DNA of 64,000 nt, taken from an uncultured Jannaschia sp. Lineage in GTDB: Bacteria > Pseudomonadota > Alphaproteobacteria > Rhodobacterales > Rhodobacteraceae. Below are positions 1 to 64,000 of the stretch, one piece after another. The notes under the pieces were generated by a model. The model was not told the DNA's origin, did no database searches, and worked only from the letters and a program-made list of their open reading frames with translations. The stretch lies in NCBI GenBank assembly GCA_947494145.1, contig CANLTZ010000003.1, positions 310,001 to 374,000 on the forward strand. The letters run 5' to 3'. Position numbers and translations under genes: made by a program. Position 1 is the stretch's first letter, and every line of letters starts with the position of its first letter.

Positions 1-295
1 AATTTGGACTAAGGCGGTGCGTTGCCGGGACCGGGTGCGAATGTGGCCAGCATAAAGCGCAATTGAATGGCCGTGTGATCGCCACAGCGCGACCCGTTGC
101 TGGATCGGCTCGCAAGAACGCTAGGCTAACGTCTTCTGGGCTTGGGTCCCGTCCGATGCGTGAATGTTCGCAAGTCACCCACCTCCGTCCCGTTCACGAA
201 CCCGTCGCCAGAACGTGCAGAGCATTTGTCCCGGCCCGGCCCTATAAAGAAGCCAACGGTCCCGCGCCCACAGCCATCGCCCCTGGAGAGACACC
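1..295. other. Non-coding leader upstream of the outer-membrane protein gene
   Basis: No convincing gene is visible in these 295 bases. Short open frames exist on both strands but overlap one another and show no recognisable protein pattern. The last bases hold a TATAAA sequence at 243-248 and a purine-rich ribosome-binding site (tggagag) just before the ATG at 296. The stretch therefore probably contains the promoter of the downstream gene. The -35 element is not clear. Confidence 0.5.
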
Positions 296-880
296 ATGTT
301 CCGCATCCTCGCACCCGCAATCGCCCTGCCGCTTCTGATGGCGGCCCCCCTGGCTGCGCAGTCGACCGACTCGTCGGATGTGACCTTTAATGACCCGCTT
401 GCGCCCTCCGCGGCGTTCACCGCTTCGGGTCGGGCGGCCTATGACTGGACGGGGCCGTCCATCGGCGTGCAGTTCGGCTATATCGACGGCGACAATGGCG
501 ACGAAGACGTGATCGGCGGTTTTCGCATTAACTATGACAATGATCTTGGCCGCTACGTGATTGGTGGCGGTGTCGACTACGACTTCACCAGCATCGATCT
601 TGATGGCGGCAACGAGATTGAGGGTATCCTACGGCTCAAGGCACGTTTCGGCATCGATGGAGGACGCAGCCTGTATTACGTGACCGGCGGCTTCGCCTCG
701 GCCATCGTGGAAAACGGCAGCGACGGTGACGGCTATTTCGTGGGCGGCGGCTACGAGGTCTTTTTGACCGACCGCGTGACGCTGGGCGCCGAAGTTCTGT
801 TCCACGATTTCGATGATTTCAGCGGCGGTGAGAACGTCGACACCACAACGGCGCAGGTCTCGATCAACTTCCGGTTTTGA
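296..880 (+). CDS. Outer-membrane beta-barrel protein (OmpA/porin-like)
   Basis: This 194-residue protein starts with a clear Sec signal peptide (MFRILAPAIALPLLMAAPLAAQ, cleavage likely after AAQ). The rest is rich in Gly, Asp and aromatic residues in alternating patterns typical of short outer-membrane barrels, such as GPSIGVQFGYIDGD and RYVIGGGVDYDF. It ends in a strand finishing with Phe (VSINFRF), the usual BAM recognition signature. Length and pattern fit the eight-stranded porin-family/OmpA-like beta-barrel group. The role could be structural or in surface interaction; no substrate can be inferred. The gene stands alone and is followed by a GC-rich hairpin. Confidence 0.8.
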   Translation: MFRILAPAIALPLLMAAPLAAQSTDSSDVTFNDPLAPSAAFTASGRAAYDWTGPSIGVQFGYIDGDNGDEDVIGGFRINYDNDLGRYVIGGGVDYDFTSIDLDGGNEIEGILRLKARFGIDGGRSLYYVTGGFASAIVENGSDGDGYFVGGGYEVFLTDRVTLGAEVLFHDFDDFSGGENVDTTTAQVSINFRF

Positions 881-895
881 TGGGTTTGGCCGGAC

Positions 896-924
896 GGGGG
901 CGCGCCACTCACGAACGCGCCCCC
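896..924 (+). terminator. GC-rich hairpin after the barrel protein gene
   Basis: Arms gggggcgcg (896-904) and cgcgccccc (916-924) form a perfect 9-bp stem with an 11-nt loop, starting 16 bases after the stop codon. No T-tract follows, so this is a terminator-like hairpin or a transcript 3' end stabiliser, not a textbook intrinsic terminator. Confidence 0.5.
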
Positions 925-1168
925 CTGCGGGACCGCCACCCTGTCAGAAGGGAAACGGATGCAGGACTAAGGTTTGGTCATCCAATGCCTTGTCTTTACG
1001 GCAACTCGAACTAAGAGCCAAGCCCCATCTCGTGACCGATCTGGAAACAATCCGCGTTTTCAGGGGGCAGCCGCATTGCCGCATTCAAGCCGCACCCCCC
1101 CCTTTACCCTCGGCCTCGCAATCCTTATCTTTTCGCTCGGTAAAAGACCGGACATCGAGGCGAGGCCC

Positions 1169-1534
1169 ATGGGTAGCGAGACGACCGAGCATCTGGAAGG
1201 CGCGCCGCTGATCGCCCCTTCCACCACAGATCACCCTTTGCATGAAGCGGTGGTCGATGCCTGCCGGTCGGTTTTCGACCCGGAAATCCCCGTGAACATC
1301 TACGATTTGGGGCTGGTTTATACGATCGACATCTCTTCTGAGAACGACGTGCGGGTCATAATGACGCTGACGGCACCGGGCTGCCCTGTTGCTGGCGAAA
1401 TGCCGGGATGGGTGGCGGATGCTGTGGCCTCGGTGCCCGGGTGCAAGACGGTGGATGTGGACCTCACGTGGGAACCGCCCTGGGGCATGGAAATGATGTC
1501 CGACGAAGCGCGGCTTGAACTGGGCTTCATGTAG
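1169..1534 (+). CDS. sufT: SUF system Fe-S assembly protein SufT (DUF59/MIP18 family)
   Basis: A 121-residue single-domain DUF59 protein. It has the family hallmarks: DPEIPVNIYDLGLVY near residue 35 and the Cys-containing motif TLTAPGCPVA near residue 68. The family works in maturation or delivery of Fe-S clusters. I chose the ATG at 1169 because the conserved domain begins about 20 residues later; the open frame extends upstream but the extension is unlike the family. In many Rhodobacteraceae this gene lies beside suf genes and a HesB/IscA gene. Here the HesB-type gene is about 10 kb downstream at 11491, so the block in between looks inserted or rearranged. Confidence 0.88.
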   Translation: MGSETTEHLEGAPLIAPSTTDHPLHEAVVDACRSVFDPEIPVNIYDLGLVYTIDISSENDVRVIMTLTAPGCPVAGEMPGWVADAVASVPGCKTVDVDLTWEPPWGMEMMSDEARLELGFM

Positions 1535-2588
1535 CGCGGGCCGTTTCGGTTCGATTGAGCAGGGACCGATTGTTGCGCAGCTTGTCCGCTTGTCGGGTGC
1601 TGTGGCGTTCAAATCGGCTTGGCCACCAAGAACCAGTTTGGCCGGGTTCTGATCCGTAAACGGGAACCTCGGTATGATGGCCCGCACAATGTGTCGTTTG
1701 CGGCGCCTTGGTGTGCCTTGCGACTGTTGCCAGCATAAACGGAGGCTACCCGGCATCCGTCCTGCGCTCGGGCTTTGCGGATGAGCTTTATGGCGTGTGG
1801 CGTTCTTCAGCCGCCGCCCGTCAGGGATGGGGGCCCTTGCCCGAAAGCTAGCGTGCACTTCACTCTTGGTTTCATAGCGGAATGCGAACCCAGGGGGACG
1901 AAACGCGTCCCATCCGGCAGGAAACAGCTGCCTGCGGCTTTCTGGCGCAATTCGTGGCACGTGACCGGCTGGCCCTCTGCGTTTGGACCTCCGGTCGTTT
2001 GGGCGTTTTTGTCGAAATCACGCTCGGCTGGCGGGTCGGACGTATAGACCTGAGCTACTGGGTAAGGTCAAAGATGACGCGGCGCGGACTGGCTTTAGAG
2101 ACGGTTTCGGCTGTCATGCATTCGCCCGCTTGGCCACCATCAGCCAAGCGGAGGTCGCGCGGCATGTTCCAGATTGGTCGCGCGGCTTGTTCCAGATTGG
2201 TCGCGCGGCTAGGCTTCGAGAGGACCGCGCGCCGCCCTCTCGAATACAAAATGCCGGACGGCACACTGGTAGGCGAGACTGGCGATTGCGCGACTGGGCG
2301 GAACCAACTGCCGACCACGTCGGCAATCTGGGGGCCGGGAGCCGCAACGCTGCCTTAAGTCCGCGACGGCGGATCATGTCCGATTGCGGCCCTTGGACTT
2401 CTGCACCGCTTGCTGCGGACAGGGCATCATGATGCCGGACCGGTTGCTGAAGGCCGGATCAGGGTCGCTTCGTTCTGACGCGCGGAATGCCGCCGAAATG
2501 CGTCATCCAAGCGTCACCTCTCCTTCATATGCGCGTCATCTGGCCAATTGATGGGGCTAAAAGACGCTACACGAGGGAGAATAGCGCC
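1535..2588. other. About 1 kb without a recognisable gene
   Basis: The open frames here have no domain-like pattern, no good ribosome-binding sites, and change frame every few hundred bases. I see no tRNA-like or rRNA-like sequence. It contains a short tandem repeat at 2153-2210 (separate entry). The last 100 bases become more AT-rich and presumably carry the promoter of the secreted phosphodiesterase gene. Likely explanations are decayed genes at the edge of an island or an undescribed non-coding RNA locus. The sequence alone does not decide. Confidence 0.5.
2153..2210. repeat. 23-bp tandem repeat, 2.5 copies
   Basis: The unit ggtcgcgcggcatgttccag+att begins at 2153, again at 2176 (one a/t change), and a 12-base partial copy begins at 2199. 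Unit length is not a multiple of three, which argues against it lying in a conserved reading frame. Confidence 0.85.
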
Positions 2589-3821
2589 ATGTTTCTACGT
2601 TCCACAATCGCCTTGCTGTGTTCAGCCGCACCGGTCCTGGCCGACGGTCACGCTGCAGCCACGGCCCAGGCGCTGAGCTATGGGCCGCGCCCGGCCTACC
2701 TGATCGACCAGATGTCGCCGAGCCCGCTTAAGGACGAATTGGCCGCCTGTATCGGGCAGACGCCGCAGCGCTCCAAGTTCTCTATCGGGCACCGAGGGGC
2801 ACCACTTCTTTTCCCCGAACACACCGCCATTTCCAATATTGCCGCGGCCCAGATGGGCGCGGGTATTCTGGAATGTGACGTGACCTTCACCCAAGACCAC
2901 GAATTGGTCTGCCGCCACGCGCAAAACGACCTGCACACAACCACCGACATCCTTCTGACCGATCTGGCCAGCACCTGCGTGACCCCTTTCACGCCCGCCG
3001 CAGGGGACGAAGACGCGACCGCCGAATGCCGCACATCCGAGCTGACGCTGGATCAGTTCATGACGCTGACGCCCAAGATGGACGCCGCCAATGCCAGCGC
3101 CACCAGCGCAGACGACTACGTGAATGGTGGCGTCGCCGACTGGCGCACGACGCTTTATTCAACGGCCAGCGCGGGCCTGCTGACCCATGCCGACAGCATC
3201 GCGCTGTTCGACAGCCTTGGCGCCGATTTCACGCCTGAGCTGAAATCGCCTTCCGTGGACATGCCCCATAGTGGCTTCAGCCAGGAAGACTACGCCCAGA
3301 AGCTGGTGGACGAATACAAGGCCGCTGGCATCGACCCGTCGCGCGTCTGGGCCCAAAGCTTCAACCTGACCGATGTCCAATACTGGATCGAGAATGAACC
3401 TGAATTCGGCGCCCAGGCCGTCTATCTGGTGGACCATTACGACCTGGATGGTTGGGACCCGATGGACCCCGCCACCTGGCCCGAACCCATGGCCACCTAC
3501 GCGGAGATGGGCGTTCAATACATCGCACCGCCGCTGTGGGTTTTGGTGACAACCGACGATGCGGGCGACATTGTGCCATCTGTCTGGGCCCAGGAAGCCA
3601 GTGCCGCGGGGCTCAACATCATCACTTGGACGCTGGAGCGGTCGGGCCCGCTGGCGACGGGCGGTGGCTGGTATTTCCAGTCGATCTCCCAGGCCACTGA
3701 CAATGATGGCGTCTATTTCGAAGTACTAGACGCTTTGGCACAGGATGTCGGCGTCGTGGGTGTCTTCTCGGACTGGCCGGCCACGACGACCTTCTATGCC
3801 AATTGCATGGGGCTAGACTAA
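2589..3821 (+). CDS. Secreted glycerophosphodiester phosphodiesterase family protein
   Basis: A 410-residue protein with a signal peptide ([20 protein letters not shown]), so probably periplasmic. The GDPD catalytic pattern is visible: His68-Arg69-Gly70 (IGHRGAP), Glu78 (PEHT), Glu95 and Asp97 in ILECDVTF, and His110. These residues bind metal and perform general acid-base hydrolysis of glycerophosphodiesters to glycerol-3-phosphate and an alcohol. The ATG at 2589 follows a good site (agggag) and gives the signal peptide directly; an upstream in-frame ATG would spoil it. The protein is longer than cytosolic UgpQ (about 250 residues) and closer to the secreted GlpQ class. It stands alone at the start of the accessory block. 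Confidence 0.85.
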
Positions 3822-3997
3822 CCCCAGGTCGGTCCGGCCCGCGGCGAAGCGGGCCGGGCTGCATCGCCGGCAGAACTCACGAATACGTGACGCGCGCGCA
3901 CCGTCTGATTGGCGGTGCGTTCGTCCATCTCGGCTTGACGCTTAGTGGGTCTTCCAAAATACTGGAATGACATTCTATTGAATGGAATATTGCAGAT

Positions 3998-4411
3998 ATG
4001 ACGGATCAGATGTATCCCGATGGCGAACGAAGCTTCGCCGCCAATGCCATCCAGGACCTGGCGCCAGCCGATAAGCCCGCCCATATCTTCCGGCAGGGAG
4101 GGGTCTTTCTGGTGGGCGCGCGCTCAACCTCGTCGGGTGTGCCGGTCTTTCCCCCGCGCCGCACCTGCCCCGAAACTGGCGCGACCGATATGGAAACGGC
4201 GCTCTTCGGGCCGGGCGGCACGCTTTACGCATTCTCGACCGTCCATGTCTCGGCCCGGCAGGATACCCCCTACACGATCGGCTATGTGGACCTGCCCGAA
4301 GGACTGCGGGTGCTGGCCCAGCTGCGGGGCGGGCCCTGGGCCTGCGACCAGCCCGTCCTGCTGCGCGGCGACGACATGTCCTGGTGGGTCGAGCCAGAGG
4401 CAGCGGCTTGA
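3998..4411 (+). CDS. DUF35-type OB-fold protein, thiolase partner
   Basis: A 137-residue protein with the DUF35 C-terminal OB-fold pattern: LYAFSTVHVS, TIGYVDLPEGLRVLAQL and a final PVLLRG. Family members form complexes with thiolases or thiolase-like aldolases in acyl-CoA chemistry (for example ChsH2 with Ltp2 in steroid side-chain breakdown). The N-terminal zinc ribbon normally has four cysteines; here only one Cys remains there (RRTCPETG), so zinc binding is doubtful. Its stop codon overlaps the TTG start of the thiolase gene, which suggests a translated-together pair. It is the first gene of the six-gene acyl-CoA operon. Confidence 0.75.
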   Translation: MTDQMYPDGERSFAANAIQDLAPADKPAHIFRQGGVFLVGARSTSSGVPVFPPRRTCPETGATDMETALFGPGGTLYAFSTVHVSARQDTPYTIGYVDLPEGLRVLAQLRGGPWACDQPVLLRGDDMSWWVEPEAAA

Positions 4412-5553
4412 CCGCGCCCGCGATCATCGGGGCCGGGATGATCCCCATGGGCCGCCACAAGCAATCTTCCTACGGCGGCTTGGCCGTGCCCGCCTTGCGC
4501 GCGGCCCTGCGATCCTGCGACCTGACCCCGCGCGACATCCAATTGGTGACCTGCGGCCACGCCTTCGGCGGAATGCTCACCGGTCAACGCATCGCCAAGG
4601 AAGTCGGCATCGGCGGCGTGCCCATCCTGAACGTGGACAATGCCTGTTCGGGCGGTGCCTCAGCGCTGCAACTGGCCGTGCGGGAGGTCGAATCCGGCCG
4701 CGTCGATCTGGCGCTTGCCATCGGGGTGGACAAGCTGACGCAGTTCGGCGGCGGCACCCTGCCCCTGGTGGAAGAAGACCCGGAGGTCCGTGCCGGAATG
4801 GTGATGCCCGCCCTTTATGGGATGCGGGCGGGTCGCTACCTGCACGAGCGCGGCGAAGGCCCGGAGGTTCTGGCCGACGTGTCCCGGAAAGCCCGCCGCC
4901 ACGGCGCTGCCAACCCTTTCGCGCAATATCGCTCGGAAGTGACGCGCGACGAGGTTCTGGCAGCCCGCCCCATTGCCGACCCGCTGACATTGCTGATGTG
5001 TTGTCCGACGGGCGACGGGGCTGCCGCCGTGATCGTCGCCTCGGACGCCAAGCGCCGACAATTGGGGCTGCCCGGTGCGCGGGTCACAGCCTCGGTGCTG
5101 CATTCCGGCAAGGCCACCACGGGCTTCCGGCACATGCTGAAGCCCGAGATTACGATGAATTCGGCCCGCGACGCCTATGAGGCCGCGGGCATCGGGCCCG
5201 CCGATCTTGACGTGATCGAGCTGCATGACGCCTTTTCCATCGCCGAGCTCATCTATTATGAGGCGCTGCATCTTTGCCCCGAAGGCGACAGCGCAGGACT
5301 TCTGCGGGGTGGGCGCACGACCTATGGCGGCGACGTCGTGGTCAACCCGTCGGGCGGTCTTCTGTCCAAGGGCCACCCGGTCGGTGCGTCGGGTATAGCC
5401 CAAGCGGTGGAGATCTTCTGGCATCTGACGGGCCGGGCCGGGGCAAGGCAGGTGGACGGTGCCCGCCGCGCCATGACCCATGTCACCGGCGGCGGGATTG
5501 CGGGCATGGATCACGGCGCCTGCACCATTCACCTTTACGAGGCCATGACATGA
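4408..5553 (+). CDS. SCP2-type thiolase family protein
   Basis: About 381 residues. The nucleophilic Cys lies in DNACSGGASAL (residue 80). The C-terminal half carries ELHDAFSIAEL and NPSGGLLSKGHPVGASG, the HDxF and GHP motifs of the SCP2/SCPx thiolases. The usual HDCF is HDAF here, and the final cysteine-glycine motif is replaced by HVTGGGIAG. It should cleave 3-ketoacyl-CoA, often with branched or bulky chains, together with the adjacent DUF35 protein; a retro-aldol role is an alternative. The TTG at 4408 overlaps the preceding stop, has gagg upstream, and begins exactly at the conserved N-terminus (TAPAIIGAG). A longer ATG start at 4384 is less likely. Confidence 0.82.
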   Translation: MTAPAIIGAGMIPMGRHKQSSYGGLAVPALRAALRSCDLTPRDIQLVTCGHAFGGMLTGQRIAKEVGIGGVPILNVDNACSGGASALQLAVREVESGRVDLALAIGVDKLTQFGGGTLPLVEEDPEVRAGMVMPALYGMRAGRYLHERGEGPEVLADVSRKARRHGAANPFAQYRSEVTRDEVLAARPIADPLTLLMCCPTGDGAAAVIVASDAKRRQLGLPGARVTASVLHSGKATTGFRHMLKPEITMNSARDAYEAAGIGPADLDVIELHDAFSIAELIYYEALHLCPEGDSAGLLRGGRTTYGGDVVVNPSGGLLSKGHPVGASGIAQAVEIFWHLTGRAGARQVDGARRAMTHVTGGGIAGMDHGACTIHLYEAMT

Positions 5554-6353
5554 CCCCCGGGGACGACACCATGGCGCGGGCGCCGCAAAGCCCGGCGGGC
5601 ACGGGCACGGCCCATCGGGTACTGGCGATGTTGACCTTCCTGGCCGATCGCGACGGGCCGGTCACCGTGCAGAAGGCCGCCGAAGGGCTGGGTCTGGCCG
5701 CATCCACAACGCACAGGCTTCTGAACCTGCTGCGCGATGAAGGCTATGTCAGCTATCTGCCCGACAGCCGCAGCTACGAAGTCGGCCCGCGCTTCCAGCG
5801 TGTGGCGTTGCGCGTGGCGTCCAATGCAGGGCCCGTTGAACTGGCCAAGCGCAATGCCGCGCCGCTGGTGGACCGCTATGACGAGACGATCCTGCTTGGG
5901 CTCTATCTGCCGCAGGAATACGCAATCAGCTTCGCCGCGCGGGTCGATGGTCAGAAGAAGCTGCTCTACCAGATCGAGATGAACCGCCCCTTGTCGCTGC
6001 TCTGGGGCGCATCGGGAAAATCCATCATGGCGTGGCTGCCCGATAGCGTTTGCGCCGCCATCCACGCGAGCGAAGCGCCCGCACCTGCCACGGGCGCGCC
6101 GGTGCCAAGTTTGCAGGCGCTTGCCGAGGAACTCGCCCGGATACGCCAGCAGGGTTACGCCATTTCCGATGGGGAAAAGTTGCCCGATGCGCGGGGGATC
6201 GCAGCGCCTGTCTTCGGGCCCTCGGGTGTGATCGGGTCGCTGTGCCTGACCAGCCCACGCGCACGTTTCGCCCATGATGCACACGCTGTGGGCGCAGATG
6301 TGGCGCGCGCCGCCGCGGCTTTGTCCGCCGATCTAGGCGGGCGTCTTCCATGA
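5550..6353 (+). CDS. IclR family transcriptional regulator
   Basis: A 267-residue protein with an N-terminal winged helix (HRVLAMLTFLADRDGP ... AASTTHRLLNLLRDEGYV, residues about 20-80) and a C-terminal IclR effector domain (GLYLPQEYAISFAA, WGASGKSIMAWLP, GIAAPVFGPSGVIGSLCL). IclR proteins commonly sense an aromatic or organic acid catabolite and control the neighbouring pathway. The gene lies inside the operon, with ATGA overlaps at both ends, so it is probably autoregulated with the enzymes. An internal ATG at 5571 is an alternative start. The effector cannot be predicted. Confidence 0.85.
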   Translation: MTPGDDTMARAPQSPAGTGTAHRVLAMLTFLADRDGPVTVQKAAEGLGLAASTTHRLLNLLRDEGYVSYLPDSRSYEVGPRFQRVALRVASNAGPVELAKRNAAPLVDRYDETILLGLYLPQEYAISFAARVDGQKKLLYQIEMNRPLSLLWGASGKSIMAWLPDSVCAAIHASEAPAPATGAPVPSLQALAEELARIRQQGYAISDGEKLPDARGIAAPVFGPSGVIGSLCLTSPRARFAHDAHAVGADVARAAAALSADLGGRLP

Positions 6354-7582
6354 CGGGGCCCGCGTCGAATACCGCTGGTGCCGGACCGCTGAGCGGCACG
6401 CGCATCCTTGATCTGACAACCTTCCTGTCGGGGCCGTTCTGCACCCAGATCCTTGCCGATCTGGGGGCCGAAGTGGTCAAGGTTGAGACGCCCGCAGGTG
6501 ACAGTGCCCGCCATATCCCACCCCATTTCGTGCGGGAGGACAGCGTCTATTACCTGGCCAACAATCGCGACAAACGCTCTCTTTCAGTGGATATGAAGAC
6601 GCCGGAGGGGCTGGATTTGGTACGACGCCTGATCGCAGAAGCGGATGTGGTGGTGGACAATTTCCGCCCGGGCGTGCTGGCTAAGCTGGGCCTGGACATC
6701 GACGCTTTGCGTGCGGCCCATCCGACGCTCATCTGGGCGTCGATCACCGGGTTCGGGCAGGAGGGCGCCACACGCGACAAGCCCGCCTACGACATGATCG
6801 TGCAGGCCCTGTCCGGCGTCATGAGTTTGAATGGCGAACCGGGCCGTCCCGCCGCGCGCCTGGGCATTCCGGCAGGCGACACGGTGGCGGGACTTTACGC
6901 GACAATCGGCATTTGCGCGGCTTTGGCGCAGCGCGCGACAACGGGGCGTGGGCGCGCCGTGGACGTCGCCATGCTCGATTGTCAGCTTGCCATGCTGTCT
7001 TACCAGTCGGCCTATGCGCTGAATGCCGGGGTGGTGCCGGGGCCGCAGGGGGCGGCGCATGATTCCATCCCCACCTATCGGTCCTTCATGGGCAGCGATG
7101 GGCGCGAATTGGTCGTCACCGCCATCACAGATCGGCAATGGCACGGGCTTTGCGCGGCTCTGGACCTGACCGACCTGGCTGGCGATCCGCGCTTTACCGA
7201 CGGCGCGGCACGTTTGGCGCATCGCACCGCCTTATGGAAGATGTTGGAGGAGGCCTTCGCCACGCGCCCCGCAGCCGATTGGGTGGCACGCCTGGCCGAG
7301 ATGGATGTGCCCGCAGCGCCGATAAAGTCGGTGCCCGAAGCGCTAGAGGATGCCCGCCATTCGGGCCGCGGCATGGTCGTCGCGATGGAAGACACCGACG
7401 GGACACGTGCGGATGTGGTGGGCGGGCCCATCCGTTTCGACAATGCCAATCAAACCACCCCCCGCTACCCACCGTCGTTGGGCGCCGATGCCGCCGATAT
7501 CCTATCTGGCTGGCTGGGACTTGCCCCGGCCGAGACCGATGCGCTGGCGGCGGCAGGCGTGCTTCGCGGGGTCGCGCGGTGA
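6350..7582 (+). CDS. CaiB/BaiF (class III) CoA-transferase
   Basis: A 410-residue protein with the class III CoA-transferase pattern: an N-terminal GTRILDLTTFLSGPFC, ADLGAEVVKVETP, and the region YDMIVQALSGVMSLNG carrying the catalytic Asp that forms the acyl anhydride. The large-domain motif RGRAVDVAMLDCQLAML is also present. It should move CoA between carboxylic acids and thus activate the pathway's substrate. It starts in an ATGA overlap with the IclR gene and ends in a GTGA overlap with the hydrolase gene, so it belongs to the same transcript. The acid substrate is unknown. Confidence 0.88.
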   Translation: MTGPASNTAGAGPLSGTRILDLTTFLSGPFCTQILADLGAEVVKVETPAGDSARHIPPHFVREDSVYYLANNRDKRSLSVDMKTPEGLDLVRRLIAEADVVVDNFRPGVLAKLGLDIDALRAAHPTLIWASITGFGQEGATRDKPAYDMIVQALSGVMSLNGEPGRPAARLGIPAGDTVAGLYATIGICAALAQRATTGRGRAVDVAMLDCQLAMLSYQSAYALNAGVVPGPQGAAHDSIPTYRSFMGSDGRELVVTAITDRQWHGLCAALDLTDLAGDPRFTDGAARLAHRTALWKMLEEAFATRPAADWVARLAEMDVPAAPIKSVPEALEDARHSGRGMVVAMEDTDGTRADVVGGPIRFDNANQTTPRYPPSLGADAADILSGWLGLAPAETDALAAAGVLRGVAR

Positions 7583-8313
7583 CCGGATCGCATGACTGGG
7601 CCGACGGCGCGTCCAGCCTGCTGGCGTTGCATCCGTTGGGCCATTCCGGGGCCTTTTTCGGCCAATTGGACGCCGACTGGCCCGCCGTGAACATGGTGTG
7701 CCCGGACCTGCCTGGCCACGGCACGCGCGCCGCGGTGCTGCCGAAGACCTTCAGGGATTTCGTCGATGTCGCAGCCGACGCCATGGCCGCCCTGCCGACG
7801 CCCATCCATGTGTTGGGTCATTCCTTGGGTGGCGCCGTGGCGGGGGAGTTGGTCGCAACTGCGCCAGACCGCATCGCGACGCTGACATTGGTTGCCACGC
7901 CGCTGCGCGGGATGCCGGTCTTCCATGATCGCGCCTGCGCCTGCGCCAAGGGCGGCATGGATGGCGTGACCGAAGACACGCTGGCGCGGTGGTTCGGCCA
8001 TGCGCCGCGCCCTCAGGCCGCAATGGAGGCTTTGTCCGCCATGTCGCCGGGTGCGTTCGATGCGGTCTGGCATGCTTTTGCAGGCTTTCGCGGGTTCGAG
8101 GCCCTGCCCGGACCGCTGCCCCCGACACTGGTGATCGGCTTCACCGACGACATTTCGACACCACCCCATGTGCAGGATGACATTGCTGATGCGCTGCGTG
8201 CCACCGGCACCGCCGTCCGGCGGGTCGATGTGGCCGGGGCTGGGCATATGGGCATGATGCAGCAACCCGATGCGGTCCTGCGATTGCTAACCGATCATAT
8301 GGGGACAATCTGA
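7579..8313 (+). CDS. Alpha/beta hydrolase (enol-lactonase-like)
   Basis: About 244 residues. The nucleophile elbow is GHSLGG, the acidic residue lies in GFTDDISTP, and the catalytic His in GAGHMGMM. The N-terminus (LALHPLGHSGAFF) supplies the oxyanion region. This complete triad makes it an active hydrolase of a lactone, ester, thioester or ring C-C bond; 3-oxoadipate enol-lactonase-type proteins are the nearest general class. I used the GTG at 7579 because it overlaps the CoA-transferase stop and begins just before the conserved fold; the open frame reaches further upstream only inside the previous gene. Confidence 0.8.
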   Translation: MTGSHDWADGASSLLALHPLGHSGAFFGQLDADWPAVNMVCPDLPGHGTRAAVLPKTFRDFVDVAADAMAALPTPIHVLGHSLGGAVAGELVATAPDRIATLTLVATPLRGMPVFHDRACACAKGGMDGVTEDTLARWFGHAPRPQAAMEALSAMSPGAFDAVWHAFAGFRGFEALPGPLPPTLVIGFTDDISTPPHVQDDIADALRATGTAVRRVDVAGAGHMGMMQQPDAVLRLLTDHMGTI

Positions 8314-9080
8314 TGGAGGATGCGCTGAGCCTGGCAGGGCGGATCGCAGTCGTCACGGGGGCGGCATCGGGCATCGGCCGATCGGTGACCGAGACGCTTC
8401 TTGGCATGGGCATGGAGGTTGGCGCCCTGGACTTGCCGGGCCATGCCGTTCCCGACCATGCCCATGCCCTGCCCGCCGATCTGCGCGACGAAGATGCCAC
8501 ACGCGGTGCCATCGACGGTTTCGCCCAGACCCATGGGCGGCTTGACTTGCTGGTGGGCAATGCCGGTGTCAGCTTCGTGGGCGGCATCGAGGACGGGGAT
8601 GAGGGCGATTGGTTCCGCGTCCTCGACATCAACCTGATCGGTCAGATGCGGGCCAGTCGGGCCGCCCTACCCTGGCTGCGCAAGGCCGAAGGCGGCGCCA
8701 GCATCGTCTTCATGTCTTCTTGCGCAGCGCTCAACGGCATTCCGGGCCGCGCGCTCTATTCGGCCTCCAAGGGGGCGGTTCAGGCCATGGCCATGTCCAT
8801 GGCGGCCGATCTGATCGGGGAAGGTATCCGCGTCAATTGCGTGGCACCCGCCACGGTGGACACGCCCTTCATGGCCGATCTGATCGATCGGGCCCCGGAC
8901 CCGGCTGCGCAGCGCCGCGCCTTCGAGGCGCGCCAGCCCACAGGGCGCATGGTGAACCCCGCGGAGATCGGTCTGGCGGTGGCTTGGCTGGCCGCGCCGG
9001 TGAACCGCTCCGTCACCGGCACGACAATCGAGGTGGATGGCGGGATGGGCCAGCTACGACCCGTTCGGCAGCAGGCCTGA
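8313..9080 (+). CDS. SDR family NAD(P)-dependent oxidoreductase
   Basis: A 255-residue classical short-chain dehydrogenase. It has the cofactor motif TGAASGIG (residues about 15-22), NAG (LVGNAGVS), the catalytic Ser in MSSCAALNG, YxxxK in YSASK, and the C-terminal TIEVDGGM typical of FabG-like members. Asp in the beta-2 end (ALDLPGH) suggests NAD preference. In this operon it could oxidise a 3-hydroxyacyl-CoA or cyclic alcohol ahead of the thiolase. The ATG shares one base with the hydrolase stop. It is the last gene of the plus-strand operon and converges tightly on the minus-strand gene ending at 9084. Confidence 0.88.
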   Translation: MEDALSLAGRIAVVTGAASGIGRSVTETLLGMGMEVGALDLPGHAVPDHAHALPADLRDEDATRGAIDGFAQTHGRLDLLVGNAGVSFVGGIEDGDEGDWFRVLDINLIGQMRASRAALPWLRKAEGGASIVFMSSCAALNGIPGRALYSASKGAVQAMAMSMAADLIGEGIRVNCVAPATVDTPFMADLIDRAPDPAAQRRAFEARQPTGRMVNPAEIGLAVAWLAAPVNRSVTGTTIEVDGGMGQLRPVRQQA

Positions 9081-9083
9081 CAC

Positions 9084-9611
9084 TCAGGCGTGGACCGCCC
9101 CGTCAAGAAAGGCCGGATCATCAAGCGCCATGACCAGGCCCAGAAGCGACGCCAAGTACCCGTATTGCCGCAAGCCCATGGACATCCCCGTGACCGAGCG
9201 GGTGAAGACGGTGACCGGATAGCCGATGGCAGCCACGTTGGCGAAATGTAGCTCCTGCACCGGGTGGCCCGTTTCGGCGAGCGCTTCGCGCAAGGCTTCC
9301 GATTGCAGGTTCAGACCCGCCGGGTTGATGAGCCAGGCATCGGTGTCATCGTGATGCGCGTGGACATATTCCAGCAGCGCGCCTTCATGGTTCGACACGA
9401 ACGGCTGCAACGTCACGCCAAGATGGGCGGCACTGGCCACCATCCAGCCATGGAGCGTGGCAAGATCGGCAATGGCGCCATAGGTGCGCCTGTCGCGCCC
9501 GCCCGACCGCAGGTTGGACATGTTGGGCCCATCGATCAGCCGCAGGCTATGGCGCGCCGTGCCGGTCCGGCAGGCGCCCAGATCGGGGATGAACGGCAGG
9601 GGCGGTGTCAC
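9084..9611 (-). CDS. Divergent type II dehydroquinase-like protein, paralogue 1
   Basis: A 175-residue protein with the type II 3-dehydroquinate dehydratase fold pattern: LIDGPNMSNL, RRTYG, FVSNHEGALLEYVHA, NPAGL, ELHFAN. The Asn of GPN (30), the catalytic-position Tyr (44), the Glu-x-His pair (120, 122) and the NP Asn (96) are kept. The active-site His of NxGGLTHTS is replaced by Leu102 in NPAGLNLQS. The arginine-bearing segment after the EVH strand (REEFRRHS in the Mycobacterium enzyme) is also missing. It is therefore unlikely to be the shikimate enzyme. Its GTG start overlaps the stop of paralogue 2, so the two are translated together, perhaps as a mixed oligomer. Confidence 0.75.
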   Translation of the reverse strand: MTPPLPFIPDLGACRTGTARHSLRLIDGPNMSNLRSGGRDRRTYGAIADLATLHGWMVASAAHLGVTLQPFVSNHEGALLEYVHAHHDDTDAWLINPAGLNLQSEALREALAETGHPVQELHFANVAAIGYPVTVFTRSVTGMSMGLRQYGYLASLLGLVMALDDPAFLDGAVHA

Positions 9612-10150
9612 CGTTTGCCCGATGTGGTGAAGCTATAGGGCTGGCCATCACGGCGCACGGTTTCGCCCTCGCCCGCCCCAAGGAAGGTGTCGTCGTCCAA
9701 GGCCATGACGAGCCCCGTCAGCGCAGCGATATAGGAGTATTCCCGCAAGCCGGACACCATGCCCAGGACCGAGGGGCTGAAGACCGACGTCTGCCCATTG
9801 GCTGTCAGGTTGTGGAAATGTACCTCCACCACAGGCTTCTTGGTTTCCTGCAGCGCATGGCGGAAGCCCTCGGACGTCGTCGTCAGCCCGGCCGGATTGA
9901 CAAGATAGGCATCTGTCCCGGCGGCGGTGGCGTGGACATGTTCCAGGATGGCGCCTTCGTGGTTGGACACAAAGCAGTCGAGCTGCACGCCCAACCGCTC
10001 CGCATGGGTGGTGACGAGGGCATGGAGCGCTTCGATGGACGCAATCGCGCCGAACAGGCGCGGGTCGCGGCGGCCCAAATTGGACATGTTCGGCCCGTCA
10101 ATCAGATGGATCACATGGGCCTTGTCGCCCTGGCGCATCCCATTGGCCAT
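9608..10150 (-). CDS. Divergent type II dehydroquinase-like protein, paralogue 2
   Basis: A 180-residue paralogue of the next gene downstream. It aligns without gaps to the Mycobacterium type II enzyme around GPNMSNLGRRDPRLFG. The catalytic Tyr is Phe33, and the active-site His is Thr91 in NPAGLTTTS. Glu109 and His111 (EVHFHN) and the NP Asn85 remain; the arginines of the following loop are absent. Since Tyr-to-Phe at this position is known to abolish dehydroquinase activity in the family, another reaction or a binding role is likely. I chose the ATG at 10150, preceded by gggaggg; the frame extends to 10189 without a good site. Confidence 0.75.
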   Translation of the reverse strand: MANGMRQGDKAHVIHLIDGPNMSNLGRRDPRLFGAIASIEALHALVTTHAERLGVQLDCFVSNHEGAILEHVHATAAGTDAYLVNPAGLTTTSEGFRHALQETKKPVVEVHFHNLTANGQTSVFSPSVLGMVSGLREYSYIAALTGLVMALDDDTFLGAGEGETVRRDGQPYSFTTSGKR

Positions 10151-10185
10151 GCCGTCCCTCCCCCATGGGTTCGGGGCAAAGCTTT

Positions 10186-10214
10186 CCACCTTGCAAGGGG
10201 CCCCTGCAAGGTGG
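10186..10214. promoter_or_regulatory. Near-perfect palindrome upstream of the dehydroquinase-like pair
   Basis: ccaccttgc (10186-10194) and gcaaggtgg (10206-10214) are perfect inverted arms. The inner aggggcccct (10196-10205) is itself a palindrome, leaving only one unpaired A. The element starts 36 bases upstream of the ATG at 10150. It could be an operator for the nearby LysR protein or a hairpin ending the small gene at 10343. No T-tract follows on either strand. Confidence 0.55.
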
Positions 10215-10342
10215 GATTTCGGTCAACGGAACGGCGCTTTGGCGGTGTGCGTGTCGGGCTGCCAGAAGTCGCTCTGCCCTGCCTTTCCGAGGCCACCGTG
10301 GCAGCCCCGCAGAACGCCCACCACATCGGCAAAGCCGACCCG

Positions 10343-10519
10343 CTACAGCACGTGGCGCCGAGCAACCGGGCGCGTCCGGCGCCCTGCAACCCAAAGACCC
10401 AGCCAAAGACGCCAACGGGCACGCTTGCGTTTCTGCAAGTCACGTTTCAGGGCTGCGAAATGGGCCTGTTCCTGCTGGTAAGTCGTTGGGAAAAGGCGTG
10501 TTGTGTCGTCAGACTGCAT
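10343..10519 (-). CDS. Small basic hypothetical protein (58 residues)
   Basis: The ATG at 10519 is preceded by a consensus ribosome-binding site (aggagg) at ideal spacing, which is the main reason to call this gene. The product begins MQSDDTTRLFPTTYQQEQAH and continues with a helical, strongly basic part (LKRDLQKRKRARWRLWLGLW) and an Arg-rich end. I do not recognise a family. It could be a small DNA- or membrane-associated protein. It is divergent from the LysR gene and upstream of the dehydroquinase-like pair on the same strand. The longer frame reaching 10711 only overlaps the LysR gene. Confidence 0.45.
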   Translation of the reverse strand: MQSDDTTRLFPTTYQQEQAHFAALKRDLQKRKRARWRLWLGLWVAGRRTRPVARRHVL

Positions 10520-10607
10520 CTTAGCCTCCTGCATTTGGTGATGCCCCCTATTTGCCGCACGCCACAGGCGATTGCAGCCCGCCGGGGTCGTAACTAGCCT
10601 TGCGTAG

Positions 10608-11438
10608 ATGCAAGACCCGATCCCCTGGAATGACCTGGCGCTGTTTGCCGCCGTGGCCCGCACCGGCAGCCTGGCGCGTGCGGCCACGGCCACCGGCACG
10701 TCCACCGCCACGCTGTCGCGGCGGATGACGGCGCTTGAGACACGGCTGGGCCGTCGTCTCTTCTTCCACGGTGCCCAAGGCTATGCCGTCACCGAAGATG
10801 GCCGCGCCCTGCTGGCCCGCGCGGAACGGATGGAGGCTGCCGCCGCCGAAGTGGCCCAATGGCAGCAAGAAGGCTTCGGTCCCCAGCGGGTGCGGATATC
10901 GGCGGGCACGTGGACGGCACAGGCCTTGGCCAGCGATGTGGGCCGCTACTGGGGGGACGGGGCCCATTGGATCCCCGAATTTGTCCATTGCGACCGCGAC
11001 ATGGATATCGCCCGGCGCGAGGTCGATATCGGCATCCGCAACCGGCGCCCCGAACAACCCTGGCTGGCCGGGCGCCGCACGGCGCGGGTGCACTATGCTG
11101 CTTATGGCCAGGACGGTGCCGAAGGCTGGATCGGATCCAGCTACGATTCCGCGCAGACACCCTCGGCCCGCTGGCTCATCGAACATCACGGCACGGAAAT
11201 CGTGACAGCCGCCAACGACCCCCGCTGGGCCCTGGCATTGGCGCGCACCGGGATGGGCCGCGTGGTCCTTCCGATGTTTGTCGGCGAAAGTTGCGGTCTG
11301 CCGCGCCAAAGCGACCCGATCGAAGAGCTGACCCACGAAGAATGGCTCGTCTCGCATCACGAAGCGCGCCACGAAGGCGCAATCCGCGCCGCGCTCGAAG
11401 CGCTGGCCGCCTACCTCACCGACCGCCTACCCCCTTGA
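10608..11438 (+). CDS. LysR family transcriptional regulator
   Basis: A 276-residue protein with the LysR N-terminal winged helix: WNDLALFAAVARTGSLARAA, TSTATLSRRMTALETRLGRRLF (residues about 7-55), followed by VTEDGRALLARAERME. The C-terminal effector domain is shorter and less typical than usual. It is divergent from the small gene at 10343 and the two dehydroquinase-like genes, the classic arrangement for a LysR protein controlling its divergent neighbours. A second regulator in the block besides IclR suggests that the dehydroquinase-like pair forms a separate regulon. Confidence 0.85.
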   Translation: MQDPIPWNDLALFAAVARTGSLARAATATGTSTATLSRRMTALETRLGRRLFFHGAQGYAVTEDGRALLARAERMEAAAAEVAQWQQEGFGPQRVRISAGTWTAQALASDVGRYWGDGAHWIPEFVHCDRDMDIARREVDIGIRNRRPEQPWLAGRRTARVHYAAYGQDGAEGWIGSSYDSAQTPSARWLIEHHGTEIVTAANDPRWALALARTGMGRVVLPMFVGESCGLPRQSDPIEELTHEEWLVSHHEARHEGAIRAALEALAAYLTDRLPP

Positions 11439-11490
11439 GCCGACGGGGCGAAGTCCCTAGCTTAAAGGGCAACGTAACGGAGCACCCGCC

Positions 11491-11856
11491 ATGTTCTCGA
11501 TCCCCGGCCAGTCCCCTGTCACCGTCACCGACAAGGCGGCAGCGCAAATCGCCAAGCTGATGACCAAGCAAGACGCGGTCGGCCTGCGCATCGGCGTCAA
11601 GAAGGGCGGCTGCGCGGGCATGGAATACACCATGGATTACGTGGCCGAAGCCGAGCCCCATGACGAAGTCGTCGAAGTGGGCGAGGCGCGCGTGCTGATC
11701 GCGCCCATGGCGCAAATGTTCCTGTTCGGCACGGAAATCGACTACGAAACCTCGCTGCTGGAATCGGGCTTCAAGTTCCGCAACCCAAACGTGGTGGATG
11801 CCTGCGGTTGCGGAGAATCCATCAAGTTTGACGAGACGCTGGGCACCGCGCCCTGA
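11491..11856 (+). CDS. HesB/IscA family Fe-S cluster assembly accessory protein
   Basis: A 121-residue A-type carrier protein. The three conserved cysteines are visible: GGCAGMEY (near residue 41) and ACGCGES (near residues 105-107). A-type carriers pass Fe-S clusters from the SUF scaffold to target proteins. The length and the TVTDKAAAQIAKLM start match SufA/IscA homologues. It lies 52 bases after the LysR gene and 35 bases before tpiA. In relatives the SufT-type gene is often adjacent, whereas here it is about 10 kb upstream. Confidence 0.88.
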   Translation: MFSIPGQSPVTVTDKAAAQIAKLMTKQDAVGLRIGVKKGGCAGMEYTMDYVAEAEPHDEVVEVGEARVLIAPMAQMFLFGTEIDYETSLLESGFKFRNPNVVDACGCGESIKFDETLGTAP

Positions 11857-11891
11857 TCTGCTAAACCGGCCCCGACCGACAGGAGGGGCCC

Positions 11892-12599
11892 ATGCCGCAA
11901 AAGATCGCCGCCGGAAATTGGAAGATGAACGGGATGCGCGCATCCCTCGATGAAGCGCGCGCCGTGGCTTCGGGCGCGCCGGACGGCATCACGACAGTTC
12001 TTTGCCCCCCGGCCACCTTGCTGGCCGCCATGCCCGAAGGGCTGGCCGCTGGCGGCCAATATTGCCACCCGGCCGTTAAGGGTGCCCATACGGGCGATAT
12101 CTCAGCCGAAATGCTGGCCGATGCCGGGGCCAGCCATTGCATTACCGGCCATTCAGAACGCCGCGCCGACCATGGTGAGACCGACGCCGATGTGCGCGCC
12201 CAGACCGAGGCGGCTTGGCGCGGGGGGCTCATCGCCATCCTCTGCATCGGAGAGACGCTGGCGGAACGCGAGGCAGGCCGCACGCTGGACGTGCTGATGG
12301 GTCAGCTCGATGGATCGCTGCCCGAGGGGGCGGGGCCTGCGAACACGATCATCGCCTATGAACCCGTCTGGGCCATTGGGACCGGCAAGGTCGCCACGCC
12401 CGACCAGGTGGCCGAAGTCCATGATGCGCTGCGCGGGCGCGTGGGACCGGATATGTCGCTGCTTTATGGCGGGTCGGTCAAAGCGGGCAACGCGGCGGAG
12501 CTTTTCGCGCTGGTGAATGTGGATGGCGCATTGGTGGGCGGGGCAAGCCTGACGGCGGCCGATTTCTTGCCAATCGCGGAGGCGTTGGCGGCCAGTTGA
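11892..12599 (+). CDS. tpiA: Triose-phosphate isomerase
   Basis: A 235-residue glycolytic enzyme that interconverts dihydroxyacetone phosphate and glyceraldehyde 3-phosphate in the cytosol. Active-site motifs are intact: GNWKMN with substrate-binding Asn and Lys, GHSERR with the electrophilic His, [11 protein letters not shown] with the catalytic Glu and flexible loop, and the phosphate-binding YGGSVKAGN and GGASL. It is slightly short for the family (about 250) but complete. The ATG at 11892 follows aggagg. Confidence 0.96.
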
Positions 12600-12818
12600 G
12601 CGGCACGCTGTCTTCAGGCTGACACTGCACAGCGGGTCAGACGCCGATCCAAGCCAAGCTGAGTGCAAGCCGGTCCAGTATCGGACTGGGGGGCGGCCGG
12701 GCGATGGACCCGCGCGCTGCGGGCTTGAGTTCGGTCCGCAGTGCAAGGCGAGAGCGTTAACTTTAAGATCGACCCGCAAGGCCTTGAAAGAAGTCCAAGC
12801 GCCCCTGAACGTCACCAC
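12600..12818. other. Intergenic region between tpiA and the TRAP binding-protein gene
   Basis: A 219-base convergent gap with no gene-like frame. It carries actttaagatcgac at 12760-12773, which recurs at 36192-36205 in another convergent gap. It also carries ctgcgggcttga...cggtccgc, a pattern that recurs near 57800. These may be copies of degenerate dispersed elements. Confidence 0.4.
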
Positions 12819-13814
12819 TCAATCCGATAAACGCCGCGCAGCCGCAATCGCCTCCGGACCAATCCGGTCAGCGAACTGGTCCCAGACCGGGGCCATGGCG
12901 GCAACCCACGCGGCGCGTTGCGTGGGCGTCAACTCTCTCACCACGCCCCCCGCTTCGATGATGGCCTGCTTGGCCTCTTCATTGACGGCGGTGGCTGCTG
13001 CGTTTCGCGTCTCCGTCACCTCGCGCAAGATGGTCAAAAACTGGTCGCGTGTCGCGGGCTCAAGACCGCCAAGAAAGCGGACGCTGGTCACCAAGAGGTA
13101 ATCCAGCACGCCGTGATTTGTCTCGGTCACCCCATCCTGCATCTCGAACAGTTTCTGGCCGTAGATGTTGGACCAAGTATTTTCCTGGCCATCCACAACG
13201 CCCGCCTGCAAGGCATCACGAACCGCGCTAAAAGCCATGGGCCGGGGGACGACGCCCAGTGCCTCCATCTGGGCCATGATCACGGCTGACGACTGCACGC
13301 GGAAGGTCAGACCTGCCGCATCGCCGGGCATTTCCAGGGGCACATTGGCCGACATCTGTTTCATGCCATTGCGCCAGAACGCCAGCCCTTGCAGCCTGTA
13401 AGGCTGCAGGGAGTCGAGCAGCGTACGCCCCTCCGGCGCGCGTTGATATGCGTCCACCGCCTCGATATCCGAGAACAGGAACGGCAGGTCGAAGACTTGA
13501 AAGGCGGTGGTGAAAGCCTCGAACTTCGACAGGGACGGCGCGGCCATCTGCACCTCGCCCAACAGCATCGCCTCCAACACCTGGTCGTCGTTGTAGAGCG
13601 TGGAATCCGCGAAAACCTCCATGCACATTCGGCCATCCATCTCGGCATTGACGCGGTCTTGCAGCAGTCGCGCGGCCAGGCCCTTCGGGTGGCCGTCCGT
13701 GTTGGCGACGTGGGAAAACCTGACCACGACCTCCCCATCGTCGCAGGTGGCGAAGGCCGTCGATGCGGCGCAGGTCAGGGCCAGTATCGCGGCAAGTTTG
13801 GACAGGGCGCCCAT
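12819..13814 (-). CDS. TRAP transporter substrate-binding protein (DctP family)
   Basis: A 331-residue periplasmic binding protein with a signal peptide (MGALSKLAAILALTCAASTAFA). The DctP family pattern is clear: VVVRFSHVANTDGHPKG, LLGEVQMAAPSLSKFE, LPFLFSD, GLTFRVQSS and VVDGQENTWSNIY. The conserved Arg in TFRVQSS normally contacts the substrate carboxylate. TRAP binding proteins work with DctQ/DctM membrane subunits, but none is encoded nearby, so this is an orphan that must pair with a distant transporter or act as a sensor partner. It is divergent from the P450 gene. Confidence 0.88.
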   Translation of the reverse strand: MGALSKLAAILALTCAASTAFATCDDGEVVVRFSHVANTDGHPKGLAARLLQDRVNAEMDGRMCMEVFADSTLYNDDQVLEAMLLGEVQMAAPSLSKFEAFTTAFQVFDLPFLFSDIEAVDAYQRAPEGRTLLDSLQPYRLQGLAFWRNGMKQMSANVPLEMPGDAAGLTFRVQSSAVIMAQMEALGVVPRPMAFSAVRDALQAGVVDGQENTWSNIYGQKLFEMQDGVTETNHGVLDYLLVTSVRFLGGLEPATRDQFLTILREVTETRNAAATAVNEEAKQAIIEAGGVVRELTPTQRAAWVAAMAPVWDQFADRIGPEAIAAARRLSD

Positions 13815-14013
13815 GGCATGTCCCTCTTGTTTACTTCGGTTCGGGCCGCCGCCAGCGTAGCGCAGCCGACACTGTGTGAAAGCGGTAAGTTGTCAGAGCC
13901 GCGCCCAGTTTCGCAGGCGCGCCCGACCCAGGCGGCCGCGACACCCCCACGTCGTGGCCAAGACACCGGCCCCACGCCTTGACGGCGCCTGCCCGCAGCG
14001 GCACCCCGCCCCC

Positions 14014-15189
14014 ATGCAGCGCATGTCTCAATCCCCCACCGATCCCGCCTTCGTCCAAGACCCCTACCCCTTTTATGACCGGCTCCGCGCGGCAGGGCCA
14101 CTTGTCTGGTGGGACGACTACGCCATGCCGGTCGCGGCGTCCCACGCGGTGGTATCAGCGCTTTTGCGGGACAAGCGATTTGGCCGCGAAGACCCCGCAC
14201 CGCCCAGTCGCCCGGCCCATCAGGCCGCCTTCTGGGCCATCGAAGACCATTCCATGCTGGAGGCCGAACCGCCCCGCCACACCCGCCTGCGCGCCCAGGT
14301 ACTGCGCGCCTTCACGTCTCGACGGGTCGGCGCCCTCATCCCCGAGATCGAGGCTTTGGCCGCCGAGTTGGCCAACGCCTTGCCGCGCGAAGGCCCCTTC
14401 GATCTGCTTGATGCCTATGCCCGCCCCCTGCCCGTCCGCGTCATCGCGCGTTTGCTTGGCGTGCCGGAGGAAGACGCGCCGCAGCTATTGGCCTGGTCCA
14501 ATGCCATGGTCGGCATGTACCAAGCGCGTCGCACACGCGCGCACGAAAATGCCGCCGCCAAGGCCGCCGCAGAATTCGCCGATTATCTGCACGAAATCTT
14601 CCGCACCAAGCGCATGCGGGGGGCCGACGATCTGATCAGTCACTTGCTCGCCGTCTCCGAAGACGGACGGCTCAGCCCGGAAGAGGTGACGGCCACCTGC
14701 ATCCTGCTTCTCAATGCCGGACATGAGGCAACGGTGCATACTTTGGGCAATGCTGTGGCAGGGCTAATTGAAGCAGATCTCTGGGGCGCGCCCGTTAACG
14801 ATGCGCTGGTGGAGGAGGTCTTGCGCCATAATCCGCCGCTTCACATGTTCACCCGCTTCGCGACCCAGGATATCGAGGTCTTCGACCACCGTTTCGCACG
14901 CGGTGATCAGGTGGGTTTGCTCCTGGCTGCGGCCAACAGAGATCCGGCCGTTCACCCCAACCCAGCAAGGCTAAAGCCGACGCGGTACCCAGATGCGGCA
15001 GCCCCTCTGAGCTTCGGTGCGGGAATACACTTTTGCCTGGGTGCGCCCCTGGCGCGCCTAGAGCTACGAATCGGACTTTCGGCACTGGCGCAGACGCACC
15101 CGGCGCTGCGTGTGACAGAAACCACAAGTTACGCCAACATTTACCATTTTCGCGGATTTAGTCGACTTGAGGTCGATTCGCTGCCATAG
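14014..15189 (+). CDS. Cytochrome P450
   Basis: A 391-residue bacterial class I P450. The haem-binding loop is FGAGIHFCLGAPLARLEL with the thiolate Cys341. The I-helix has AGHEAT (235-240) and the K-helix ExxR is Glu268-Arg271 (EEVLRHNPP). It is a soluble monooxygenase that would need ferredoxin and a reductase; neither is encoded nearby. The substrate cannot be inferred. Start choice is between ATG 14014 and ATG 14023; neither has a strong ribosome-binding site. The frame is open further upstream, but that part overlaps the divergent promoter region. Confidence 0.9.
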   Translation: MQRMSQSPTDPAFVQDPYPFYDRLRAAGPLVWWDDYAMPVAASHAVVSALLRDKRFGREDPAPPSRPAHQAAFWAIEDHSMLEAEPPRHTRLRAQVLRAFTSRRVGALIPEIEALAAELANALPREGPFDLLDAYARPLPVRVIARLLGVPEEDAPQLLAWSNAMVGMYQARRTRAHENAAAKAAAEFADYLHEIFRTKRMRGADDLISHLLAVSEDGRLSPEEVTATCILLLNAGHEATVHTLGNAVAGLIEADLWGAPVNDALVEEVLRHNPPLHMFTRFATQDIEVFDHRFARGDQVGLLLAAANRDPAVHPNPARLKPTRYPDAAAPLSFGAGIHFCLGAPLARLELRIGLSALAQTHPALRVTETTSYANIYHFRGFSRLEVDSLP

Positions 15190-15270
15190 AACTGCCTCAA
15201 AGTCACCCTAGTCAACTTTGCTCAATTCTTTGTAAGTTTGACTCGAAATAACTCTGTTGAAAGCGATCGC

Positions 15271-16785
15271 ATGTCTAAGAACTTCTTCCTGTCCGACGTT
15301 TTTGCACCGCTCTTCCCGAAAGCCTCCGACACAGATCTTGATGCCGGCGCGCCTTCAATCTCGACAATCGTTGTCGATGGAACAGCCGACGACGACGACC
15401 TGGCCGGCACTGGCGGCGCTGACAATATTACCGGCGCCGAAGGCAACGATGCCCTGACCGGCCTTGGCGGGAACGACACGATAGACGGCGGCGAAGGCGA
15501 CGACACGCTGAACGGGAACACCGGCAGCGATGACCTCATCGGCGGTAACGGCAACGACGAATTGTCAGGTGATGAGGGGCGCGACAGCCTTCAAGGCAAC
15601 GATGGCAACGATACGCTGATCGGCGGCGATCTGCAGGACACGCTGCAGGGCAATGCGGGCGATGACAGCCTTGTCGGTGGCCATGGGGTCGATGAACTCG
15701 ACGGCGGCGCTGGGGCCGACTTCCTGAGCGGCGACGAGGGCTCTGACCAACTGCTGGGTGGCGACGGTGCGGACACTCTGAACGGCAACACGGGTAACGA
15801 TTTCATCGACGGCGAACTTGATAACGACGAAGCCCATGCAGGCACGGGCAACGACACCGTGCGCGGCGGCCAAGGCGACGACACCGTCTACGGCGATGCC
15901 GGTCGCGACGAGCTTGAAGGCGAAGAAGGCAACGATTCGATCTTCGGCGGTACGAACAGTGACACCATCTTCGGTGGTACCGGTGACGACGATCTGCACG
16001 GTGATGCGGGCCAGGACATCATCGACGGCGAAGAAGACAACGACACGATCGATGGCGGCGGCGGCGACGACATTCTCGACGGCTCGGCCGGTGATGATCA
16101 GATCGAAGGTGGCGCCGGTCGCGATGTCATCGACGGTGGCATCGGCGATGACGAGCTTTCGGGCGGCAACAACGACGATGAGCTTTTCGGGGATAGCGGC
16201 AATGACATGATCCTCGCTGGCACCGGCAATGATGAAGTCGAAGGTGGGCGGAACCATGATACGATTTACGGCGATGAGGGCGACGACCTTATCGACGGCG
16301 GTCATGGGCGCGACCAGATCTGGGGCGAGGACGGCAATGACATCATCGAAGGCGGCGGCGGCAATGACCGGATTGACGCGGGCATCGACAATGATTCCGT
16401 GACAGGCGACTCAGGCGATGACCGCATCTTCGGTGGTGATGGCCAAGACACGATGGAAGGCGGCACAGGCGACGACCTTGTCAAAGGCGGCGCCGGTGAT
16501 GACACGCTGACCGATGGGACGGGCGTTGACCGGCTTTGGGGGGAAGATGGTGTCGACACTTTCATCATGGCAGTCGACGGCGAGCGCGACAAAATCCGCG
16601 ACTTCGATGTCACGTCCGATGTGATCGTGCTGCAGGACATGACCTTTGAGGAACTCACGATCCTCGACACGATCCGTGACCACGTGATGATCACCGACAG
16701 CCGTGGCGAGCAGATCCACCTGCTTTCGACGGATGGAAGCCTTCAGGCCGAAGACGTCACCGAAGCGAACTTCCTGTTCGTCTGA
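15271..16785 (+). CDS. RTX calcium-binding repeat protein
   Basis: A 504-residue acidic protein. After about 35 N-terminal residues (MSKNFFLSDVFAPLFPKASD...) it consists of about 44 back-to-back nonapeptides of the GGxGxDxLx type, with almost no interruption. About 70 C-terminal residues follow (DKIRDFDVTSDVIVLQD...), which resemble type I secretion signals. Such repeats fold into a calcium-bound beta-roll after export. No catalytic domain is visible, so it is probably a secreted structural or surface protein. No type I exporter genes lie nearby. The ATG at 15271 follows an AT-rich leader. The Asp/Gly-rich coding also leaves long open frames on the opposite strand, which are not genes. Confidence 0.88.
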   Translation: MSKNFFLSDVFAPLFPKASDTDLDAGAPSISTIVVDGTADDDDLAGTGGADNITGAEGNDALTGLGGNDTIDGGEGDDTLNGNTGSDDLIGGNGNDELSGDEGRDSLQGNDGNDTLIGGDLQDTLQGNAGDDSLVGGHGVDELDGGAGADFLSGDEGSDQLLGGDGADTLNGNTGNDFIDGELDNDEAHAGTGNDTVRGGQGDDTVYGDAGRDELEGEEGNDSIFGGTNSDTIFGGTGDDDLHGDAGQDIIDGEEDNDTIDGGGGDDILDGSAGDDQIEGGAGRDVIDGGIGDDELSGGNNDDELFGDSGNDMILAGTGNDEVEGGRNHDTIYGDEGDDLIDGGHGRDQIWGEDGNDIIEGGGGNDRIDAGIDNDSVTGDSGDDRIFGGDGQDTMEGGTGDDLVKGGAGDDTLTDGTGVDRLWGEDGVDTFIMAVDGERDKIRDFDVTSDVIVLQDMTFEELTILDTIRDHVMITDSRGEQIHLLSTDGSLQAEDVTEANFLFV

Positions 16786-16794
16786 TCGTTTAAG

Positions 16795-17538
16795 TTAAGA
16801 GTCTGGCCGCCCGGCCAGACGCTCAATCAGCGCCAATTCGACCAAGAAAAGGTAGCTGGTAAGGGCGAAGAAAAGCGTTGCCAGCGGTATGCCAGCCCAA
16901 ACGCTTTCACCTGACATCGTTAGCAATACGGTCTCACCAATGGTTGCCGCCCCTTCCAAGAGGGCGGCAATCAACGTCATGTCGAACGCCAACCACGCCG
17001 CAAGGGCGACGATGTCACCCCCTGGATGCGTGTCTGCACCCGTGGCCGCCTGCAGGATCTGCGCCGAGAAGTAGAATAGCAAAAACCGCGTGAGCATATC
17101 AGCGAGGTGTGACGCCCAAATGGGCACCGACTCGTCCAGCATTGCTGCGGAAATCAGCACGTAGTTCGGCAATTCCGTCAGTAACAGCCAGAGTGTCACG
17201 GCCGCAAAACATGCGACCGGAACCCGCAACCGGATTGATCCATCGCTGGTGCGCAGCCAGATCGTCGCCCCCCATCCCCCGGCCAGCACCGTGGCTAAGG
17301 TCAGTGGCACGAAGCCTCCAACGAATGACAGCAACACTTGCAGCAAGACCGGATCCCCGGTCCAGATTTCAACAGCAAAGGGCGACATCAAAAGCATCGG
17401 CGGCAGCAGAAGGACAAATCCCGGCAAGAGCGTCGCGATTGCCGCGATGATCAAAGATAGCCGCCAACGCCGCAGTGGAACGCGAAATGCCAGGCGCAGA
17501 ACAGTCTGCGCCCGCCACCAAGCGCTTTCCGGGTGCAT
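16795..17538 (-). CDS. Hypothetical multi-pass membrane protein
   Basis: About 247 residues with roughly six hydrophobic segments (for example LIIAAIATLLPGFVLLLPPM, LLSFVGGFVPLTLATVLAGG, VACFAAVTLWLLLTELPNYV). It begins with a basic N-terminus. I do not recognise a family; it looks like a general integral membrane protein of the YIP1/DUF-type class. Its ATG shares one base with the uvrA stop codon (a GTG one codon earlier would overlap by four), so it is probably co-transcribed with uvrA. It converges on the RTX gene. Confidence 0.65.
   Translation of the reverse strand: MHPESAWWRAQTVLRLAFRVPLRRWRLSLIIAAIATLLPGFVLLLPPMLLMSPFAVEIWTGDPVLLQVLLSFVGGFVPLTLATVLAGGWGATIWLRTSDGSIRLRVPVACFAAVTLWLLLTELPNYVLISAAMLDESVPIWASHLADMLTRFLLFYFSAQILQAATGADTHPGGDIVALAAWLAFDMTLIAALLEGAATIGETVLLTMSGESVWAGIPLATLFFALTSYLFLVELALIERLAGRPDS
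16801..16820 (-). terminator. Hairpin terminator overlapping the end of the membrane protein gene
   Basis: gtctggccg and cggccagac form a 9-bp palindrome (an 8-bp stem with a four-base loop is more realistic). On the minus strand it is followed by tcttaacttaaac, a T-rich stretch. The hairpin includes the last codons of the membrane protein gene, so it would end the uvrA transcript just before the convergent RTX gene. Confidence 0.5.
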
Positions 17539-20396
17539 CACTCAGCGGCGATTTTGCGTGCTGCCAACAGCGCCTTGAGGTAGTGGCCGGTATGGCTGCC
17601 TTCAACCTCGGCAATCTGTTCGGGCGTACCCGTGGCCACCACCTCACCCCCGCCGTCGCCGCCCTCAGGGCCGATATCGATGACGTGGTCCGCGGTCTTC
17701 ACCACATCCAAGTTGTGCTCGATCACCACGACCGTGTTGCCCTGATCGACCAATTCATGGAGCACGTCCAAAAGCTTGCGCACATCCTCGAAATGAAGAC
17801 CGGTCGTCGGTTCATCCAGGATATAGAGCGTCCGGCCCGTCGACCGTTTCGACAGCTCTTTCGACAGCTTCACGCGCTGCGCCTCACCGCCTGAAAGCGT
17901 GGTCGCCTGCTGGCCCACCTTGATATAGCCCAGACCCACGCGCATCAGCGCATCCATCTTCTCGCGGATGCTTGGCACCGCCTTGAAGAAATCCTGCGCA
18001 TCCTCGACGGTCATATCCAGAACGTCCGCTATGCTTTTGCCCTTGAACAGAATTTCCAACGTCTCTCGGTTATAGCGCGCGCCTTTGCACGTCTCGCATT
18101 CCACGTAGACGTCGGGCAGGAAGTGCATCTCGATCTTGATGACACCGTCGCCCTGGCAGGCCTCGCAGCGGCCACCTTTGACGTTGAAGCTGAAACGCCC
18201 GGGCTTGTAGCCCCGCGTCTTGGATTCAGGCAGGCCCGCGAACCAGTCGCGGATCGGGGTGAAGGCGCCCACATAGGTGGCGGGGTTCGACCGGGGCGTG
18301 CGCCCGATGGGCCGCTGGTCGATATCGATGACCTTGTCGAGATGTTCGAGGCCTTTGACAGTCTCGCACGGCGCAGGCGTCTGGCGCGCACCGTTCAGCT
18401 TCATGGAAGCCGTCTTGAATAGCGTCTCGATGGTCAGCGTGGACTTTCCCCCGCCCGACACGCCGGTGACGGCGACGAACTTGCCCAATGGGTATTCCGC
18501 AGTGACGCCTTTCAGGTTGTTGCCCGTGGCGCCCACCACGGTGACCTTCTTCTTGTTTCCCTTGCGCCGCTTGGCGGGCACGTCGATGGCGCGACGCCCG
18601 GCAAGGTAGTCGCCGGTGACCGAGGCCGCGTTGCCCTCCAACTCTGGCGGGGTGCCTTCGGCGACGATGGTGCCGCCATGGACACCTGCACCGGGGCCGA
18701 TATCGAAGACGTAATCGGCTTCGCGGATGGCCTCTTCATCGTGTTCGACCACGATGACCGTGTTCCCCTGGTCGCGCAAATTCTTAAGGGTGGTCAGAAG
18801 TCGATCATTATCGCGCTGGTGCAAGCCGATGGAGGGTTCGTCCAAAACGTACAAAACGCCCGTCAGACCCGAGCCAATTTGTGAAGCAAGGCGGATCCGC
18901 TGGCTTTCGCCCCCCGACAACGTTCCGGCGTTCCGGCTGAGCGTCAGATATTGCAGCCCCACATTGTTGAGAAAACCCAACCGTTCCCGGATTTCCTTCA
19001 GGATGGCGCGCGCGATCTCGTTGTTCTGTTTCGACAAGGCACCGGGCACGGCTTCGCACCAATCAAGCGCCTCACGGATCGACATCTGCACGACTTGTCC
19101 GACATGCAGACCGCCGATCTTTACGGCCAAGGCTTCGGGCCGCAGACGATAGCCGCCGCAATCGCCGCAGGGGCGATTGTTCTGATAACGCTCGAATTCT
19201 TCCCGCACCCAAGAACTATCGGTTTCGCGATAGCGGCGTTCCATGTTGGGGATGACACCTTCGAAAACGCGCGTCACCTCATAGATGCGCCCGCCTTCAT
19301 CGTAGCGAAACTTGATCTTGTCGCTGCCCGAACCGCGCAGGAAGACCTGCTGGATCTTGGCGGGCAGGTCCTTCCACGGCAGCTTCTTGTCGAAGCCGTA
19401 ATGCTTGCCGATGCTATCGATGGTCTGGGTGAAATAGGGGGATTTCCCCTTGTTCCATGGCGCGAGAGCGCCCTTTGCCAGTGGTAGCGTCTGGTCGGGC
19501 ACGACCAGGCGTTCGTCGAAGAACAGTTCCGCCCCGAGCCCATCACAGGTTGGGCAAGCACCGAAGGGTGCGTTGAAGGAAAAGAGCCGCGGCTCGATCT
19601 CGGGGATGGTGAAGCCGCTGACGGGACAGGCAAATTTTTCGGAGAACGTGATCCGCTCCGCGTCACCGTCCTTGGGGGCGGTTTCCAGAATGGCGATGCC
19701 GTCTGCCAGATCCAGCGCCGTGCGGAAGCTGTCGGCCAGCCGCGTCTCAAGCCCGTCGCGCACCACGATGCGGTCCACGACCACGTCGATGTCGTGGCGG
19801 AACTTCTTGTCGAGTTCAGGCGGGCTGTCGAGGTCGTGGAATTCGCCATCGACCTTAACGCGCTGGAAACCCTGTTTACGAAGTTCCAACATTTCCTTGC
19901 GATATTCGCCCTTCCGGTCGCGCACGATGGGGGCCAGAAGATAGCCGCGCGTCCCCTCCTCCATCGCCATGACACGGTCGACCATATCTTGCACTTGCTG
20001 GGCGGTGATGGGCTCGCCCGTGGCGGGTGAAAAGGGTGTGCCGGCGCGGGCAAACAGAAGACGCAGGTAGTCGTAGATTTCCGTAACCGTACCAACTGTC
20101 GAACGGGGGTTCTTCGACGTCGTCTTCTGCTCGATCGAAATCGCGGGACTGAGGCCAGAAATGTGATCCACATCAGGCTTTTGCATCATGTCCAGAAACT
20201 GGCGCGCATAGGCCGACAGGCTTTCGACATAGCGGCGCTGGCCTTCCGCATAGATCGTATCGAAAGCCAGCGATGACTTCCCCGACCCGCTGAGCCCGGT
20301 GATCACCACAAGTTGGTCGCGCGGGATGTCGATATCCACGCCCTTAAGGTTGTGTTCACGCGCGCCGCGCACTTCGATGAACTTCTGCTCGGCCAT
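17538..20396 (-). CDS. uvrA: Excinuclease ABC subunit A
   Basis: A 952-residue damage-recognition ATPase of nucleotide excision repair. It has both ABC modules: first Walker [10 protein letters not shown] and second GVSGGGKST, with signature motifs [11 protein letters not shown] and [11 protein letters not shown]. The insertion and zinc-binding pairs [16 protein letters not shown] and [10 protein letters not shown] are present. The first zinc pair is reduced (FACPVSG). UvrA dimers load UvrB onto lesions. A LexA box lies 80-94 bases upstream, so SOS induction is expected. Length and order match the family fully. Confidence 0.97.
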
Positions 20397-20475
20397 AACC
20401 GCCCCCGCAATCGTCGAATGCTTCTACTTAGGAATGGAAGCCCGCCTGGCAATCGAAACGTTAAGGATTCGGCAG

Positions 20476-20490
20476 GAACATTTAACGAAC
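20476..20490 (-). promoter_or_regulatory. LexA (SOS) box in front of uvrA
   Basis: On the minus strand the site reads GTTC-gttaaat-GTTC, an exact match to the alphaproteobacterial LexA operator GTTC-N7-GTTC. It lies about 80-94 bases upstream of the uvrA ATG and overlaps the stop codon of the upstream MFS gene at 20482. uvrA is a classic SOS gene, which supports the assignment. Confidence 0.8.
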
Positions 20491-21633
20491 ATGTATCACG
20501 TCTTCCGGCGGGGTGCCAGAGGCCCGGATACCCGACCAGAGGCCCAGCCCCAGGCCCAGCAGGCAGGCCGCGAAGGCCATCCAAAGGACCATGCTCGGCC
20601 CGCCAAAAACCCAAAGCGCGGCAAAGACCGGCGTGCCCGTCACCGTGCCAAAATTACCCAATTGCGCGATGGCCCCGGTGGCACGTGTGCGGTCGCCCGC
20701 GTCAGAGTTGAGCGCAGGGATGGCCGCGAAGCTGGCCCCGGGGATCAAACCCATGGCCGCGAAGCCGAGTTCCACCGCGAATGGCACCGAGGCCAGGGCG
20801 CCCAGCATCCCGAAAGCAGTGCCCGCAAACCCCATGGCCGCAACGGTATGGGGCGCGAAGCGGTGGCACAGCGCCCCGCCCGCCAGTGTGGTGGCCAGCG
20901 TGATCAACGGCAGCGTCGTGGCCAGGCCAGGCCGCCCGAGCGCGTCCGGCAAGACCGCGATAAGCGCGATGAAAAGGAAAGTGTAGGGAAAGAAGCCCAG
21001 CCCGGGCGCCACGGTCCTGAGCCTGGAATAGATGGCCCGGTGCGTGGCCCAAGGATTCAGCGGCACCGGGCTGCGTGGGATGCGCGGCACCATGCCCCAA
21101 AGCGGCACCGCCAGTACCAGCAGCGCCGCACCGTTGAGGCCAAACAATAGCGGCAGCCCGCCTGCTGCCAGGATGACGGGGAATATCTGGGCGGAGATTG
21201 CCAGCGACGCACCGAAGAACGCAGCCCAAAGCCCCATGACAAGCGGCCTGTCCCGGTCGCTGGCCGCCGCAGCCATCAAGGGCGGCCCAGCGACGACAAG
21301 CGCCAGATGGGCCAGCCCTTCGATCACGCGCATCGCTGCGAAGAACCAGAAGCCGGGCATCGTCGCCTGCACCAGCGATGCCACCCCGCTCAGCACCAGC
21401 CCCGCCAGGAAGGTCCGCCCCGGCCCAAACCCCGCCGCAAGGCCGCCTGCCATGGCGCCCAGCACAAGCCCCATGACCCCCACCAGCGACACGAGCGGCG
21501 CGATCTGCGTCAGTGGCCGGCCAAAGGCCTCTGCCATCTCGGGCAGGGTCAGGGCGATCTTGCCGAATTGTGCGGCGGCCAGAAGACCGACCACGAAGAT
21601 CAGGACCACGAGGGGCCAGTTGGTGCGGGTCAT
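20482..21633 (-). CDS. MFS transporter
   Basis: A 383-residue protein with about twelve membrane segments, beginning [20 protein letters not shown]. The loop 2-3 region ([20 protein letters not shown]) fits the major facilitator superfamily. Substrate is unknown; sugar-phosphate, drug or organic acid export are all possible. It lies just upstream of uvrA on the same strand, but the LexA box between them gives uvrA its own promoter. Confidence 0.82.
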
Positions 21634-21691
21634 ACGCGTCTCGTCGCAGGTTTCCAGATCAGACGCGACCCTTCATCCGTGCAACAGACCA

Positions 21692-22318
21692 TCAACTCTG
21701 AAGGCGGATCGGTTTGTGGGTATAAAGCCTCTGGTGATCTTCGCTTGCCTCGGCCCAGGATCGCGGCAGCCGGATAGGCCGCGCCCTTACTGTGCGGATT
21801 GCGGCTGCCATCTGCCGGGCGGCAATGTCCGCAGGGACGCCGCCGACGCCGGTGCCCATACCGGGAAATGCAATGCGGTGAACGCGGTCCAGGATGCGTT
21901 GGCCGTCAGACGACGTTCCCCGCAGCGCCAACGACAGAGCGGCGCGCGTGGCGAGGTAGGGGTTAACGGTTTCCGCCCCCAGCCACATGGGCACCCGCAT
22001 CGTCGGCGCCGCAATCAAGAACGGGATGGCGTCATCGTCCGTCTCGACGATGGCCGCCTGCCCGACCAGCAGTTCCCCATCATAGTCCATAAGGATCCGG
22101 CGGCGCACGCGGTCCTGCACGACAGGCCCGAAATGATCCACGTAGACCGCGTCGATACCACCATCCATGAAACCGAAGCTGTTGGCAGGGCTCACAATTG
22201 CATCGCAATCCACATCCAGGATCGAGCCCGCCGTCACGGTCACGCTCTCCATCGCTTCGGTATGGAGAGCGAATGCGTCGGCCAGTCGGGGTTCAGGCGC
22301 CGCCAGGATGATCTCCAT
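21692..22318 (-). CDS. Macro domain protein
   Basis: A 208-residue protein with the macro domain signature: VTAGSILDVDCDAIVSPANS (residues about 27-46), GGIDAVYVDHFG, and the second loop FPGMGTGVGGVP, where the ADP-ribose phosphates bind. Asp and Asn in DAIVSPAN match ligand-binding positions. Macro domains bind or hydrolyse ADP-ribose derivatives. The protein is a stand-alone module with a short C-terminal tail. It lies between an MFS gene and lpdA on the same strand. Substrate and pathway are unknown. Confidence 0.82.
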   Translation of the reverse strand: MEIILAAPEPRLADAFALHTEAMESVTVTAGSILDVDCDAIVSPANSFGFMDGGIDAVYVDHFGPVVQDRVRRRILMDYDGELLVGQAAIVETDDDAIPFLIAAPTMRVPMWLGAETVNPYLATRAALSLALRGTSSDGQRILDRVHRIAFPGMGTGVGGVPADIAARQMAAAIRTVRARPIRLPRSWAEASEDHQRLYTHKPIRLQS

Positions 22319-22360
22319 CCACTCCTCCCGCTGTCGCTATCGGCCCCGGTCCATGAGCCG

Positions 22361-23755
22361 TCAGAAGTGGATGGCCCGCCCATCCGCGTCGAGGACGCTT
22401 TCGTGCATCATCTCCGACAGGGTTGGATGTGGGAAGACGGTGTGGGCCAAGTCTTCCTCGGTCGTCTCAAGCTGGCGGCCCACGACATAGCCCTGGATGA
22501 GTTCGGTCACCTCGGCGCCAACCATGTGGGCACCCACCAACTCCCCGGTTTTCTTGTCGAATATGGTCTTCACCATGCCTTCAGGCTCACCCAGGGCGAT
22601 GGCTTTGCCGTTGCCGATGAACGGGAAGTGGCCCACCTTGATATCAAGCCCGGCCTCTTTCGCCTGGGCCTCGGTCATGCCGACGCTGGCCACTTGCGGA
22701 TGGCAATAGGTGCAGCCCGCGATGCTTTCGGGGCGCACGGGATGAACGTCGTTCTTGCCCGCGATCAGTTCGGCCACCATGACGCCTTCGTGGCTGGCCT
22801 TGTGGGCAAGCCAGGGCGCCCCGGCGATATCGCCAATGGCATAGAGCCCTTCGACCCCGGTACGGCAATATTCGTCGGTGATGACATGGGTGCGGTCCAC
22901 CTTCACGCCGGCCTCTTCCAGGCCCAGACCTTCCACGTTGCCCACGATGCCGACGGCGGAAATCACGGTGTCGAATTCATGCTTCTCGGCCTTGCCGCCG
23001 GATTCGATGGTGGCAATGACCTTGGTTTTCTGGCGATCCAGTTCCTTGACCACGGCCTTTTGCAGGATCGTCATCCCCTGCTTTTCAAACGACTTCTTGG
23101 CGAAGGCGCTGATTTCCGCGTCTTCTACGGGCAGGATGCGGTCCATGACTTCCACCACCGTCGTCTCCGCGCCCAGCGTGTTGTAGAAGCTGGCAAATTC
23201 GATGCCGATGGCGCCCGAACCGATCACCAGCAGTTTCTTCGGCATGTGCGGCGGTTGCAGGGCGTGTTTGTAGTTCCAGACCCGTTCCCCATCGGCTTCC
23301 AAACCGGGCAAGTTGCGCGCCCGCGCCCCGGTGGCGAGCACGATATTCTTCGCTGTCAGTTCCTCGGTGCCCTTGTCGGTTGTGACGGTGACGCGGCCTT
23401 TGCCCGCAAGCTTCGCCTCCCCCATGATGGACGTCACCTTGTTTTTCTTGAACAGGTGCCCGATCCCACCCGAAAGCTGCTTGGCCACGGAGCGTGAGCG
23501 CTTGACGACGGCATCCAGATCGTAGTCGATCCCTTCCGCCTTAAGCCCGAATTCCTTGGCGCGGTGCATCAGGTGGAAAACCTCGGATGACCGCAACATC
23601 GCTTTGGTCGGGATGCAGCCCCAGTTGAGGCAGATGCCGCCCAGATGTTCTCGCTCGATACAGGCCACTTTCAAACCCAGCTGGGTTGCGCGGATGGCAG
23701 CCACGTAGCCGCCGGGGCCTGCGCCGATCACGATCACATCGAAGGACTGGGCCAT
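22361..23755 (-). CDS. lpdA: Dihydrolipoyl dehydrogenase
   Basis: A 464-residue flavoprotein that reoxidises lipoyl groups of 2-oxoacid dehydrogenases. The FAD motif is VIVIGAGPGGYVAA, the redox disulphide is GGICLNWGCIPTKAML, the NAD motif is VIGSGAIGIEFASF, and the C-terminal HPHPTLSE holds the catalytic His. I chose ATG 23755, preceded by gaggag, rather than the in-frame start five codons upstream. No other 2-oxoacid dehydrogenase subunits are adjacent, so it may serve several complexes. A 14-bp palindrome sits just upstream. Confidence 0.95.
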   Translation of the reverse strand: MAQSFDVIVIGAGPGGYVAAIRATQLGLKVACIEREHLGGICLNWGCIPTKAMLRSSEVFHLMHRAKEFGLKAEGIDYDLDAVVKRSRSVAKQLSGGIGHLFKKNKVTSIMGEAKLAGKGRVTVTTDKGTEELTAKNIVLATGARARNLPGLEADGERVWNYKHALQPPHMPKKLLVIGSGAIGIEFASFYNTLGAETTVVEVMDRILPVEDAEISAFAKKSFEKQGMTILQKAVVKELDRQKTKVIATIESGGKAEKHEFDTVISAVGIVGNVEGLGLEEAGVKVDRTHVITDEYCRTGVEGLYAIGDIAGAPWLAHKASHEGVMVAELIAGKNDVHPVRPESIAGCTYCHPQVASVGMTEAQAKEAGLDIKVGHFPFIGNGKAIALGEPEGMVKTIFDKKTGELVGAHMVGAEVTELIQGYVVGRQLETTEEDLAHTVFPHPTLSEMMHESVLDADGRAIHF

Positions 23756-23772
23756 GGGTCGTCTCCTCATTC

Positions 23773-23786
23773 GTTCAACGTTGAAC
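23773..23786. promoter_or_regulatory. Perfect 14-bp palindrome upstream of lpdA
   Basis: gttcaacgttgaac is a perfect inverted repeat ending 18 bases before the lpdA start codon. Its position between a likely promoter and the ribosome-binding site would suit a repressor site. No known regulator is implied. Confidence 0.4.
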
Positions 23787-23852
23787 TAACCGGGGCGTTG
23801 CCCAAGGGGAAGGGGCGCGAGGTCGCAAGCGGGGTTGCACCAGGCGCAGAGC

Positions 23853-24422
23853 TTACGCCTCTAGCACGCGGACCACGGCGCCATAGCCACCTTCGGCCAG
23901 GAAAGCGGCTTCCTCGGATGTGGTGGCCCGGCCGAGCGCATCGTTGCGGTAGGGGAAGCGCCCGAAACGGGCGATGACCTCGCGGTGGGCCCGGGCATGC
24001 AGCAATGTCAGCGGGTTTGAAAACCGCGCCTCAATCAAGGCGACGGCGCGGTCCTGGTCGGCCATGTCTTCGGAATGCTCCAGTGGCAGGTAGAAAAACT
24101 GCCGCTGGGGTTCGGCCACGGCCAGGTCGAAGTCGCGCGCGATGGCGGCCTTGGTGGCCACGACGGCGCGCGCGTCGGTCGCAAAGGCTTGGGCAGTGCC
24201 CCGGAACATGTTGCGCGGGAATTGATCCGTCAGGATCAGGAAGGCCAAGCAGCTTTCGGCCCCGTCCCGCCAATGATCCAAGGCGCCATCATGGGCGTCC
24301 TGCCAAGCGGGTTCGAACCGGTCGCGGATGCGGGTATCGAATGCCTCGCCACCGGCATACCATTCGTCTTCCCCGCATTCCTCTAGCCAGAAATCCAGCA
24401 CATTTTGTGGATCGTGACCCAT
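23853..24422 (-). CDS. DUF924 family protein
   Basis: A 189-residue protein with the DUF924 pattern: VLDFWLEECGEDEWYAGGEAFD at the start, LAFLILTDQFPRNMFRGTAQAFA, and FFYLPLEHSEDMADQDRAV. The family is widespread in proteobacteria, predicted all-helical (TPR-like), with unknown function. I chose ATG 24422, which follows aaggggaaag; the open frame upstream only overlaps the MFS gene. It is the last gene after that MFS gene, with an 11-base gap, so probably co-transcribed. Confidence 0.85.
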   Translation of the reverse strand: MGHDPQNVLDFWLEECGEDEWYAGGEAFDTRIRDRFEPAWQDAHDGALDHWRDGAESCLAFLILTDQFPRNMFRGTAQAFATDARAVVATKAAIARDFDLAVAEPQRQFFYLPLEHSEDMADQDRAVALIEARFSNPLTLLHARAHREVIARFGRFPYRNDALGRATTSEEAAFLAEGGYGAVVRVLEA

Positions 24423-24433
24423 CGCTTTCCCCT

Positions 24434-25708
24434 TCAGGCAGCTTCTTCGTCGTCGGACGCGGATTGCACCGCCTCCTCCTCCCATTCGTCCACCACGTTG
24501 CCGATGGTCACCGGTGTCGTCGCCATGGGCGAGACCGCCAGATAAGACCCGGTATCGTCGACTTCCACCATGGCCGCGCGCGCCGCCATCCGCCAGAGCG
24601 CATAGACCATCAGCGCCACCATCAACCCGCCGAGAAAGGCGAAAAAGCCCGCAGGCCCGGCCACATCCATCAGCCAGCCGGTGAATAGCGGCCCCCCGAT
24701 GGCGCCCACGCCGTTGACGAAGAGAAGGCGCGCCGACGCCGAGGCCATGTCGTCCGCCTCCAGATAGTCGTTGGTATAGGCCAGAAGCAGTGCATAAAGC
24801 GGGTTGGCCATGCCCCCGATGACGAAGGCGGCCACCAGAAGGCCCGTGAACCCACCAATCCCCGACCACCCCAGCGCGCAGCCCAGCGCACCAAGCGCCG
24901 CCGCCGCAATGACAAGTTGGCGCCGGTCAATACGGTCCGATAGCCAGCCCACGGGGTATTGCAGCAGCATCCCGCCCAGATAGATCGCCGAGACGAACAA
25001 AGCGATCTGCGCCCCCGACAGCCGCGCCATGGCACCAAACACCCCCGCCATACCGAACAGGGCCGAAAACACCGCGCCCAGCACAAAGACGCCCACAAAA
25101 CCCAGGGGCGACACATTGTAGAGTTCGCGAAACGACATGGGCTTTGCCGTCTCAAAGGGCGGGACGGGCGTGGCCGACAGCAAGATCGGGGCGAAGGCCA
25201 GCGACACGAGAACAGAGACGATTACAAAGAGCAGATAATCCGAAGGGTCACCCACCGCGAAGATGGCCTGGGCCGCCACGATGCCCGCCATCTGCGCGAT
25301 CATATAGATCGAAAGCGCCCTGCCCCGCGTCTCGTTGGTGGTGGAATTGTTGAGCCAGCTTTCGCTGACGATGTAAACGCCGCAAAAGCAAAATCCGAGT
25401 AGGAAGCGCAAGCCGATCCAGACCACGGGTTCAGTGATGGCGGGGAATAGGATCAGCCCTGCACTGGCAAGTGAGCCCAGGAAGGCGAAGACACGCACAT
25501 GGCCCACCCGGCGGATCATGCCCGGCACCAGCTGGCTGCCCAACAGGAAGCCCGCGAAATAGGCCGACATGACGACCGACATGGACCCGGTCGAAAAGCC
25601 TTCGATCTCGCCGCGCACACCCAGAAGTGTGCCCTGGATGCCGTTTCCGACCATCAGAAGCGTAATGCCCAAAAGCAGGGCCCAGCTGTTGCGGATAACG
25701 GCGATCAT
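24434..25708 (-). CDS. MFS transporter (YcaD/UMF-like)
   Basis: A 424-residue protein with twelve predicted membrane segments and a long acidic C-terminal tail (VVDEWEEEAVQSASDDEEAA). N-terminal features include GNGIQGTLLGVRGEIEGFS and FLLGSQLVPGMIRRVGHVRV, which resemble the YcaD-like MFS subgroup common in Rhodobacteraceae. Substrate unknown. It is divergent from the AraC regulator gene across a 264-base gap that presumably holds both promoters. Confidence 0.84.
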   Translation of the reverse strand: MIAVIRNSWALLLGITLLMVGNGIQGTLLGVRGEIEGFSTGSMSVVMSAYFAGFLLGSQLVPGMIRRVGHVRVFAFLGSLASAGLILFPAITEPVVWIGLRFLLGFCFCGVYIVSESWLNNSTTNETRGRALSIYMIAQMAGIVAAQAIFAVGDPSDYLLFVIVSVLVSLAFAPILLSATPVPPFETAKPMSFRELYNVSPLGFVGVFVLGAVFSALFGMAGVFGAMARLSGAQIALFVSAIYLGGMLLQYPVGWLSDRIDRRQLVIAAAALGALGCALGWSGIGGFTGLLVAAFVIGGMANPLYALLLAYTNDYLEADDMASASARLLFVNGVGAIGGPLFTGWLMDVAGPAGFFAFLGGLMVALMVYALWRMAARAAMVEVDDTGSYLAVSPMATTPVTIGNVVDEWEEEAVQSASDDEEAA

Positions 25709-25972
25709 GGCGGGCCTCGGGGCGTCAGATGTCTATGCCGCGCCTACGCCTGCATCCCGTCCGCCGTCTAGACGAAATGCGACATAGCAAAGGTCTATTC
25801 GCGGCAGGATCGTTCGGGATTTATCTATCCCTCAAGACCCGGCCGGTCGCTTGGTCGGTTTCGCAAGGTATCCGCAGGATTCCGAAACACTTAGCCACGG
25901 GGCACCCTGGACGAGCCTAGCCCTGACCTGTCATGTTTTTTGTGGGAGTGACGTGACACTCTGGAGTTTGTG

Positions 25973-26992
25973 ATGACGACGATGCCCCCTGGCCGGACAT
26001 CAAGCCGCGCGCCAATAGTCGCCTGTTTCGACGATATGCGCCGCCGCCAGCCGCAGTCTTTTGAGACGCTCGTCGCCGGGCCAGATTGGAGCAACGCGCC
26101 CTATGCAAGCGCGCCCCGAAAAGTCGGGACGGCTGGGCTGACGATGGTTCAAGTCAAAAACAATCCTGCGGGCGATTACCCCGACCCACCGGTGGATGAA
26201 TACGTTCTCACCCTGCTGGAAAGGGGCGCCGGACGTCTGGAATATGATCTGGGCGTTTGCCGCGATACGGCGGCACTGCGCAAAGGGGACCTTATCTTCG
26301 CGCCGGCCAAGCAGGCCCTGAACTACTCTGTCGAATATGATTTTGACATCTCGGTTGTTTCCTTGCCCGTAGGCATTCTGCGCGAAGCGATGGCCGGGAT
26401 GGGCCGGGGCGGCGCCTCGCTCGAAACCGAAGCGCTGCATGTAAGGCCGATCAGGGATCCGCTGCTCACGACACTGACGAGCAATCTGATTGCCGAAGGC
26501 GCGGCAGGTTGCCCCTCCGGATCGCTTTACGCGGACAATCTGGGTTACCTGATTGCAGCAAATCTGATGCGCCTTGCCGGCAAGGCTGCGCCACCACGTA
26601 AGGAAAACGGAGCACTGCACGAAGAGGCGCTCGCGCGGGTGGTCACCATGATGGATGACCGGATCACCGAACAAATCCCCGTGCTGGACCTAGCCCAGGC
26701 GCTCGACATGAATGTCTATAGCTTCAGTCGTGCATTTCGCGCCGCCACTGGGATCAGCCCGCTGCAATTCCTGATCCAGCGGCGTATCGAGAGGGCGCAA
26801 GATTTGCTGGCCAATACCAACAAACCGCTTGGCGTGATCTCGGATGAATGTGGGTTCTCGAACCAGTCCCACATGACGTCCACATTCTCGCGAAATGTGG
26901 GTGTATCGCCGGGCAAATGGCGGACCGAACGCCGCGGGGCCCGCGCCCGCCTCAGCCCCGGGGCAGCAATAGCGACGCATCCCCATAGCTGA
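25973..26992 (+). CDS. AraC family transcriptional regulator
   Basis: A 339-residue regulator. The C-terminal third has two helix-turn-helix motifs of the AraC class: [20 protein letters not shown] and [20 protein letters not shown] followed by [11 protein letters not shown]. The N-terminal part is a poorly conserved sensor domain ([28 protein letters not shown]). ATG 25973 has ggag at six-base spacing and is preferred over the GTG one codon earlier. The 3' end runs 41 bases into the convergent queA gene. It is divergent from an MFS gene, a possible target. Confidence 0.86.
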
Positions 26993-28004
26993 AAAACCGG
27001 TATCGCGCGGCCACGGCATGGGCATAGGCGGCCAGCATCCGGTCGCGGCCCATCATGGCGCTGACCAGCATCAGAAGCGTGCTTTGGGGCAGGTGGAAAT
27101 TTGTGATCAGCCCATCCGCCGCTTGGAAAGTGAACCCTGGATAGATGAAGATGTCGGTCTCGCCCCGGAAGGGTTCGATCTGGCCGGACCGAGCCGCCGT
27201 TTCGATCAAGCGCAGCGCGGTGGTGCCCACGGGAATGACGCGACCACCCTGCGCCCGGGTCTGCGCGATGTCTTGGGCCGCGCGGGCCGTCACCTCGCCC
27301 CATTCGGCATGCATCTTATGGGTGGTCACATCCTCGACCTTCACCGGCAGGAAGGTCCCCGCCCCGACATGGAGCGTGACCTCGGTGAAGTCCACGCCAC
27401 GGGCGCGCAACGCATCCAGCAATGGCGCGTCGAAATGCAAGCTGGCCGTGGGCGCGGCCACGGCCCCCGCATGGCGCGCCCAGATGGATTGGTAATCGTC
27501 GCGGTCCTGCCCGTCCGGGGCGCGCTTGGCGGCGATATAGGGGGGCAGTGGCATTTCACCGACCGCATCCAGGGCTGCGTCCAGTGCCGCGCCCTCAGCC
27601 TCGAACCGCAGCGTGACCTCGCTATCGGTCTTCGCAGCCAACTCGGCCTTGAGCCCTGTGGCGAACTCTACCCGGTCGCCTGCGCGCATCTTGCGCAAGG
27701 GTTTTCCCAAGGCCTGCCAGCTTCCATCCGGGTTGGGCTGGGTCAGGGTGAATTCCACCCGGGCCCGCCCACTGCCATCGCTGGTGGCGCGCACCCGTTC
27801 CCCCACCAGGCGGGCGGGAATGACCTTGGTGTCGTTCAGAACCAGCCGATCACCGGGCCTGAGCCAATGGGTCAGGTCGCGCACGCCCGCATCGGTTAGC
27901 GCGTCAGGCTGCACAACCAGCATCCGCGCCGCAGACCGGGGCTTGGCGGGCCGCGTGGCAATCAAATCGTCGGGCAGGTCGAAATCGAAATCGCTGAGCT
28001 TCAT
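26952..28004 (-). CDS. queA: tRNA preQ1(34) S-adenosylmethionine ribosyltransferase-isomerase
   Basis: A 350-residue enzyme that transfers and isomerises the ribosyl part of SAM onto preQ1 in tRNA, forming epoxyqueuosine. Family motifs are intact: [59 protein letters not shown] and [14 protein letters not shown]. Length is standard. Its 3' end overlaps that of the AraC gene. No other queuosine gene is visible in the window. Confidence 0.96.
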
Positions 28005-28052
28005 GGCCCGCCTCTATCGCGGTTTCCACCAGGCCTGCATCCCGATTTTGCG

Positions 28053-31000
28053 TCAGGACGGCGGCGCGCGGCGGAATATTTCGCGGAAGATGCCAGGCGT
28101 CAGGATCGACAAGGGGTTCACGGCCACTTGCGGGTCGTCGGCGGGGCCGCGCAACCGGTAGGTGAACCCGAATAGTCCCTCATCCTGGCGGGCAAACAAA
28201 GCCCCGAACAGACCGTTCACGAGATAGATTGGGGAAATAACCCCCTCCATATCCAAGCGCTTGGAACCCAGGTCATAAAGACCGTCGGCCGTGATCGACA
28301 TGGACGGGCCCACGGCGCTGGCGCGGCGCACGGCGATATCATCGGGCCGCAGGGTGAAATCCGACTCGACGGTCCCAAAGGCCAAACCTTCGCCCGTCAA
28401 TTGCTCCAAGATGCCCACGACCGACAAAGCTTGCAGCAGCGAGGCCAGCGCAGGGGCGTTGCGCACCCGCAGGTTCGCCATGCGGACGGCGCCGTCGTAG
28501 TGCCCCTCCCGCTCGGTGGGGCGCAGGGTGAAGCGGATCGTGCCGCCGCGCGCATCCTCGAACAGCCCGGCAGATCGCAGGACGGCGCCCGCATCTCCGC
28601 CCTGCACCTGCACAACAGTTCCGCCAGCCCCAGGGGCCAGCACCCCTTCGATGGGCGCGCCGCCATTGATCCGGCCATTGAAGCTGCCCGTCGCGCCCCG
28701 CAGATCGGCCCGCAGATCGGTCAAAGCGATGCCCTCGGTCACAGTCAGGGAATTCAGCGCCACGCTCAGCGGTGCGGGCGGCCCGCCGCCCCCGCCATCG
28801 TCGCTGCCTGCGCCAGATAGAAGCGCGCGCCGCAGGTCTGCCGTGCCCCCGCCGATGGAAATGGCGGCCTTTGCCCCCGGTCCCCGACCGCTCAGCGTGA
28901 CGGGGCCGCGGAACCAGCCGGTATCCACCCGCTCGAACCGCGCCGCATTCAGGCTTCGGTCGGCGCGGAAGGATATCGCCCCCACCGCCTCCAACCCCCG
29001 CGCGTCCAGTGCGATGCGGGTAACCTCGGGCTGCGCACCCAGCCGTGCGGCGACGGAGAACGTCGCGGCGCTGTCGGTAGGCTTGCGCCAGCCAATGGCA
29101 GGCAGGGCCACCGAAAGGCCGCGCAGATCGCTGGTCAAGGCAAGCTGCGGGCTTTGGCCTTGGGGCAGCGTCACGTCGATTTCGGCGCGGGTCCGCCCCG
29201 ATAGGCGCAGCGCATCCAATCGGATGCCAAAGCGCGCCAGGCCTGCGGGGTCGATCTGGGCCACGCCGGTGACGCGCCCGGGCTCTGGCAGAGGGCGCGG
29301 CGGCGGGGGCGTCGCGTTGGGGTCCATGGGTTGGTCCGACGGGGGCGGCAGGGCCTGCCGCCAGGTGCCTGAAAACGGCACGCCATCCAGCGTCCCCTCA
29401 CCGCCGATTTCCACCCGCGCGCGGTCGGCACGCAAACGCAGTGTATTTGCGGCAATGGTGCGCCCGGGGATGATCTCGGTGCTTTGCGCGTTGCTGAGCG
29501 TCGCGTCCACGTCCCAGAAGATGTCCGCGGGCGCATTGCCTTTGCGGAACGGCAATTCCACCCGGATAAAGCCTTCGGCCTGCCCTGTGGCCAGGTTCGA
29601 CGTCTTATTGAGACGCTCCAACAACCGGAATGGCCGGTTATTGAGCGCAGTGAGCACGTCACTGATTTCGCCTCGCACGATCAAGTCCACCTCACCCTGA
29701 AGCGGCCGCTCGCGGGCATCGGGGATGGTCAGGGTGGTGCCCGCGATATCGATACGCGGCGTGTCTTCGGTCAGCGTATCGCCCGGCCCTAGGGCCGGGA
29801 CCGTGCCGGCATCGAAACGCAGCGTCAGCCGACCGCCATCCAACTGGCCCACGCCGTAAGCGCCTTCGCCCGGTGGCATGAAGCGCATGTAGCGCACATT
29901 GCCAGACTGGAAGGCGAAGCTGGCTTGCGTTTCCGGCGCCTCACCCGGGGCAAGGCGCACAAGCGCCACGGCATCGCGCACTTCACCGCTCAACAAGTTG
30001 GTCGTAAACCAGCGGCGCGCATTGGCGGCCACATGGGGGGGCCAAAGCGCGGCCACCTCCGAGACGCCCATTTGCGGCAAGGCCAGTCGCATCGTACCGC
30101 CCAGCCCCTCGGGCAGAATGTCCAGTTGGCCCGAAAGGCGTGCCATGCCCGATGGCCCGGACACGAAGGCCTGACCCACATGGAGCGCGAGGGGTTCCTG
30201 CGTCAGCCGCGCCTCGAAAAGACCCTGGTCGAAGGCCACGCGACGGTCGAACATGCCATCGGGGTTGATGATCGTGGGGCCCAGGAAAAGTTGCACCTGA
30301 ATGGGCCCCGTCGCGCCGTCTTCCAACAGGACCTGCCCATCGGCCTGGACCGACAATTCATCGGACGAGGCCCTGATTTCCGTCAATTCCACGCGGCCCG
30401 ACCCGGGCACCCATTCCACGGCCAGCCGCGCGCGGTCCACGGCCATGGCGGGCCGGTCGGTCATGCTGGCTTCGGCCACGCGCAGACGCCCGCGGACCGG
30501 GCCGGGCGTGCCGTCTTCCGACAGGGTCATCGTGGCCTCGGCGCTGATATCGCCCTTGGCCAGCGTCAGTGCCGGCACACCGGGCAAGGCCTGGGCCAGC
30601 CCCGGCAGCGAAAGGTCCGACACCCAGGCGCGCGCCTGTGCCCCCTGCCCTTGGACGCCCCGTTCAAGCGTCAACGCCACATAGGCCACATGGCCACCAA
30701 CGCCGGTCACCGCCATGTCGAGGCCCAGCCGAACGCCGCTCATGTCGCGCCGCCAGGTCAGCGTGCCCTTTTCCACCTGCTGGGACAGACCGGTGACGGC
30801 GTCGTCGAAGCGCAATTGCACACCGTCGATGGTCACGTCGCGCAAATCGGCAATGACCGGCATGGCCAGCGCGGTGTCGAGCATGGCCAAGGCCTCGGGC
30901 CAGTCGCTTGGCAATTCGCCGTCGCCTTGGCCCAGCGCCAGGGAAAAACGCCCCTCCGCGTCGCGGCCCACTGCCAATTCCAGCCCCGACACCGTGACCC

Positions 31001-31361
31001 GGCGGGGCCGTATCTTACCTTGGACCAAAGCTGCGCCATCCAGCGACACGCGCGCGTCGGGCAGTGTCACCAGCGGGGCGTCCCCTGCCGACAGAACCGC
31101 GTCGGTCAGCCGCAAGCGCAGGGCCTGCGCATCCAGGTCGTAGGCCAGCGCCACGCCACCCAGATCCAGCCCATGGTCGCCCAGATCGCGGGCGATGCGC
31201 GTCTCGATCCGGTCCACCGTCCAAGCGGGCAGCGCGATGGCATCCTGTGTCAGCCGCCAGGCCGCAACCGCCAGCACCGCCAGCAGAATGAGCAGCACAT
31301 AGCCGGACCCATGGGCGGCGCGGCGCGCGACCTTGCGGCGGGGTTTGGGCTGGTCGGTCAT
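28053..31361 (-). CDS. AsmA-like/YhdP family large envelope protein
   Basis: A 1102-residue protein with one N-terminal membrane helix (YVLLILLAVLAVAAWRL) after a basic start, then a long beta-rich region of repeated strands, and a C-terminal AsmA-like segment (YHVPR-type, here EGVISPIYLVNGLFGALFARQ). It fits the DUF3971/AsmA-like YhdP group, long envelope-spanning proteins thought to help move phospholipids from inner to outer membrane. The protein is mostly periplasmic. It is divergent from the PrxQ gene and upstream of queA with a 48-base gap. Family assignment is by overall architecture; the precise role in this organism is inferred. Confidence 0.8.
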   Translation of the reverse strand: MTDQPKPRRKVARRAAHGSGYVLLILLAVLAVAAWRLTQDAIALPAWTVDRIETRIARDLGDHGLDLGGVALAYDLDAQALRLRLTDAVLSAGDAPLVTLPDARVSLDGAALVQGKIRPRRVTVSGLELAVGRDAEGRFSLALGQGDGELPSDWPEALAMLDTALAMPVIADLRDVTIDGVQLRFDDAVTGLSQQVEKGTLTWRRDMSGVRLGLDMAVTGVGGHVAYVALTLERGVQGQGAQARAWVSDLSLPGLAQALPGVPALTLAKGDISAEATMTLSEDGTPGPVRGRLRVAEASMTDRPAMAVDRARLAVEWVPGSGRVELTEIRASSDELSVQADGQVLLEDGATGPIQVQLFLGPTIINPDGMFDRRVAFDQGLFEARLTQEPLALHVGQAFVSGPSGMARLSGQLDILPEGLGGTMRLALPQMGVSEVAALWPPHVAANARRWFTTNLLSGEVRDAVALVRLAPGEAPETQASFAFQSGNVRYMRFMPPGEGAYGVGQLDGGRLTLRFDAGTVPALGPGDTLTEDTPRIDIAGTTLTIPDARERPLQGEVDLIVRGEISDVLTALNNRPFRLLERLNKTSNLATGQAEGFIRVELPFRKGNAPADIFWDVDATLSNAQSTEIIPGRTIAANTLRLRADRARVEIGGEGTLDGVPFSGTWRQALPPPSDQPMDPNATPPPPRPLPEPGRVTGVAQIDPAGLARFGIRLDALRLSGRTRAEIDVTLPQGQSPQLALTSDLRGLSVALPAIGWRKPTDSAATFSVAARLGAQPEVTRIALDARGLEAVGAISFRADRSLNAARFERVDTGWFRGPVTLSGRGPGAKAAISIGGGTADLRRALLSGAGSDDGGGGGPPAPLSVALNSLTVTEGIALTDLRADLRGATGSFNGRINGGAPIEGVLAPGAGGTVVQVQGGDAGAVLRSAGLFEDARGGTIRFTLRPTEREGHYDGAVRMANLRVRNAPALASLLQALSVVGILEQLTGEGLAFGTVESDFTLRPDDIAVRRASAVGPSMSITADGLYDLGSKRLDMEGVISPIYLVNGLFGALFARQDEGLFGFTYRLRGPADDPQVAVNPLSILTPGIFREIFRRAPPS

Positions 31362-31436
31362 CTTACTTCACCTTGACCTGAAGGGGGCCGAGTTCCAAGT
31401 CCTCCCCCGAGCTCACACTGACCCGAGGACAACGCC

Positions 31437-31904
31437 ATGACCGCATCCATCGAACCCGGCCAAGCCGCCCCCGCCTTCGACTTGCCCACCGGCGGCGATG
31501 GCCGCGTGTCGCTGGCGGAGCTGAAGGGCAAGCAAGTCGTACTCTACTTCTACCCCAAAGACGACACGCCCGGCTGCACCAAGGAAAGCATCGCCTTTAC
31601 CGAAGCCCTGCCCGAATTTGAGAAGGCAGGCGCCGTGGTCATCGGCGTATCCAAGGACACCGTCGCCAAGCACGATAAGTTCGCCGCCAAACACTCGCTG
31701 GGTGTCGTCCTGGCCTCGGACGCCGAAGGCACGACCTGCGAAGATTACGGAACCTGGGTCGAAAAGAACATGTATGGCAAGAAATACATGGGGATAGAGC
31801 GCGCAACCTTCCTGATCGACGAAAGCGGCATGGTCAAACAGGTCTGGCGCAAGGTGAAGGTGCCCGGCCATGCCGAGGCCGTGTTGGACGCGGTCCGCGC
31901 GTGA
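31437..31904 (+). CDS. bcp: Thioredoxin-dependent peroxiredoxin (BCP/PrxQ)
   Basis: A 155-residue peroxiredoxin that reduces hydrogen and organic peroxides. The peroxidatic Cys47 lies in KDDTPGCTKESIAF. The resolving Cys five residues later in E. coli BCP is Ile here. The only other Cys is 101 (TTCEDYGTW), so resolution must use this distant Cys, another thiol or a 1-Cys mechanism. The C-terminal part (EKNMYGKKYMGIERATFLID) is standard. Its stop overlaps the GTG of the DUF455 gene. Confidence 0.92.
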   Translation: MTASIEPGQAAPAFDLPTGGDGRVSLAELKGKQVVLYFYPKDDTPGCTKESIAFTEALPEFEKAGAVVIGVSKDTVAKHDKFAAKHSLGVVLASDAEGTTCEDYGTWVEKNMYGKKYMGIERATFLIDESGMVKQVWRKVKVPGHAEAVLDAVRA

Positions 31905-32713
31905 CGGACACCCTGGCGCAGATGGCGGCGGAGGTGCTGGCCACCGCCGATCCGCGCGCCAAGACCGACCTGTCGCGCACCCATGCCGCCGCTTGGTTCG
32001 CGGCGCGCGATGCAGGCGAAACCCTGCCCGTGGGCACCGCGCAGCCGCCAGACCGGCCTGCGCGGCCCGACAGGCCAGAGCTGCTTCACCCCCGCGATGT
32101 GCCGCGCCGCAAACCCGGCACGCCCGAAGGCCGCATCGCCTTGATGCACGCCGTGGCGCATATCGAATTGAATGCGGTGGACCTGCATTGGGACATCATC
32201 GCGCGGTTCAGCCATGTCCCCATGCCCATGGGCTTCTTCGATGATTGGGTCCGGGCGGCGGATGAGGAATCGAAGCATTGGGGGCTTATGTCTGATTGCC
32301 TGGAAGCGGCTGGCTCCCATTACGGGGCGCTTGCGGCCCATGCGGGCATGTGGCGCGCCGCCGAAGAAACCGCGGGCGACCTGATGGCGCGGCTTGCCGT
32401 GGTGCCCATGGTGCTGGAGGCCCGCGGCCTCGACGTGACCCCGGGCATGATCGAAATCTTCCGCAAGGCGGGCGAAACAGACGCCACTGCCGCGCTGGAA
32501 ACCATCTATTCCGAAGAAGTGGGGCACGTGGCCTATGGCTCCAAGTGGTTCCATTTCCTGTGCGGCCGCCACGACCTTGACCCAAAGGAAACCTTCCATG
32601 ATCTGGTGCGCCGCTACTTCCACGGGCCGCTGAAGCCGCCGTTTAATGACGAAAAACGCGCGGAAGCAGGGCTTCCACCGGACTTCTACTGGCCCCTCTC
32701 CGAAACAGTCTGA
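31901..32713 (+). CDS. Ferritin-like DUF455 family protein
   Basis: A 270-residue helical protein with ferritin-type metal motifs: HAVAHIELNAVDLHWD, DEESKHWGLM, VVPMVLEARGLDVTPG and EEVGHVAYG. The spaced Glu and His residues suggest a di-iron centre. Family function is not established; some members are linked to tRNA-hydroxylase-like chemistry. The GTG at 31901 overlaps the peroxiredoxin stop (GTGA), so the two are translated together. This suggests an oxidative stress or iron-related job. Confidence 0.82.
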   Translation: MTDTLAQMAAEVLATADPRAKTDLSRTHAAAWFAARDAGETLPVGTAQPPDRPARPDRPELLHPRDVPRRKPGTPEGRIALMHAVAHIELNAVDLHWDIIARFSHVPMPMGFFDDWVRAADEESKHWGLMSDCLEAAGSHYGALAAHAGMWRAAEETAGDLMARLAVVPMVLEARGLDVTPGMIEIFRKAGETDATAALETIYSEEVGHVAYGSKWFHFLCGRHDLDPKETFHDLVRRYFHGPLKPPFNDEKRAEAGLPPDFYWPLSETV

Positions 32714-32940
32714 CGGTCTTGCGAAGACTGTTGCCGGGATCACGGATCGATCACGCAGAAGTGGCGAAGATTCGCCGGATGACGTTACGAGAATCGCTTG
32801 GATTGGTAAGAATGGTTGCCCGATTGCCACCATTTCCCTAGACCTCCCCCACAGGCAGACCCCCGGGGACAGGGGGATTCGGGGAACGGGACCGGCGGAG
32901 AAACAAGCCGTTCGGATACCAAAATTGAGGGAGGCAGGAT

Positions 32941-34269
32941 GTGAAGCAGCGCCTGTCCGACAGATTGAATGCGCGGTTGGAAAAGCACCTTCCGGAGCAG
33001 CGACTCTTCCTGAAATCAGACGATGGGACCCGCTTCGTGCGAATGCGGCCCCTGACCCAAGCCGGTATCCTGACGGGGTGCGCGCTGCTTCTGGGTTGGA
33101 CGGTCGTCGTCACCTCGTTCTTCCTTCTGGGAAGCATCAATTCGGGCTCAAGCCGCGACTACGCGGCCCGTGCCACCTTTGCCTATGAGACCCGCCTCGC
33201 CGCTTTGGCCGCCGAGCGCGACAGCCGCGCAATCGAAGCCGAACAGGCCTTGAACCGCTTCTACACCGCGCTCGACGAAGTTTCGAAGATGCAGGAGGAA
33301 CTGCTAACCTCAGAGCAGCGCGTGCGCGAGCTTGAGACCGGCGTCGAAGTCATCCAACGCACCTTGAGCCGCACCGTGGCCGAGCGCAACGCAGCGCGCG
33401 CCGAAGTAGAGGTCGCCCTTTCCCGGCTGGAAAACGCGCCCGAAGCCGCAGCCCGCGCCGAAAGGCTGGCCGCCGATGCCGCCGCGACGGCCGAAGCCCT
33501 GACCGAGGCGTTGGACGCGACCGCCTTGGAGCGCGACGAAGCCGTTGTCGTGGCCGAAGGCGCCGATGCGGTTATCGACCGGATGGAAGCCAATGCCGCG
33601 CTGGTGGCCGAACGCAATGAGCGTATTTTCCAGCGACTGGAAACGGCGGTGGAAACCTCGCTCGACCCGCTGCGCAAGGTCTTCGACCAAGCCGGTATCT
33701 CAACCGATGCCCTGCTGGACCAAGTGCGTCGCGGCTATTCCGGCCAGGGTGGGCCGCTGGAAGAAGTCGTGGTGTCGACCCGCGGCGGCACTTCCGTTCC
33801 TGACTTGGACACGGAGCGCGCCAACCGCTTGCTCGACAAGATGGAAGAGGTCGATCTTTATCGTCTAGCCGCCGAAAGCTTGCCACTGGGTCACCCCGTG
33901 CGCGGCACCCATCGCCGCACGTCCGGGTTCGGGCCACGCTGGGGCCGCATGCATTCCGGTCTGGATTTCGCAGCCTCGCGCGGCACGCCCATCGTTGCCG
34001 CCGCCGAGGGCGAGGTGACCTTTGCGGGTTGGCAATCGGGCTACGGGAAGCTTATCAAGATCCAACATCCGCTGGGTTTTGAGACGCGCTATGCGCATCT
34101 ATCGTCGATCAAGGTGCGGGTTGGTCAAAGGGTCTCGCGCGGGGCGCATATCGGTGGTATGGGGACGACCGGACGTTCGACCGGCGTACATCTCCACTAT
34201 GAGATTCGTCGCGGCGGGCAAGCTCTCAACCCAGTCACCTTCATCAATGCAGGTCAGGATGTTTTCTAA
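32941..34269 (+). CDS. M23 family metallopeptidase with coiled coil
   Basis: A 442-residue membrane-anchored peptidoglycan hydrolase. A transmembrane helix lies at about residues 40-62 (GILTGCALLLGWTVVVTSFF). A long Ala/Glu-rich coiled coil covers about 75-240, and the C-terminal LytM/M23 domain has MHSGLDFAA, TRYAHLSS and VHLHYEIR with the zinc ligands His, Asp, His and the catalytic His all present. It should cut peptide cross-links in the periplasm. The GTG start follows gagggaggcaggat. The end overlaps the bactofilin start by 11 bases, a known pairing in which a bactofilin scaffold positions an M23 enzyme to shape the cell. Confidence 0.9.
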   Translation: MKQRLSDRLNARLEKHLPEQRLFLKSDDGTRFVRMRPLTQAGILTGCALLLGWTVVVTSFFLLGSINSGSSRDYAARATFAYETRLAALAAERDSRAIEAEQALNRFYTALDEVSKMQEELLTSEQRVRELETGVEVIQRTLSRTVAERNAARAEVEVALSRLENAPEAAARAERLAADAAATAEALTEALDATALERDEAVVVAEGADAVIDRMEANAALVAERNERIFQRLETAVETSLDPLRKVFDQAGISTDALLDQVRRGYSGQGGPLEEVVVSTRGGTSVPDLDTERANRLLDKMEEVDLYRLAAESLPLGHPVRGTHRRTSGFGPRWGRMHSGLDFAASRGTPIVAAAEGEVTFAGWQSGYGKLIKIQHPLGFETRYAHLSSIKVRVGQRVSRGAHIGGMGTTGRSTGVHLHYEIRRGGQALNPVTFINAGQDVF

Positions 34270-34780
34270 ATCCAAGCTGAACCAGCCCGGCGGCGACGCC
34301 GACAAACCCGCCACTCCGACGGCCCCAGGCGGCGCCCCAGCCACCCCGCCATCCAAACCCGCGGGGCTTGAACTGGGGGCCGGATCGCAGGCCATGAAAC
34401 CGAAAGTTGCACCCTCGACCCTGTCTTCGGACCTTATCATCAAGGGCGATATCAAAACGTCGGGTGACATCCAGATCGAAGGCGAAGTGGAAGGCAACAT
34501 CCACGCCCATCTGCTGACCGTCGGCGAAGGCGCCACTGTGCGCGGCGAAGTCGTGGCCGATGACATCGTGGTCAATGGCCGCGTCGTGGGCCGCGTGCGC
34601 GGCCTGAAGGTACGCCTGACGTCGACCGCACGGGTCGAAGGCGACATCATCCACAAGACCATCGCCATCGAATCGGGTGCCCATTTCGAAGGTGCCGTGC
34701 AGCGCCAGGACGACCCGCTCGGGTCGGGCAGCAAGGCGATTTCGGCTGCGGCGAAGGCTGCTGACGGGGCGAAATCCTGA
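34259..34780 (+). CDS. Bactofilin (polymer-forming cytoskeletal protein)
   Basis: A 173-residue protein. After a Pro-rich disordered N-terminus (residues 1-45) comes the bactofilin beta-helix with its characteristic repeats: SDLIIKGDIKTSGDIQIEGE, VEGNIHAHLLTVGEGATVRGE and VNGRVVGRV. Bactofilins polymerise without nucleotide and serve as scaffolds for cell-wall enzymes and stalk or curvature formation. The ATG at 34259 lies inside the end of the M23 gene, so the pair is translationally coupled. A GC-rich terminator hairpin follows at 34815. Confidence 0.92.
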   Translation: MFSKSKLNQPGGDADKPATPTAPGGAPATPPSKPAGLELGAGSQAMKPKVAPSTLSSDLIIKGDIKTSGDIQIEGEVEGNIHAHLLTVGEGATVRGEVVADDIVVNGRVVGRVRGLKVRLTSTARVEGDIIHKTIAIESGAHFEGAVQRQDDPLGSGSKAISAAAKAADGAKS

Positions 34781-34814
34781 CGCATCGCTAGCGCAGCACC
34801 ATGACAGACGACCC

Positions 34815-34848
34815 ACGAACCCCGCCCCCGGAATGGAGCGGGGTTCGT
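34815..34848 (+). terminator. Terminator hairpin after the bactofilin gene
   Basis: acgaaccccgc (34815-34825) and gcggggttcgt (34838-34848) form a perfect 11-bp stem with a 12-base loop, followed by cgtctttc. It lies 35 bases after the bactofilin stop. If the glycosyltransferase began at ATG 34801, this hairpin would sit inside its first codons, which argues for a later start of that gene. Confidence 0.65.
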
Positions 34849-34899
34849 CGTCTTTCGGGCCTGGAAGGCCGCGTGCCGCCATCCAGACGAGGCGCTGTT

Positions 34900-36171
34900 G
34901 TGCTGACAACGGCAGGGTCGCTGGGCGATTTGTACCCCGTGCTCGCCGTCGCCCGCGCGTTGGAGGCCGCCGGGCTGGAGGCACGTCTGGGCCTGTCCCC
35001 CGACGATTGCGAGGTCGCGCGGCAATGGGGTCTGCTTGCGACCCCCGTGGGACCGTCAGAGGCGGAGGTCTGCGAACGTCTGAGCGTGACCCGGGACGAT
35101 ATCGCGGCGCAGGTGCTGCGCGATGCGGGACCGCTGATCAACCAAGTGCTGATCCCCCTTTTACCGTCAATGCTGGACGCGTTGGAGCCGTTGATGGACG
35201 GCGCGGCCTGCGTGGCAGGCACGGCCTTCGCCATGGCCGGGCCCTTGGCGGCCGAGCGGGCGCGCGTGCCTTGGGTACCGCTAGTCTTGCAGCCTATGCT
35301 CACCTTTTCGGCCCTGGACCCGCCGCTGGCGCGGGGTTTCGGCGCCATGGCGCGGCCACCGCGCAGCGGGGCGGCGCGGGCTTGGAACCGGGCCTATCTG
35401 GGCGTTGCGCGGGGGGTGTTGAAACAGCGCCATGCCAAGCGGCTATCGAAGTTGCGGGGGCAGTTGGGGCTTTCGCCTTTCGCGGGGACGCCGGTCATCG
35501 ACCCAGGGGTCGAGGACGTGCCGCTGCGCCTGGGGCTTTGGTCGAAGGACTTTGCGCCGCGACCCGACGACGCGCCGCCGGAATTGGATGTGGTGGGCTT
35601 TCCGCCCCCGCCGGATGGGGAATTGTCGTTGGACACACAGCGCTGGTTGGATACTGGGCCGCCACCCCTGGTCGTGACGCTGGGCAGCGTGGCGCAGGGT
35701 TTGGGCGGGGCTGCATTCTGGGCGGAGGCCGTGGCGCTCGCCCGGCGCATGGGATTGCGGGCCGTGTTGTTGCATGGGACAGCACAAGTCCCTGATGGAA
35801 GGGACGTTCTCGCCCTACCCTACGCGCCCCATGCCACGCTGTTTCCTCAAGCTGCGGCGGTGATCCACCACGGCGGGATCGGCACGAGTGCAGAGGCGCT
35901 GCGGGCCGGGCGGCCGCAACTGGTCGTACCCGTGGGCGGGGATCAGCGGGACAACGCGGCGCGTCTGGCGCGGCTGGGTGTGGCGGAAGACTTGGGCATC
36001 AAGCAGTTCCGCGCCGACATTGCCGCCAAGCTGCTGGCGGGCCTGCTGGATCGGTTCGACTATGCAGAAGCGGGCAAGCTGGGGGAGCGGATCGCGGCGC
36101 AGAACGGGGCGAAGGAAGCGGCCTTGCGGCTTGCCACGCTGGTAGTGCGGCAAGAGGCGGGACGACGGTAG
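34900..36171 (+). CDS. Glycosyltransferase (MGT/UGT-like, GT-B fold)
   Basis: About 423 residues. The N-terminus LTTAGSLGDLYPVLAVARAL is the start typical of GT1/MGT-type enzymes. The C-terminal donor-site block IHHGGIGTSAEALRAGRPQL with PVGGDQRDNA matches the UGT signature (HHGG...P..DQ..NA). It should move a sugar from a nucleotide donor to a lipid or small-molecule acceptor. I placed the start at GTG 34900, which has gagg at seven-base spacing and begins exactly at the family N-terminus. GTG 34873 and ATG 34801 are alternatives, but the latter would include a terminator hairpin and a non-conserved Pro/Arg-rich stretch. Confidence 0.82.
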   Translation: MLTTAGSLGDLYPVLAVARALEAAGLEARLGLSPDDCEVARQWGLLATPVGPSEAEVCERLSVTRDDIAAQVLRDAGPLINQVLIPLLPSMLDALEPLMDGAACVAGTAFAMAGPLAAERARVPWVPLVLQPMLTFSALDPPLARGFGAMARPPRSGAARAWNRAYLGVARGVLKQRHAKRLSKLRGQLGLSPFAGTPVIDPGVEDVPLRLGLWSKDFAPRPDDAPPELDVVGFPPPPDGELSLDTQRWLDTGPPPLVVTLGSVAQGLGGAAFWAEAVALARRMGLRAVLLHGTAQVPDGRDVLALPYAPHATLFPQAAAVIHHGGIGTSAEALRAGRPQLVVPVGGDQRDNAARLARLGVAEDLGIKQFRADIAAKLLAGLLDRFDYAEAGKLGERIAAQNGAKEAALRLATLVVRQEAGRR

Positions 36172-36229
36172 GGGCCGGGGGCCGGCGCTCTACTTTAAGA
36201 TCGACGTGCAGAAAATTGATATTACAGGA

Positions 36230-37357
36230 TTAATCATCAGCGCTGGCATCGGCACGGCTTTTGCCGGAAGCATCGGACGCCAGAACGCTGGCCATGACGC
36301 CATCGAGGTTGCCGTCAAGGATGCCCTGGGTATCCGAGGTCTCGAACCCCGTGCGCAGATCCTTAACCATTTGGTAAGGCTGCAAAACATAGGATCGGAT
36401 TTGGTTGCCCCAACCCGCATCGCCCTTGGCTTCGTGGGCCGCGTTGATCTCGGCGTTGCGACGGTCCAACTCCAACTGGTATAGCCTTGATTTCAAGGCC
36501 TTCATCGCAATGTCACGGTTTTGGTGCTGGGATTTCTCGGATGACGTGACGACGATGCCGGTGGGCAAGTGTGTGATACGCACCGCTGAATCCGTCGTGT
36601 TCACGTGCTGGCCCCCAGCCCCCGATGACCGATAGGTGTCGATGCGGATATCGTTGGGCTGCACATCAATTTCGATATTGTCATCGACCACCGGGTAAAC
36701 CCAGACCGAGCTGAACGAGGTGTGACGCCGCGCCGATGAATCATAGGGCGAAATCCTGACCAGGCGGTGAACGCCGGATTCGGACTTGAGCCAACCGTAG
36801 GCATTCGGCCCGCTGATCTTGTAGGCGGCGGATTTGATCCCGGCTTCTTCGCCCGGGGACATGCTTTGCAATTCCACGTCATAGCCGCGTTTTTCGGCCC
36901 AGCGGGTATACATGCGCGCCAGCATGTTGGCCCAGTCGCAGCTTTCCGTGCCGCCCGCGCCGGAATTGATCTCCAGGAAGGTGTCGTTGCCATCGGCTTC
37001 GCCGTCCAGCAAGGCCTCAAGCTCCTTCGCGGCGGCCACTTTGACAAGGGCAGCAATGGCGGCTTCCGCCTCGGCCACGACCTCGGCATCGTCTTCGGCC
37101 TCACCCAACTCGATCATCTCGACATTGTCGGAGGTGTCGCGTTCCAACGCCTCGATCCCTTCAATGCCATCAATGAGTTGCTGGCGGTCGCGCATGAGTT
37201 TCTGGGCACGGGCCGGGTCATCCCAAAGGGTGGGATCTTCGATCATCGCATCGAATTCTTCGCGCCGATGGGCTGCCGTTTCCCAATCGAGACGGCGCTT
37301 TAGAAGGGCGATGGACTTGCCGATGGCGTCGATGTGGTTTTGTGTTTCTGCGCGCAA
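36230..37357 (-). CDS. prfB: Peptide chain release factor 2
   Basis: A 375-residue class I release factor. The GGQ motif ([18 protein letters not shown]) needed for peptide release is intact. The stop-codon recognition tripeptide, SPF in E. coli, is SPY here ([15 protein letters not shown]). RF2 reads UGA and UAA. The gene is one continuous frame with no in-frame stop near the start, so the autoregulatory +1 frameshift of many bacteria is absent. It lies between a convergent glycosyltransferase gene and the PBP1A gene on the same strand. Confidence 0.95.
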
Positions 37358-37522
37358 CGGGTCGTCTCCTGACGGACAAGTCTTTGACTGCAGGGGTTAG
37401 CCTTTGCCCCGCCGACGGGCAAGATACCCGATTTCGCGCCATTCGTTGGTATGCCGCATCGTGTTTCGAGATGCCCTAGATGCCGCATACCCAATCGACG
37501 GAGAAGCAAGGGGAAGGGCGCT

Positions 37523-40114
37523 TCAGTAGAGACCACCTGAACTGAGCGACCCAAAGGTCGCGCGCCCGGGCACGACCACTTGGCGCCCCGTGGACGTCTG
37601 CACCTGCTGGGGCGCGGCTGACGCCCCTTCATCGCTTTCGCCCCGACCAAAGAGCGGCAGATCACCCGCCATGGCAAAACCACCGTCGATCACGACACCA
37701 CCAGAGCCAAAGAACGGCTCCGCCCCGTCGCGGAAATACTCCGCCACGACATATTCGCCAGAGGCGCCATCAGGCAGACGCGCGCCGGTATAGCGGTCGA
37801 TATTGACGAAATAGCCACCCTCCGGCACCTCGAACGGCCCGCCGCCGTACTTCTCGATGGCCTCGGTCATGAACTCGTTGAAGACGGGGCCGCACATTCC
37901 CCCGCCCGACGCGCCACGGCCCAGACTGCGGGGCCGGTCATGGCCGATATAGCAGCCCGCCACGATGGTGGACGAAAAGCCCACGAACCAGACATCCTTG
38001 GCGTCGTTGGTGGTGCCGGTCTTGCCCGCGATGGGCACCGGCAGGTTCACGGTCCGGCTGGCCGTGCCACGATCAACCACGCCCGTCATCATGGAGGTAA
38101 GCTGATAGGCCGTGATCGCATCCATGACCCGTTCGCGGTTCGACGTGATGCGCGGCCCATAGCCTTCCGACAGCGAGGCGAATTGTTCACAATCGGTGCA
38201 GCGGCGCTGGTCGTGGCGATAGACGGTTCGGCCGTAGCGATCCTGGATGCGGTCCACCAGCGTGGGTTCCACCCGTTCGCCGCCATTTGCGAACATCGCG
38301 TAGGCGGCAACCATCTTGTAAAGCGTCGTTTCCTGGGACCCGAGGGAATTGGCCAGAAGCCGGTCCATCCGGTCATAGACGCCGAAGCGTTCGGCATAAC
38401 CGCCCACGGTGGCCATGCCCACATCTTGCGCGAGGCGCACGGTCATCAGGTTGCGCGAGCGCTCAATGCCCGTGCGCAGCGGCGAAGGGCCATAGAAGCG
38501 GTTAGAGGCGTTGGTGGGCCGCCAGATTTCGCCGTTGCCCTGGTCGATTTCGACGGGCGCATCCACCACGATGGTGTTCGGCTGATACCCGGAGTCGAGC
38601 GCAGCGGCATAAACAAACGGCTTGAAGCTAGAGCCCGGCTGCCGCGTAGCCTGGGTGGCGCGGTTGAAGACCGAATGCTGGTAGCTGAAGCCGCCCTGCA
38701 TGGCGAGGACACGACCCGTGTTCACATCCATGGCCATAAAGCCGCCCTGCACTTCCGGCACCTGGCGCAGCGACCAACGGATCAGGGAGCCATCTTCGTC
38801 ATTCGTCATGCGCCGCACCAGGACGACATCGCCCTCTTCGAAATTGTCGAAGAAATTGCCGCGCATCCATTGGATGTCTTCGCGGGGCACGTCGAGCCGG
38901 CCTTCGACTTTGTCGACCCCCAAGGTCAGGGCCTGATCGGCGATGCCCAGCACGACAGCGGGGAACCAGGGATTTTCCATGACGATATCGCGGGGGACAT
39001 CGGCCTCGGCAAGGGCCTCGCGCCAATCGGCTTCGGACGCCAGGGCCTCGACCGGGATGGTTTCGCCGGTGCCGCGCCAGATGCCCTGGCTGCGGTCATA
39101 GCTTTCCAGCGCACGGCGAAGCGCGCGGGCCGCGACCTGCTGCATTTCGGCATCGATGGTGGCGCGGACGGTGAAACCCTGGGTGAAGAATTCCTCTTCC
39201 CCGAAATCACGGCTGAGTTGGCGGCGGATTTCATCGGTGAAGTAGTCGCGCGGCGGCAGCGCGGCCTTGAAAGGCGGGTAATGGCCCGATTGCACCGTCA
39301 GCAGGGGGCTTTGCTGGGCCTCCTCCATCTCGGCGCGGGTGATGTAGCCGTTTTCCCACATCTCGCGCAGGACGAAGTTGCGCCGGTCGATGGCGTATTC
39401 CGCATTGCGAACCGGGTGCAGGTCCGAGGGGCGCTTGGGCAAAGTGGCAAGATAGGCAGCTTCTTCCAAGTCCAGATCGGCCAGAGGCTTGTTGAAATAG
39501 GTCTGGGCCGCAGCGGCGACGCCGTAGCTGTTCTGACCCAGGAAGATTTCGTTGAGGTAGAGTTCGAGGATGTCATCCTTGTCCAGCGTTTCCTCAATCC
39601 GGGAGGCTAGGATGATTTCCTTCACCTTCCGCTCAGCGGAGCGGTCCGACGACAGAAGGAAGTTCTTCATCACCTGTTGGGTGATCGTCGAGGCGCCGCG
39701 CAGCCCGCGCCCTTGGGCCGCCTCGACGGCGGCGGCAACCATGCCGCGGGGGTCATAACCGGCATGCAGGTAGAAGTTCTTGTCCTCTGCCGAGATGAAG
39801 GCGCGCTTGACGAGGTCGGGGATTTCATCGGCGGGGGCGAAAAGCCGCCGTTCGCGGGCAAATTCATCCATCAGGCGGCCTTCGCCGGAATAGATGCGGC
39901 TGATTGTGGGTGGTGTGTATTGCGCAAGCTGTTCGTGGTTGGGCAGGTCGCGCCCATACATGTAAAGGACACCGCCCACGGTCAGGGCCGCCGCGATGAT
40001 GCCAAGCGTCAGCGCAGAGAAGAGCGCGCCCACAATGGACAGCACCGTCATCACGGCCCCAGAGATGGCCGCCCAGATGGCCCAGCCGCTTGCCTTGATT
40101 GCATTGCCTACCAT
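37523..40114 (-). CDS. mrcA: Penicillin-binding protein 1A (bifunctional)
   Basis: An 863-residue class A PBP. It has an N-terminal membrane helix (residues about 20-50). The GT51 transglycosylase contains SAEDKNFYLHAGYDPRGM and GASTITQQVMKNFLL. The transpeptidase has the serine motif SSFKPF, the SRN motif in GIERSRNLM and KTGTTND. A PBP1A-type OB insertion lies between the two. It polymerises and cross-links peptidoglycan in the periplasm. The amidase gene lies upstream in the same direction, giving a small cell-wall cluster. The 218-base upstream gap should contain its promoter. Confidence 0.95.
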   Translation of the reverse strand: MVGNAIKASGWAIWAAISGAVMTVLSIVGALFSALTLGIIAAALTVGGVLYMYGRDLPNHEQLAQYTPPTISRIYSGEGRLMDEFARERRLFAPADEIPDLVKRAFISAEDKNFYLHAGYDPRGMVAAAVEAAQGRGLRGASTITQQVMKNFLLSSDRSAERKVKEIILASRIEETLDKDDILELYLNEIFLGQNSYGVAAAAQTYFNKPLADLDLEEAAYLATLPKRPSDLHPVRNAEYAIDRRNFVLREMWENGYITRAEMEEAQQSPLLTVQSGHYPPFKAALPPRDYFTDEIRRQLSRDFGEEEFFTQGFTVRATIDAEMQQVAARALRRALESYDRSQGIWRGTGETIPVEALASEADWREALAEADVPRDIVMENPWFPAVVLGIADQALTLGVDKVEGRLDVPREDIQWMRGNFFDNFEEGDVVLVRRMTNDEDGSLIRWSLRQVPEVQGGFMAMDVNTGRVLAMQGGFSYQHSVFNRATQATRQPGSSFKPFVYAAALDSGYQPNTIVVDAPVEIDQGNGEIWRPTNASNRFYGPSPLRTGIERSRNLMTVRLAQDVGMATVGGYAERFGVYDRMDRLLANSLGSQETTLYKMVAAYAMFANGGERVEPTLVDRIQDRYGRTVYRHDQRRCTDCEQFASLSEGYGPRITSNRERVMDAITAYQLTSMMTGVVDRGTASRTVNLPVPIAGKTGTTNDAKDVWFVGFSSTIVAGCYIGHDRPRSLGRGASGGGMCGPVFNEFMTEAIEKYGGGPFEVPEGGYFVNIDRYTGARLPDGASGEYVVAEYFRDGAEPFFGSGGVVIDGGFAMAGDLPLFGRGESDEGASAAPQQVQTSTGRQVVVPGRATFGSLSSGGLY

Positions 40115-40332
40115 GCTCGTCCCGTCCCGCCTGGTCGCGTTTTACCATACCATACAAGGTTTACGGCCATATAGGCACCCCCTGACGGGGCGTCAAAGGC
40201 GCCCAGCCGGTCACGCGCGGAATGGGCGGGGCAACATGTGTCGAGTTTTCGGAATTTGGCAGTTGGGACATGCCTTCGTCGGGGCTGTGCACCCAAGTCG
40301 GGGCGTACTTCGCTCTGCCGCCAAGTCACGCG

Positions 40333-41493
40333 CTACTGCCGCAAACGCTCCGCCTCGGCGGCGTCTTCAACAGCCCAGGCCGAAACGCCATTGGCGACGG
40401 CCTGGGCCATGCGGGCGCGCCATTCGGCAGAAAGGATATTGGTCAGGTCGGTGTCGTCGGACATGAACCCCAATTCCAACAGCACTGTGGGAATGTCGGG
40501 GGCCTTGAGGACGGTGAAATTGGCACCCAGCCGCGGCCGTTTGTGCAGCGTGATGCCCGCGCGCGCCATGGAATAGACCAGCGCATTGGCCAGCGCGTTG
40601 GAACGGGGCGCGGTTTCGAGCCGGGCAAGGTCGATGAGCACCTCGGCGATTTCATCGCCTTCCGGCGCCCGGTCCACGCCCAGAAGCAAGTCATCGCGCG
40701 CCTGACGCTGGGCGATTTCGGCGGTCAGGTCGTCGGTGGCCTCATCGGAGAGCGTGTAGACTGTGGCACCCTGGGCCCCGCCCCCCGCCACCGCATCGGC
40801 ATGGAGCGAGATCATCAAATCTGCCCCCGCCGCGCGCGCAATTGACGGGCGACCGCGCAGGCCGACGAATTGATCGGCATCCCGCGTCAGCACAACGGAA
40901 TGACCATCGGCACGTAAGATGTCGGACAATTCGCGGGCGAAGCGCAGCATTAACGCGGCTTCGGTGGTGCTGCCACGTTCAGCGCCTGGGTCGATGCCGC
41001 CATGGCCGGGGTCAAGCGCCACGACCAGGGGCCGGTCCCCCGATTGCCGGGGGCGCGGCACCGTGGGAACCACATCGGGCATGGCGGACCAATCGGCGGG
41101 GGGCGGCAGGTCGGGGGGTGTGCCCTTCTCGATCTCGATATGGATGGTGGCGGTGTCGCCGGTTTCCATCCAAGCACGCTGAATGCGGGCCTCGGTTTCG
41201 AGCGGCAGGACAAGCCGCGTCCACCCCGCGCGCAGCCGCCCGGTGCGGGGCGTGCCGATATCGGACAGCGCGTTGGGGTCGAGGCCGGTCCAATCTACCT
41301 CAGCCGTGTCAACGACCAGGCGCCAAGGGTCGGGCGCAATGAAGACGCGCCAGGGAACGGGCTGACTGAGGGTAAGAGTGATCTCATCGCTCCACCGGCC
41401 GCCATCGGCCTCAGCAGCCGTCAAGGTGGCGCGCGTGTCTTGCGCGATGGCGGCGCTGGCAAGCCAGATCAGAAGGGCGGCGAGCCGGATCAT
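40333..41493 (-). CDS. N-acetylmuramoyl-L-alanine amidase (AMIN + Amidase_3)
   Basis: A 386-residue periplasmic amidase that removes peptide stems from glycan strands during cell separation. It has a signal peptide (MIRLAALLIWLASAAIAQ), an AMIN domain at about residues 25-135, and an Amidase_3 domain with zinc/catalytic residues in LDPGHGGIDPGA, TTEAALML, ISLHADA and LLELGFM. It resembles AmiC-type enzymes of alphaproteobacteria. Its ATG overlaps the aminotransferase stop by four bases (ATGA), and PBP1A lies downstream. Confidence 0.92.
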   Translation of the reverse strand: MIRLAALLIWLASAAIAQDTRATLTAAEADGGRWSDEITLTLSQPVPWRVFIAPDPWRLVVDTAEVDWTGLDPNALSDIGTPRTGRLRAGWTRLVLPLETEARIQRAWMETGDTATIHIEIEKGTPPDLPPPADWSAMPDVVPTVPRPRQSGDRPLVVALDPGHGGIDPGAERGSTTEAALMLRFARELSDILRADGHSVVLTRDADQFVGLRGRPSIARAAGADLMISLHADAVAGGGAQGATVYTLSDEATDDLTAEIAQRQARDDLLLGVDRAPEGDEIAEVLIDLARLETAPRSNALANALVYSMARAGITLHKRPRLGANFTVLKAPDIPTVLLELGFMSDDTDLTNILSAEWRARMAQAVANGVSAWAVEDAAEAERLRQ

Positions 41494-42641
41494 CGCGCCG
41501 CCATGTAACGGTGCAGGCGGGCCAGCCCTTCTTCGATATCCGCCGTGGCGCGCGCATAGCTAAAGCGAAGCGTGCGTGCGCCCCGGGCCGCGTCGAAATC
41601 CAGGCCTGGGGTCACGGCGACACCCGCTTTGTCGAGGATATCGGCGGCCAGCGCCCGGCTGTCATCGGTCAGGTCCGAGACATCGGCATAGACATAGAAA
41701 GCCCCATCGGGCGGCGCGATCTGCGCGAAACCCGCCTGGGGCAGCCCGTCGAGCATGAGCGCACGGTTCTTGGCATAGACGGCCAGATTGGCGTCCAATT
41801 CTTCGGTGGCATCCAGCGCGTGAAGCGCGGCCACCTGGCTGGCATGGGGCGCACAGATGAACATGTTCTGGGCCAGCCGTTCGATGGTGCGGATATGGGT
41901 CTCGGGCACGACCATCCAGCCGATGCGCCAGCCGGTCATGCTGAAATACTTGCTGAAGGAATTGATGACGTAAACGTCATCGGACACCTCCAACGCGCTG
42001 ACGGCACGGGGGCCATATTGGATGCCGTGATAAATCTCGTCGGAGATGAAGGCAGTGTTCCGGGCGGCGCAGGTCTCGATCAGCGCGGCCAGCGACGCGC
42101 GGTCCAGCATGGTGCCGGTGGGGTTGGCCGGCGATGCCACGATGAGCCCCGCCAGATCTGCGGGCAGATCGCCCGAAACGGGTTGGAAGCGGTCCGCGGC
42201 CCGAGTTTCCAGCCCAACTGGCGTCAGGCTGAGCGCGCGCAGGATCTGCCGGTAAGACGGATAGCAGGGCAGCCCCAGCCCCACGCGGTCACCTGCGTCA
42301 AAAAGCGCGGTAAAGGCCAGCAGGAAACCGGCCGATGCCCCAGCCGTCACCACCACCCGGGCCGGATCCAGGTCGAGCCCGTACCAATCGGCGTAAAGCC
42401 GCGCGATGCGGGCGCGCAGTTCGGGCAGGCCCAGGGCGACGGTATAGCCCAACGCCCCGTCTTCCATGGCGCGGGCCAGGCCTGCGCGGGCGTTGGCCGG
42501 GGCGGGCGTGCCGGGCTGGCCCACCTCCATATGCACGATTGAACGGCCCGCGGCTTCGGCGGCGCGCGCGGCCTCCATCACATCCATGACGATGAAAGGG
42601 TCCACTTGCGAGCGGCGCGAGAGCCGAGTTGCACCTGACAT
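41490..42641 (-). CDS. PLP-dependent aminotransferase (class I/II)
   Basis: A 383-residue fold-type I aminotransferase. Key motifs are SPANPTGTM, SDEIYHGIQYG (Asp and Tyr for PLP), and SFSKYFSMTGWRIGW carrying the Schiff-base Lys. RTLRFSYA near the end holds the carboxylate-binding Arg. Likely substrates are amino acid/2-oxoacid pairs; the exact pair cannot be told. I placed the start at ATG 42641, preceded by ggag at good spacing; the open frame reaches 43160 only by overlapping the divergent peptidase gene. It is co-directional and coupled with the amidase gene. Confidence 0.88.
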   Translation of the reverse strand: MSGATRLSRRSQVDPFIVMDVMEAARAAEAAGRSIVHMEVGQPGTPAPANARAGLARAMEDGALGYTVALGLPELRARIARLYADWYGLDLDPARVVVTAGASAGFLLAFTALFDAGDRVGLGLPCYPSYRQILRALSLTPVGLETRAADRFQPVSGDLPADLAGLIVASPANPTGTMLDRASLAALIETCAARNTAFISDEIYHGIQYGPRAVSALEVSDDVYVINSFSKYFSMTGWRIGWMVVPETHIRTIERLAQNMFICAPHASQVAALHALDATEELDANLAVYAKNRALMLDGLPQAGFAQIAPPDGAFYVYADVSDLTDDSRALAADILDKAGVAVTPGLDFDAARGARTLRFSYARATADIEEGLARLHRYMAAR

Positions 42642-42735
42642 GATCGTCTCCATACTGCGCGTGACCAGATGCCCCGCGCGCCATGCCGGGGTCAACGCCC
42701 CCTGGGACGCGCCCTGCCCTGACCGGAGGACTGAT

Positions 42736-44028
42736 ATGTTCCGCCTGATCGCCGCCCTGGCCCTGTCGATGCTGATGGCCCTGCCCGCCAGCGCCCGCGG
42801 CCTGATCCGCGATGCGGAGATGGAATATGCACTGCGGCAAGTGGCCCAGCCCATCCTCCAGGCAGCGGGCCTGCCGGGATCGGTACGGATATTGGTCATC
42901 AACGACGATTCGATGAACGCCTTCGTGGGCGATGCCCGGGCGATCTTCATCCATTCGGGGCTGCTTCTGCGGCTGGACACCGCCGACCAGTTGCAGGCCG
43001 TCATCGCCCATGAGGCCGCCCATATCGCCAATGGGCACCTGACGCGGCGCCCAGCGGCGGCGCGCTCGGCACAAACGGCGGCACGGCTGGGCCTTATCCT
43101 GAGTGCAGCCGCCGCGGTAGCAGGCGGCGGTGAAGCGGCGGGCGGGTTGCTCGCCGGCACCAGTTCGGTGGCCCGCCGCAGCTTCTTTGCCCATACGCGC
43201 GCCGAAGAAAGCAGCGCCGATCAATCGTCGCTCGCCTATCTGGCCGAAGCGGGCACCGACCCAAAGGCCGCGCGCGAGGTGCTGGAGCTGTTTCGCGGGC
43301 AGGAATTGCTGAGCGTTGGGCGCCAGGACCCTTACGCGCAAACCCATCCGCTGACGCGCGACCGGATCCGCGCGGTCGAGGCCTATGCCGCCGCGGTCAC
43401 CCCCCGCAGCGCGGACCGGGCTGCGGTCGATTACTGGTATGGCCGCGCAGTCGGCAAGTTGTCGGCCTTCCTGCGGGCGCCCGCCTGGACGCTGCGTCGG
43501 GTCGACGGGAAGAACGACGAGATTTCGGTGATGCGCAGCGCCATTGCCTATCACCGCCGCCCCGATCTGGACCGCGCCTTGCACGCCATCGACAGCTTGC
43601 TGGCCGGGCGACCGGGGGATGCTTTCTACCATGAGCTGAAGGGTCAGTTCCTGCTGGAGGCGGGCCAAGCCCAGGCCGCGGTGGCCAGCTATTCCCGCGC
43701 CGCCGATCTGGCGCCAAGGCAAGCGCTGATCCAGGCCGGATTGGGCCGGGCGCTGGTGGCCGCCGGGCGCGACGCAGAAGCCCGCGCCGTGTTGGAGCGC
43801 GCCCGCGGCCGCGACCCCTTCTCCCCGCGCCTGCTGCGCGATCTGGCCACCGTCCATGCGCGGCTGGGCCAGCCGGGCCTCGCCTCGGTCGCCACGGCAG
43901 AGCGGTATGCGGTGCTGGGGCGTTTGCGCGACGCGGGCATCCACGCGGAACGGGCGGTCGGGCTGTTGCCGCGCGGGTCATCGGGATGGCTCCGGGCGCA
44001 AGATATCTTGAGCGCGCAACCAAGGTGA
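42736..44028 (+). CDS. M48 family metallopeptidase with TPR region (BepA-like)
   Basis: A 430-residue exported protein: signal peptide MFRLIAALALSMLMALPASA, M48 domain with zinc motif VIAHEAAHIANGH and the third ligand region RAEESSADQSSLAYL. After about residue 270 come helical TPR-like repeats (LLEAGQAQAAVASYSRAADL, GLGRALVAAGRDAEARAVLE). This is the BepA/YfgC architecture, which degrades or helps assemble misfolded outer-membrane proteins such as LptD and BAM clients. ATG 42736 follows ggagga. It is divergent from the aminotransferase gene. Confidence 0.9.
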   Translation: MFRLIAALALSMLMALPASARGLIRDAEMEYALRQVAQPILQAAGLPGSVRILVINDDSMNAFVGDARAIFIHSGLLLRLDTADQLQAVIAHEAAHIANGHLTRRPAAARSAQTAARLGLILSAAAAVAGGGEAAGGLLAGTSSVARRSFFAHTRAEESSADQSSLAYLAEAGTDPKAAREVLELFRGQELLSVGRQDPYAQTHPLTRDRIRAVEAYAAAVTPRSADRAAVDYWYGRAVGKLSAFLRAPAWTLRRVDGKNDEISVMRSAIAYHRRPDLDRALHAIDSLLAGRPGDAFYHELKGQFLLEAGQAQAAVASYSRAADLAPRQALIQAGLGRALVAAGRDAEARAVLERARGRDPFSPRLLRDLATVHARLGQPGLASVATAERYAVLGRLRDAGIHAERAVGLLPRGSSGWLRAQDILSAQPR

Positions 44029-44126
44029 GCGGTGGTGCGCGCGGCCGGACGGTGGGGTTCGGCGGGATATCGCGGACGTTTCTGTCGGGCTCGGTGATAG
44101 CCGGACCGAGGACATAGTTCGGAAGC

Positions 44127-44915
44127 ATGACAGGGTCCATCTCCAAACACTACGCGACGCCGGATCGGCTCGCGGCGCGCCAAAATTTACACCGGCGCTA
44201 TTCCCGATTGGACTGGTACGGCTGGGTTGCGAAGCGTCTGGCATTGCAACCGGATGCGCGGGTGTTGGAGATCGGTTGCGGGACAGGGGCGTTCTGGCAG
44301 GCGGTGCTGCCCAGACTGCCAGTAGGGCTGGAGCTTATTTTGACCGATGCCTCACCCGGCATGGTCCGCGAAGCCCGCACTGTGCTGGACGGCAGTGAGG
44401 CGAGGGCACGGGTGTCCTGTCTGGTGGCTGACGCGGCGGCCCTGCCCTTTCCCGACGGCGCGTTCGACACCGCCTTGGCGATGCATATGCTTTATCATCT
44501 GGAAGCGCCCATGGATGGGGTGCGGGCGCTACGCCGCGTATTGCGGGCCGGTGGCCATTGCTGCGTGGCCACCAACGGAGAGGGCAACATGGTCGAGCTT
44601 CGCGCCCTGGCCGCGCGTATCTTCGGCCCATCGGTCGGGGGACGGGGCGACCAGACAGGAACGCTGGAAGCGGTGGAGCCTTTGATGCACGAGGCTTTCG
44701 CGAACGTGGCGTGTCACCGGCTGAGCGATGTGATGACGGTAACCGACCAAGGGGACTTGGTCGCCTATTTGATGTCAATGCCGCAAGCCGAGCAGGCAGG
44801 GCCCGACGTGGAGGCGCACGTAAGGCGCCATGTCGCTGCAGCCATGCAAGATGGGGGCGGCACGTTTCGGATCACCAAGCGTCTTGGGGTCGTGGAAGGC
44901 TGGGTGCCCGGGTGA
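44127..44915 (+). CDS. Class I SAM-dependent methyltransferase
   Basis: A 262-residue Rossmann-type methyltransferase. Motif I is VLEIGCGTGAFW, motif II ILTDASPGMVREA, and the post-motif region ADAAALPFPDGAFDTALAM is typical of Methyltransf_11 enzymes. The substrate is unknown; the compact C-terminal part gives no hint. The gene stands alone, with a repeat and a structured element downstream before the convergent rne gene. Confidence 0.85.
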   Translation: MTGSISKHYATPDRLAARQNLHRRYSRLDWYGWVAKRLALQPDARVLEIGCGTGAFWQAVLPRLPVGLELILTDASPGMVREARTVLDGSEARARVSCLVADAAALPFPDGAFDTALAMHMLYHLEAPMDGVRALRRVLRAGGHCCVATNGEGNMVELRALAARIFGPSVGGRGDQTGTLEAVEPLMHEAFANVACHRLSDVMTVTDQGDLVAYLMSMPQAEQAGPDVEAHVRRHVAAAMQDGGGTFRITKRLGVVEGWVPG

Positions 44916-44956
44916 TTGGGACGCAGCGATGGCGCCCCTTTGCTGGCCGTAGCGAC

Positions 44957-44979
44957 GTGAGTATTTTTGCCAGGATGAA
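44957..44979. repeat. Dispersed palindromic-family half element
   Basis: gtgagtatttttgccaggat at 44957-44976 resembles the arms of the perfect palindrome at 53581-53636 (gagtattt, then tgg/cca, then gtgat/ggat). It is AT-rich against the background and lies in the 3' region of the methyltransferase gene. Confidence 0.45.
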
Positions 44980-45041
44980 CGAGGCCCGCAGTATCAACCT
45001 GGGTGTCAAATGAGTCTCGGCTTTGATCTTTCCTTGGCATG

Positions 45042-45174
45042 CAGTGTAGCGGATCGGTTCGGTGGAAAGTGAATGACGGCCCCGTCCGCCGAGAGCGATT
45101 CTGGAAAACCGCTCTGACCAGCAGGCACCATAAGAATGGCCATTGGGCGCCTACTGATCCCGTCTGCTACACTG
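45042..45174. repeat. 133-bp element with terminal inverted repeats; MITE-like or structured RNA
   Basis: cagtgtagcggatcgg (45042-45057) and the reverse complement of 45159-45174 (cagtgtagcagacggg) match at 13 of 16 positions, the outer nine perfectly. Inside are hairpins: agagcg/cgctct at 45092-45115, gacgg/ccgtc around 45075-45086, and aggcacc/ggcgcct at 45123-45152 (the last pairs better as minus-strand RNA through a G-U pair). It lies just downstream of the rne stop codon in a 318-base convergent gap. There is no obvious target-site duplication. Confidence 0.5.
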
Positions 45175-45233
45175 TAAACGAATAAGCCATACTGCCGACG
45201 GGCGGACGCAGTTTTCGTTGCCTGGATTCGCCC

Positions 45234-48200
45234 TCAGTTACCGAAAGACCACCAGCCGCGCTTCTTGGGCTTTGAAGGGGCGGCGTCTGCTTCGGCCACG
45301 GCGGGTTCGGCCACGGCGGGTTCGGGGGAGGCTTCGGCAGGTTCCGGCTCCGGGGTTGGCGCAGGCTCCGCCTGGGCCGCGTCTGCCGCCGTGGCGGCTT
45401 CGACGACCGCCGGGGACGGCTCCGGCGCGGGGGCCTTGGCGCGGGCGCGGGTGCGGCGTTTGGGCTTTTCCTCCGCCGCGGGTTCGGCTGCCGCGTCCGG
45501 TGCATCCACGGCCGACTTGGTTTCGATCACCGGCGCGCTTTCTTCCGCCGGGGCGGCTTTCTCAACCGGGGGCTCGGCTGCGGTATCTGCTGGCGCATCC
45601 TCCGCCAGGGCCTCGGCCTTCTTGCGCGACCGGCTGCGAGAGCGCGAACGCGACTTCGGCTTTTCCTCCGCCGGGGTCGCGTCCACAGGCGCTTCGGCCT
45701 CCGCCGGGGCGGCCTCAGGCTCCGCGGCTTCCGCCTCGGGGCTATCCGCCCCCTGCCCGTCCGCGCCCTCGCCTTCGGGCGCATCGGCCTGGGGCGCATC
45801 CCCATTGGCGCCCTTCTTGCGGCGCGACCGGCGCCGGCGCTTCTTCTTGGGCGCTTCGTCTTCACTCTCCGCCCGGTCTTCGGGCGTGGCCTCGACCAAT
45901 TCGGCCTCTTCCACCACCTCGGGCGCATCCTCTTCGTCGGACATCCAGGTCGTGTCGGTGCCCACCACGTTGGAGACCGGCGCAGGCACGATGCGCGTGG
46001 CCGTCTTCGACTTCTCCAGCGGCGGGAATTCGTCGCCCACCAGCGCTGGGTCGGCCTCGATCCGCACCGCCATGGAGAAGCGCTGTTCAATGCTGGCCAG
46101 ATGTTCGCGCTTTTCGTTGATAAGGTAGTTGGCCACCTTCACCGGCAGGCGCGCCGTCACTTCGCGCGACCGACGGCGGCCGCCTTCTTCCTCCAACGCG
46201 CGCAGCACTTGCAACGCGATGGAATCGTCCGACCGGATCAGGCCGGTGCCGTGGCAATGGGCGCAAGGCTGGGTCGTGGCCTCTAGCATGCCGGGCCGCA
46301 GGCGCTGGCGTGACATCTCTAGCAGGCCAAAGCCCGAAATGCGGCCCACCTGGATGCGCGCGCGGTCGTGCTTGAGTGCGTCTTTGAGACGCTTTTCCAC
46401 GGCCAGGTTGTTCTTGCGTTCATCCATGTCGATGAAATCGATCACGATCAGCCCGGCCAGATCGCGCAGCTTGGCCTGGCGGGCCACTTCTTCCGCGGCT
46501 TCCAGGTTGGTCTTGAGGGCGGTTTCCTCGATGGAGCCTTCCTTGGTGGCCTTGCCTGAGTTCACATCCACCGCCACCAGCGCCTCGGTGATGCCGATGA
46601 CGATATAGCCGCCGGATTTCAGCTGCACCGTGGGGTTGAACATGGAGTTGAGATACGTCTCGACCCCCTGTTTGGCGAAAAGTGGCTGCGCGGCTTCATG
46701 CAGTTTCACGTTCTTGGCGTGGGACGGCATGATCAGCTTCATGTAATCCTTGGCCTGGCGGTAGCCAGCTTCGCCATCGACAATGACTTCGTCGATATCG
46801 CGGCTGTAATAGTCGCGGATCGACCGGTGGATGAGGTTGCCTTCCTCATAGATCGGCGCGGGCGCGATGGACTTCAGCGTCAACTCGCGGACCTGCTCCC
46901 ATTGGCGTTGCAGGTATTCGTAATCGCGCTTGATTTCGGTCTTGGTGCGCTTGGCGCCCGCTGTGCGCACGATCAGCCCGGCCCCCTGGGGCACGTCGAT
47001 TTCCTGGGCGATTTCCTTGAGCTTCTTGCGATCGGCGGCGTTGGTGATCTTGCGGCTGATGCCACCGCCGCGCGCCGTATTGGGCATAAGTACACAATAG
47101 CGGCCCGCGAGACTCAGATAGGTGGTCAACGCCGCGCCCTTGTTGCCGCGTTCTTCCTTGACGACCTGGACCAACATGATCTGCCGGACCTTCACCACTT
47201 CCTGGATCTTGAACTTGCGCGGGCGCGGCTTGCGCACCGGGCGGATGTCTTCGACTTCATCGTCATCGGCGACGGTCTCGACAGTGTCGTCCTTTTCGCT
47301 GGCCGAAGCTTTCTTGCGGCTGCGCGAGCGGGAGCGTCGGGCGGGCTTTTCCGTCGTCTCGGGCGTCTCTGCCGGGGCGTCGGCCTCGGCGGTTTCCGCG
47401 GTTTCGACCGGCCCGGGCCCATCGAGGGGGTCGACGGCATTGTCGTCTTCGCCGGGGTCGAGATCGACGGTTTCCATGCCCATGGGTTCCGCACGCTCCT
47501 TCGGGGCGTCGGCGGGCTCGGACGCCTCGGCCTCGGGCGCGGGGTCCGCTGCGCGGAGCTCCGACGTGTCCGTGGCGTCGTCCGCGTCGCCGTCGGTCAC
47601 AGTGCTGTCTTCAAGGCCCGCGCCCTCGGCGATGGTCGTGACGGGGCCATCGTCTTCGCTGCTATCCGCCGCGCCTTCGGCGCCGGTCTCAGACGCGCCT
47701 TCGGCGGGTGCTTTCGGGGCGCTTTCAGCGCCGGCATCGGCCGCGTCGGGTTGAGCTTCGGCAGCCTCCGACAGCTCCGCCCCGGTGCCCGTGATGACGC
47801 CACCATCTTCGACATTGGGGGTCGCGTCGGTCACGCCGACCTCGGCGGCGGCATCCGGGGTCGCCTCTGCGGCCTCGGCCTCAACCTCGGCAGTTGCATC
47901 CTCAGCGGCGGTCTCCGTCTTCTTCTTGGAGCGGGACCGGGACCGCGAGCGGGAGCGCGACTTCTTCGGCGCCTCTTCCTCGGCAGGGGTCTCATCAGAC
48001 GGCGCATCGACCGCGGCTTCCGCCTTGGCATCCGATTCCTCGTCCGCCTTGGCCTGGGCTTCGGCATAGGCGCGTTCTTCGGCCAGAATCGCTTCGCGAT
48101 CGGCCTTGGGGATCTGATAGTAATCGGGGTGGATTTCCGAGAAGGCCAGGAAGCCGTGGCGGTTGCCGCCGTAATCCACGAAGGCAGCCTGAAGGGACGG

Positions 48201-48353
48201 CTCGACCCGTGTCACCTTCGCCAGATAGATGTTGCCTGCAAGCTGTCGCTTGTTCAGGCTTTCGAAATCAAATTCCTCGACCTTGTTCCCGTCTGCCACC
48301 ACGACCCGGGTCTCTTCCGGGTGGGTGGCGTCGATCAGCATTTTCTTCGCCAT
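45234..48353 (-). CDS. rne: Ribonuclease E/G
   Basis: A 1039-residue endoribonuclease of the RNA degradosome. The S1 domain starts near residue 35 (LAGNIYLAKVTRVEPSLQAAF). It is split by an insertion of about 280 residues (roughly 90-370), very acidic with Ser-Arg blocks such as KKSRSRSRSRSRSKKK. It then resumes at QEVVKVRQIMLVQVVKEERG. The catalytic DNase I-like region has VDVNSGKAT and VIDFIDM, and the zinc link is CAHCHGTG. The C-terminal tail (from about 780) is disordered, Arg/Pro/Ala-rich, and ends in the aromatic motif GWWSFGN. Such inserted acidic S1 domains are typical of alphaproteobacterial RNase E. Confidence 0.95.
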   Translation of the reverse strand: MAKKMLIDATHPEETRVVVADGNKVEEFDFESLNKRQLAGNIYLAKVTRVEPSLQAAFVDYGGNRHGFLAFSEIHPDYYQIPKADREAILAEERAYAEAQAKADEESDAKAEAAVDAPSDETPAEEEAPKKSRSRSRSRSRSKKKTETAAEDATAEVEAEAAEATPDAAAEVGVTDATPNVEDGGVITGTGAELSEAAEAQPDAADAGAESAPKAPAEGASETGAEGAADSSEDDGPVTTIAEGAGLEDSTVTDGDADDATDTSELRAADPAPEAEASEPADAPKERAEPMGMETVDLDPGEDDNAVDPLDGPGPVETAETAEADAPAETPETTEKPARRSRSRSRKKASASEKDDTVETVADDDEVEDIRPVRKPRPRKFKIQEVVKVRQIMLVQVVKEERGNKGAALTTYLSLAGRYCVLMPNTARGGGISRKITNAADRKKLKEIAQEIDVPQGAGLIVRTAGAKRTKTEIKRDYEYLQRQWEQVRELTLKSIAPAPIYEEGNLIHRSIRDYYSRDIDEVIVDGEAGYRQAKDYMKLIMPSHAKNVKLHEAAQPLFAKQGVETYLNSMFNPTVQLKSGGYIVIGITEALVAVDVNSGKATKEGSIEETALKTNLEAAEEVARQAKLRDLAGLIVIDFIDMDERKNNLAVEKRLKDALKHDRARIQVGRISGFGLLEMSRQRLRPGMLEATTQPCAHCHGTGLIRSDDSIALQVLRALEEEGGRRRSREVTARLPVKVANYLINEKREHLASIEQRFSMAVRIEADPALVGDEFPPLEKSKTATRIVPAPVSNVVGTDTTWMSDEEDAPEVVEEAELVEATPEDRAESEDEAPKKKRRRRSRRKKGANGDAPQADAPEGEGADGQGADSPEAEAAEPEAAPAEAEAPVDATPAEEKPKSRSRSRSRSRKKAEALAEDAPADTAAEPPVEKAAPAEESAPVIETKSAVDAPDAAAEPAAEEKPKRRTRARAKAPAPEPSPAVVEAATAADAAQAEPAPTPEPEPAEASPEPAVAEPAVAEADAAPSKPKKRGWWSFGN

Positions 48354-48774
48354 GTGTCTTTCCGCGACGCCTTCGCAGCCCCCCTGGGGGCGCGGCGTAA
48401 AGCTGTCGTCTTGATGGGGCGTGCGCAGGCGACAGCGTGGCGGGGCGGTCTGTCCGCATCCCGTCCGATCTGGCCATGTCCTGCATCATCGCGGCTCTCA
48501 CTCTGACCCCGTGCGCAGGCGCGCGACCGGGCCAATTCATGCCCGACCTCACGTGATCGGGCGTCTCTTCGGGCGGCCCTTGGCGCGCCCGCAAACTTCC
48601 CCCGATGCGCGGGTCACTTTGGACGCCGATGATGCACGGAGAAGAATCTCACCGGTCCCGACCGCCGACCTTCCGGCGGCACGACCGTGTTTCCTATGTG
48701 TGACAAAAGACCTGCTTTGGCAATGGGAGTTGCAGGGGGTCGAACAAATTGGGCGTCGGAACAGGCACGCGCTG
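48354..48774 (-). other. Leader region upstream of rne
   Basis: 421 bases without a gene-like frame. On the minus strand this is the presumed promoter and long 5' leader of rne. It contains a GC palindrome (ccccctggggg) 25 bases before the start codon and a 12-base direct repeat, cgtgcgcaggcg, at 48420-48431 and 48510-48521. In E. coli the rne leader folds into hairpins bound by RNase E itself; a similar arrangement here is possible but only inferred. Confidence 0.4.
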
Positions 48775-49485
48775 TCAGTAAAGGTAGCGGCAGGGTATGT
48801 CGTGATCGTCCACATCTTTGGGACAAAACCAACCATCGACGATGCTGTGATAAAAGGCCGGGCTCGGTGCTGGCATCGCGTCTACCGATAGGGGGAAAAA
48901 CATCGCTGGGACATCGACATAAGCCGAGATAAGTCGCGCCCTTTCGGAATAGCTCCCGTCGGGCGCGCGGGCAAATACGAATAGGCCGTCGCTGGGGTCA
49001 GCCGAAGACGGCAATCCGGCAATTTCCCACTGCGTGCCGCGATGGGTCGATAAACCGTGCCGAAGGAACACCAAGTCGAAACTGTCCGGCGGAACCGCAC
49101 CGTCTGGATCGCCCCGCACATAGACAAACGTCTCGCGGACTTCGATCATTGCTGTCGCCTCTCCTTGGGCAAGCGCAATCCAGTCCGGGTCCGCCAGATC
49201 ACGGCGGCCCATGGCACTCACCCAAAGGCCGGCCGCGTTTCCGTGAACGAGCAACGCTTCGCAAAGATCATCGCAGCCCCCCACATACGTAAGGCTATCG
49301 CTAACATAGAGGACAGTCCGGCCGGTGACGTCAATTTCATCTGGCCAATGGGCCATTTCCATCAGGGCCGACGTCGCGCGCGCTGCCTGATACTGACCCC
49401 AATAATGCGGGGCAAAAAGCCAAAGCAGCAGCGCGACCAAGACCGCGGCCCCGGTACCGGTGGATTTGCCACGCCCGAAGATCAA
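48775..49485 (-). CDS. Hypothetical membrane-anchored protein
   Basis: At least 236 residues, with an N-terminal hydrophobic helix (GAAVLVALLLWLFAPHYWG) and a hydrophilic extracytoplasmic part containing four Cys residues (GGCDDLCEALL and a C-terminal WFCPKDVDDHDIPCRYLY). I do not recognise a family. Only TTG 49485 is a usual start, but the frame stays open up to 49602. That upstream part encodes another hydrophobic stretch (GIGWILFGIAVYALVLLIIF), so the true protein may begin earlier at a rare start codon. It lies downstream of the DctD-like gene on the same strand. Confidence 0.6.
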   Translation of the reverse strand: MIFGRGKSTGTGAAVLVALLLWLFAPHYWGQYQAARATSALMEMAHWPDEIDVTGRTVLYVSDSLTYVGGCDDLCEALLVHGNAAGLWVSAMGRRDLADPDWIALAQGEATAMIEVRETFVYVRGDPDGAVPPDSFDLVFLRHGLSTHRGTQWEIAGLPSSADPSDGLFVFARAPDGSYSERARLISAYVDVPAMFFPLSVDAMPAPSPAFYHSIVDGWFCPKDVDDHDIPCRYLY

Positions 49486-49582
49486 GCGTAGACCAGCGAG
49501 AAAAATGATCAGTAGAACAAGGGCATAGACGGCGATGCCAAACAGTATCCAGCCGATACCCTCCAGACTGATGAAATAGGCG

Positions 49583-50917
49583 TCAGAGATAATTGGACCT
49601 GCTCAACCCGTATTTCGCCATCTTCTCGTTCAGCGTCCGGCGGGGCAGCGACAGCTCCTCCATCACGCTGGCGATGGAGCCGCGGTGGCGGCGCATGGTG
49701 TTGTCGATCAGCATCCGCTCGAAGGCTTCCACATATTCCTTCAGCGGCTTGCCTTCGGTGGTAACCTGTACCGTTTCGCCCTGTTCCTGTGTATCCGACA
49801 TCAGCAGCGATGAAATCGAGCCCGTGCCCCGCCGTTGCTGCAACACGGCGCGTTCGGCCAGGTTGATCAATTGGCGCACATTGCCCGGCCAGGGCGCTTG
49901 CAGAAGCTGGGCGGCCTCCTGGGCGGACAATTGCGGCGGTGTGGCGCCGTATTCTTCGCCGAAGCTTTCGGCGAAATGGGTGAACAGCGTCAGCACATCC
50001 TCGCCGCGATTGCGCAAGGGCGGCAGGACCAGCTTCATGGCGGCCAGGCGGAAGAACAGATCGGGCCGGAGCGAGTCTTCCAATGTCTTTTCGGGGTCAG
50101 AGCCGTTGTGAATGGCCACAATCCGCGTCTCGGCTGGGGTGCCCTGGTCGTTGATGAAGGTCAAAAGCTTCGCCTGCAACGCCAGCGGCAACGCCTCGAT
50201 ATCTTCCAAGACAAGCGTGCCGCCCCGGGCTTCCTCGATCAGCGGCAAGCCGCCTTCGGTGACGGGGCCAAACAGTTTGGCGCCCAGTTCTTCCTCACCC
50301 AAAGCCGCACAGGAGGTCAGCGAAAACGTCTTGCCCTGACGCGGCCCCACCGCGTGCAGCGCATGGGCCACGAGCGTTTTACCCGTCCCGGTCTCGCCAT
50401 CGATCAGAACATGAGTGTCGGCTTGGCCCAAGTCCAGGATGTCTTCGCGCAGACGCTCCATCGCAGGCGAAGTCCCGATCAGCTTGCGCATCAGCACGGT
50501 GCCGTCGCTCAATTCCCGGCGCAGGGCCCGGTTGTCCAGCGTCAGCTTGCGCGCCTGGGCCGCGCGGCGCGCCAGATCGGTCAGCCGGTCGGGATTGAAC
50601 GGCTTTTCCATGAAATCGTAGGCGCCAAGCTGCATCGCCTCAACCGCCATGGGTACGTCGCCATGGCCGGTGATCATGATGACGGGCAAAGAGCTGTCGG
50701 CACTCATCAACCGTTTCAGGAAGGCCATGCCATCCATGCCTGGCATGCGAATATCGCTGATGACGACGCCAGGATAATCCGGCGTGATCTTCTTTAGCGC
50801 ATCTTCAGCACTACCATAGGTTTCGGTTGAAAACCCCGAAAGCGCCAGCCACTGGCTGATCGATTGCCGCATATCCTGTTCGTCATCGACGATGGCAATC
50901 TTGGTTTGATCGGCCAT
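49583..50917 (-). CDS. dctD: DctD-like NtrC-family response regulator lacking GAFTGA
   Basis: A 444-residue regulator. The receiver domain has the phospho-acceptor Asp55 (VVISDIRMPGMDG) and Lys105. The AAA+ domain has Walker A GETGTGKT (174-181) and LRPDLFFRLAAMKLVLPPLR with sensor/arginine-finger residues. A C-terminal Fis-type helix-turn-helix is present (GSIASVMEELSLPRRTLNEK). The loop that should carry GAFTGA is replaced by LFGPVTEGGLPLIEEARGGT. Walker B is altered (TLVLEDIE). It may therefore activate without sigma-54, as known for NtrC of Rhodobacter capsulatus. It is paired with the upstream sensor kinase. Confidence 0.88.
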   Translation of the reverse strand: MADQTKIAIVDDEQDMRQSISQWLALSGFSTETYGSAEDALKKITPDYPGVVISDIRMPGMDGMAFLKRLMSADSSLPVIMITGHGDVPMAVEAMQLGAYDFMEKPFNPDRLTDLARRAAQARKLTLDNRALRRELSDGTVLMRKLIGTSPAMERLREDILDLGQADTHVLIDGETGTGKTLVAHALHAVGPRQGKTFSLTSCAALGEEELGAKLFGPVTEGGLPLIEEARGGTLVLEDIEALPLALQAKLLTFINDQGTPAETRIVAIHNGSDPEKTLEDSLRPDLFFRLAAMKLVLPPLRNRGEDVLTLFTHFAESFGEEYGATPPQLSAQEAAQLLQAPWPGNVRQLINLAERAVLQQRRGTGSISSLLMSDTQEQGETVQVTTEGKPLKEYVEAFERMLIDNTMRRHRGSIASVMEELSLPRRTLNEKMAKYGLSRSNYL

Positions 50918-50928
50918 GCGGTTTCCCC

Positions 50929-52731
50929 CTACTCGGCTGCATCCAACGCCATATCCAACTTCGGCAAGCGGACTTCAAACACCGCGCCGCCCGCTTCCGC
51001 GTTTCGCGCGGTCAGCCGCCCACCGAGGTCACCCACGATGCCCGAAGAGATGGCGAGGCCCAGCCCCACGCCCTCGCCCGGCTTCTTGGTGGTGTAGAAC
51101 GGCTCGAACAATTGGTCGGGCGCCTCGATCCCGTGGCCGGTGTCGCGCACGGACAGCACGGCTTCCTCACCCTGGGTCACCAGAATGTCGAGGTCGCGCT
51201 TTTCCACGCCCTTCATGGCGTCCAGCGCATTGCGCACCAGATTGATAATGACCTGTTCCAACCGCAGTCGGTCGGCATTCACGGTGACCGCCTCATCGGG
51301 CACGAGGTAAGACAGCTGCACGCCGCTTTGGCGCAGTTGCGGCTCCATCAGTGTCAGCGCGGAATGGAGCGCTTCCCGCAGATCCACGGGCTCGAACGCC
51401 TCCCCGCCCTTGCGGGCATAGGATTTCAGTTGCCGCGTGATGGCGCCCATGCGTTCGATCAGATCGTCGATCCGCTGGAAAGACGACAGCGCCTCATCGG
51501 TGCGGCGCCGTTGCAACAGCAGTTTCGCACCCGCCAGATAGGTTTTCATGGCGGCCAGCGGCTGGTTGAGCTCGTGGGACACCGCAGCCGACATCTCCCC
51601 CAGGGCGGCCAGCTTGGAGGATTGTGCAAGGCTCTGCTCGGTCTCTTTCAGCTCTTCCTGCACGCGCTTGCGTTCGGCGATTTCGCGGCTGAGTCGGTCG
51701 TTGAGACGCCGCAGCAGGACAGATTCGCGTTGGAACAGCAGCGATTTCACGGTTGAGCGGCGGTTGAGCAGGTAAAAGCCCAAGGCCAACAGCAAGGCGA
51801 AGCCCGTGATGATCAGGGCCAGCACCCCGTTCACCCGTTCGCGCACCGATTCGTAGCTGGTGAAACTGACGAGGCGCCAGCCGCGAAACGGCACCCGCGC
51901 CTCCATCTGCATCAACGCATCGGATCGGATTTCCCCGTCCTCGATATCGGGTGCAAAGGCGCCAGTGGTGGCCAGCGCCCGTTGCAAGGCCGACGGGACA
52001 GATGTGGCTTGCAGCGCCACGTCTAGCGTCTGGCCCCGCCAACGCGGTTCGGTCGACAAGATGACCGTGCCCGCGGCATCGGTCACCGCCACGGCGGCGG
52101 TGGTGCCCCGCCAACGACTTTCGAACTGCGCCAGGTCCACCTGCACCTGCAACACACCCAGTTGGCGCGGCCCGTCTTGGACGACACGGCTGAAGCTGGC
52201 CTCATAGGCGCCCCGCTCATCGGGGGCGATGGTGAAGACGGTGTCGGTGGTATCCGCGGCTTCGGTGAAGAACGGCGCGTCGGCATAGACGATGCCCAGT
52301 TGCTCGCGGTCGGTGGCGGCCACGGTGCGGCCATCCATGTCCAAAAGCCGGATAGAGGCGGAACCGATTTCATCCACATAGGAAATAAGCCGCTGGGAAC
52401 TGGTGGAAAAATCGCGCGCATTGAGCGCCGAAATCAGCGTCGGGTCACGCGCCAGCAGCAGCGGCACGACCGAGTTGCGCTGCAATTCCGACAGGATCGC
52501 CCCTGCATATAGGGATTGCCGCAACTCGGCGCGTTGCCGCGTGGTTTCCACCAAACGCTCTGTCAGCAGGGAATTGGCAATCCAGACCGCAGCGCCCGCG
52601 ATGATGATGCCCAGCACGATCAGCGCCCGCACGAGCCACGGAAGGCGAGGCATGACCTGCTGCTCGGGCATGGTCATGGGCGGAAGCGTCTTGTGGGGCT
52701 CCTCGACCCGGGGCTTGGCACGCCAGAACAT
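50929..52731 (-). CDS. dctB: DctB-like sensor histidine kinase
   Basis: A 600-residue membrane sensor. The first membrane helix (LVRALIVLGIIIAGAAVWIA) is near residue 40. A periplasmic double-Cache sensor domain follows, then a second helix (VLALIITGFALLLALGFYLL) near 300, a coiled coil, HisKA with the phospho-His in AAVSHELNQPLAAMKTYL, and an ATPase domain (NLVRNALDAM, DTGHGIEAPDQLFEPF, GVGLGLAISSGI). DctB senses C4-dicarboxylates. ATG 52731 is preferred over the TTG at 52740. The gene is 11 bases upstream of the regulator gene. The TRAP binding protein at 12819 could be part of its regulon, but this is only inference. Confidence 0.88.
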   Translation of the reverse strand: MFWRAKPRVEEPHKTLPPMTMPEQQVMPRLPWLVRALIVLGIIIAGAAVWIANSLLTERLVETTRQRAELRQSLYAGAILSELQRNSVVPLLLARDPTLISALNARDFSTSSQRLISYVDEIGSASIRLLDMDGRTVAATDREQLGIVYADAPFFTEAADTTDTVFTIAPDERGAYEASFSRVVQDGPRQLGVLQVQVDLAQFESRWRGTTAAVAVTDAAGTVILSTEPRWRGQTLDVALQATSVPSALQRALATTGAFAPDIEDGEIRSDALMQMEARVPFRGWRLVSFTSYESVRERVNGVLALIITGFALLLALGFYLLNRRSTVKSLLFQRESVLLRRLNDRLSREIAERKRVQEELKETEQSLAQSSKLAALGEMSAAVSHELNQPLAAMKTYLAGAKLLLQRRRTDEALSSFQRIDDLIERMGAITRQLKSYARKGGEAFEPVDLREALHSALTLMEPQLRQSGVQLSYLVPDEAVTVNADRLRLEQVIINLVRNALDAMKGVEKRDLDILVTQGEEAVLSVRDTGHGIEAPDQLFEPFYTTKKPGEGVGLGLAISSGIVGDLGGRLTARNAEAGGAVFEVRLPKLDMALDAAE

Positions 52732-52802
52732 GGTTCTCAATACGCGGGCGGCGGCGTTTGCTCAAGCGAGGCTTGCGTCAGTCGGCGGTGACGTGCCGTG
52801 GC

Positions 52803-53471
52803 TCAGGCAGACACGAGCGCGCGCGCGACACCGGTGAAAAGCGCCGTGCCATCGGTATTGCCATGGGCAGCCTCGGCCGCGCGTTCGGGGTGGGGCATCA
52901 TCCCCAAGACCCGCCTGTTGGGCGACAAAATGCCCGCGATGTCGTCCATCGCGCCGTTGGGCGTATTCACATAGCGAAACGCCACGAGGTTATCGCCCCT
53001 GAGCCGCGCCAACGCCTCATCGTCGGCGACGTAATTGCCGTCATGATGGGCGATGGGAATGCGGATGGTCTGGTGCAAATCATAGCCGCCGGTGAAGACG
53101 CTCTGCGTCTCCTCAACCCGTAACGCGATGGTCCGGCAGATATATTTGAGCCCCGCATTGCGGATCAACGCGCCGGGAAGCAGGCCGCATTCCGTCAGGA
53201 TCTGAAAGCCGTTGCAGGGCGCAAAGACATAGCCGCCCCGATCTGCATGGGACTTGAGCGCGCCAGCGATGGGCGACCGCGCCGCAATGGCGCCGCAGCG
53301 CAGATAATCGCCATAGCTGAAGCCGCCGGGCACACCGACCACGTCAACGCCATCCGGCAGCCCTGTTTCCTTGTGCCAGACCATCTGGACATCAAAGCCC
53401 GCATTGCGGAACGCGACAGCAAGATCGCGGTCGCAATTGGAACCGGGGAAGACAAGGATGGCGGCTTTCAT
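52803..53471 (-). CDS. purQ: Phosphoribosylformylglycinamidine synthase subunit PurQ
   Basis: A 222-residue class I glutamine amidotransferase that supplies ammonia for the fourth step of purine synthesis with PurS and PurL. The nucleophile Cys86 is in [10 protein letters not shown], and the His-Glu pair in MPHPERAAE. The start [10 protein letters not shown] is typical. In related genomes purQ normally follows purS directly. Here an alcohol dehydrogenase and a VOC gene lie between them, and purL is not in the window. Confidence 0.96.
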
Positions 53472-53580
53472 GGCGGCTTTCCGAGTTGGTATCGCGTCTG
53501 CCGCGGCTCTGGCACATTTAGCCGCTTGGCGCCAGCAATCGCGCCCGGCCCGGCCCCAGCGCCAGCTGCCCTGTCAGATT

Positions 53581-53636
53581 TTGAGTATTTATGGACCAGT
53601 GATGATCCCCTCCATCACTGGTCCATAAATACTCAA
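53581..53636. repeat. Perfect 24-bp inverted repeat (56-bp palindromic element)
   Basis: The left arm at 53581-53604 begins ttgagtatttatggaccagt; the right arm at 53613-53636 is its exact reverse complement; the loop is atcccctc. It is AT-rich in the outer half. It lies in the gap between the alcohol dehydrogenase 3' end and purQ. It lacks a T-tract on the transcribed strand, so a REP-like mobile or structural element is more likely than a simple terminator, though it could also stop transcripts from both sides. Confidence 0.85.
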
Positions 53637-53687
53637 TTCTTCGCCAGAACAATCCATTACAGATCGACCTTCATGTGAAATCGACCG

Positions 53688-54722
53688 TCACGCGGTAAAA
53701 TCCGTCACCACCGCCACACCGGGCGGGGTGGGCCCGTTGAAGGCGGCAAGCTCAGCCGAGACATCGGATAAGGCCACGTCCCGGGCGATCAGCGGCGACA
53801 TATCCACCGCGCCCGACGTGATCAGGCCCAGAAGCGAAGGGTAGCGCCAGGCGGGCATGCCGCGGGTGCCGTAAAGCGCCAGGTTGCCTTGGTACACGGC
53901 GGACATGTCCACCTCCATCTGCGCTGTATGGCCCACGGGCAGGCCCACTTGGACATGGCGCCCCAGGGGGCGCAGGCATTGCAGCGAGGCGTTGACCGTA
54001 GCGGGGATACCCAGCGCCTCGACGCTGACATGGGCGCCGCCGCCCGTGATCTCTCTGATTTCCCCCGCCGTGTCGTCGCCCGCCATCACGGCCGCCTCGA
54101 TCCCAAGGCCGAGCGCGTGGTCCAACTTTTCGCGCACGATATCGACCACCACGACATGGGCCCCCATGGCGCGGCCCAAAATCGCCGCAGACAGCCCGAT
54201 GCCCCCCGTCCCATGGACAGCCAGCCACTCGCCGGGCTGTAACGCCGCCCGCCCCGTCAGCGCGTGCCAGGCCGTGGTCACCCGGCAGCCGAGCCCCGCG
54301 GCCACGGTTGGCTCGATCGCGTCGGGCAGGCGCGCCAGGTTATGGTCGCGGGGGACGGCCACGTATTCCGCAAAGGCACCTGGTTCGACGAAGCCCGGCA
54401 GGCGCTGGTCGAGGCACGTATTGGACGCGCCCGACCGGCATTGCGGGCAGGTCCCGCAAGACAGGATGAATGGCGCCACCAGCTTGTCGCCCACCACGTA
54501 TTGCGCCTCCGGCCCGGCTGAGACCACTTCGCCGCAATATTCATGGCCGCCGATCTGGCCGGGTTTGACGCGCGGATGTTCCCCCACCCAGCCATGCCAG
54601 TCGGACCGGCACACGCCGCAGGCCATGACCTTGAGGACCACGCCATCGGGAGGCGTTTCGGGGTCGGGCACGTCCTCGATGGACAGCGGTGCATTGTAGC
54701 TTCGCAGAACAGCGGCGCGCAT
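53688..54722 (-). CDS. Zinc-dependent alcohol dehydrogenase (MDR family)
   Basis: A 344-residue medium-chain dehydrogenase. Catalytic zinc ligands are seen in ACGVCRSDWHGW and GGHEYCGEV; the four structural zinc cysteines in CGTCPQCRSGASNTCLD; the NAD-binding motif in VHGTGGIGLSAA with an Asp (VVDIVR) that favours NAD. It should oxidise a primary or secondary alcohol. It lies between purS and purQ on the same strand, bordered by palindromic repeat copies, which suggests insertion into the purine operon. A gap of 151 bases separates it from the divergent VOC gene. Confidence 0.9.
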   Translation of the reverse strand: MRAAVLRSYNAPLSIEDVPDPETPPDGVVLKVMACGVCRSDWHGWVGEHPRVKPGQIGGHEYCGEVVSAGPEAQYVVGDKLVAPFILSCGTCPQCRSGASNTCLDQRLPGFVEPGAFAEYVAVPRDHNLARLPDAIEPTVAAGLGCRVTTAWHALTGRAALQPGEWLAVHGTGGIGLSAAILGRAMGAHVVVVDIVREKLDHALGLGIEAAVMAGDDTAGEIREITGGGAHVSVEALGIPATVNASLQCLRPLGRHVQVGLPVGHTAQMEVDMSAVYQGNLALYGTRGMPAWRYPSLLGLITSGAVDMSPLIARDVALSDVSAELAAFNGPTPPGVAVVTDFTA

Positions 54723-54873
54723 GGTGATCCTCCCTCCCCCGGGTTGCGTCGGGGTTTGGCGGATCGTTCACCATGCGGGGCCCGATTGGAAGGGCGGAAA
54801 GCCGTCGCGCCGCGTCGCCCGGGCCCAGAATTTAGGCTAGACTGGACCCAGCTTTGCATGGGGGAGCGACATT

Positions 54874-55248
54874 ATGGCCTTGGGTGCATTTTCGATGAGC
54901 TTGAATGTGAAAGACCTGGATGCCTCGGTGTCCTTCTATCGCGCCTTGGGCTTCGAAGTGGCAGGCGGCGCGGTTGAGCAAGGCTGGCTCATCCTGCGCG
55001 AAGGCGACACCGTGCTGGGACTGTTTGCCGGGATGATCGAAGCCAACACGCTGACGTTCAATCCCGGTTGGACCCAGGGGGCTGAAAACGTGGCAGGCGA
55101 CTTCGACGATGTCCGCGCCATCCAGGCTCGCCTGAAAGCCGCAGGATTGGCGTTGGAGCAGGAATGCGACCCAGAAGGAACCGGCCCGGCCCATATCACG
55201 CTGTTCGACCCGGATGGGAACGCAATTCTAATTGACCAGCATCGCTGA
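54874..55248 (+). CDS. VOC family protein (glyoxalase-like)
   Basis: A 124-residue vicinal-oxygen-chelate fold protein with the paired beta-alpha-beta-beta-beta pattern: SLNVKDLDASVSFYRALGFE at the start and ITLFDPDGNAILID at the end. Possible activities include glyoxalase-type, antibiotic-binding or dioxygenase-like ones. The usual first metal ligand His is replaced (SMSLNVKD). It runs opposite to the purine genes and sits in the same inserted segment as the alcohol dehydrogenase. Confidence 0.84.
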   Translation: MALGAFSMSLNVKDLDASVSFYRALGFEVAGGAVEQGWLILREGDTVLGLFAGMIEANTLTFNPGWTQGAENVAGDFDDVRAIQARLKAAGLALEQECDPEGTGPAHITLFDPDGNAILIDQHR

Positions 55249-55304
55249 GGTCGCGTCGCCTATGGGCTGACGGACCCCGTCGCAATTTCGCATGTCCCCG
55301 GCGG

Positions 55305-55327
55305 GAGTTTCTGTTGGACCAGTGATG
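55305..55327. repeat. Half copy of the palindromic repeat at 53581
   Basis: gagtttctgttggaccagtg+atg at 55305-55327 shares tggaccagtgatg exactly with the arm of the perfect palindrome at 53581-53636, and gagt at its start. No second arm is present. It marks the boundary between the VOC gene and purS, so related copies border the inserted segment on both sides. Confidence 0.6.
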
Positions 55328-55345
55328 GGCGCGCGCGCCTGCAGG

Positions 55346-55573
55346 TTAGACTTCGATCCGGTAGCTTTCGATCACCGTGTTGGCGAGAAGCTTTTCGCAC
55401 ATGTCGCGGATCTCGGTCTCGGTCGTACCATCGGCCAGGTCGAGTTCGATCAGCTTACCCTGGCGCACGCCTTCAACACCCGAAAAGCCCAGCGCGCCCA
55501 GCGCGTGGCGCACAGCCTCCCCCTGGGGGTCCAGCACGCCGTCTTTGAGCATCACGACTACCTTGGCTTTCAT
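55346..55573 (-). CDS. purS: Phosphoribosylformylglycinamidine synthase subunit PurS
   Basis: A 75-residue small subunit of the three-part FGAM synthase, which bridges PurQ and PurL. The whole sequence fits: MKAKVVVMLKDGVLDPQGEA, then LGFSGVEGVRQGKLIELDL and CEKLLANTVIESYRIEV. ATG 55573 begins at the conserved start; the frame extends seven codons upstream without reason. It lies 26 bases after the RraB-like gene on the same strand. Confidence 0.94.
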   Translation of the reverse strand: MKAKVVVMLKDGVLDPQGEAVRHALGALGFSGVEGVRQGKLIELDLADGTTETEIRDMCEKLLANTVIESYRIEV

Positions 55574-55599
55574 CCTCGTGCCCCCTGGCCTCACGTCGG

Positions 55600-55968
55600 T
55601 CAGATCGCCTCACGCACAAAGGAAGACCAGCCCTCGTTGCGCCAGCCACATTCAGCGGCTGTTTCCGACACCATCGTATCGAAAAGATCGAAATCGATGG
55701 CATGGGGGCTTGCGGTGATCCACAGGATCAAGTCGCCCTCGGCGCCCGTGGTCTTCGACGCAGGCAGCGGCGTCAAGCCCAGTTCGGCCATCCGATGAAG
55801 GAAGACGGGGGGACGCGCGGCAAAGAGCCGGGCGCGGCGGAAACCGAAATCGATCCGACGGACCAGCAGCCGGTCATCGCCCTGGGACAGCAGGGCGCGG
55901 CGCAACAGGTCGTTTGCATCGGTGACCGCACTGTCGACGGTCTGGGCGAAATCAGATTGGTGGAGCAT
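55600..55968 (-). CDS. Small protein, possibly RraB-like (RNase E inhibitor fold)
   Basis: A 122-residue protein starting MLHQSDFAQTVDSAVTDAND. The later part (RIDFGFRRARLFAARPPVFL, HRMAELGLTPLP, DLILWITASPHAIDFDLFDT, ECGWRNEGWSSFV) has the layout of the RraB/DUF695-like family: a short strand-helix unit, a Gly-Leu turn and a closing aromatic GW motif. This assignment is tentative. Longer upstream starts add only a non-conserved basic stretch; ATG 55968 is preferred. It lies between purC and purS in the same direction, so it is probably expressed with the purine genes. Confidence 0.55.
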   Translation of the reverse strand: MLHQSDFAQTVDSAVTDANDLLRRALLSQGDDRLLVRRIDFGFRRARLFAARPPVFLHRMAELGLTPLPASKTTGAEGDLILWITASPHAIDFDLFDTMVSETAAECGWRNEGWSSFVREAI

Positions 55969-56238
55969 ATTGCACACCCTGTAGGACAGGTGAGAACACG
56001 CTTGCGCACGGATTTGGCCGCAGAATGACGTGCGCAGGGTCGTTTGGCGGCGCCGACATGGCGGATTGTTTCGCCTCGCGCTCAGACTGGGGGGATCAAC
56101 CGCGATTGGGCGATGGCGGGACGCGGCCGTTACGGTTGTCAAAAAAGCCGGGGCATCCATATGGCAAAAAAAGTCGCATCATGATGCGACACCGGGACGT
56201 TTTCCGACCTGCCGATTCCGGGCTTGCCGAAAAACGCC

Positions 56239-57000
56239 TTAGTTGATCAGATGCGGCTTCGTGGCAGGCGCCGAATTGGCGGGCAGCACACCCAAGCGCC
56301 GGGCCACCTCCGTATAAGCATCGGCGAGTGAGCCCAGATCGCGGCGGAACACGTCCTTGTCGAGCTTCTTGCCCGTCTCGATATCCCACAAGCGGCAACT
56401 ATCGGGGCTGATTTCATCGGCCAGGATCAGGCGCTGGTAATCCCCATCCCAGATGCGGCCCACCTCGATCTTGAAATCCACCAGCTTGATGCCGACGGCC
56501 AGCATGCAGCCCGACAGGAAGTCATTCACCCGCAGGCTGAGCGCGATGATATCGTCCAGATCCTGCTGGCTGGCCCATCCGAAGGCCAAAATGTGTTCCT
56601 CAGCCACCAGCGGATCGCCTAGCTTGTCGTCCTTGAAGCAGAATTCGATGATGGGGCGCGGCAGCGGCGTGCCTTCGTCGATGCCCAGCCGCTTGGACAG
56701 GGTGCCCGCGGCCACGTTGCGCACGATGACTTCCAGCGGGATGATCTCGGCCGCGCGGATCAGTTGTTCGCGCATGTTGAGGCGCTTGATGAAATGCGTG
56801 GGCACGCCCACCTGCCCCAACCCCGTCATGAAGAATTCCGACAAACGGTTGTTCAGCACGCCCTTGCCGTCGATCACATCCTTCTTTTCGGCGTTGAAGG
56901 CGGTGGCATCGTCCTTGAAATACTGAACCAAAGTCCCCGGTTCGGGACCTTCATAGAGTATCTTGGCCTTGCCTTCGTAGACCTTCTTGCGCCTGGCCAT
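56239..57000 (-). CDS. purC: Phosphoribosylaminoimidazole-succinocarboxamide synthase
   Basis: A 253-residue enzyme that joins aspartate to CAIR in purine synthesis. SAICAR synthetase motifs are complete: [53 protein letters not shown] and [17 protein letters not shown] 57000 begins at the family start ([13 protein letters not shown]); the longer open frame upstream only mirrors the divergent DUF1476 gene. It is the first gene of the minus-strand purine cluster. Confidence 0.96.
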
Positions 57001-57160
57001 GATGTCCTCGGGGTTTTGGTGCTTGTGGCGGACATAGGCGGTTCCCCCTGCCCCCGCAAGTTGCACCGCAGATGCGGGCGGGGCCGCCATGGGCGCCCGG
57101 CCTTGCGCCGCCCCCCGCGCCGCCCCTATCTGTGTGGCAACATTCCACGGGGAGCACGCC

Positions 57161-57481
57161 ATGTCCGACAATTTCAAAGACCGCGAAAAGAGCTTTGAGA
57201 ACAAGTTCGCCCACGACGCCGAATTGCAGTTCAAAGTCGAAGCCCGCCGCAACCGTCTGCTCGGCGAATGGGCCGGTGGCCTGCTGGGCAAGTCGGGCGA
57301 CGACCTGAAGGCTTATGCGGTCGAGGTCGTGAAGTCGGATTTCGAGGAAGCCGGGGACGAAGACGTCTATCGCAAAGTTTCAGGCGATCTGGGCGACAAG
57401 GCGTCCGAGACGGAGATCCGTGCCAAGATGGTCGAACTGAAGGACGTGGCCAAGACGCAGATCATGGAAGAGGTCGACTGA
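57161..57481 (+). CDS. F1Fo-ATP synthase inhibitor subunit zeta (DUF1476)
   Basis: A 106-residue helical protein that matches the alphaproteobacterial zeta subunit: [20 protein letters not shown] at the start, then [16 protein letters not shown] and [19 protein letters not shown]. In Paracoccus the N-terminus of zeta binds F1 and blocks reverse rotation (ATP hydrolysis). The gene is divergent from purC, a neighbourhood that recurs in Rhodobacteraceae. ATG 57161 follows gggagc. Confidence 0.92.
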
Positions 57482-57913
57482 AGCGGTTTTCGGAAAACCT
57501 GAATCAGCATTTCCGAAAAACGTCCTGTTATCGCATTGATGTTGCAACGTTTCTCGAAAACTGATGTTTCAGGTTTTTCGAGAGCCGCCATAGGCAAGAG
57601 CCCGGGCGCGCGCTCCGACGCGGGCCTGCACAACCCAAACGAACCGGACCTTGCGCAAGCCGGTGCATCGACGGGCCGCCGTTCGGCGATCCCAGTGTCG
57701 GGCTACACCGCTTTCGTGCCTGCCAACTCCGTCCCCTGCCCACGCGACGCACCAACGTCAGCCATATCGCCGGGCCGGGCGGCGGCCCCGCGAGGGACCG
57801 GCATCCTGCGGGCTTGATCCCGGTCCGCGTACTGCAGGGATGGGTTGCAGAACGACCGGACCGACGCAGCCTTCAACCACCCCGACCTGAACCCCACTCA
57901 AGCGTCAAATCCA
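57482..57913. other. Intergenic region with an AT-rich nested inverted repeat
   Basis: 432 bases without a gene. The first 100 bases are AT-rich and self-complementary: tcggaaaacctgaa at 57490-57503 and the reverse complement of 57568-57581 (tcgaaaaacctgaa) match at 13 of 14 bases, with related inner copies (ccgaaaaacgt / acgtttctcgaaaa). This may be the terminator region of the ATP synthase inhibitor gene or a decayed mobile element. The rest, 57600-57913, is GC-rich and shows only degenerate similarity to the gap at 12600. Confidence 0.45.
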
Positions 57914-58897
57914 TCAATGCACCTTGCCACCGCCAAGGTGCCGCTTAAGCCAGCCGAAATCGCTTTTCACCGTCTTCTTGGCCGCCCGCTTGGGTATCGG
58001 CCCAAATTCTTCTTCATGATCGAACGGCGCTTCGGGGTGCACCAACGTCCAGTGCGCGACACCCGTAGGGTGGGTTTCTGCGGCGCGGTATCGGATGCGC
58101 CAGCTTCCCTCTTGATCTTCACTATGGCCGATTGTGTGCCCATCTTCAAAGACATGGCCCAACTCGGTCAACATCTTCGCGGTGGTCAGAAGGGTCTGCG
58201 CGGCCTCCGGCACCTCCATGGGCGCGCGGGGCATTTCGATCTCGGCGTCGATATAGGCCGCCAAACCGACCGTTCGCGCATCGACCGTGCCCGGATAATC
58301 GTGGTTGCCGCCGAACAGCAGCAACGTCGTCGCGAATGTAGGAAGCCCGCCCTCCTTTAGATCGCCCGACAAGCTGCCCCATTGCTCCGCCGTGACCACG
58401 CGATTGGCCGGGTGCCAGACCACGCCGCGCGCGATGGGCAGCCCCGCCAAAACCGACACAATGCAGGCCAGGCGCCGCCCCGCTTCGACCCGCAGGGCCA
58501 AATCGTCCTTGGGCGCCCATACCGCCACGTTCAGGTAGCTTCCGGCACCGCGAATGGATTGCATCCCTTCGGGTGGCAGGCGATTGGCTTCCATCAATTC
58601 GACGCTCGGTATGAAATCAAAGCCCGGCATCGTGTTGATCAAGGCGGCCTTCAATCCAGGGCCTATACCGACTTGGCTGATGACCGCCGCATTGCTGTTT
58701 TGCGGCATGTCGCCCATCACTTCTTCGAAGCCACCCCCGCCCCATTCCATCTTGGGGAAGTCTTCCTGCAAGGCCGCCACCAACGCGTTGCCCGTGAACA
58801 CCAATGGCTCCGCCAACAGCACGAAAGCCGAAAGCTGGATGTCGTCGTCATCTTCCGGCGGCTTCGGGGCCTCGACCTTCTTGCGAAAAAATCCCAT
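57914..58897 (-). CDS. DUF4261-type protein of unknown function
   Basis: A 327-residue cytosolic protein. It begins MGFFRKKVEAPKPPEDDDD, a basic then acidic start. It then shows AFVLLAEPLVFTGNALVAAL, RRLACIVSVLAGLPIARGVVWHPAN and a C-terminal basic tail (IPKRAAKKTVKSDFGWLKRH). The central part resembles the DUF4261 family; confidence in the family name is moderate. No catalytic motif is apparent. It follows the TerB-like gene with an 11-base gap in the same direction, so the two probably function together. Confidence 0.6.
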   Translation of the reverse strand: MGFFRKKVEAPKPPEDDDDIQLSAFVLLAEPLVFTGNALVAALQEDFPKMEWGGGGFEEVMGDMPQNSNAAVISQVGIGPGLKAALINTMPGFDFIPSVELMEANRLPPEGMQSIRGAGSYLNVAVWAPKDDLALRVEAGRRLACIVSVLAGLPIARGVVWHPANRVVTAEQWGSLSGDLKEGGLPTFATTLLLFGGNHDYPGTVDARTVGLAAYIDAEIEMPRAPMEVPEAAQTLLTTAKMLTELGHVFEDGHTIGHSEDQEGSWRIRYRAAETHPTGVAHWTLVHPEAPFDHEEEFGPIPKRAAKKTVKSDFGWLKRHLGGGKVH

Positions 58898-58908
58898 GTC
58901 GTCAGCTC

Positions 58909-59379
58909 CTAATGCAGCGTCGCGCCGGGGGCGTCTTGGCGGCTCTGGGCGATCAGTTCTTCGGTCTGGGCGGGGTCGAAACCCAACTGCTTGGCCATGG
59001 GACGCAAAAGCGCGAGTTCGTCTTCATCGACCTCCCCATCCGCGGCGGCAACCTTGGCAGCAAGTGTGATGGCAAGCGCGCCGCTTTGCCCGTCCAGATA
59101 GGGGCGCACCGCATCGAAGACGGCGCCTTCCCCATCTTGCAGGATGTCCATCGCAACGCTCTGGCCGATGGAACGCAGAAGCGCCCGATCCAGCGGCATG
59201 ACCTTCACATCCATGGAGGCGGCAAGGTCCGACAGCGTGTCGGAAATCAGCGCTAATTCAACGCCTTCCAACGCGCGGTCGGCGCAGGCGATCAGCAGCG
59301 CCACCGACGCGATGGCCCGCGTCCGCTCATAATCCGCGCCGTGCTTGGCAAGCGCGCGTTGGTCCAGAAAAGCCGCCAT
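58909..59379 (-). CDS. TerB-like (tellurite resistance/DjlA-type helical domain) protein
   Basis: A 156-residue helical protein with the TerB/DjlA-like acidic helix pair: ITLAAKVAAADGEVDEDELA and LLRPMAKQLGFDPAQTEELI near the C-terminus, and a related repeat near residues 25-50 (VALLIACADRALEGVELALI). TerB-type domains bind metal and act in stress or membrane-associated complexes; a real tellurite role is not implied. ATG 59379 follows gagggg. It leads a two-gene unit with the DUF4261-like gene. Confidence 0.82.
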   Translation of the reverse strand: MAAFLDQRALAKHGADYERTRAIASVALLIACADRALEGVELALISDTLSDLAASMDVKVMPLDRALLRSIGQSVAMDILQDGEGAVFDAVRPYLDGQSGALAITLAAKVAAADGEVDEDELALLRPMAKQLGFDPAQTEELIAQSRQDAPGATLH

Positions 59380-59556
59380 GTGATACCCCTCGCTCGATCT
59401 GGCGGAAACAATCCCCCTGGAATCCGGCGTCATTGTGGCTGCGTCTCGGCGAAAACCGTTCATATGCCTTTCAACTTCTTCATGCACATTATGAGTTTGC
59501 GCGCCGCGCCCACCCGCGCGAGAAGGCCAGACCGTTTCACCCCCGGAGGAACCGCC

Positions 59557-60573
59557 ATGGCCGACGCGCTGACAGACCTGCTCAAGACCCGCGACTGGCT
59601 GTTGGCCGATGGCGCCACGGGCACCACGCTTTTCAATATGGGCCTCGAATCGGGGGACGCGCCAGAATTGTGGAATGCCGATCACCCTGACCGCATCCGC
59701 GCGCTTTATCGCGGCGCGGTTGAGGCCGGGTCCGACCTGTTCCTGACCAACACGTTCGGGTCCAACGCCGCGCGCCTGAAGCTGCACGCCGCCGAAGCGC
59801 GGGCCCGCGAACTATCCCGCCAAAGCGCCGAAATCGGACGCGAAATCGCCGATGCGGCGGGTCGCCCGGTCATCGTCGCAGGGTCCATGGGCCCCACGGG
59901 CGAGATCATGGAGCCCATGGGCCCCCTTAGCCACGCCGCCGCCGTCGAGATCTTCCATGAACAGGCCGAGGGTTTGAAGGAAGGCGGTGCCGACGTCCTT
60001 TGGGTCGAGACGATCAGCGCGCCCGAGGAACTGAAAGCCGCCGCCGAAGCCGCCGAACGCGCCGACATGCCATGGTGCGTCACCATGAGTTTTGACACAG
60101 CCGGGCGCACCATGATGGGCACGACATCCGCCGCCATGGTCCGCCTGGTGGAGCGTTTGACCCACAAGCCCATCGCCTTCGGCGCAAATTGCGGCGTCGG
60201 CGCGTCGGACCTGATCCGCACGGTGATGGGCTTCGCGGGCGCCAAGCGGCCCCTGATCGCCAAAGGCAATGCAGGCATCCCGAAATACCACGAGGGCCAC
60301 ATCCACTACGATGGCACGCCTGAATTGATGGCCGACTACGCCGTGCTGGCCCGCGATGCGGGCGCGACCATCGTGGGCGGCTGCTGCGGCACCACACCCG
60401 ACCACTTGCGCGCCATGCGCCGCGCGTTGGAAACACGGCCCCGTGGCAGCACCCCGGCCCTCGATGACGTGGCAACCCGACTGGGCGGCTTTTCGTCCGA
60501 AAGCGATGGCACCGACGGCAATGCGCCCACGCGCGACCGCTCCGCCAACCGCCGACGCCGCGCCCGCGCCTGA
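59557..60573 (+). CDS. Homocysteine S-methyltransferase (BHMT-type; MetH homocysteine module)
   Basis: A 338-residue zinc-dependent methyltransferase: DGATGTTLFNMGLESGD at the start, FLTNTFGSNAARL, FGANCGVGASDL with the first zinc Cys, and IVGGCCGTTPDHLRAM with the Cys-Cys pair. It transfers a methyl group to homocysteine to make methionine. In Rhodobacteraceae such a protein can act as the homocysteine module of a split cobalamin-dependent MetH. The corrinoid protein starting at 63836 fits that picture; use of betaine is the alternative. ATG 59557 has a strong ggagga site, so the open extension upstream is not used. The C-terminal tail is basic (SANRRRRARA). Confidence 0.88.
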   Translation: MADALTDLLKTRDWLLADGATGTTLFNMGLESGDAPELWNADHPDRIRALYRGAVEAGSDLFLTNTFGSNAARLKLHAAEARARELSRQSAEIGREIADAAGRPVIVAGSMGPTGEIMEPMGPLSHAAAVEIFHEQAEGLKEGGADVLWVETISAPEELKAAAEAAERADMPWCVTMSFDTAGRTMMGTTSAAMVRLVERLTHKPIAFGANCGVGASDLIRTVMGFAGAKRPLIAKGNAGIPKYHEGHIHYDGTPELMADYAVLARDAGATIVGGCCGTTPDHLRAMRRALETRPRGSTPALDDVATRLGGFSSESDGTDGNAPTRDRSANRRRRARA

Positions 60574-60578
60574 CCCCC

Positions 60579-61445
60579 ATGCGCTTGGGTCTCGGACTGG
60601 CCTGGCTTGGCCTGCTCTGCGCCGTCGTCACCATCGGCGCGGCGGCACTGGGTCATCTGCATCCCGCGCTCGACTCGCTGGGGGTATGGCTGCTCTATGG
60701 CATCGGGGCCGCGATGCTTTGCCTGCTGATCGCGCTGATCGGGCGGCGTTGGCCGCTTGCGGCACTCAGCACCGCCACCCTCGCCACTGGTCTGGCGCAA
60801 GCCCTCCCCCATGCCGGGCCCTTCACCTCCCAGCCTGCGGGCGACCTGCGTCTGCTTCAGCACAACCTGAACTTCCGCAATCCAGCCACGGACCTGGCCG
60901 ACCGGATCGACGACTTCGATCTGGTCACGCTGCAAGAGGTCCGCGCCGCCGCCCCAAGATTGGACAGCCTCGGCCCCGGTGGGGCGCACCATCTCTGCCC
61001 GGGCGCCGGACGCTCCACCGCCGTGATCAGCCGCTTGCCCGTGATCGATAGGGGTTGTGTCGCTGGCGGCGCTTGGATGCAGGTCCAGGCGGCACAGGGG
61101 CCCGTCACAATCCTATCGCTCCATCTGCTGTGGCCCTGGCCCTATGGTCAGGCCAACCAGATGGACCGCTTGCTGCCCGACCTCCGCGCCCTACCCCGCC
61201 CCGTGATCGTGGCGGGCGACTTCAATCAAACGCCCTGGTCGGCAAGCATGGCAAAGGTCGCCGCGGCCACGGAAACCCAACGCTTGGGCGGACTGGCAAG
61301 CACCTTCACTTTCGTTGGTGGACTTGCCCGCATCAATATCGACCACGTACTCGTGCCTGAACGCTGGGCGGGCAGTTTCACCCTGACACCAGATGCGATA
61401 TCGGGCCACCTGGCCCTCGCCGCCCAGATCGGGCCCGTCCAATAA
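60579..61445 (+). CDS. Endonuclease/exonuclease/phosphatase (EEP) family membrane protein
   Basis: A 288-residue protein with two or three N-terminal membrane helices (LGLAWLGLLCAVVTIGAAAL, LLYGIGAAMLCLLIALI) followed by an EEP domain: LRLLQHNLNFRN, TLQEVR with the metal Glu, IVAGDFNQTPWS, INIDHVLVP and SGHLALAA with the catalytic His. It resembles the small membrane-anchored EEP proteins of proteobacteria, which may cut nucleic acid or phospholipid headgroups outside the membrane. It begins five bases after the homocysteine methyltransferase gene, so it is co-transcribed with it. Substrate unknown. Confidence 0.83.
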   Translation: MRLGLGLAWLGLLCAVVTIGAAALGHLHPALDSLGVWLLYGIGAAMLCLLIALIGRRWPLAALSTATLATGLAQALPHAGPFTSQPAGDLRLLQHNLNFRNPATDLADRIDDFDLVTLQEVRAAAPRLDSLGPGGAHHLCPGAGRSTAVISRLPVIDRGCVAGGAWMQVQAAQGPVTILSLHLLWPWPYGQANQMDRLLPDLRALPRPVIVAGDFNQTPWSASMAKVAAATETQRLGGLASTFTFVGGLARINIDHVLVPERWAGSFTLTPDAISGHLALAAQIGPVQ

Positions 61446-61450
61446 CCGGG

Positions 61451-62488
61451 TCAGAACAGCGACATCTGCCCCGTCCGGTCCGGCACCCGAAACAGATCGG
61501 TGCGCAAAGCGGGCAGTTTGTAGGCCAGCCCCAGCGACGCACAGGCGCGATGGAACCGCTGCTGCAACAAATCTGCATGGACGCCGCGCCCCCGCATCCG
61601 TTGACCGAACCCCGCGTCATAAAGCTTGCCACCGTGGAATTCCCGCACCCGGTTCAAGACCTTGCGCGCCCGGTCGGGCACATGATTGCGCAGCCATTCC
61701 TCGAACAAGGGCGCCACTTCCAGGGGCAGCCGCAGCGGGATCATGGACGCCGCCACCGCGCCCGCGTCGCGTGCGGCATGCAAAATCGCCTCCACCTCAT
61801 GGTCCGTCAGGCCCGGGATGGTGGGCGAGACCATCACCCGCACCTGCACGCCCGCCTCGGCCAACCGCGCGATGGCGCGCAGTCGGCGCGACGGCACGGG
61901 CACCCGCGGCTCCAACTTCCGGGCCAGATCGTCGTCCAATGTCGTAACCGACAGGCCCACGCGGCACAAATCCGGGCCCATCTCGGCCAGGATGTCCACA
62001 TCCCGCTCCACCATCGTACCCTTCGTCGTGATCGCGACGGGATGCCTGTGGTCGCGCAGCACCTCCAGCACACCGCGCGTGATCCGGCGGTCCCGCTCAA
62101 TGGGCTGATACGGATCGGTATTGGTGCCCAGGGCCATCACTTGTGGCCGATATCCCCGCCCTGCCAATTCCTTGGCCAATTGCTCGGGCGCATTGGGCCG
62201 GGCGATCAACTTGGTCTCAAAATCCAAACCTGGCGACAGACCCAGAAACGCATGGGTCGGGCGGGCATAGCAATAAATGCACCCATGTTCGCAGCCGCGA
62301 TACGGGTTCACCGACCGGTCGAACCCCAAATCGGGCGAGGTATTGCGGCTGATGACCTTCCCGATCCTCTCCGACCGGACCTGCGTGCGCGGCCGCTCAG
62401 GCAGCGGGACCTCGCGTGTATAGGGCTCAAACCGCACCGCCGGGTTCGACAGTGCCCCCCGTGTGGCAATGGCAGACTGGCTCTGCAT
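61451..62488 (-). CDS. PA0069 family radical SAM protein (SplB-like)
   Basis: A 345-residue radical SAM enzyme. The 4Fe-4S cluster cysteines are in RGCEHGCIYCYARPTHAF, the CxxxCxxC core. Further motifs include MALGTNTDPYQPIER, VAITTKGTM and RVGLSVTTLDDDLARKLEPR. The family is distantly related to spore photoproduct lyase; function in non-sporulating bacteria is not established. ATG 62488 follows aaaggaggg; the longer frame upstream is not needed. A perfect LexA box 27-41 bases upstream points to SOS control and a DNA-damage role. Confidence 0.88.
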   Translation of the reverse strand: MQSQSAIATRGALSNPAVRFEPYTREVPLPERPRTQVRSERIGKVISRNTSPDLGFDRSVNPYRGCEHGCIYCYARPTHAFLGLSPGLDFETKLIARPNAPEQLAKELAGRGYRPQVMALGTNTDPYQPIERDRRITRGVLEVLRDHRHPVAITTKGTMVERDVDILAEMGPDLCRVGLSVTTLDDDLARKLEPRVPVPSRRLRAIARLAEAGVQVRVMVSPTIPGLTDHEVEAILHAARDAGAVAASMIPLRLPLEVAPLFEEWLRNHVPDRARKVLNRVREFHGGKLYDAGFGQRMRGRGVHADLLQQRFHRACASLGLAYKLPALRTDLFRVPDRTGQMSLF

Positions 62489-62514
62489 GGGCAGATCCCT
62501 CCTTTGCAGAATGA

Positions 62515-62529
62515 GAACAATATAAGAAC
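62515..62529 (-). promoter_or_regulatory. LexA (SOS) box in front of the radical SAM gene
   Basis: On the minus strand the site reads GTTC-ttatatt-GTTC, an exact GTTC-N7-GTTC operator with an AT-rich spacer. It lies in the divergent promoter region, 27-41 bases upstream of the radical SAM start and about 140 bases from the sulfotransferase start. The flanking bases match the uvrA site (GAACA...GAACAT on the plus strand). Confidence 0.78.
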
Positions 62530-62670
62530 ATCTGACGAGGCGAGGCAAGTACCCCTCCCCCTACCCGCCCGATCTCGCGCCTTGACAGGACCCCGGTGCG
62601 CAAGAAAACGGGGGGATCGATCCCGCGCTGTGCCTTTTGCGGCGCAACACTGGCCGGACGGAGGTGCCCC

Positions 62671-63456
62671 ATGGCTTTAGACACGCGCGTTCTTAAACGA
62701 CGCCTGGGCGGCTACGTCCTCGAAGCGCAAAGCGTCGCCCGCGCCATGGGCCGGAAAACAACGCAGGCGGATCGGAACTTCATCCTGTTCGGCCGCGGCC
62801 GCTCCGGCTCTACGCTTCTGGTGCAGATGCTCGACGCGAACCCCGCCATTGGGTGCCTGGACGAAGTGCTGCGCTTCACGACATTAGCGCCAGTCGCAAT
62901 GGTCGAACGCGAATTGGGCGCGCTCACCAAACCCATCCGCGGCTTCAAGCTGCTCAGCTATCAAGTCCGCACACTCCACAATGCGCGCCAGGCGCGGGCC
63001 TTGCGGGACTGGATGGCCGCCCCCGATGTGAAGGTCTTCCACCTTTACCGCGAAAACGTGCTGCGCCACGCGCTGTCCAACATCTATGCCAGAGAACGCT
63101 TTGCCTACCATTCCACCGACAACCGAGCGACTAAGATCGACCGCATCCACGTGGCGCCCGACGAGCTTTTCAAATGGATGCGCGGCAGTCTGGAGCTTCT
63201 GGAATGGGAAAAGACCTATCTGGGCGATCTGGACCGCGAACAAATCCGCTATGAACGGGACCTATCCACGCCCGACCGCCAAGCGGACGCGCTGGACCGC
63301 GTCAGCCGCAGCCTGGGCGTCGACCCGGTGCCATCCCAGGTGCCGCTGCGCAAGGTTACACCCAAAGATTACAACGCCTTCGTGGAAAACTGGGACAGTT
63401 TGCGGGACGCCATCGCCGCCTCCGATTTCCGCGATTATCTGGAGATGGAGGGGTGA
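62671..63456 (+). CDS. Sulfotransferase family protein
   Basis: A 261-residue PAPS-dependent sulfotransferase-like protein. The 5'-phosphosulfate-binding loop is FILFGRGRSGSTLLVQML (near residue 41). The 3'-phosphate region is FHLYRENVLRHALSNIYAR with Arg and Ser at the expected places. This class (Sulfotransfer_3/Stf0-like) sulfates carbohydrates, lipids or small molecules. The acceptor is unknown. ATG 62671 follows ggagg; an upstream in-frame start adds a cysteine-rich stretch not seen in the family. It is divergent from the radical SAM gene. Confidence 0.82.
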   Translation: MALDTRVLKRRLGGYVLEAQSVARAMGRKTTQADRNFILFGRGRSGSTLLVQMLDANPAIGCLDEVLRFTTLAPVAMVERELGALTKPIRGFKLLSYQVRTLHNARQARALRDWMAAPDVKVFHLYRENVLRHALSNIYARERFAYHSTDNRATKIDRIHVAPDELFKWMRGSLELLEWEKTYLGDLDREQIRYERDLSTPDRQADALDRVSRSLGVDPVPSQVPLRKVTPKDYNAFVENWDSLRDAIAASDFRDYLEMEG

Positions 63457-63473
63457 TGGACTCGCACCCTAGC

Positions 63474-63617
63474 TTACAACGGCGGGCACAGATCCCCGGA
63501 CAAATCGCGGACCGGATCGTCGGGCCCACATTCCTCGCCGCTGACCGGATACCGGTCCGGCGCAGGACAGCCCGCAAGCCCCAGCACGACAAGACACAGT
63601 GTTATAAGACGTCCCAT
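63474..63617 (-). CDS. Small lipoprotein (47 residues)
   Basis: The ATG at 63617 is preceded by gggagg at ideal spacing. The product has a short basic start and hydrophobic stretch ending in a lipobox (MGRLITLCLVVLGLAGC, Cys17 lipidated). The mature part is only about 30 residues with two more Cys (EECGPDD, DLCPPL). Such tiny lipoproteins are common in alphaproteobacteria; function unknown. It is convergent with the sulfotransferase gene. Confidence 0.7.
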   Translation of the reverse strand: MGRLITLCLVVLGLAGCPAPDRYPVSGEECGPDDPVRDLSGDLCPPL

Positions 63618-63835
63618 TTCGACCTCCCAAGGCACGCCGACGCGGATCCCATGACGGCCCCGCGCCGCTTTCGCCACAAGCCTAGCTTGCATCACCAACC
63701 CGGATTTGACGGTCATCAAAGCGCCGTGCTGCTGCGATTTGGTCGCTCTGCGTCCGCCGTTTGTCGTCTTTGGAATTGTCAAAGGACGTACCGGCCCACA
63801 AAGCTGTTTCAACGCACAAGGAGGTGCTAAGCCCC

Positions 63836-64000
63836 ATGTCCGAAGAAGAAGACGATATCGTTCTGAGCGAATTGGACGACGAAGAACTCGTCCAACAGAT
63901 GTTCGATGACCTCTATGACGGCCTCAAGGAAGAGATCGAGGAAGGCGTCCACATCCTCCTCGACCGCGGGTGGGAGCCTTACCGCATCCTGACCGAAGCC
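63836..64000 (+). CDS. Corrinoid (B12-binding) methyltransferase protein, partial
   Basis: The first 55 residues are seen; the gene runs off the window. The start (MSEEEDDIVLSELDDEELVQ, then MFDDLYDGLKEEIEEGVHIL) fits the N-terminal helical cap of corrinoid proteins of the MtbC/MetH B12-module group in Rhodobacteraceae. Such proteins carry the methyl group between a donor enzyme and homocysteine methyltransferase. The ribosome-binding site (aaggaggt) is a perfect consensus at somewhat long spacing. Together with the gene at 59557 it suggests a split MetH. The downstream DxHxxG cobalamin motif lies outside the window and should be looked for. Confidence 0.78.
   Translation, partial: MSEEEDDIVLSELDDEELVQQMFDDLYDGLKEEIEEGVHILLDRGWEPYRILTEA

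Follow-up and report, generated by a model that had tools for sequence, protein, structure and literature searches.

Tandem non-shikimate type II dehydroquinase homologues beside a CoA-dependent catabolic operon: a candidate hetero-oligomeric enzyme

The gene pair and its active-site residues

The window analyzed here, the whole 64,000-nucleotide stretch of DNA from an uncultured Jannaschia sp., carries two adjacent genes, g1 and g2 (Table 1), whose products belong to the type II dehydroquinase superfamily (PF01220, DHquinase_II) by profile score and predicted fold. Both match PF01220 well above its cut-off of 23.3 bits (g1, 75.5 bits; g2, 106.8 bits), and their predicted models, as single chains, superpose on solved type II dehydroquinase structures. 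The best start of g2 is the ATG at 10150, just 5' of which lies GGGAGGG; an alternative GTG at 10189 would give a protein of 193 residues. The start of g1 overlaps the stop of g2, an arrangement consistent with translational coupling. Both reading frames are open and show strong codon-position bias (GC3 0.80). The earlier note on this DNA had described two adjacent, coupled genes with type II dehydroquinase folds and had proposed structural modeling as a check; the coordinates, the overlap, the family matches, and the models all agree with that description.

Table 1. Positions of the gene pair, of selected codons within it, and of the adjacent operon genes. The last column gives identity to the 12 best of the stated number of loci.
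Feature	Position	Strand	Description	Identity
DUF35/OB-fold protein	3998..4411	+	OB_ChsH2_C, distantly BbsA-like	38-56%, 12 best of 16 loci
Thiolase	4384..5553	+	nearest solved relative is a benzoylsuccinyl-CoA thiolase subunit	67-73%, 12 best of 17 loci
IclR-type regulator	5535..6353	+		42-56%, 12 best of 14 loci
CaiB/family III CoA-transferase	6350..7582	+		56-68%, 12 best of 19 loci
Alpha/beta hydrolase	7579..8313	+	distantly PcaD-like	31-44%, 12 best of 13 loci
Short-chain dehydrogenase	8313..9080	+	convergent with g1, 3 bases between	51-65%, 12 best of 21 loci
g1, downstream partner	9084..9611	minus	dehydroquinase II-like, 175 aa, GTG start
Glu109 codon of g1	9285..9287	minus	at the Asp88 place
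Tyr44 codon of g1	9480..9482	minus	at the Tyr24 place
GTGA overlap, 4 nt	9608..9611	minus	g1 start over g2 stop
g2, upstream partner	9608..10150	minus	dehydroquinase II-like, 180 aa, ATG at 10150
His98 codon of g2	9857..9859	minus	at the Asp88 place, the residue given to the neighbor's site
Phe33 codon of g2	10052..10054	minus	at the catalytic Tyr24 place

With residues numbered as in the M. tuberculosis enzyme (PMC6011038), Asn12, Arg19, Asn75, Glu99, and His101 are present in both proteins. The lid arginine, Arg19, is Arg39 in g1 and Arg28 in g2, and Tyr24 is kept in g1 (Tyr44) and replaced in g2 (Phe33). At the position of His81, the histidine of the THTS motif, g1 has Leu102 and g2 has Thr91; Asp88, which is Asp in all 20 canonical sequences, is Glu109 in g1 and His98 in g2; and the segment bearing Arg108 and Arg112 is absent from both. 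The earlier note was right that the active-site histidine is lost, that one protein has Phe for the catalytic Tyr, and that both keep the Glu-x-His pair and the Asn of the NP motif. It was wrong that the arginine-bearing lid loop has gone, the lost arginines being those of the later 108-112 segment, and it overlooked the replacement of Asp88 in both proteins. Its loss of catalytic residues is overstated: His81 and Arg108/112 are gone, but the other five residues named above are kept in both.

In the mechanism described in PMC6011038, His81 and Arg112 mainly hold the C5 hydroxyl of the substrate, the C4 hydroxyl is held by the neighboring subunit's Asp88, which also deprotonates Tyr24, the pKa of Tyr24 is lowered by Arg108 and Arg112, and the leaving C1 hydroxyl is handled by Asn75 and His101. 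The active sites of characterized enzymes are described as lying at trimer interfaces (PMC10772564). By the roles that PMC6011038 assigns, the residues lost here are mostly those that describe the substrate (Arg108 and Arg112 also tune Tyr24), and the residues kept are those that describe the chemistry. The earlier note had suggested a new reaction; given that the core residues are kept and that His81 and Arg112 mainly contact the C5 hydroxyl, it is more plausible that the substrate differs while the enolate chemistry stays similar than that the reaction is new throughout.

A subfamily apart from the shikimate-pathway enzyme

A profile search of genome contigs with a nine-member alignment returned 57 loci. 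The subfamily set consists of 47 loci, L059-L102 together with three plasmid loci (L034-L036). Among L103-L115, nine (L103, L105, L106, and L108-L113) resemble canonical enzymes, L107 contains a short fragment of a subfamily member, L104 is an outlier, and in L114 and L115 an ordinary aroQ is accompanied by a diverged paralogue. Searches of the genome contigs with g1 alone and of viral contigs with alignment A1 returned no relatives. The subfamily spans Proteobacteria and Actinomycetes, its hosts including Rhodobacteraceae, Sphingomonas, Azospirillum, Achromobacter, Alcaligenes, Bordetella, Pseudomonas, Granulosicoccus, and many Actinomycetes.

The residue pattern of the subfamily is distinct. 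All ten residues checked (N12, R19, Y24, N75, H81, D88, E99, H101, R108, and R112) are kept in 20 of 20 canonical rows, a set from which one atypical canonical-like row without H81 and R112 (CAN_L022) was excluded. The 38 single-copy subfamily rows exclude the fragments L102 and L107, the outlier L104, and the L114/L115 paralogues, and include the near-copies L070, L081, and L085. N12, R19, N75, E99, and H101 are kept in every one of them; H81 and R108 are found in none, versus 20 of 20 canonical rows, a contrast beyond what chance would give. Tyr24 is present in 34 of the 38 and His88 in 26, the two occurring together in 26. Eight rows combine Tyr24 with Phe or Trp at 88, and four (L036, L095, L096, and L101) combine Phe24 with Asp88. 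These four form a clade of singletons, with no dehydroquinase-like gene adjoining; L036 adjoins a fumarylacetoacetate-hydrolase-family gene and betaine-transport genes. Two further singletons outside the 38, L140 and L141, have Tyr24 and His88 as judged by eye.

This subfamily, g1 and g2 with it, is not the shikimate-pathway AroQ. Scores on the AroQ model, TIGR01088, are 71.7 bits for g1 and 100.5 bits for g2, below its equivalog cut-off of 169.85. Only three PF01220 matches occur in the genome, namely the pair (107.6 and 75.6 bits) and one AroQ (G000:C5:134714-135115, 194.9 bits), the latter carrying all ten checked residues. We also searched 23 host genomes drawn from the 47 loci, the hosts of the plasmid loci L034-L036 being left out. 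By score, the best type II dehydroquinase match in each of the 23 reaches at least 164.8 bits and is separate from the weaker subfamily member, and none of the 23 relies on a subfamily protein as its only dehydroquinase. A type I dehydroquinase standing in for AroQ can be rejected, as no match to one was found in these 23 genomes. The non-shikimate role that the earlier note had proposed is supported by the separate AroQ here and the AroQ-scoring matches in all 23 hosts. Compared with AroQ, the pair has replacements of His81, Asp88, Arg108, and Arg112 in both proteins and of Tyr24 in g2, consists of two gene products, is associated with a catabolic operon, and scores far below the AroQ cut-offs.

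The neighboring operon and the spread of the pair

The operon beside the pair encodes a thiolase whose nearest solved relative is 7pxp (280.7 bits) and a CaiB protein related to succinate-glutarate and hydroxymethylglutarate CoA-transferases. A fuller version is seen at single-copy loci (L068, L071, L086, and others), where the order is hydrolase, DUF35, thiolase, IclR, CaiB, hydrolase, short-chain dehydrogenase (SDR), SDR, and where the single-copy dehydroquinase-like gene follows the second SDR and precedes a TRAP transporter. By protein search, a thiolase orthologue is present at 16 of the 47 subfamily loci; CaiB accompanies it at 14, and the two loci without CaiB are short contigs. The thiolase-bearing loci also have DUF35, IclR, and SDR genes and often a TRAP transporter. 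The co-occurrence with thiolase, DUF35, and CoA-transferase genes, which the earlier note had proposed to test, is thus supported, the window thiolase being as similar to its 12 best counterparts as Table 1 gives.

The window shares with the single-copy operon the DUF35, thiolase, IclR, CaiB, second hydrolase, and first SDR genes. The first hydrolase and the second SDR were not found around the window operon, and the best match to that SDR anywhere in the genome is a distant 37%. A TRAP solute-binding gene at 12819-13814 was considered as a further part of the operon and rejected, since its identity to the DctP genes at the operon loci is just 25-28%. An acidic glycine/aspartate-rich repeat protein, which by eye looks like an RTX-type calcium-binding protein, is encoded at 15238-16785. 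g1 and g2 occupy the place of the single-copy gene, on the strand opposite the operon. Beyond AroQ and the pair, no PF01220 match was found in the genome, which leaves the pair as the sole candidate there for the step of the single-copy member. The single-copy operon members (e.g. L071, L088, L068, and L086) resemble the pair in their operon and in the loss of His81 and Arg108, but they carry Tyr24 and His88 in one polypeptide, and the loop that replaces Arg108-112 has 16-19 residues in them versus 9 in g2 and 10 in g1.

BbsAB is the benzoylsuccinyl-CoA thiolase and, with its CoA-transferase, serves the β-oxidation of benzylsuccinate. The window has a like combination, a thiolase with a DUF35 partner and a family III CoA-transferase, but its thiolase and DUF35 proteins score 314.2 of 750 bits and 47.9 of 250 bits on the BbsB and BbsA models, far short of the cut-offs. 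Moreover, benzylsuccinate β-oxidation is not known to include a dehydroquinase-like step. Attempts to name the substrate from the neighbors failed: for the SDRs, hydrolases, CoA-transferase, and thiolase searched, the characterized enzymes that matched were all distant or generic. Other members have other surroundings: MFS, CMD, and hydrolase genes in Pseudomonas helleri; AMP-ligase, HMG-CoA-lyase, and Ldh_2 genes in Pseudonocardia and relatives; and, for the Shinella, Mesorhizobium, and Streptomyces pairs, a molybdenum hydroxylase with SSADH, AA_synth, or amidohydrolase genes, not every gene being present in each. A role of the Shinella pair in the TRIS pathway was rejected, since PMC10848231 places the TRIS genes on another plasmid, p2_Teo12. 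Beside Pseudomonas members lies a gene for a 129-residue protein (L059, 11242-11631; L061, 11241-11633), the L059 copy of which has no Pfam match at 1e-5.

Within the genus the pair occurs in 1 of 20 genomes. Among 295 genomes of the family, matches of at least 47% are found only in its own genome and in two others (G185 and G097), both single-copy; the remaining matches listed reach 39% at most. These two distributions suggest that the locus is accessory and was probably acquired by transfer. Tree reconstruction places each of g1 and g2 with the matching partner from L063 (100/95 and 99/93); the four sequences join with weaker support (81/85), and g1 and g2 lie outside the clade of the operon's single-copy members (14 rows, 100/97). 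The tree suggests three separate origins of tandem pairs, its bootstrap lacking full convergence. When all nine pairs are included, AU tests reject one common clade both for the upstream partners (p 0.021) and for the downstream partners (p 0.037); this weak rejection of a single origin vanishes without the Corynebacterium lemuris pair, L091 (p 0.25 and 0.16, respectively), so the number of independent events may lie anywhere from one to three.

The Tyr24/His88 split and its possible meanings

The nine tandem pairs (the window, L034, L035, L063, L091, L094, L098, L099, and L100) divide two active-site residues in the same way. All nine downstream partners have Tyr24 and none has His88, position 88 being Ile in four, Gln in two, Leu in two, and Glu in one. 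Conversely, all nine upstream partners have His88 and none has Tyr24, which is Phe in two, Asp in one, and removed with the whole lid in six. Arg19 is present in 9 of 9 downstream partners versus 2 of 9 upstream partners. The genes lie close together, overlapping by 4 nt in the window, L063, and L098 and by 8 nt in L091, and separated by 10-24 nt in the remaining five, as measured with the start nearest the upstream stop. Partners past contig ends (e.g. those of L073, L102, and L107) are outside these counts. An additional search for pairs covered 296 genomes of one class (that of G695) and 347, 96, and 298 genomes of three orders (those of G697, G679, and G692, respectively). Its loci L116, L119, L137-L139, and L147 repeat known members, and L121, L123-L136, and L144 were left out; nine loci were opened (L119, L120, L122, L140-L143, L145, and L146), and none of them has a second dehydroquinase-like gene.

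The division concerns particular residues rather than the sequence as a whole. At alignment columns Leu61, Arg66 (Arg19), Tyr71 (Tyr24), Gly72, Asp119, Phe158, and Arg193, every downstream partner retains the residue, whereas most upstream partners have lost it; Pro56, Leu107, His111, and Asp209 show the reverse, being mostly lost downstream and kept upstream. Over 55 conserved columns, the losses of the partners are not complementary, and losses shared by both exceed expectation in eight of the nine pairs. General complementarity between partners is thus not supported, the split being confined to the residues named.

If residue 88 works in trans on the Tyr24 of a neighboring subunit, as in characterized enzymes, the Tyr24/His88 split is the pattern expected of an obligate hetero-oligomer. 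The earlier note had raised a hetero-oligomer as one option; the recurrence of the split in nine of nine pairs makes that option much more likely, and we take it as the best reading, on evidence that is suggestive rather than conclusive. Within that explanation, the pair is best understood as standing in for the single-copy member of the operon. We would give about even chances to the fuller proposal that g1 and g2 together form a hetero-oligomeric, non-shikimate enzyme of the type II dehydroquinase superfamily that serves the neighboring CoA-dependent catabolic operon.

In such an enzyme, g1 would provide the working site, with Asn30 (for Asn12), the lid residues Arg39 and Tyr44, Asn96, and Glu120/His122, and g2, as the neighboring subunit, would lend His98 at position 88. 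His98 would assume the proton-relay role of the trans-acting Asp88 toward Tyr44. Activated by Arg39 and His98, Tyr44 would remove a proton next to a ketone to give an enolate, and His122 would help to expel or add water as the enolate collapses. Since His81, Asp88, and Arg112 are lost, a vicinal 4,5-diol like that of dehydroquinate is probably missing from the substrate, which would be a hydroxy-keto carboxylate that CaiB later activates and that the BbsB-like thiolase and its DUF35 partner then cleave. Among enzyme/pseudoenzyme heteromers, a comparable case is the aspartate transcarbamoylase-pseudo-dihydroorotase dodecamer, in which, as described in PMC7053772, an inactive homologue is needed for the active complex. 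The subunits of that heteromer are of different enzyme families, in contrast to g1 and g2, which are paralogues of one fold and each of which lacks a different residue of a shared site.

Several observations weigh against this proposal. The nine pairs are not nine separate events, and their losses show no complementarity over the 55 conserved columns. The singletons with Phe24 and Asp88 show that Tyr24 is dispensable in some lineage, and eight other singletons have Phe or Trp at 88. The Glu at 88 in g1 might itself be the base, which would make g1 self-sufficient. A mixed ring of threefold symmetry could have at most one complete site in three. Finally, a role in the operon has against it that the pair lies on the opposite strand and that the operon lacks several genes of the full version.

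Four other explanations deserve consideration. First, the genes may encode two separate homo-oligomers, g1 being the pathway enzyme and g2 having diverged toward a second role (binding, regulation, or Tyr-independent catalysis). The g2 pocket, largely intact at Asn12, Arg19, Asn75, Glu99, and His101, would allow this, as would the existence of the Phe24 singleton clade, the lack of complementarity across the whole sequence, and a Glu at 88 of g1 that could replace Asp. We nevertheless think it unlikely, although worth keeping in mind, because the genes are tightly spaced in all nine pairs, the same residues are split in all nine, and six upstream partners without the whole lid have been kept beside a lidded partner. 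Second, rather than a hydro-lyase, the pair could be an isomerase or hydrolase-helper whose substrate is a lactone or a product of ring cleavage, comparable to the β-ketoadipate pathway's enol-lactone steps. An enolate-forming Tyr could serve either reaction, the operon has a CoA-transferase and a thiolase together with alpha/beta hydrolases that are distantly PcaD-like, and other members adjoin genes of the carboxymuconolactone-decarboxylase, fumarylacetoacetate-hydrolase, and metallo-β-lactamase-fold families. The PcaD-type matches, however, are 98.5 and 105.8 of 390 bits, far under the cut-offs, and the kept residues for the C1 hydroxyl (Asn75, Glu99, and His101) point to loss or gain of water; this explanation seems rather improbable to us. 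Third, functionless decay of AroQ copies would be compatible with the rarity of the pair in its genus and with the change of several residues essential to AroQ, but it is very improbable given the open frames with their codon-position bias, the recurrence of the same changes in two phyla, the retained catalytic core, and the conserved association with the operon. Fourth, a mere doubling of the ordinary shikimate-pathway dehydroquinase, which PF01220 membership and the predicted fold would permit, is practically excluded by the low TIGR01088 scores, by the separate AroQ here, and by the AroQ-scoring matches in the 23 hosts.

Returning to the hetero-oligomer, its broader implication would be that a homo-oligomer with a shared site has been split, perhaps repeatedly, into an obligate two-gene enzyme, one paralogue keeping the lid base Tyr24 and the other the trans-acting residue 88, to carry out an undescribed CoA-dependent catabolic step; we hold this generalization tentatively, at a little short of even chances. 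If it is true, a heteromeric enzyme of dehydroquinase fold and an undescribed CoA-dependent step would occur in Proteobacteria and Actinomycetes. A search of titles and abstracts, scarcely covering subscription journals, returned no description of the subfamily or of a split dehydroquinase. Proteins of the group carry shikimate-enzyme annotations, for example in the records for Shinella and Mesorhizobium, and a catabolic step found in two phyla is therefore hidden by the label "type II 3-dehydroquinate dehydratase." Knowing the reaction of the pair would reveal the substrate of the operon, and the pair itself offers a clear example from nature of the way in which gene duplicates could come to divide one shared active site between them.

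Divergence within PF01220 extends beyond this subfamily. In six members from Alphaproteobacteria (L007, L008, L022, L031, L120, and L122), SFxS or TFRS replaces the THTS motif, and position 112, as read by eye, has no arginine (only L022 being tabulated); they likely represent a further non-AroQ group. In two uncultured gammaproteobacteria, a strongly diverged dehydroquinase-like gene (L114, 4898-5359; L115, 9986-10447) lies directly upstream of an ordinary aroQ and has His at the Arg19 position, Asn at that of Tyr24, and Arg at that of His101; this may be another instance, unrelated to the first, of a degenerate partner.
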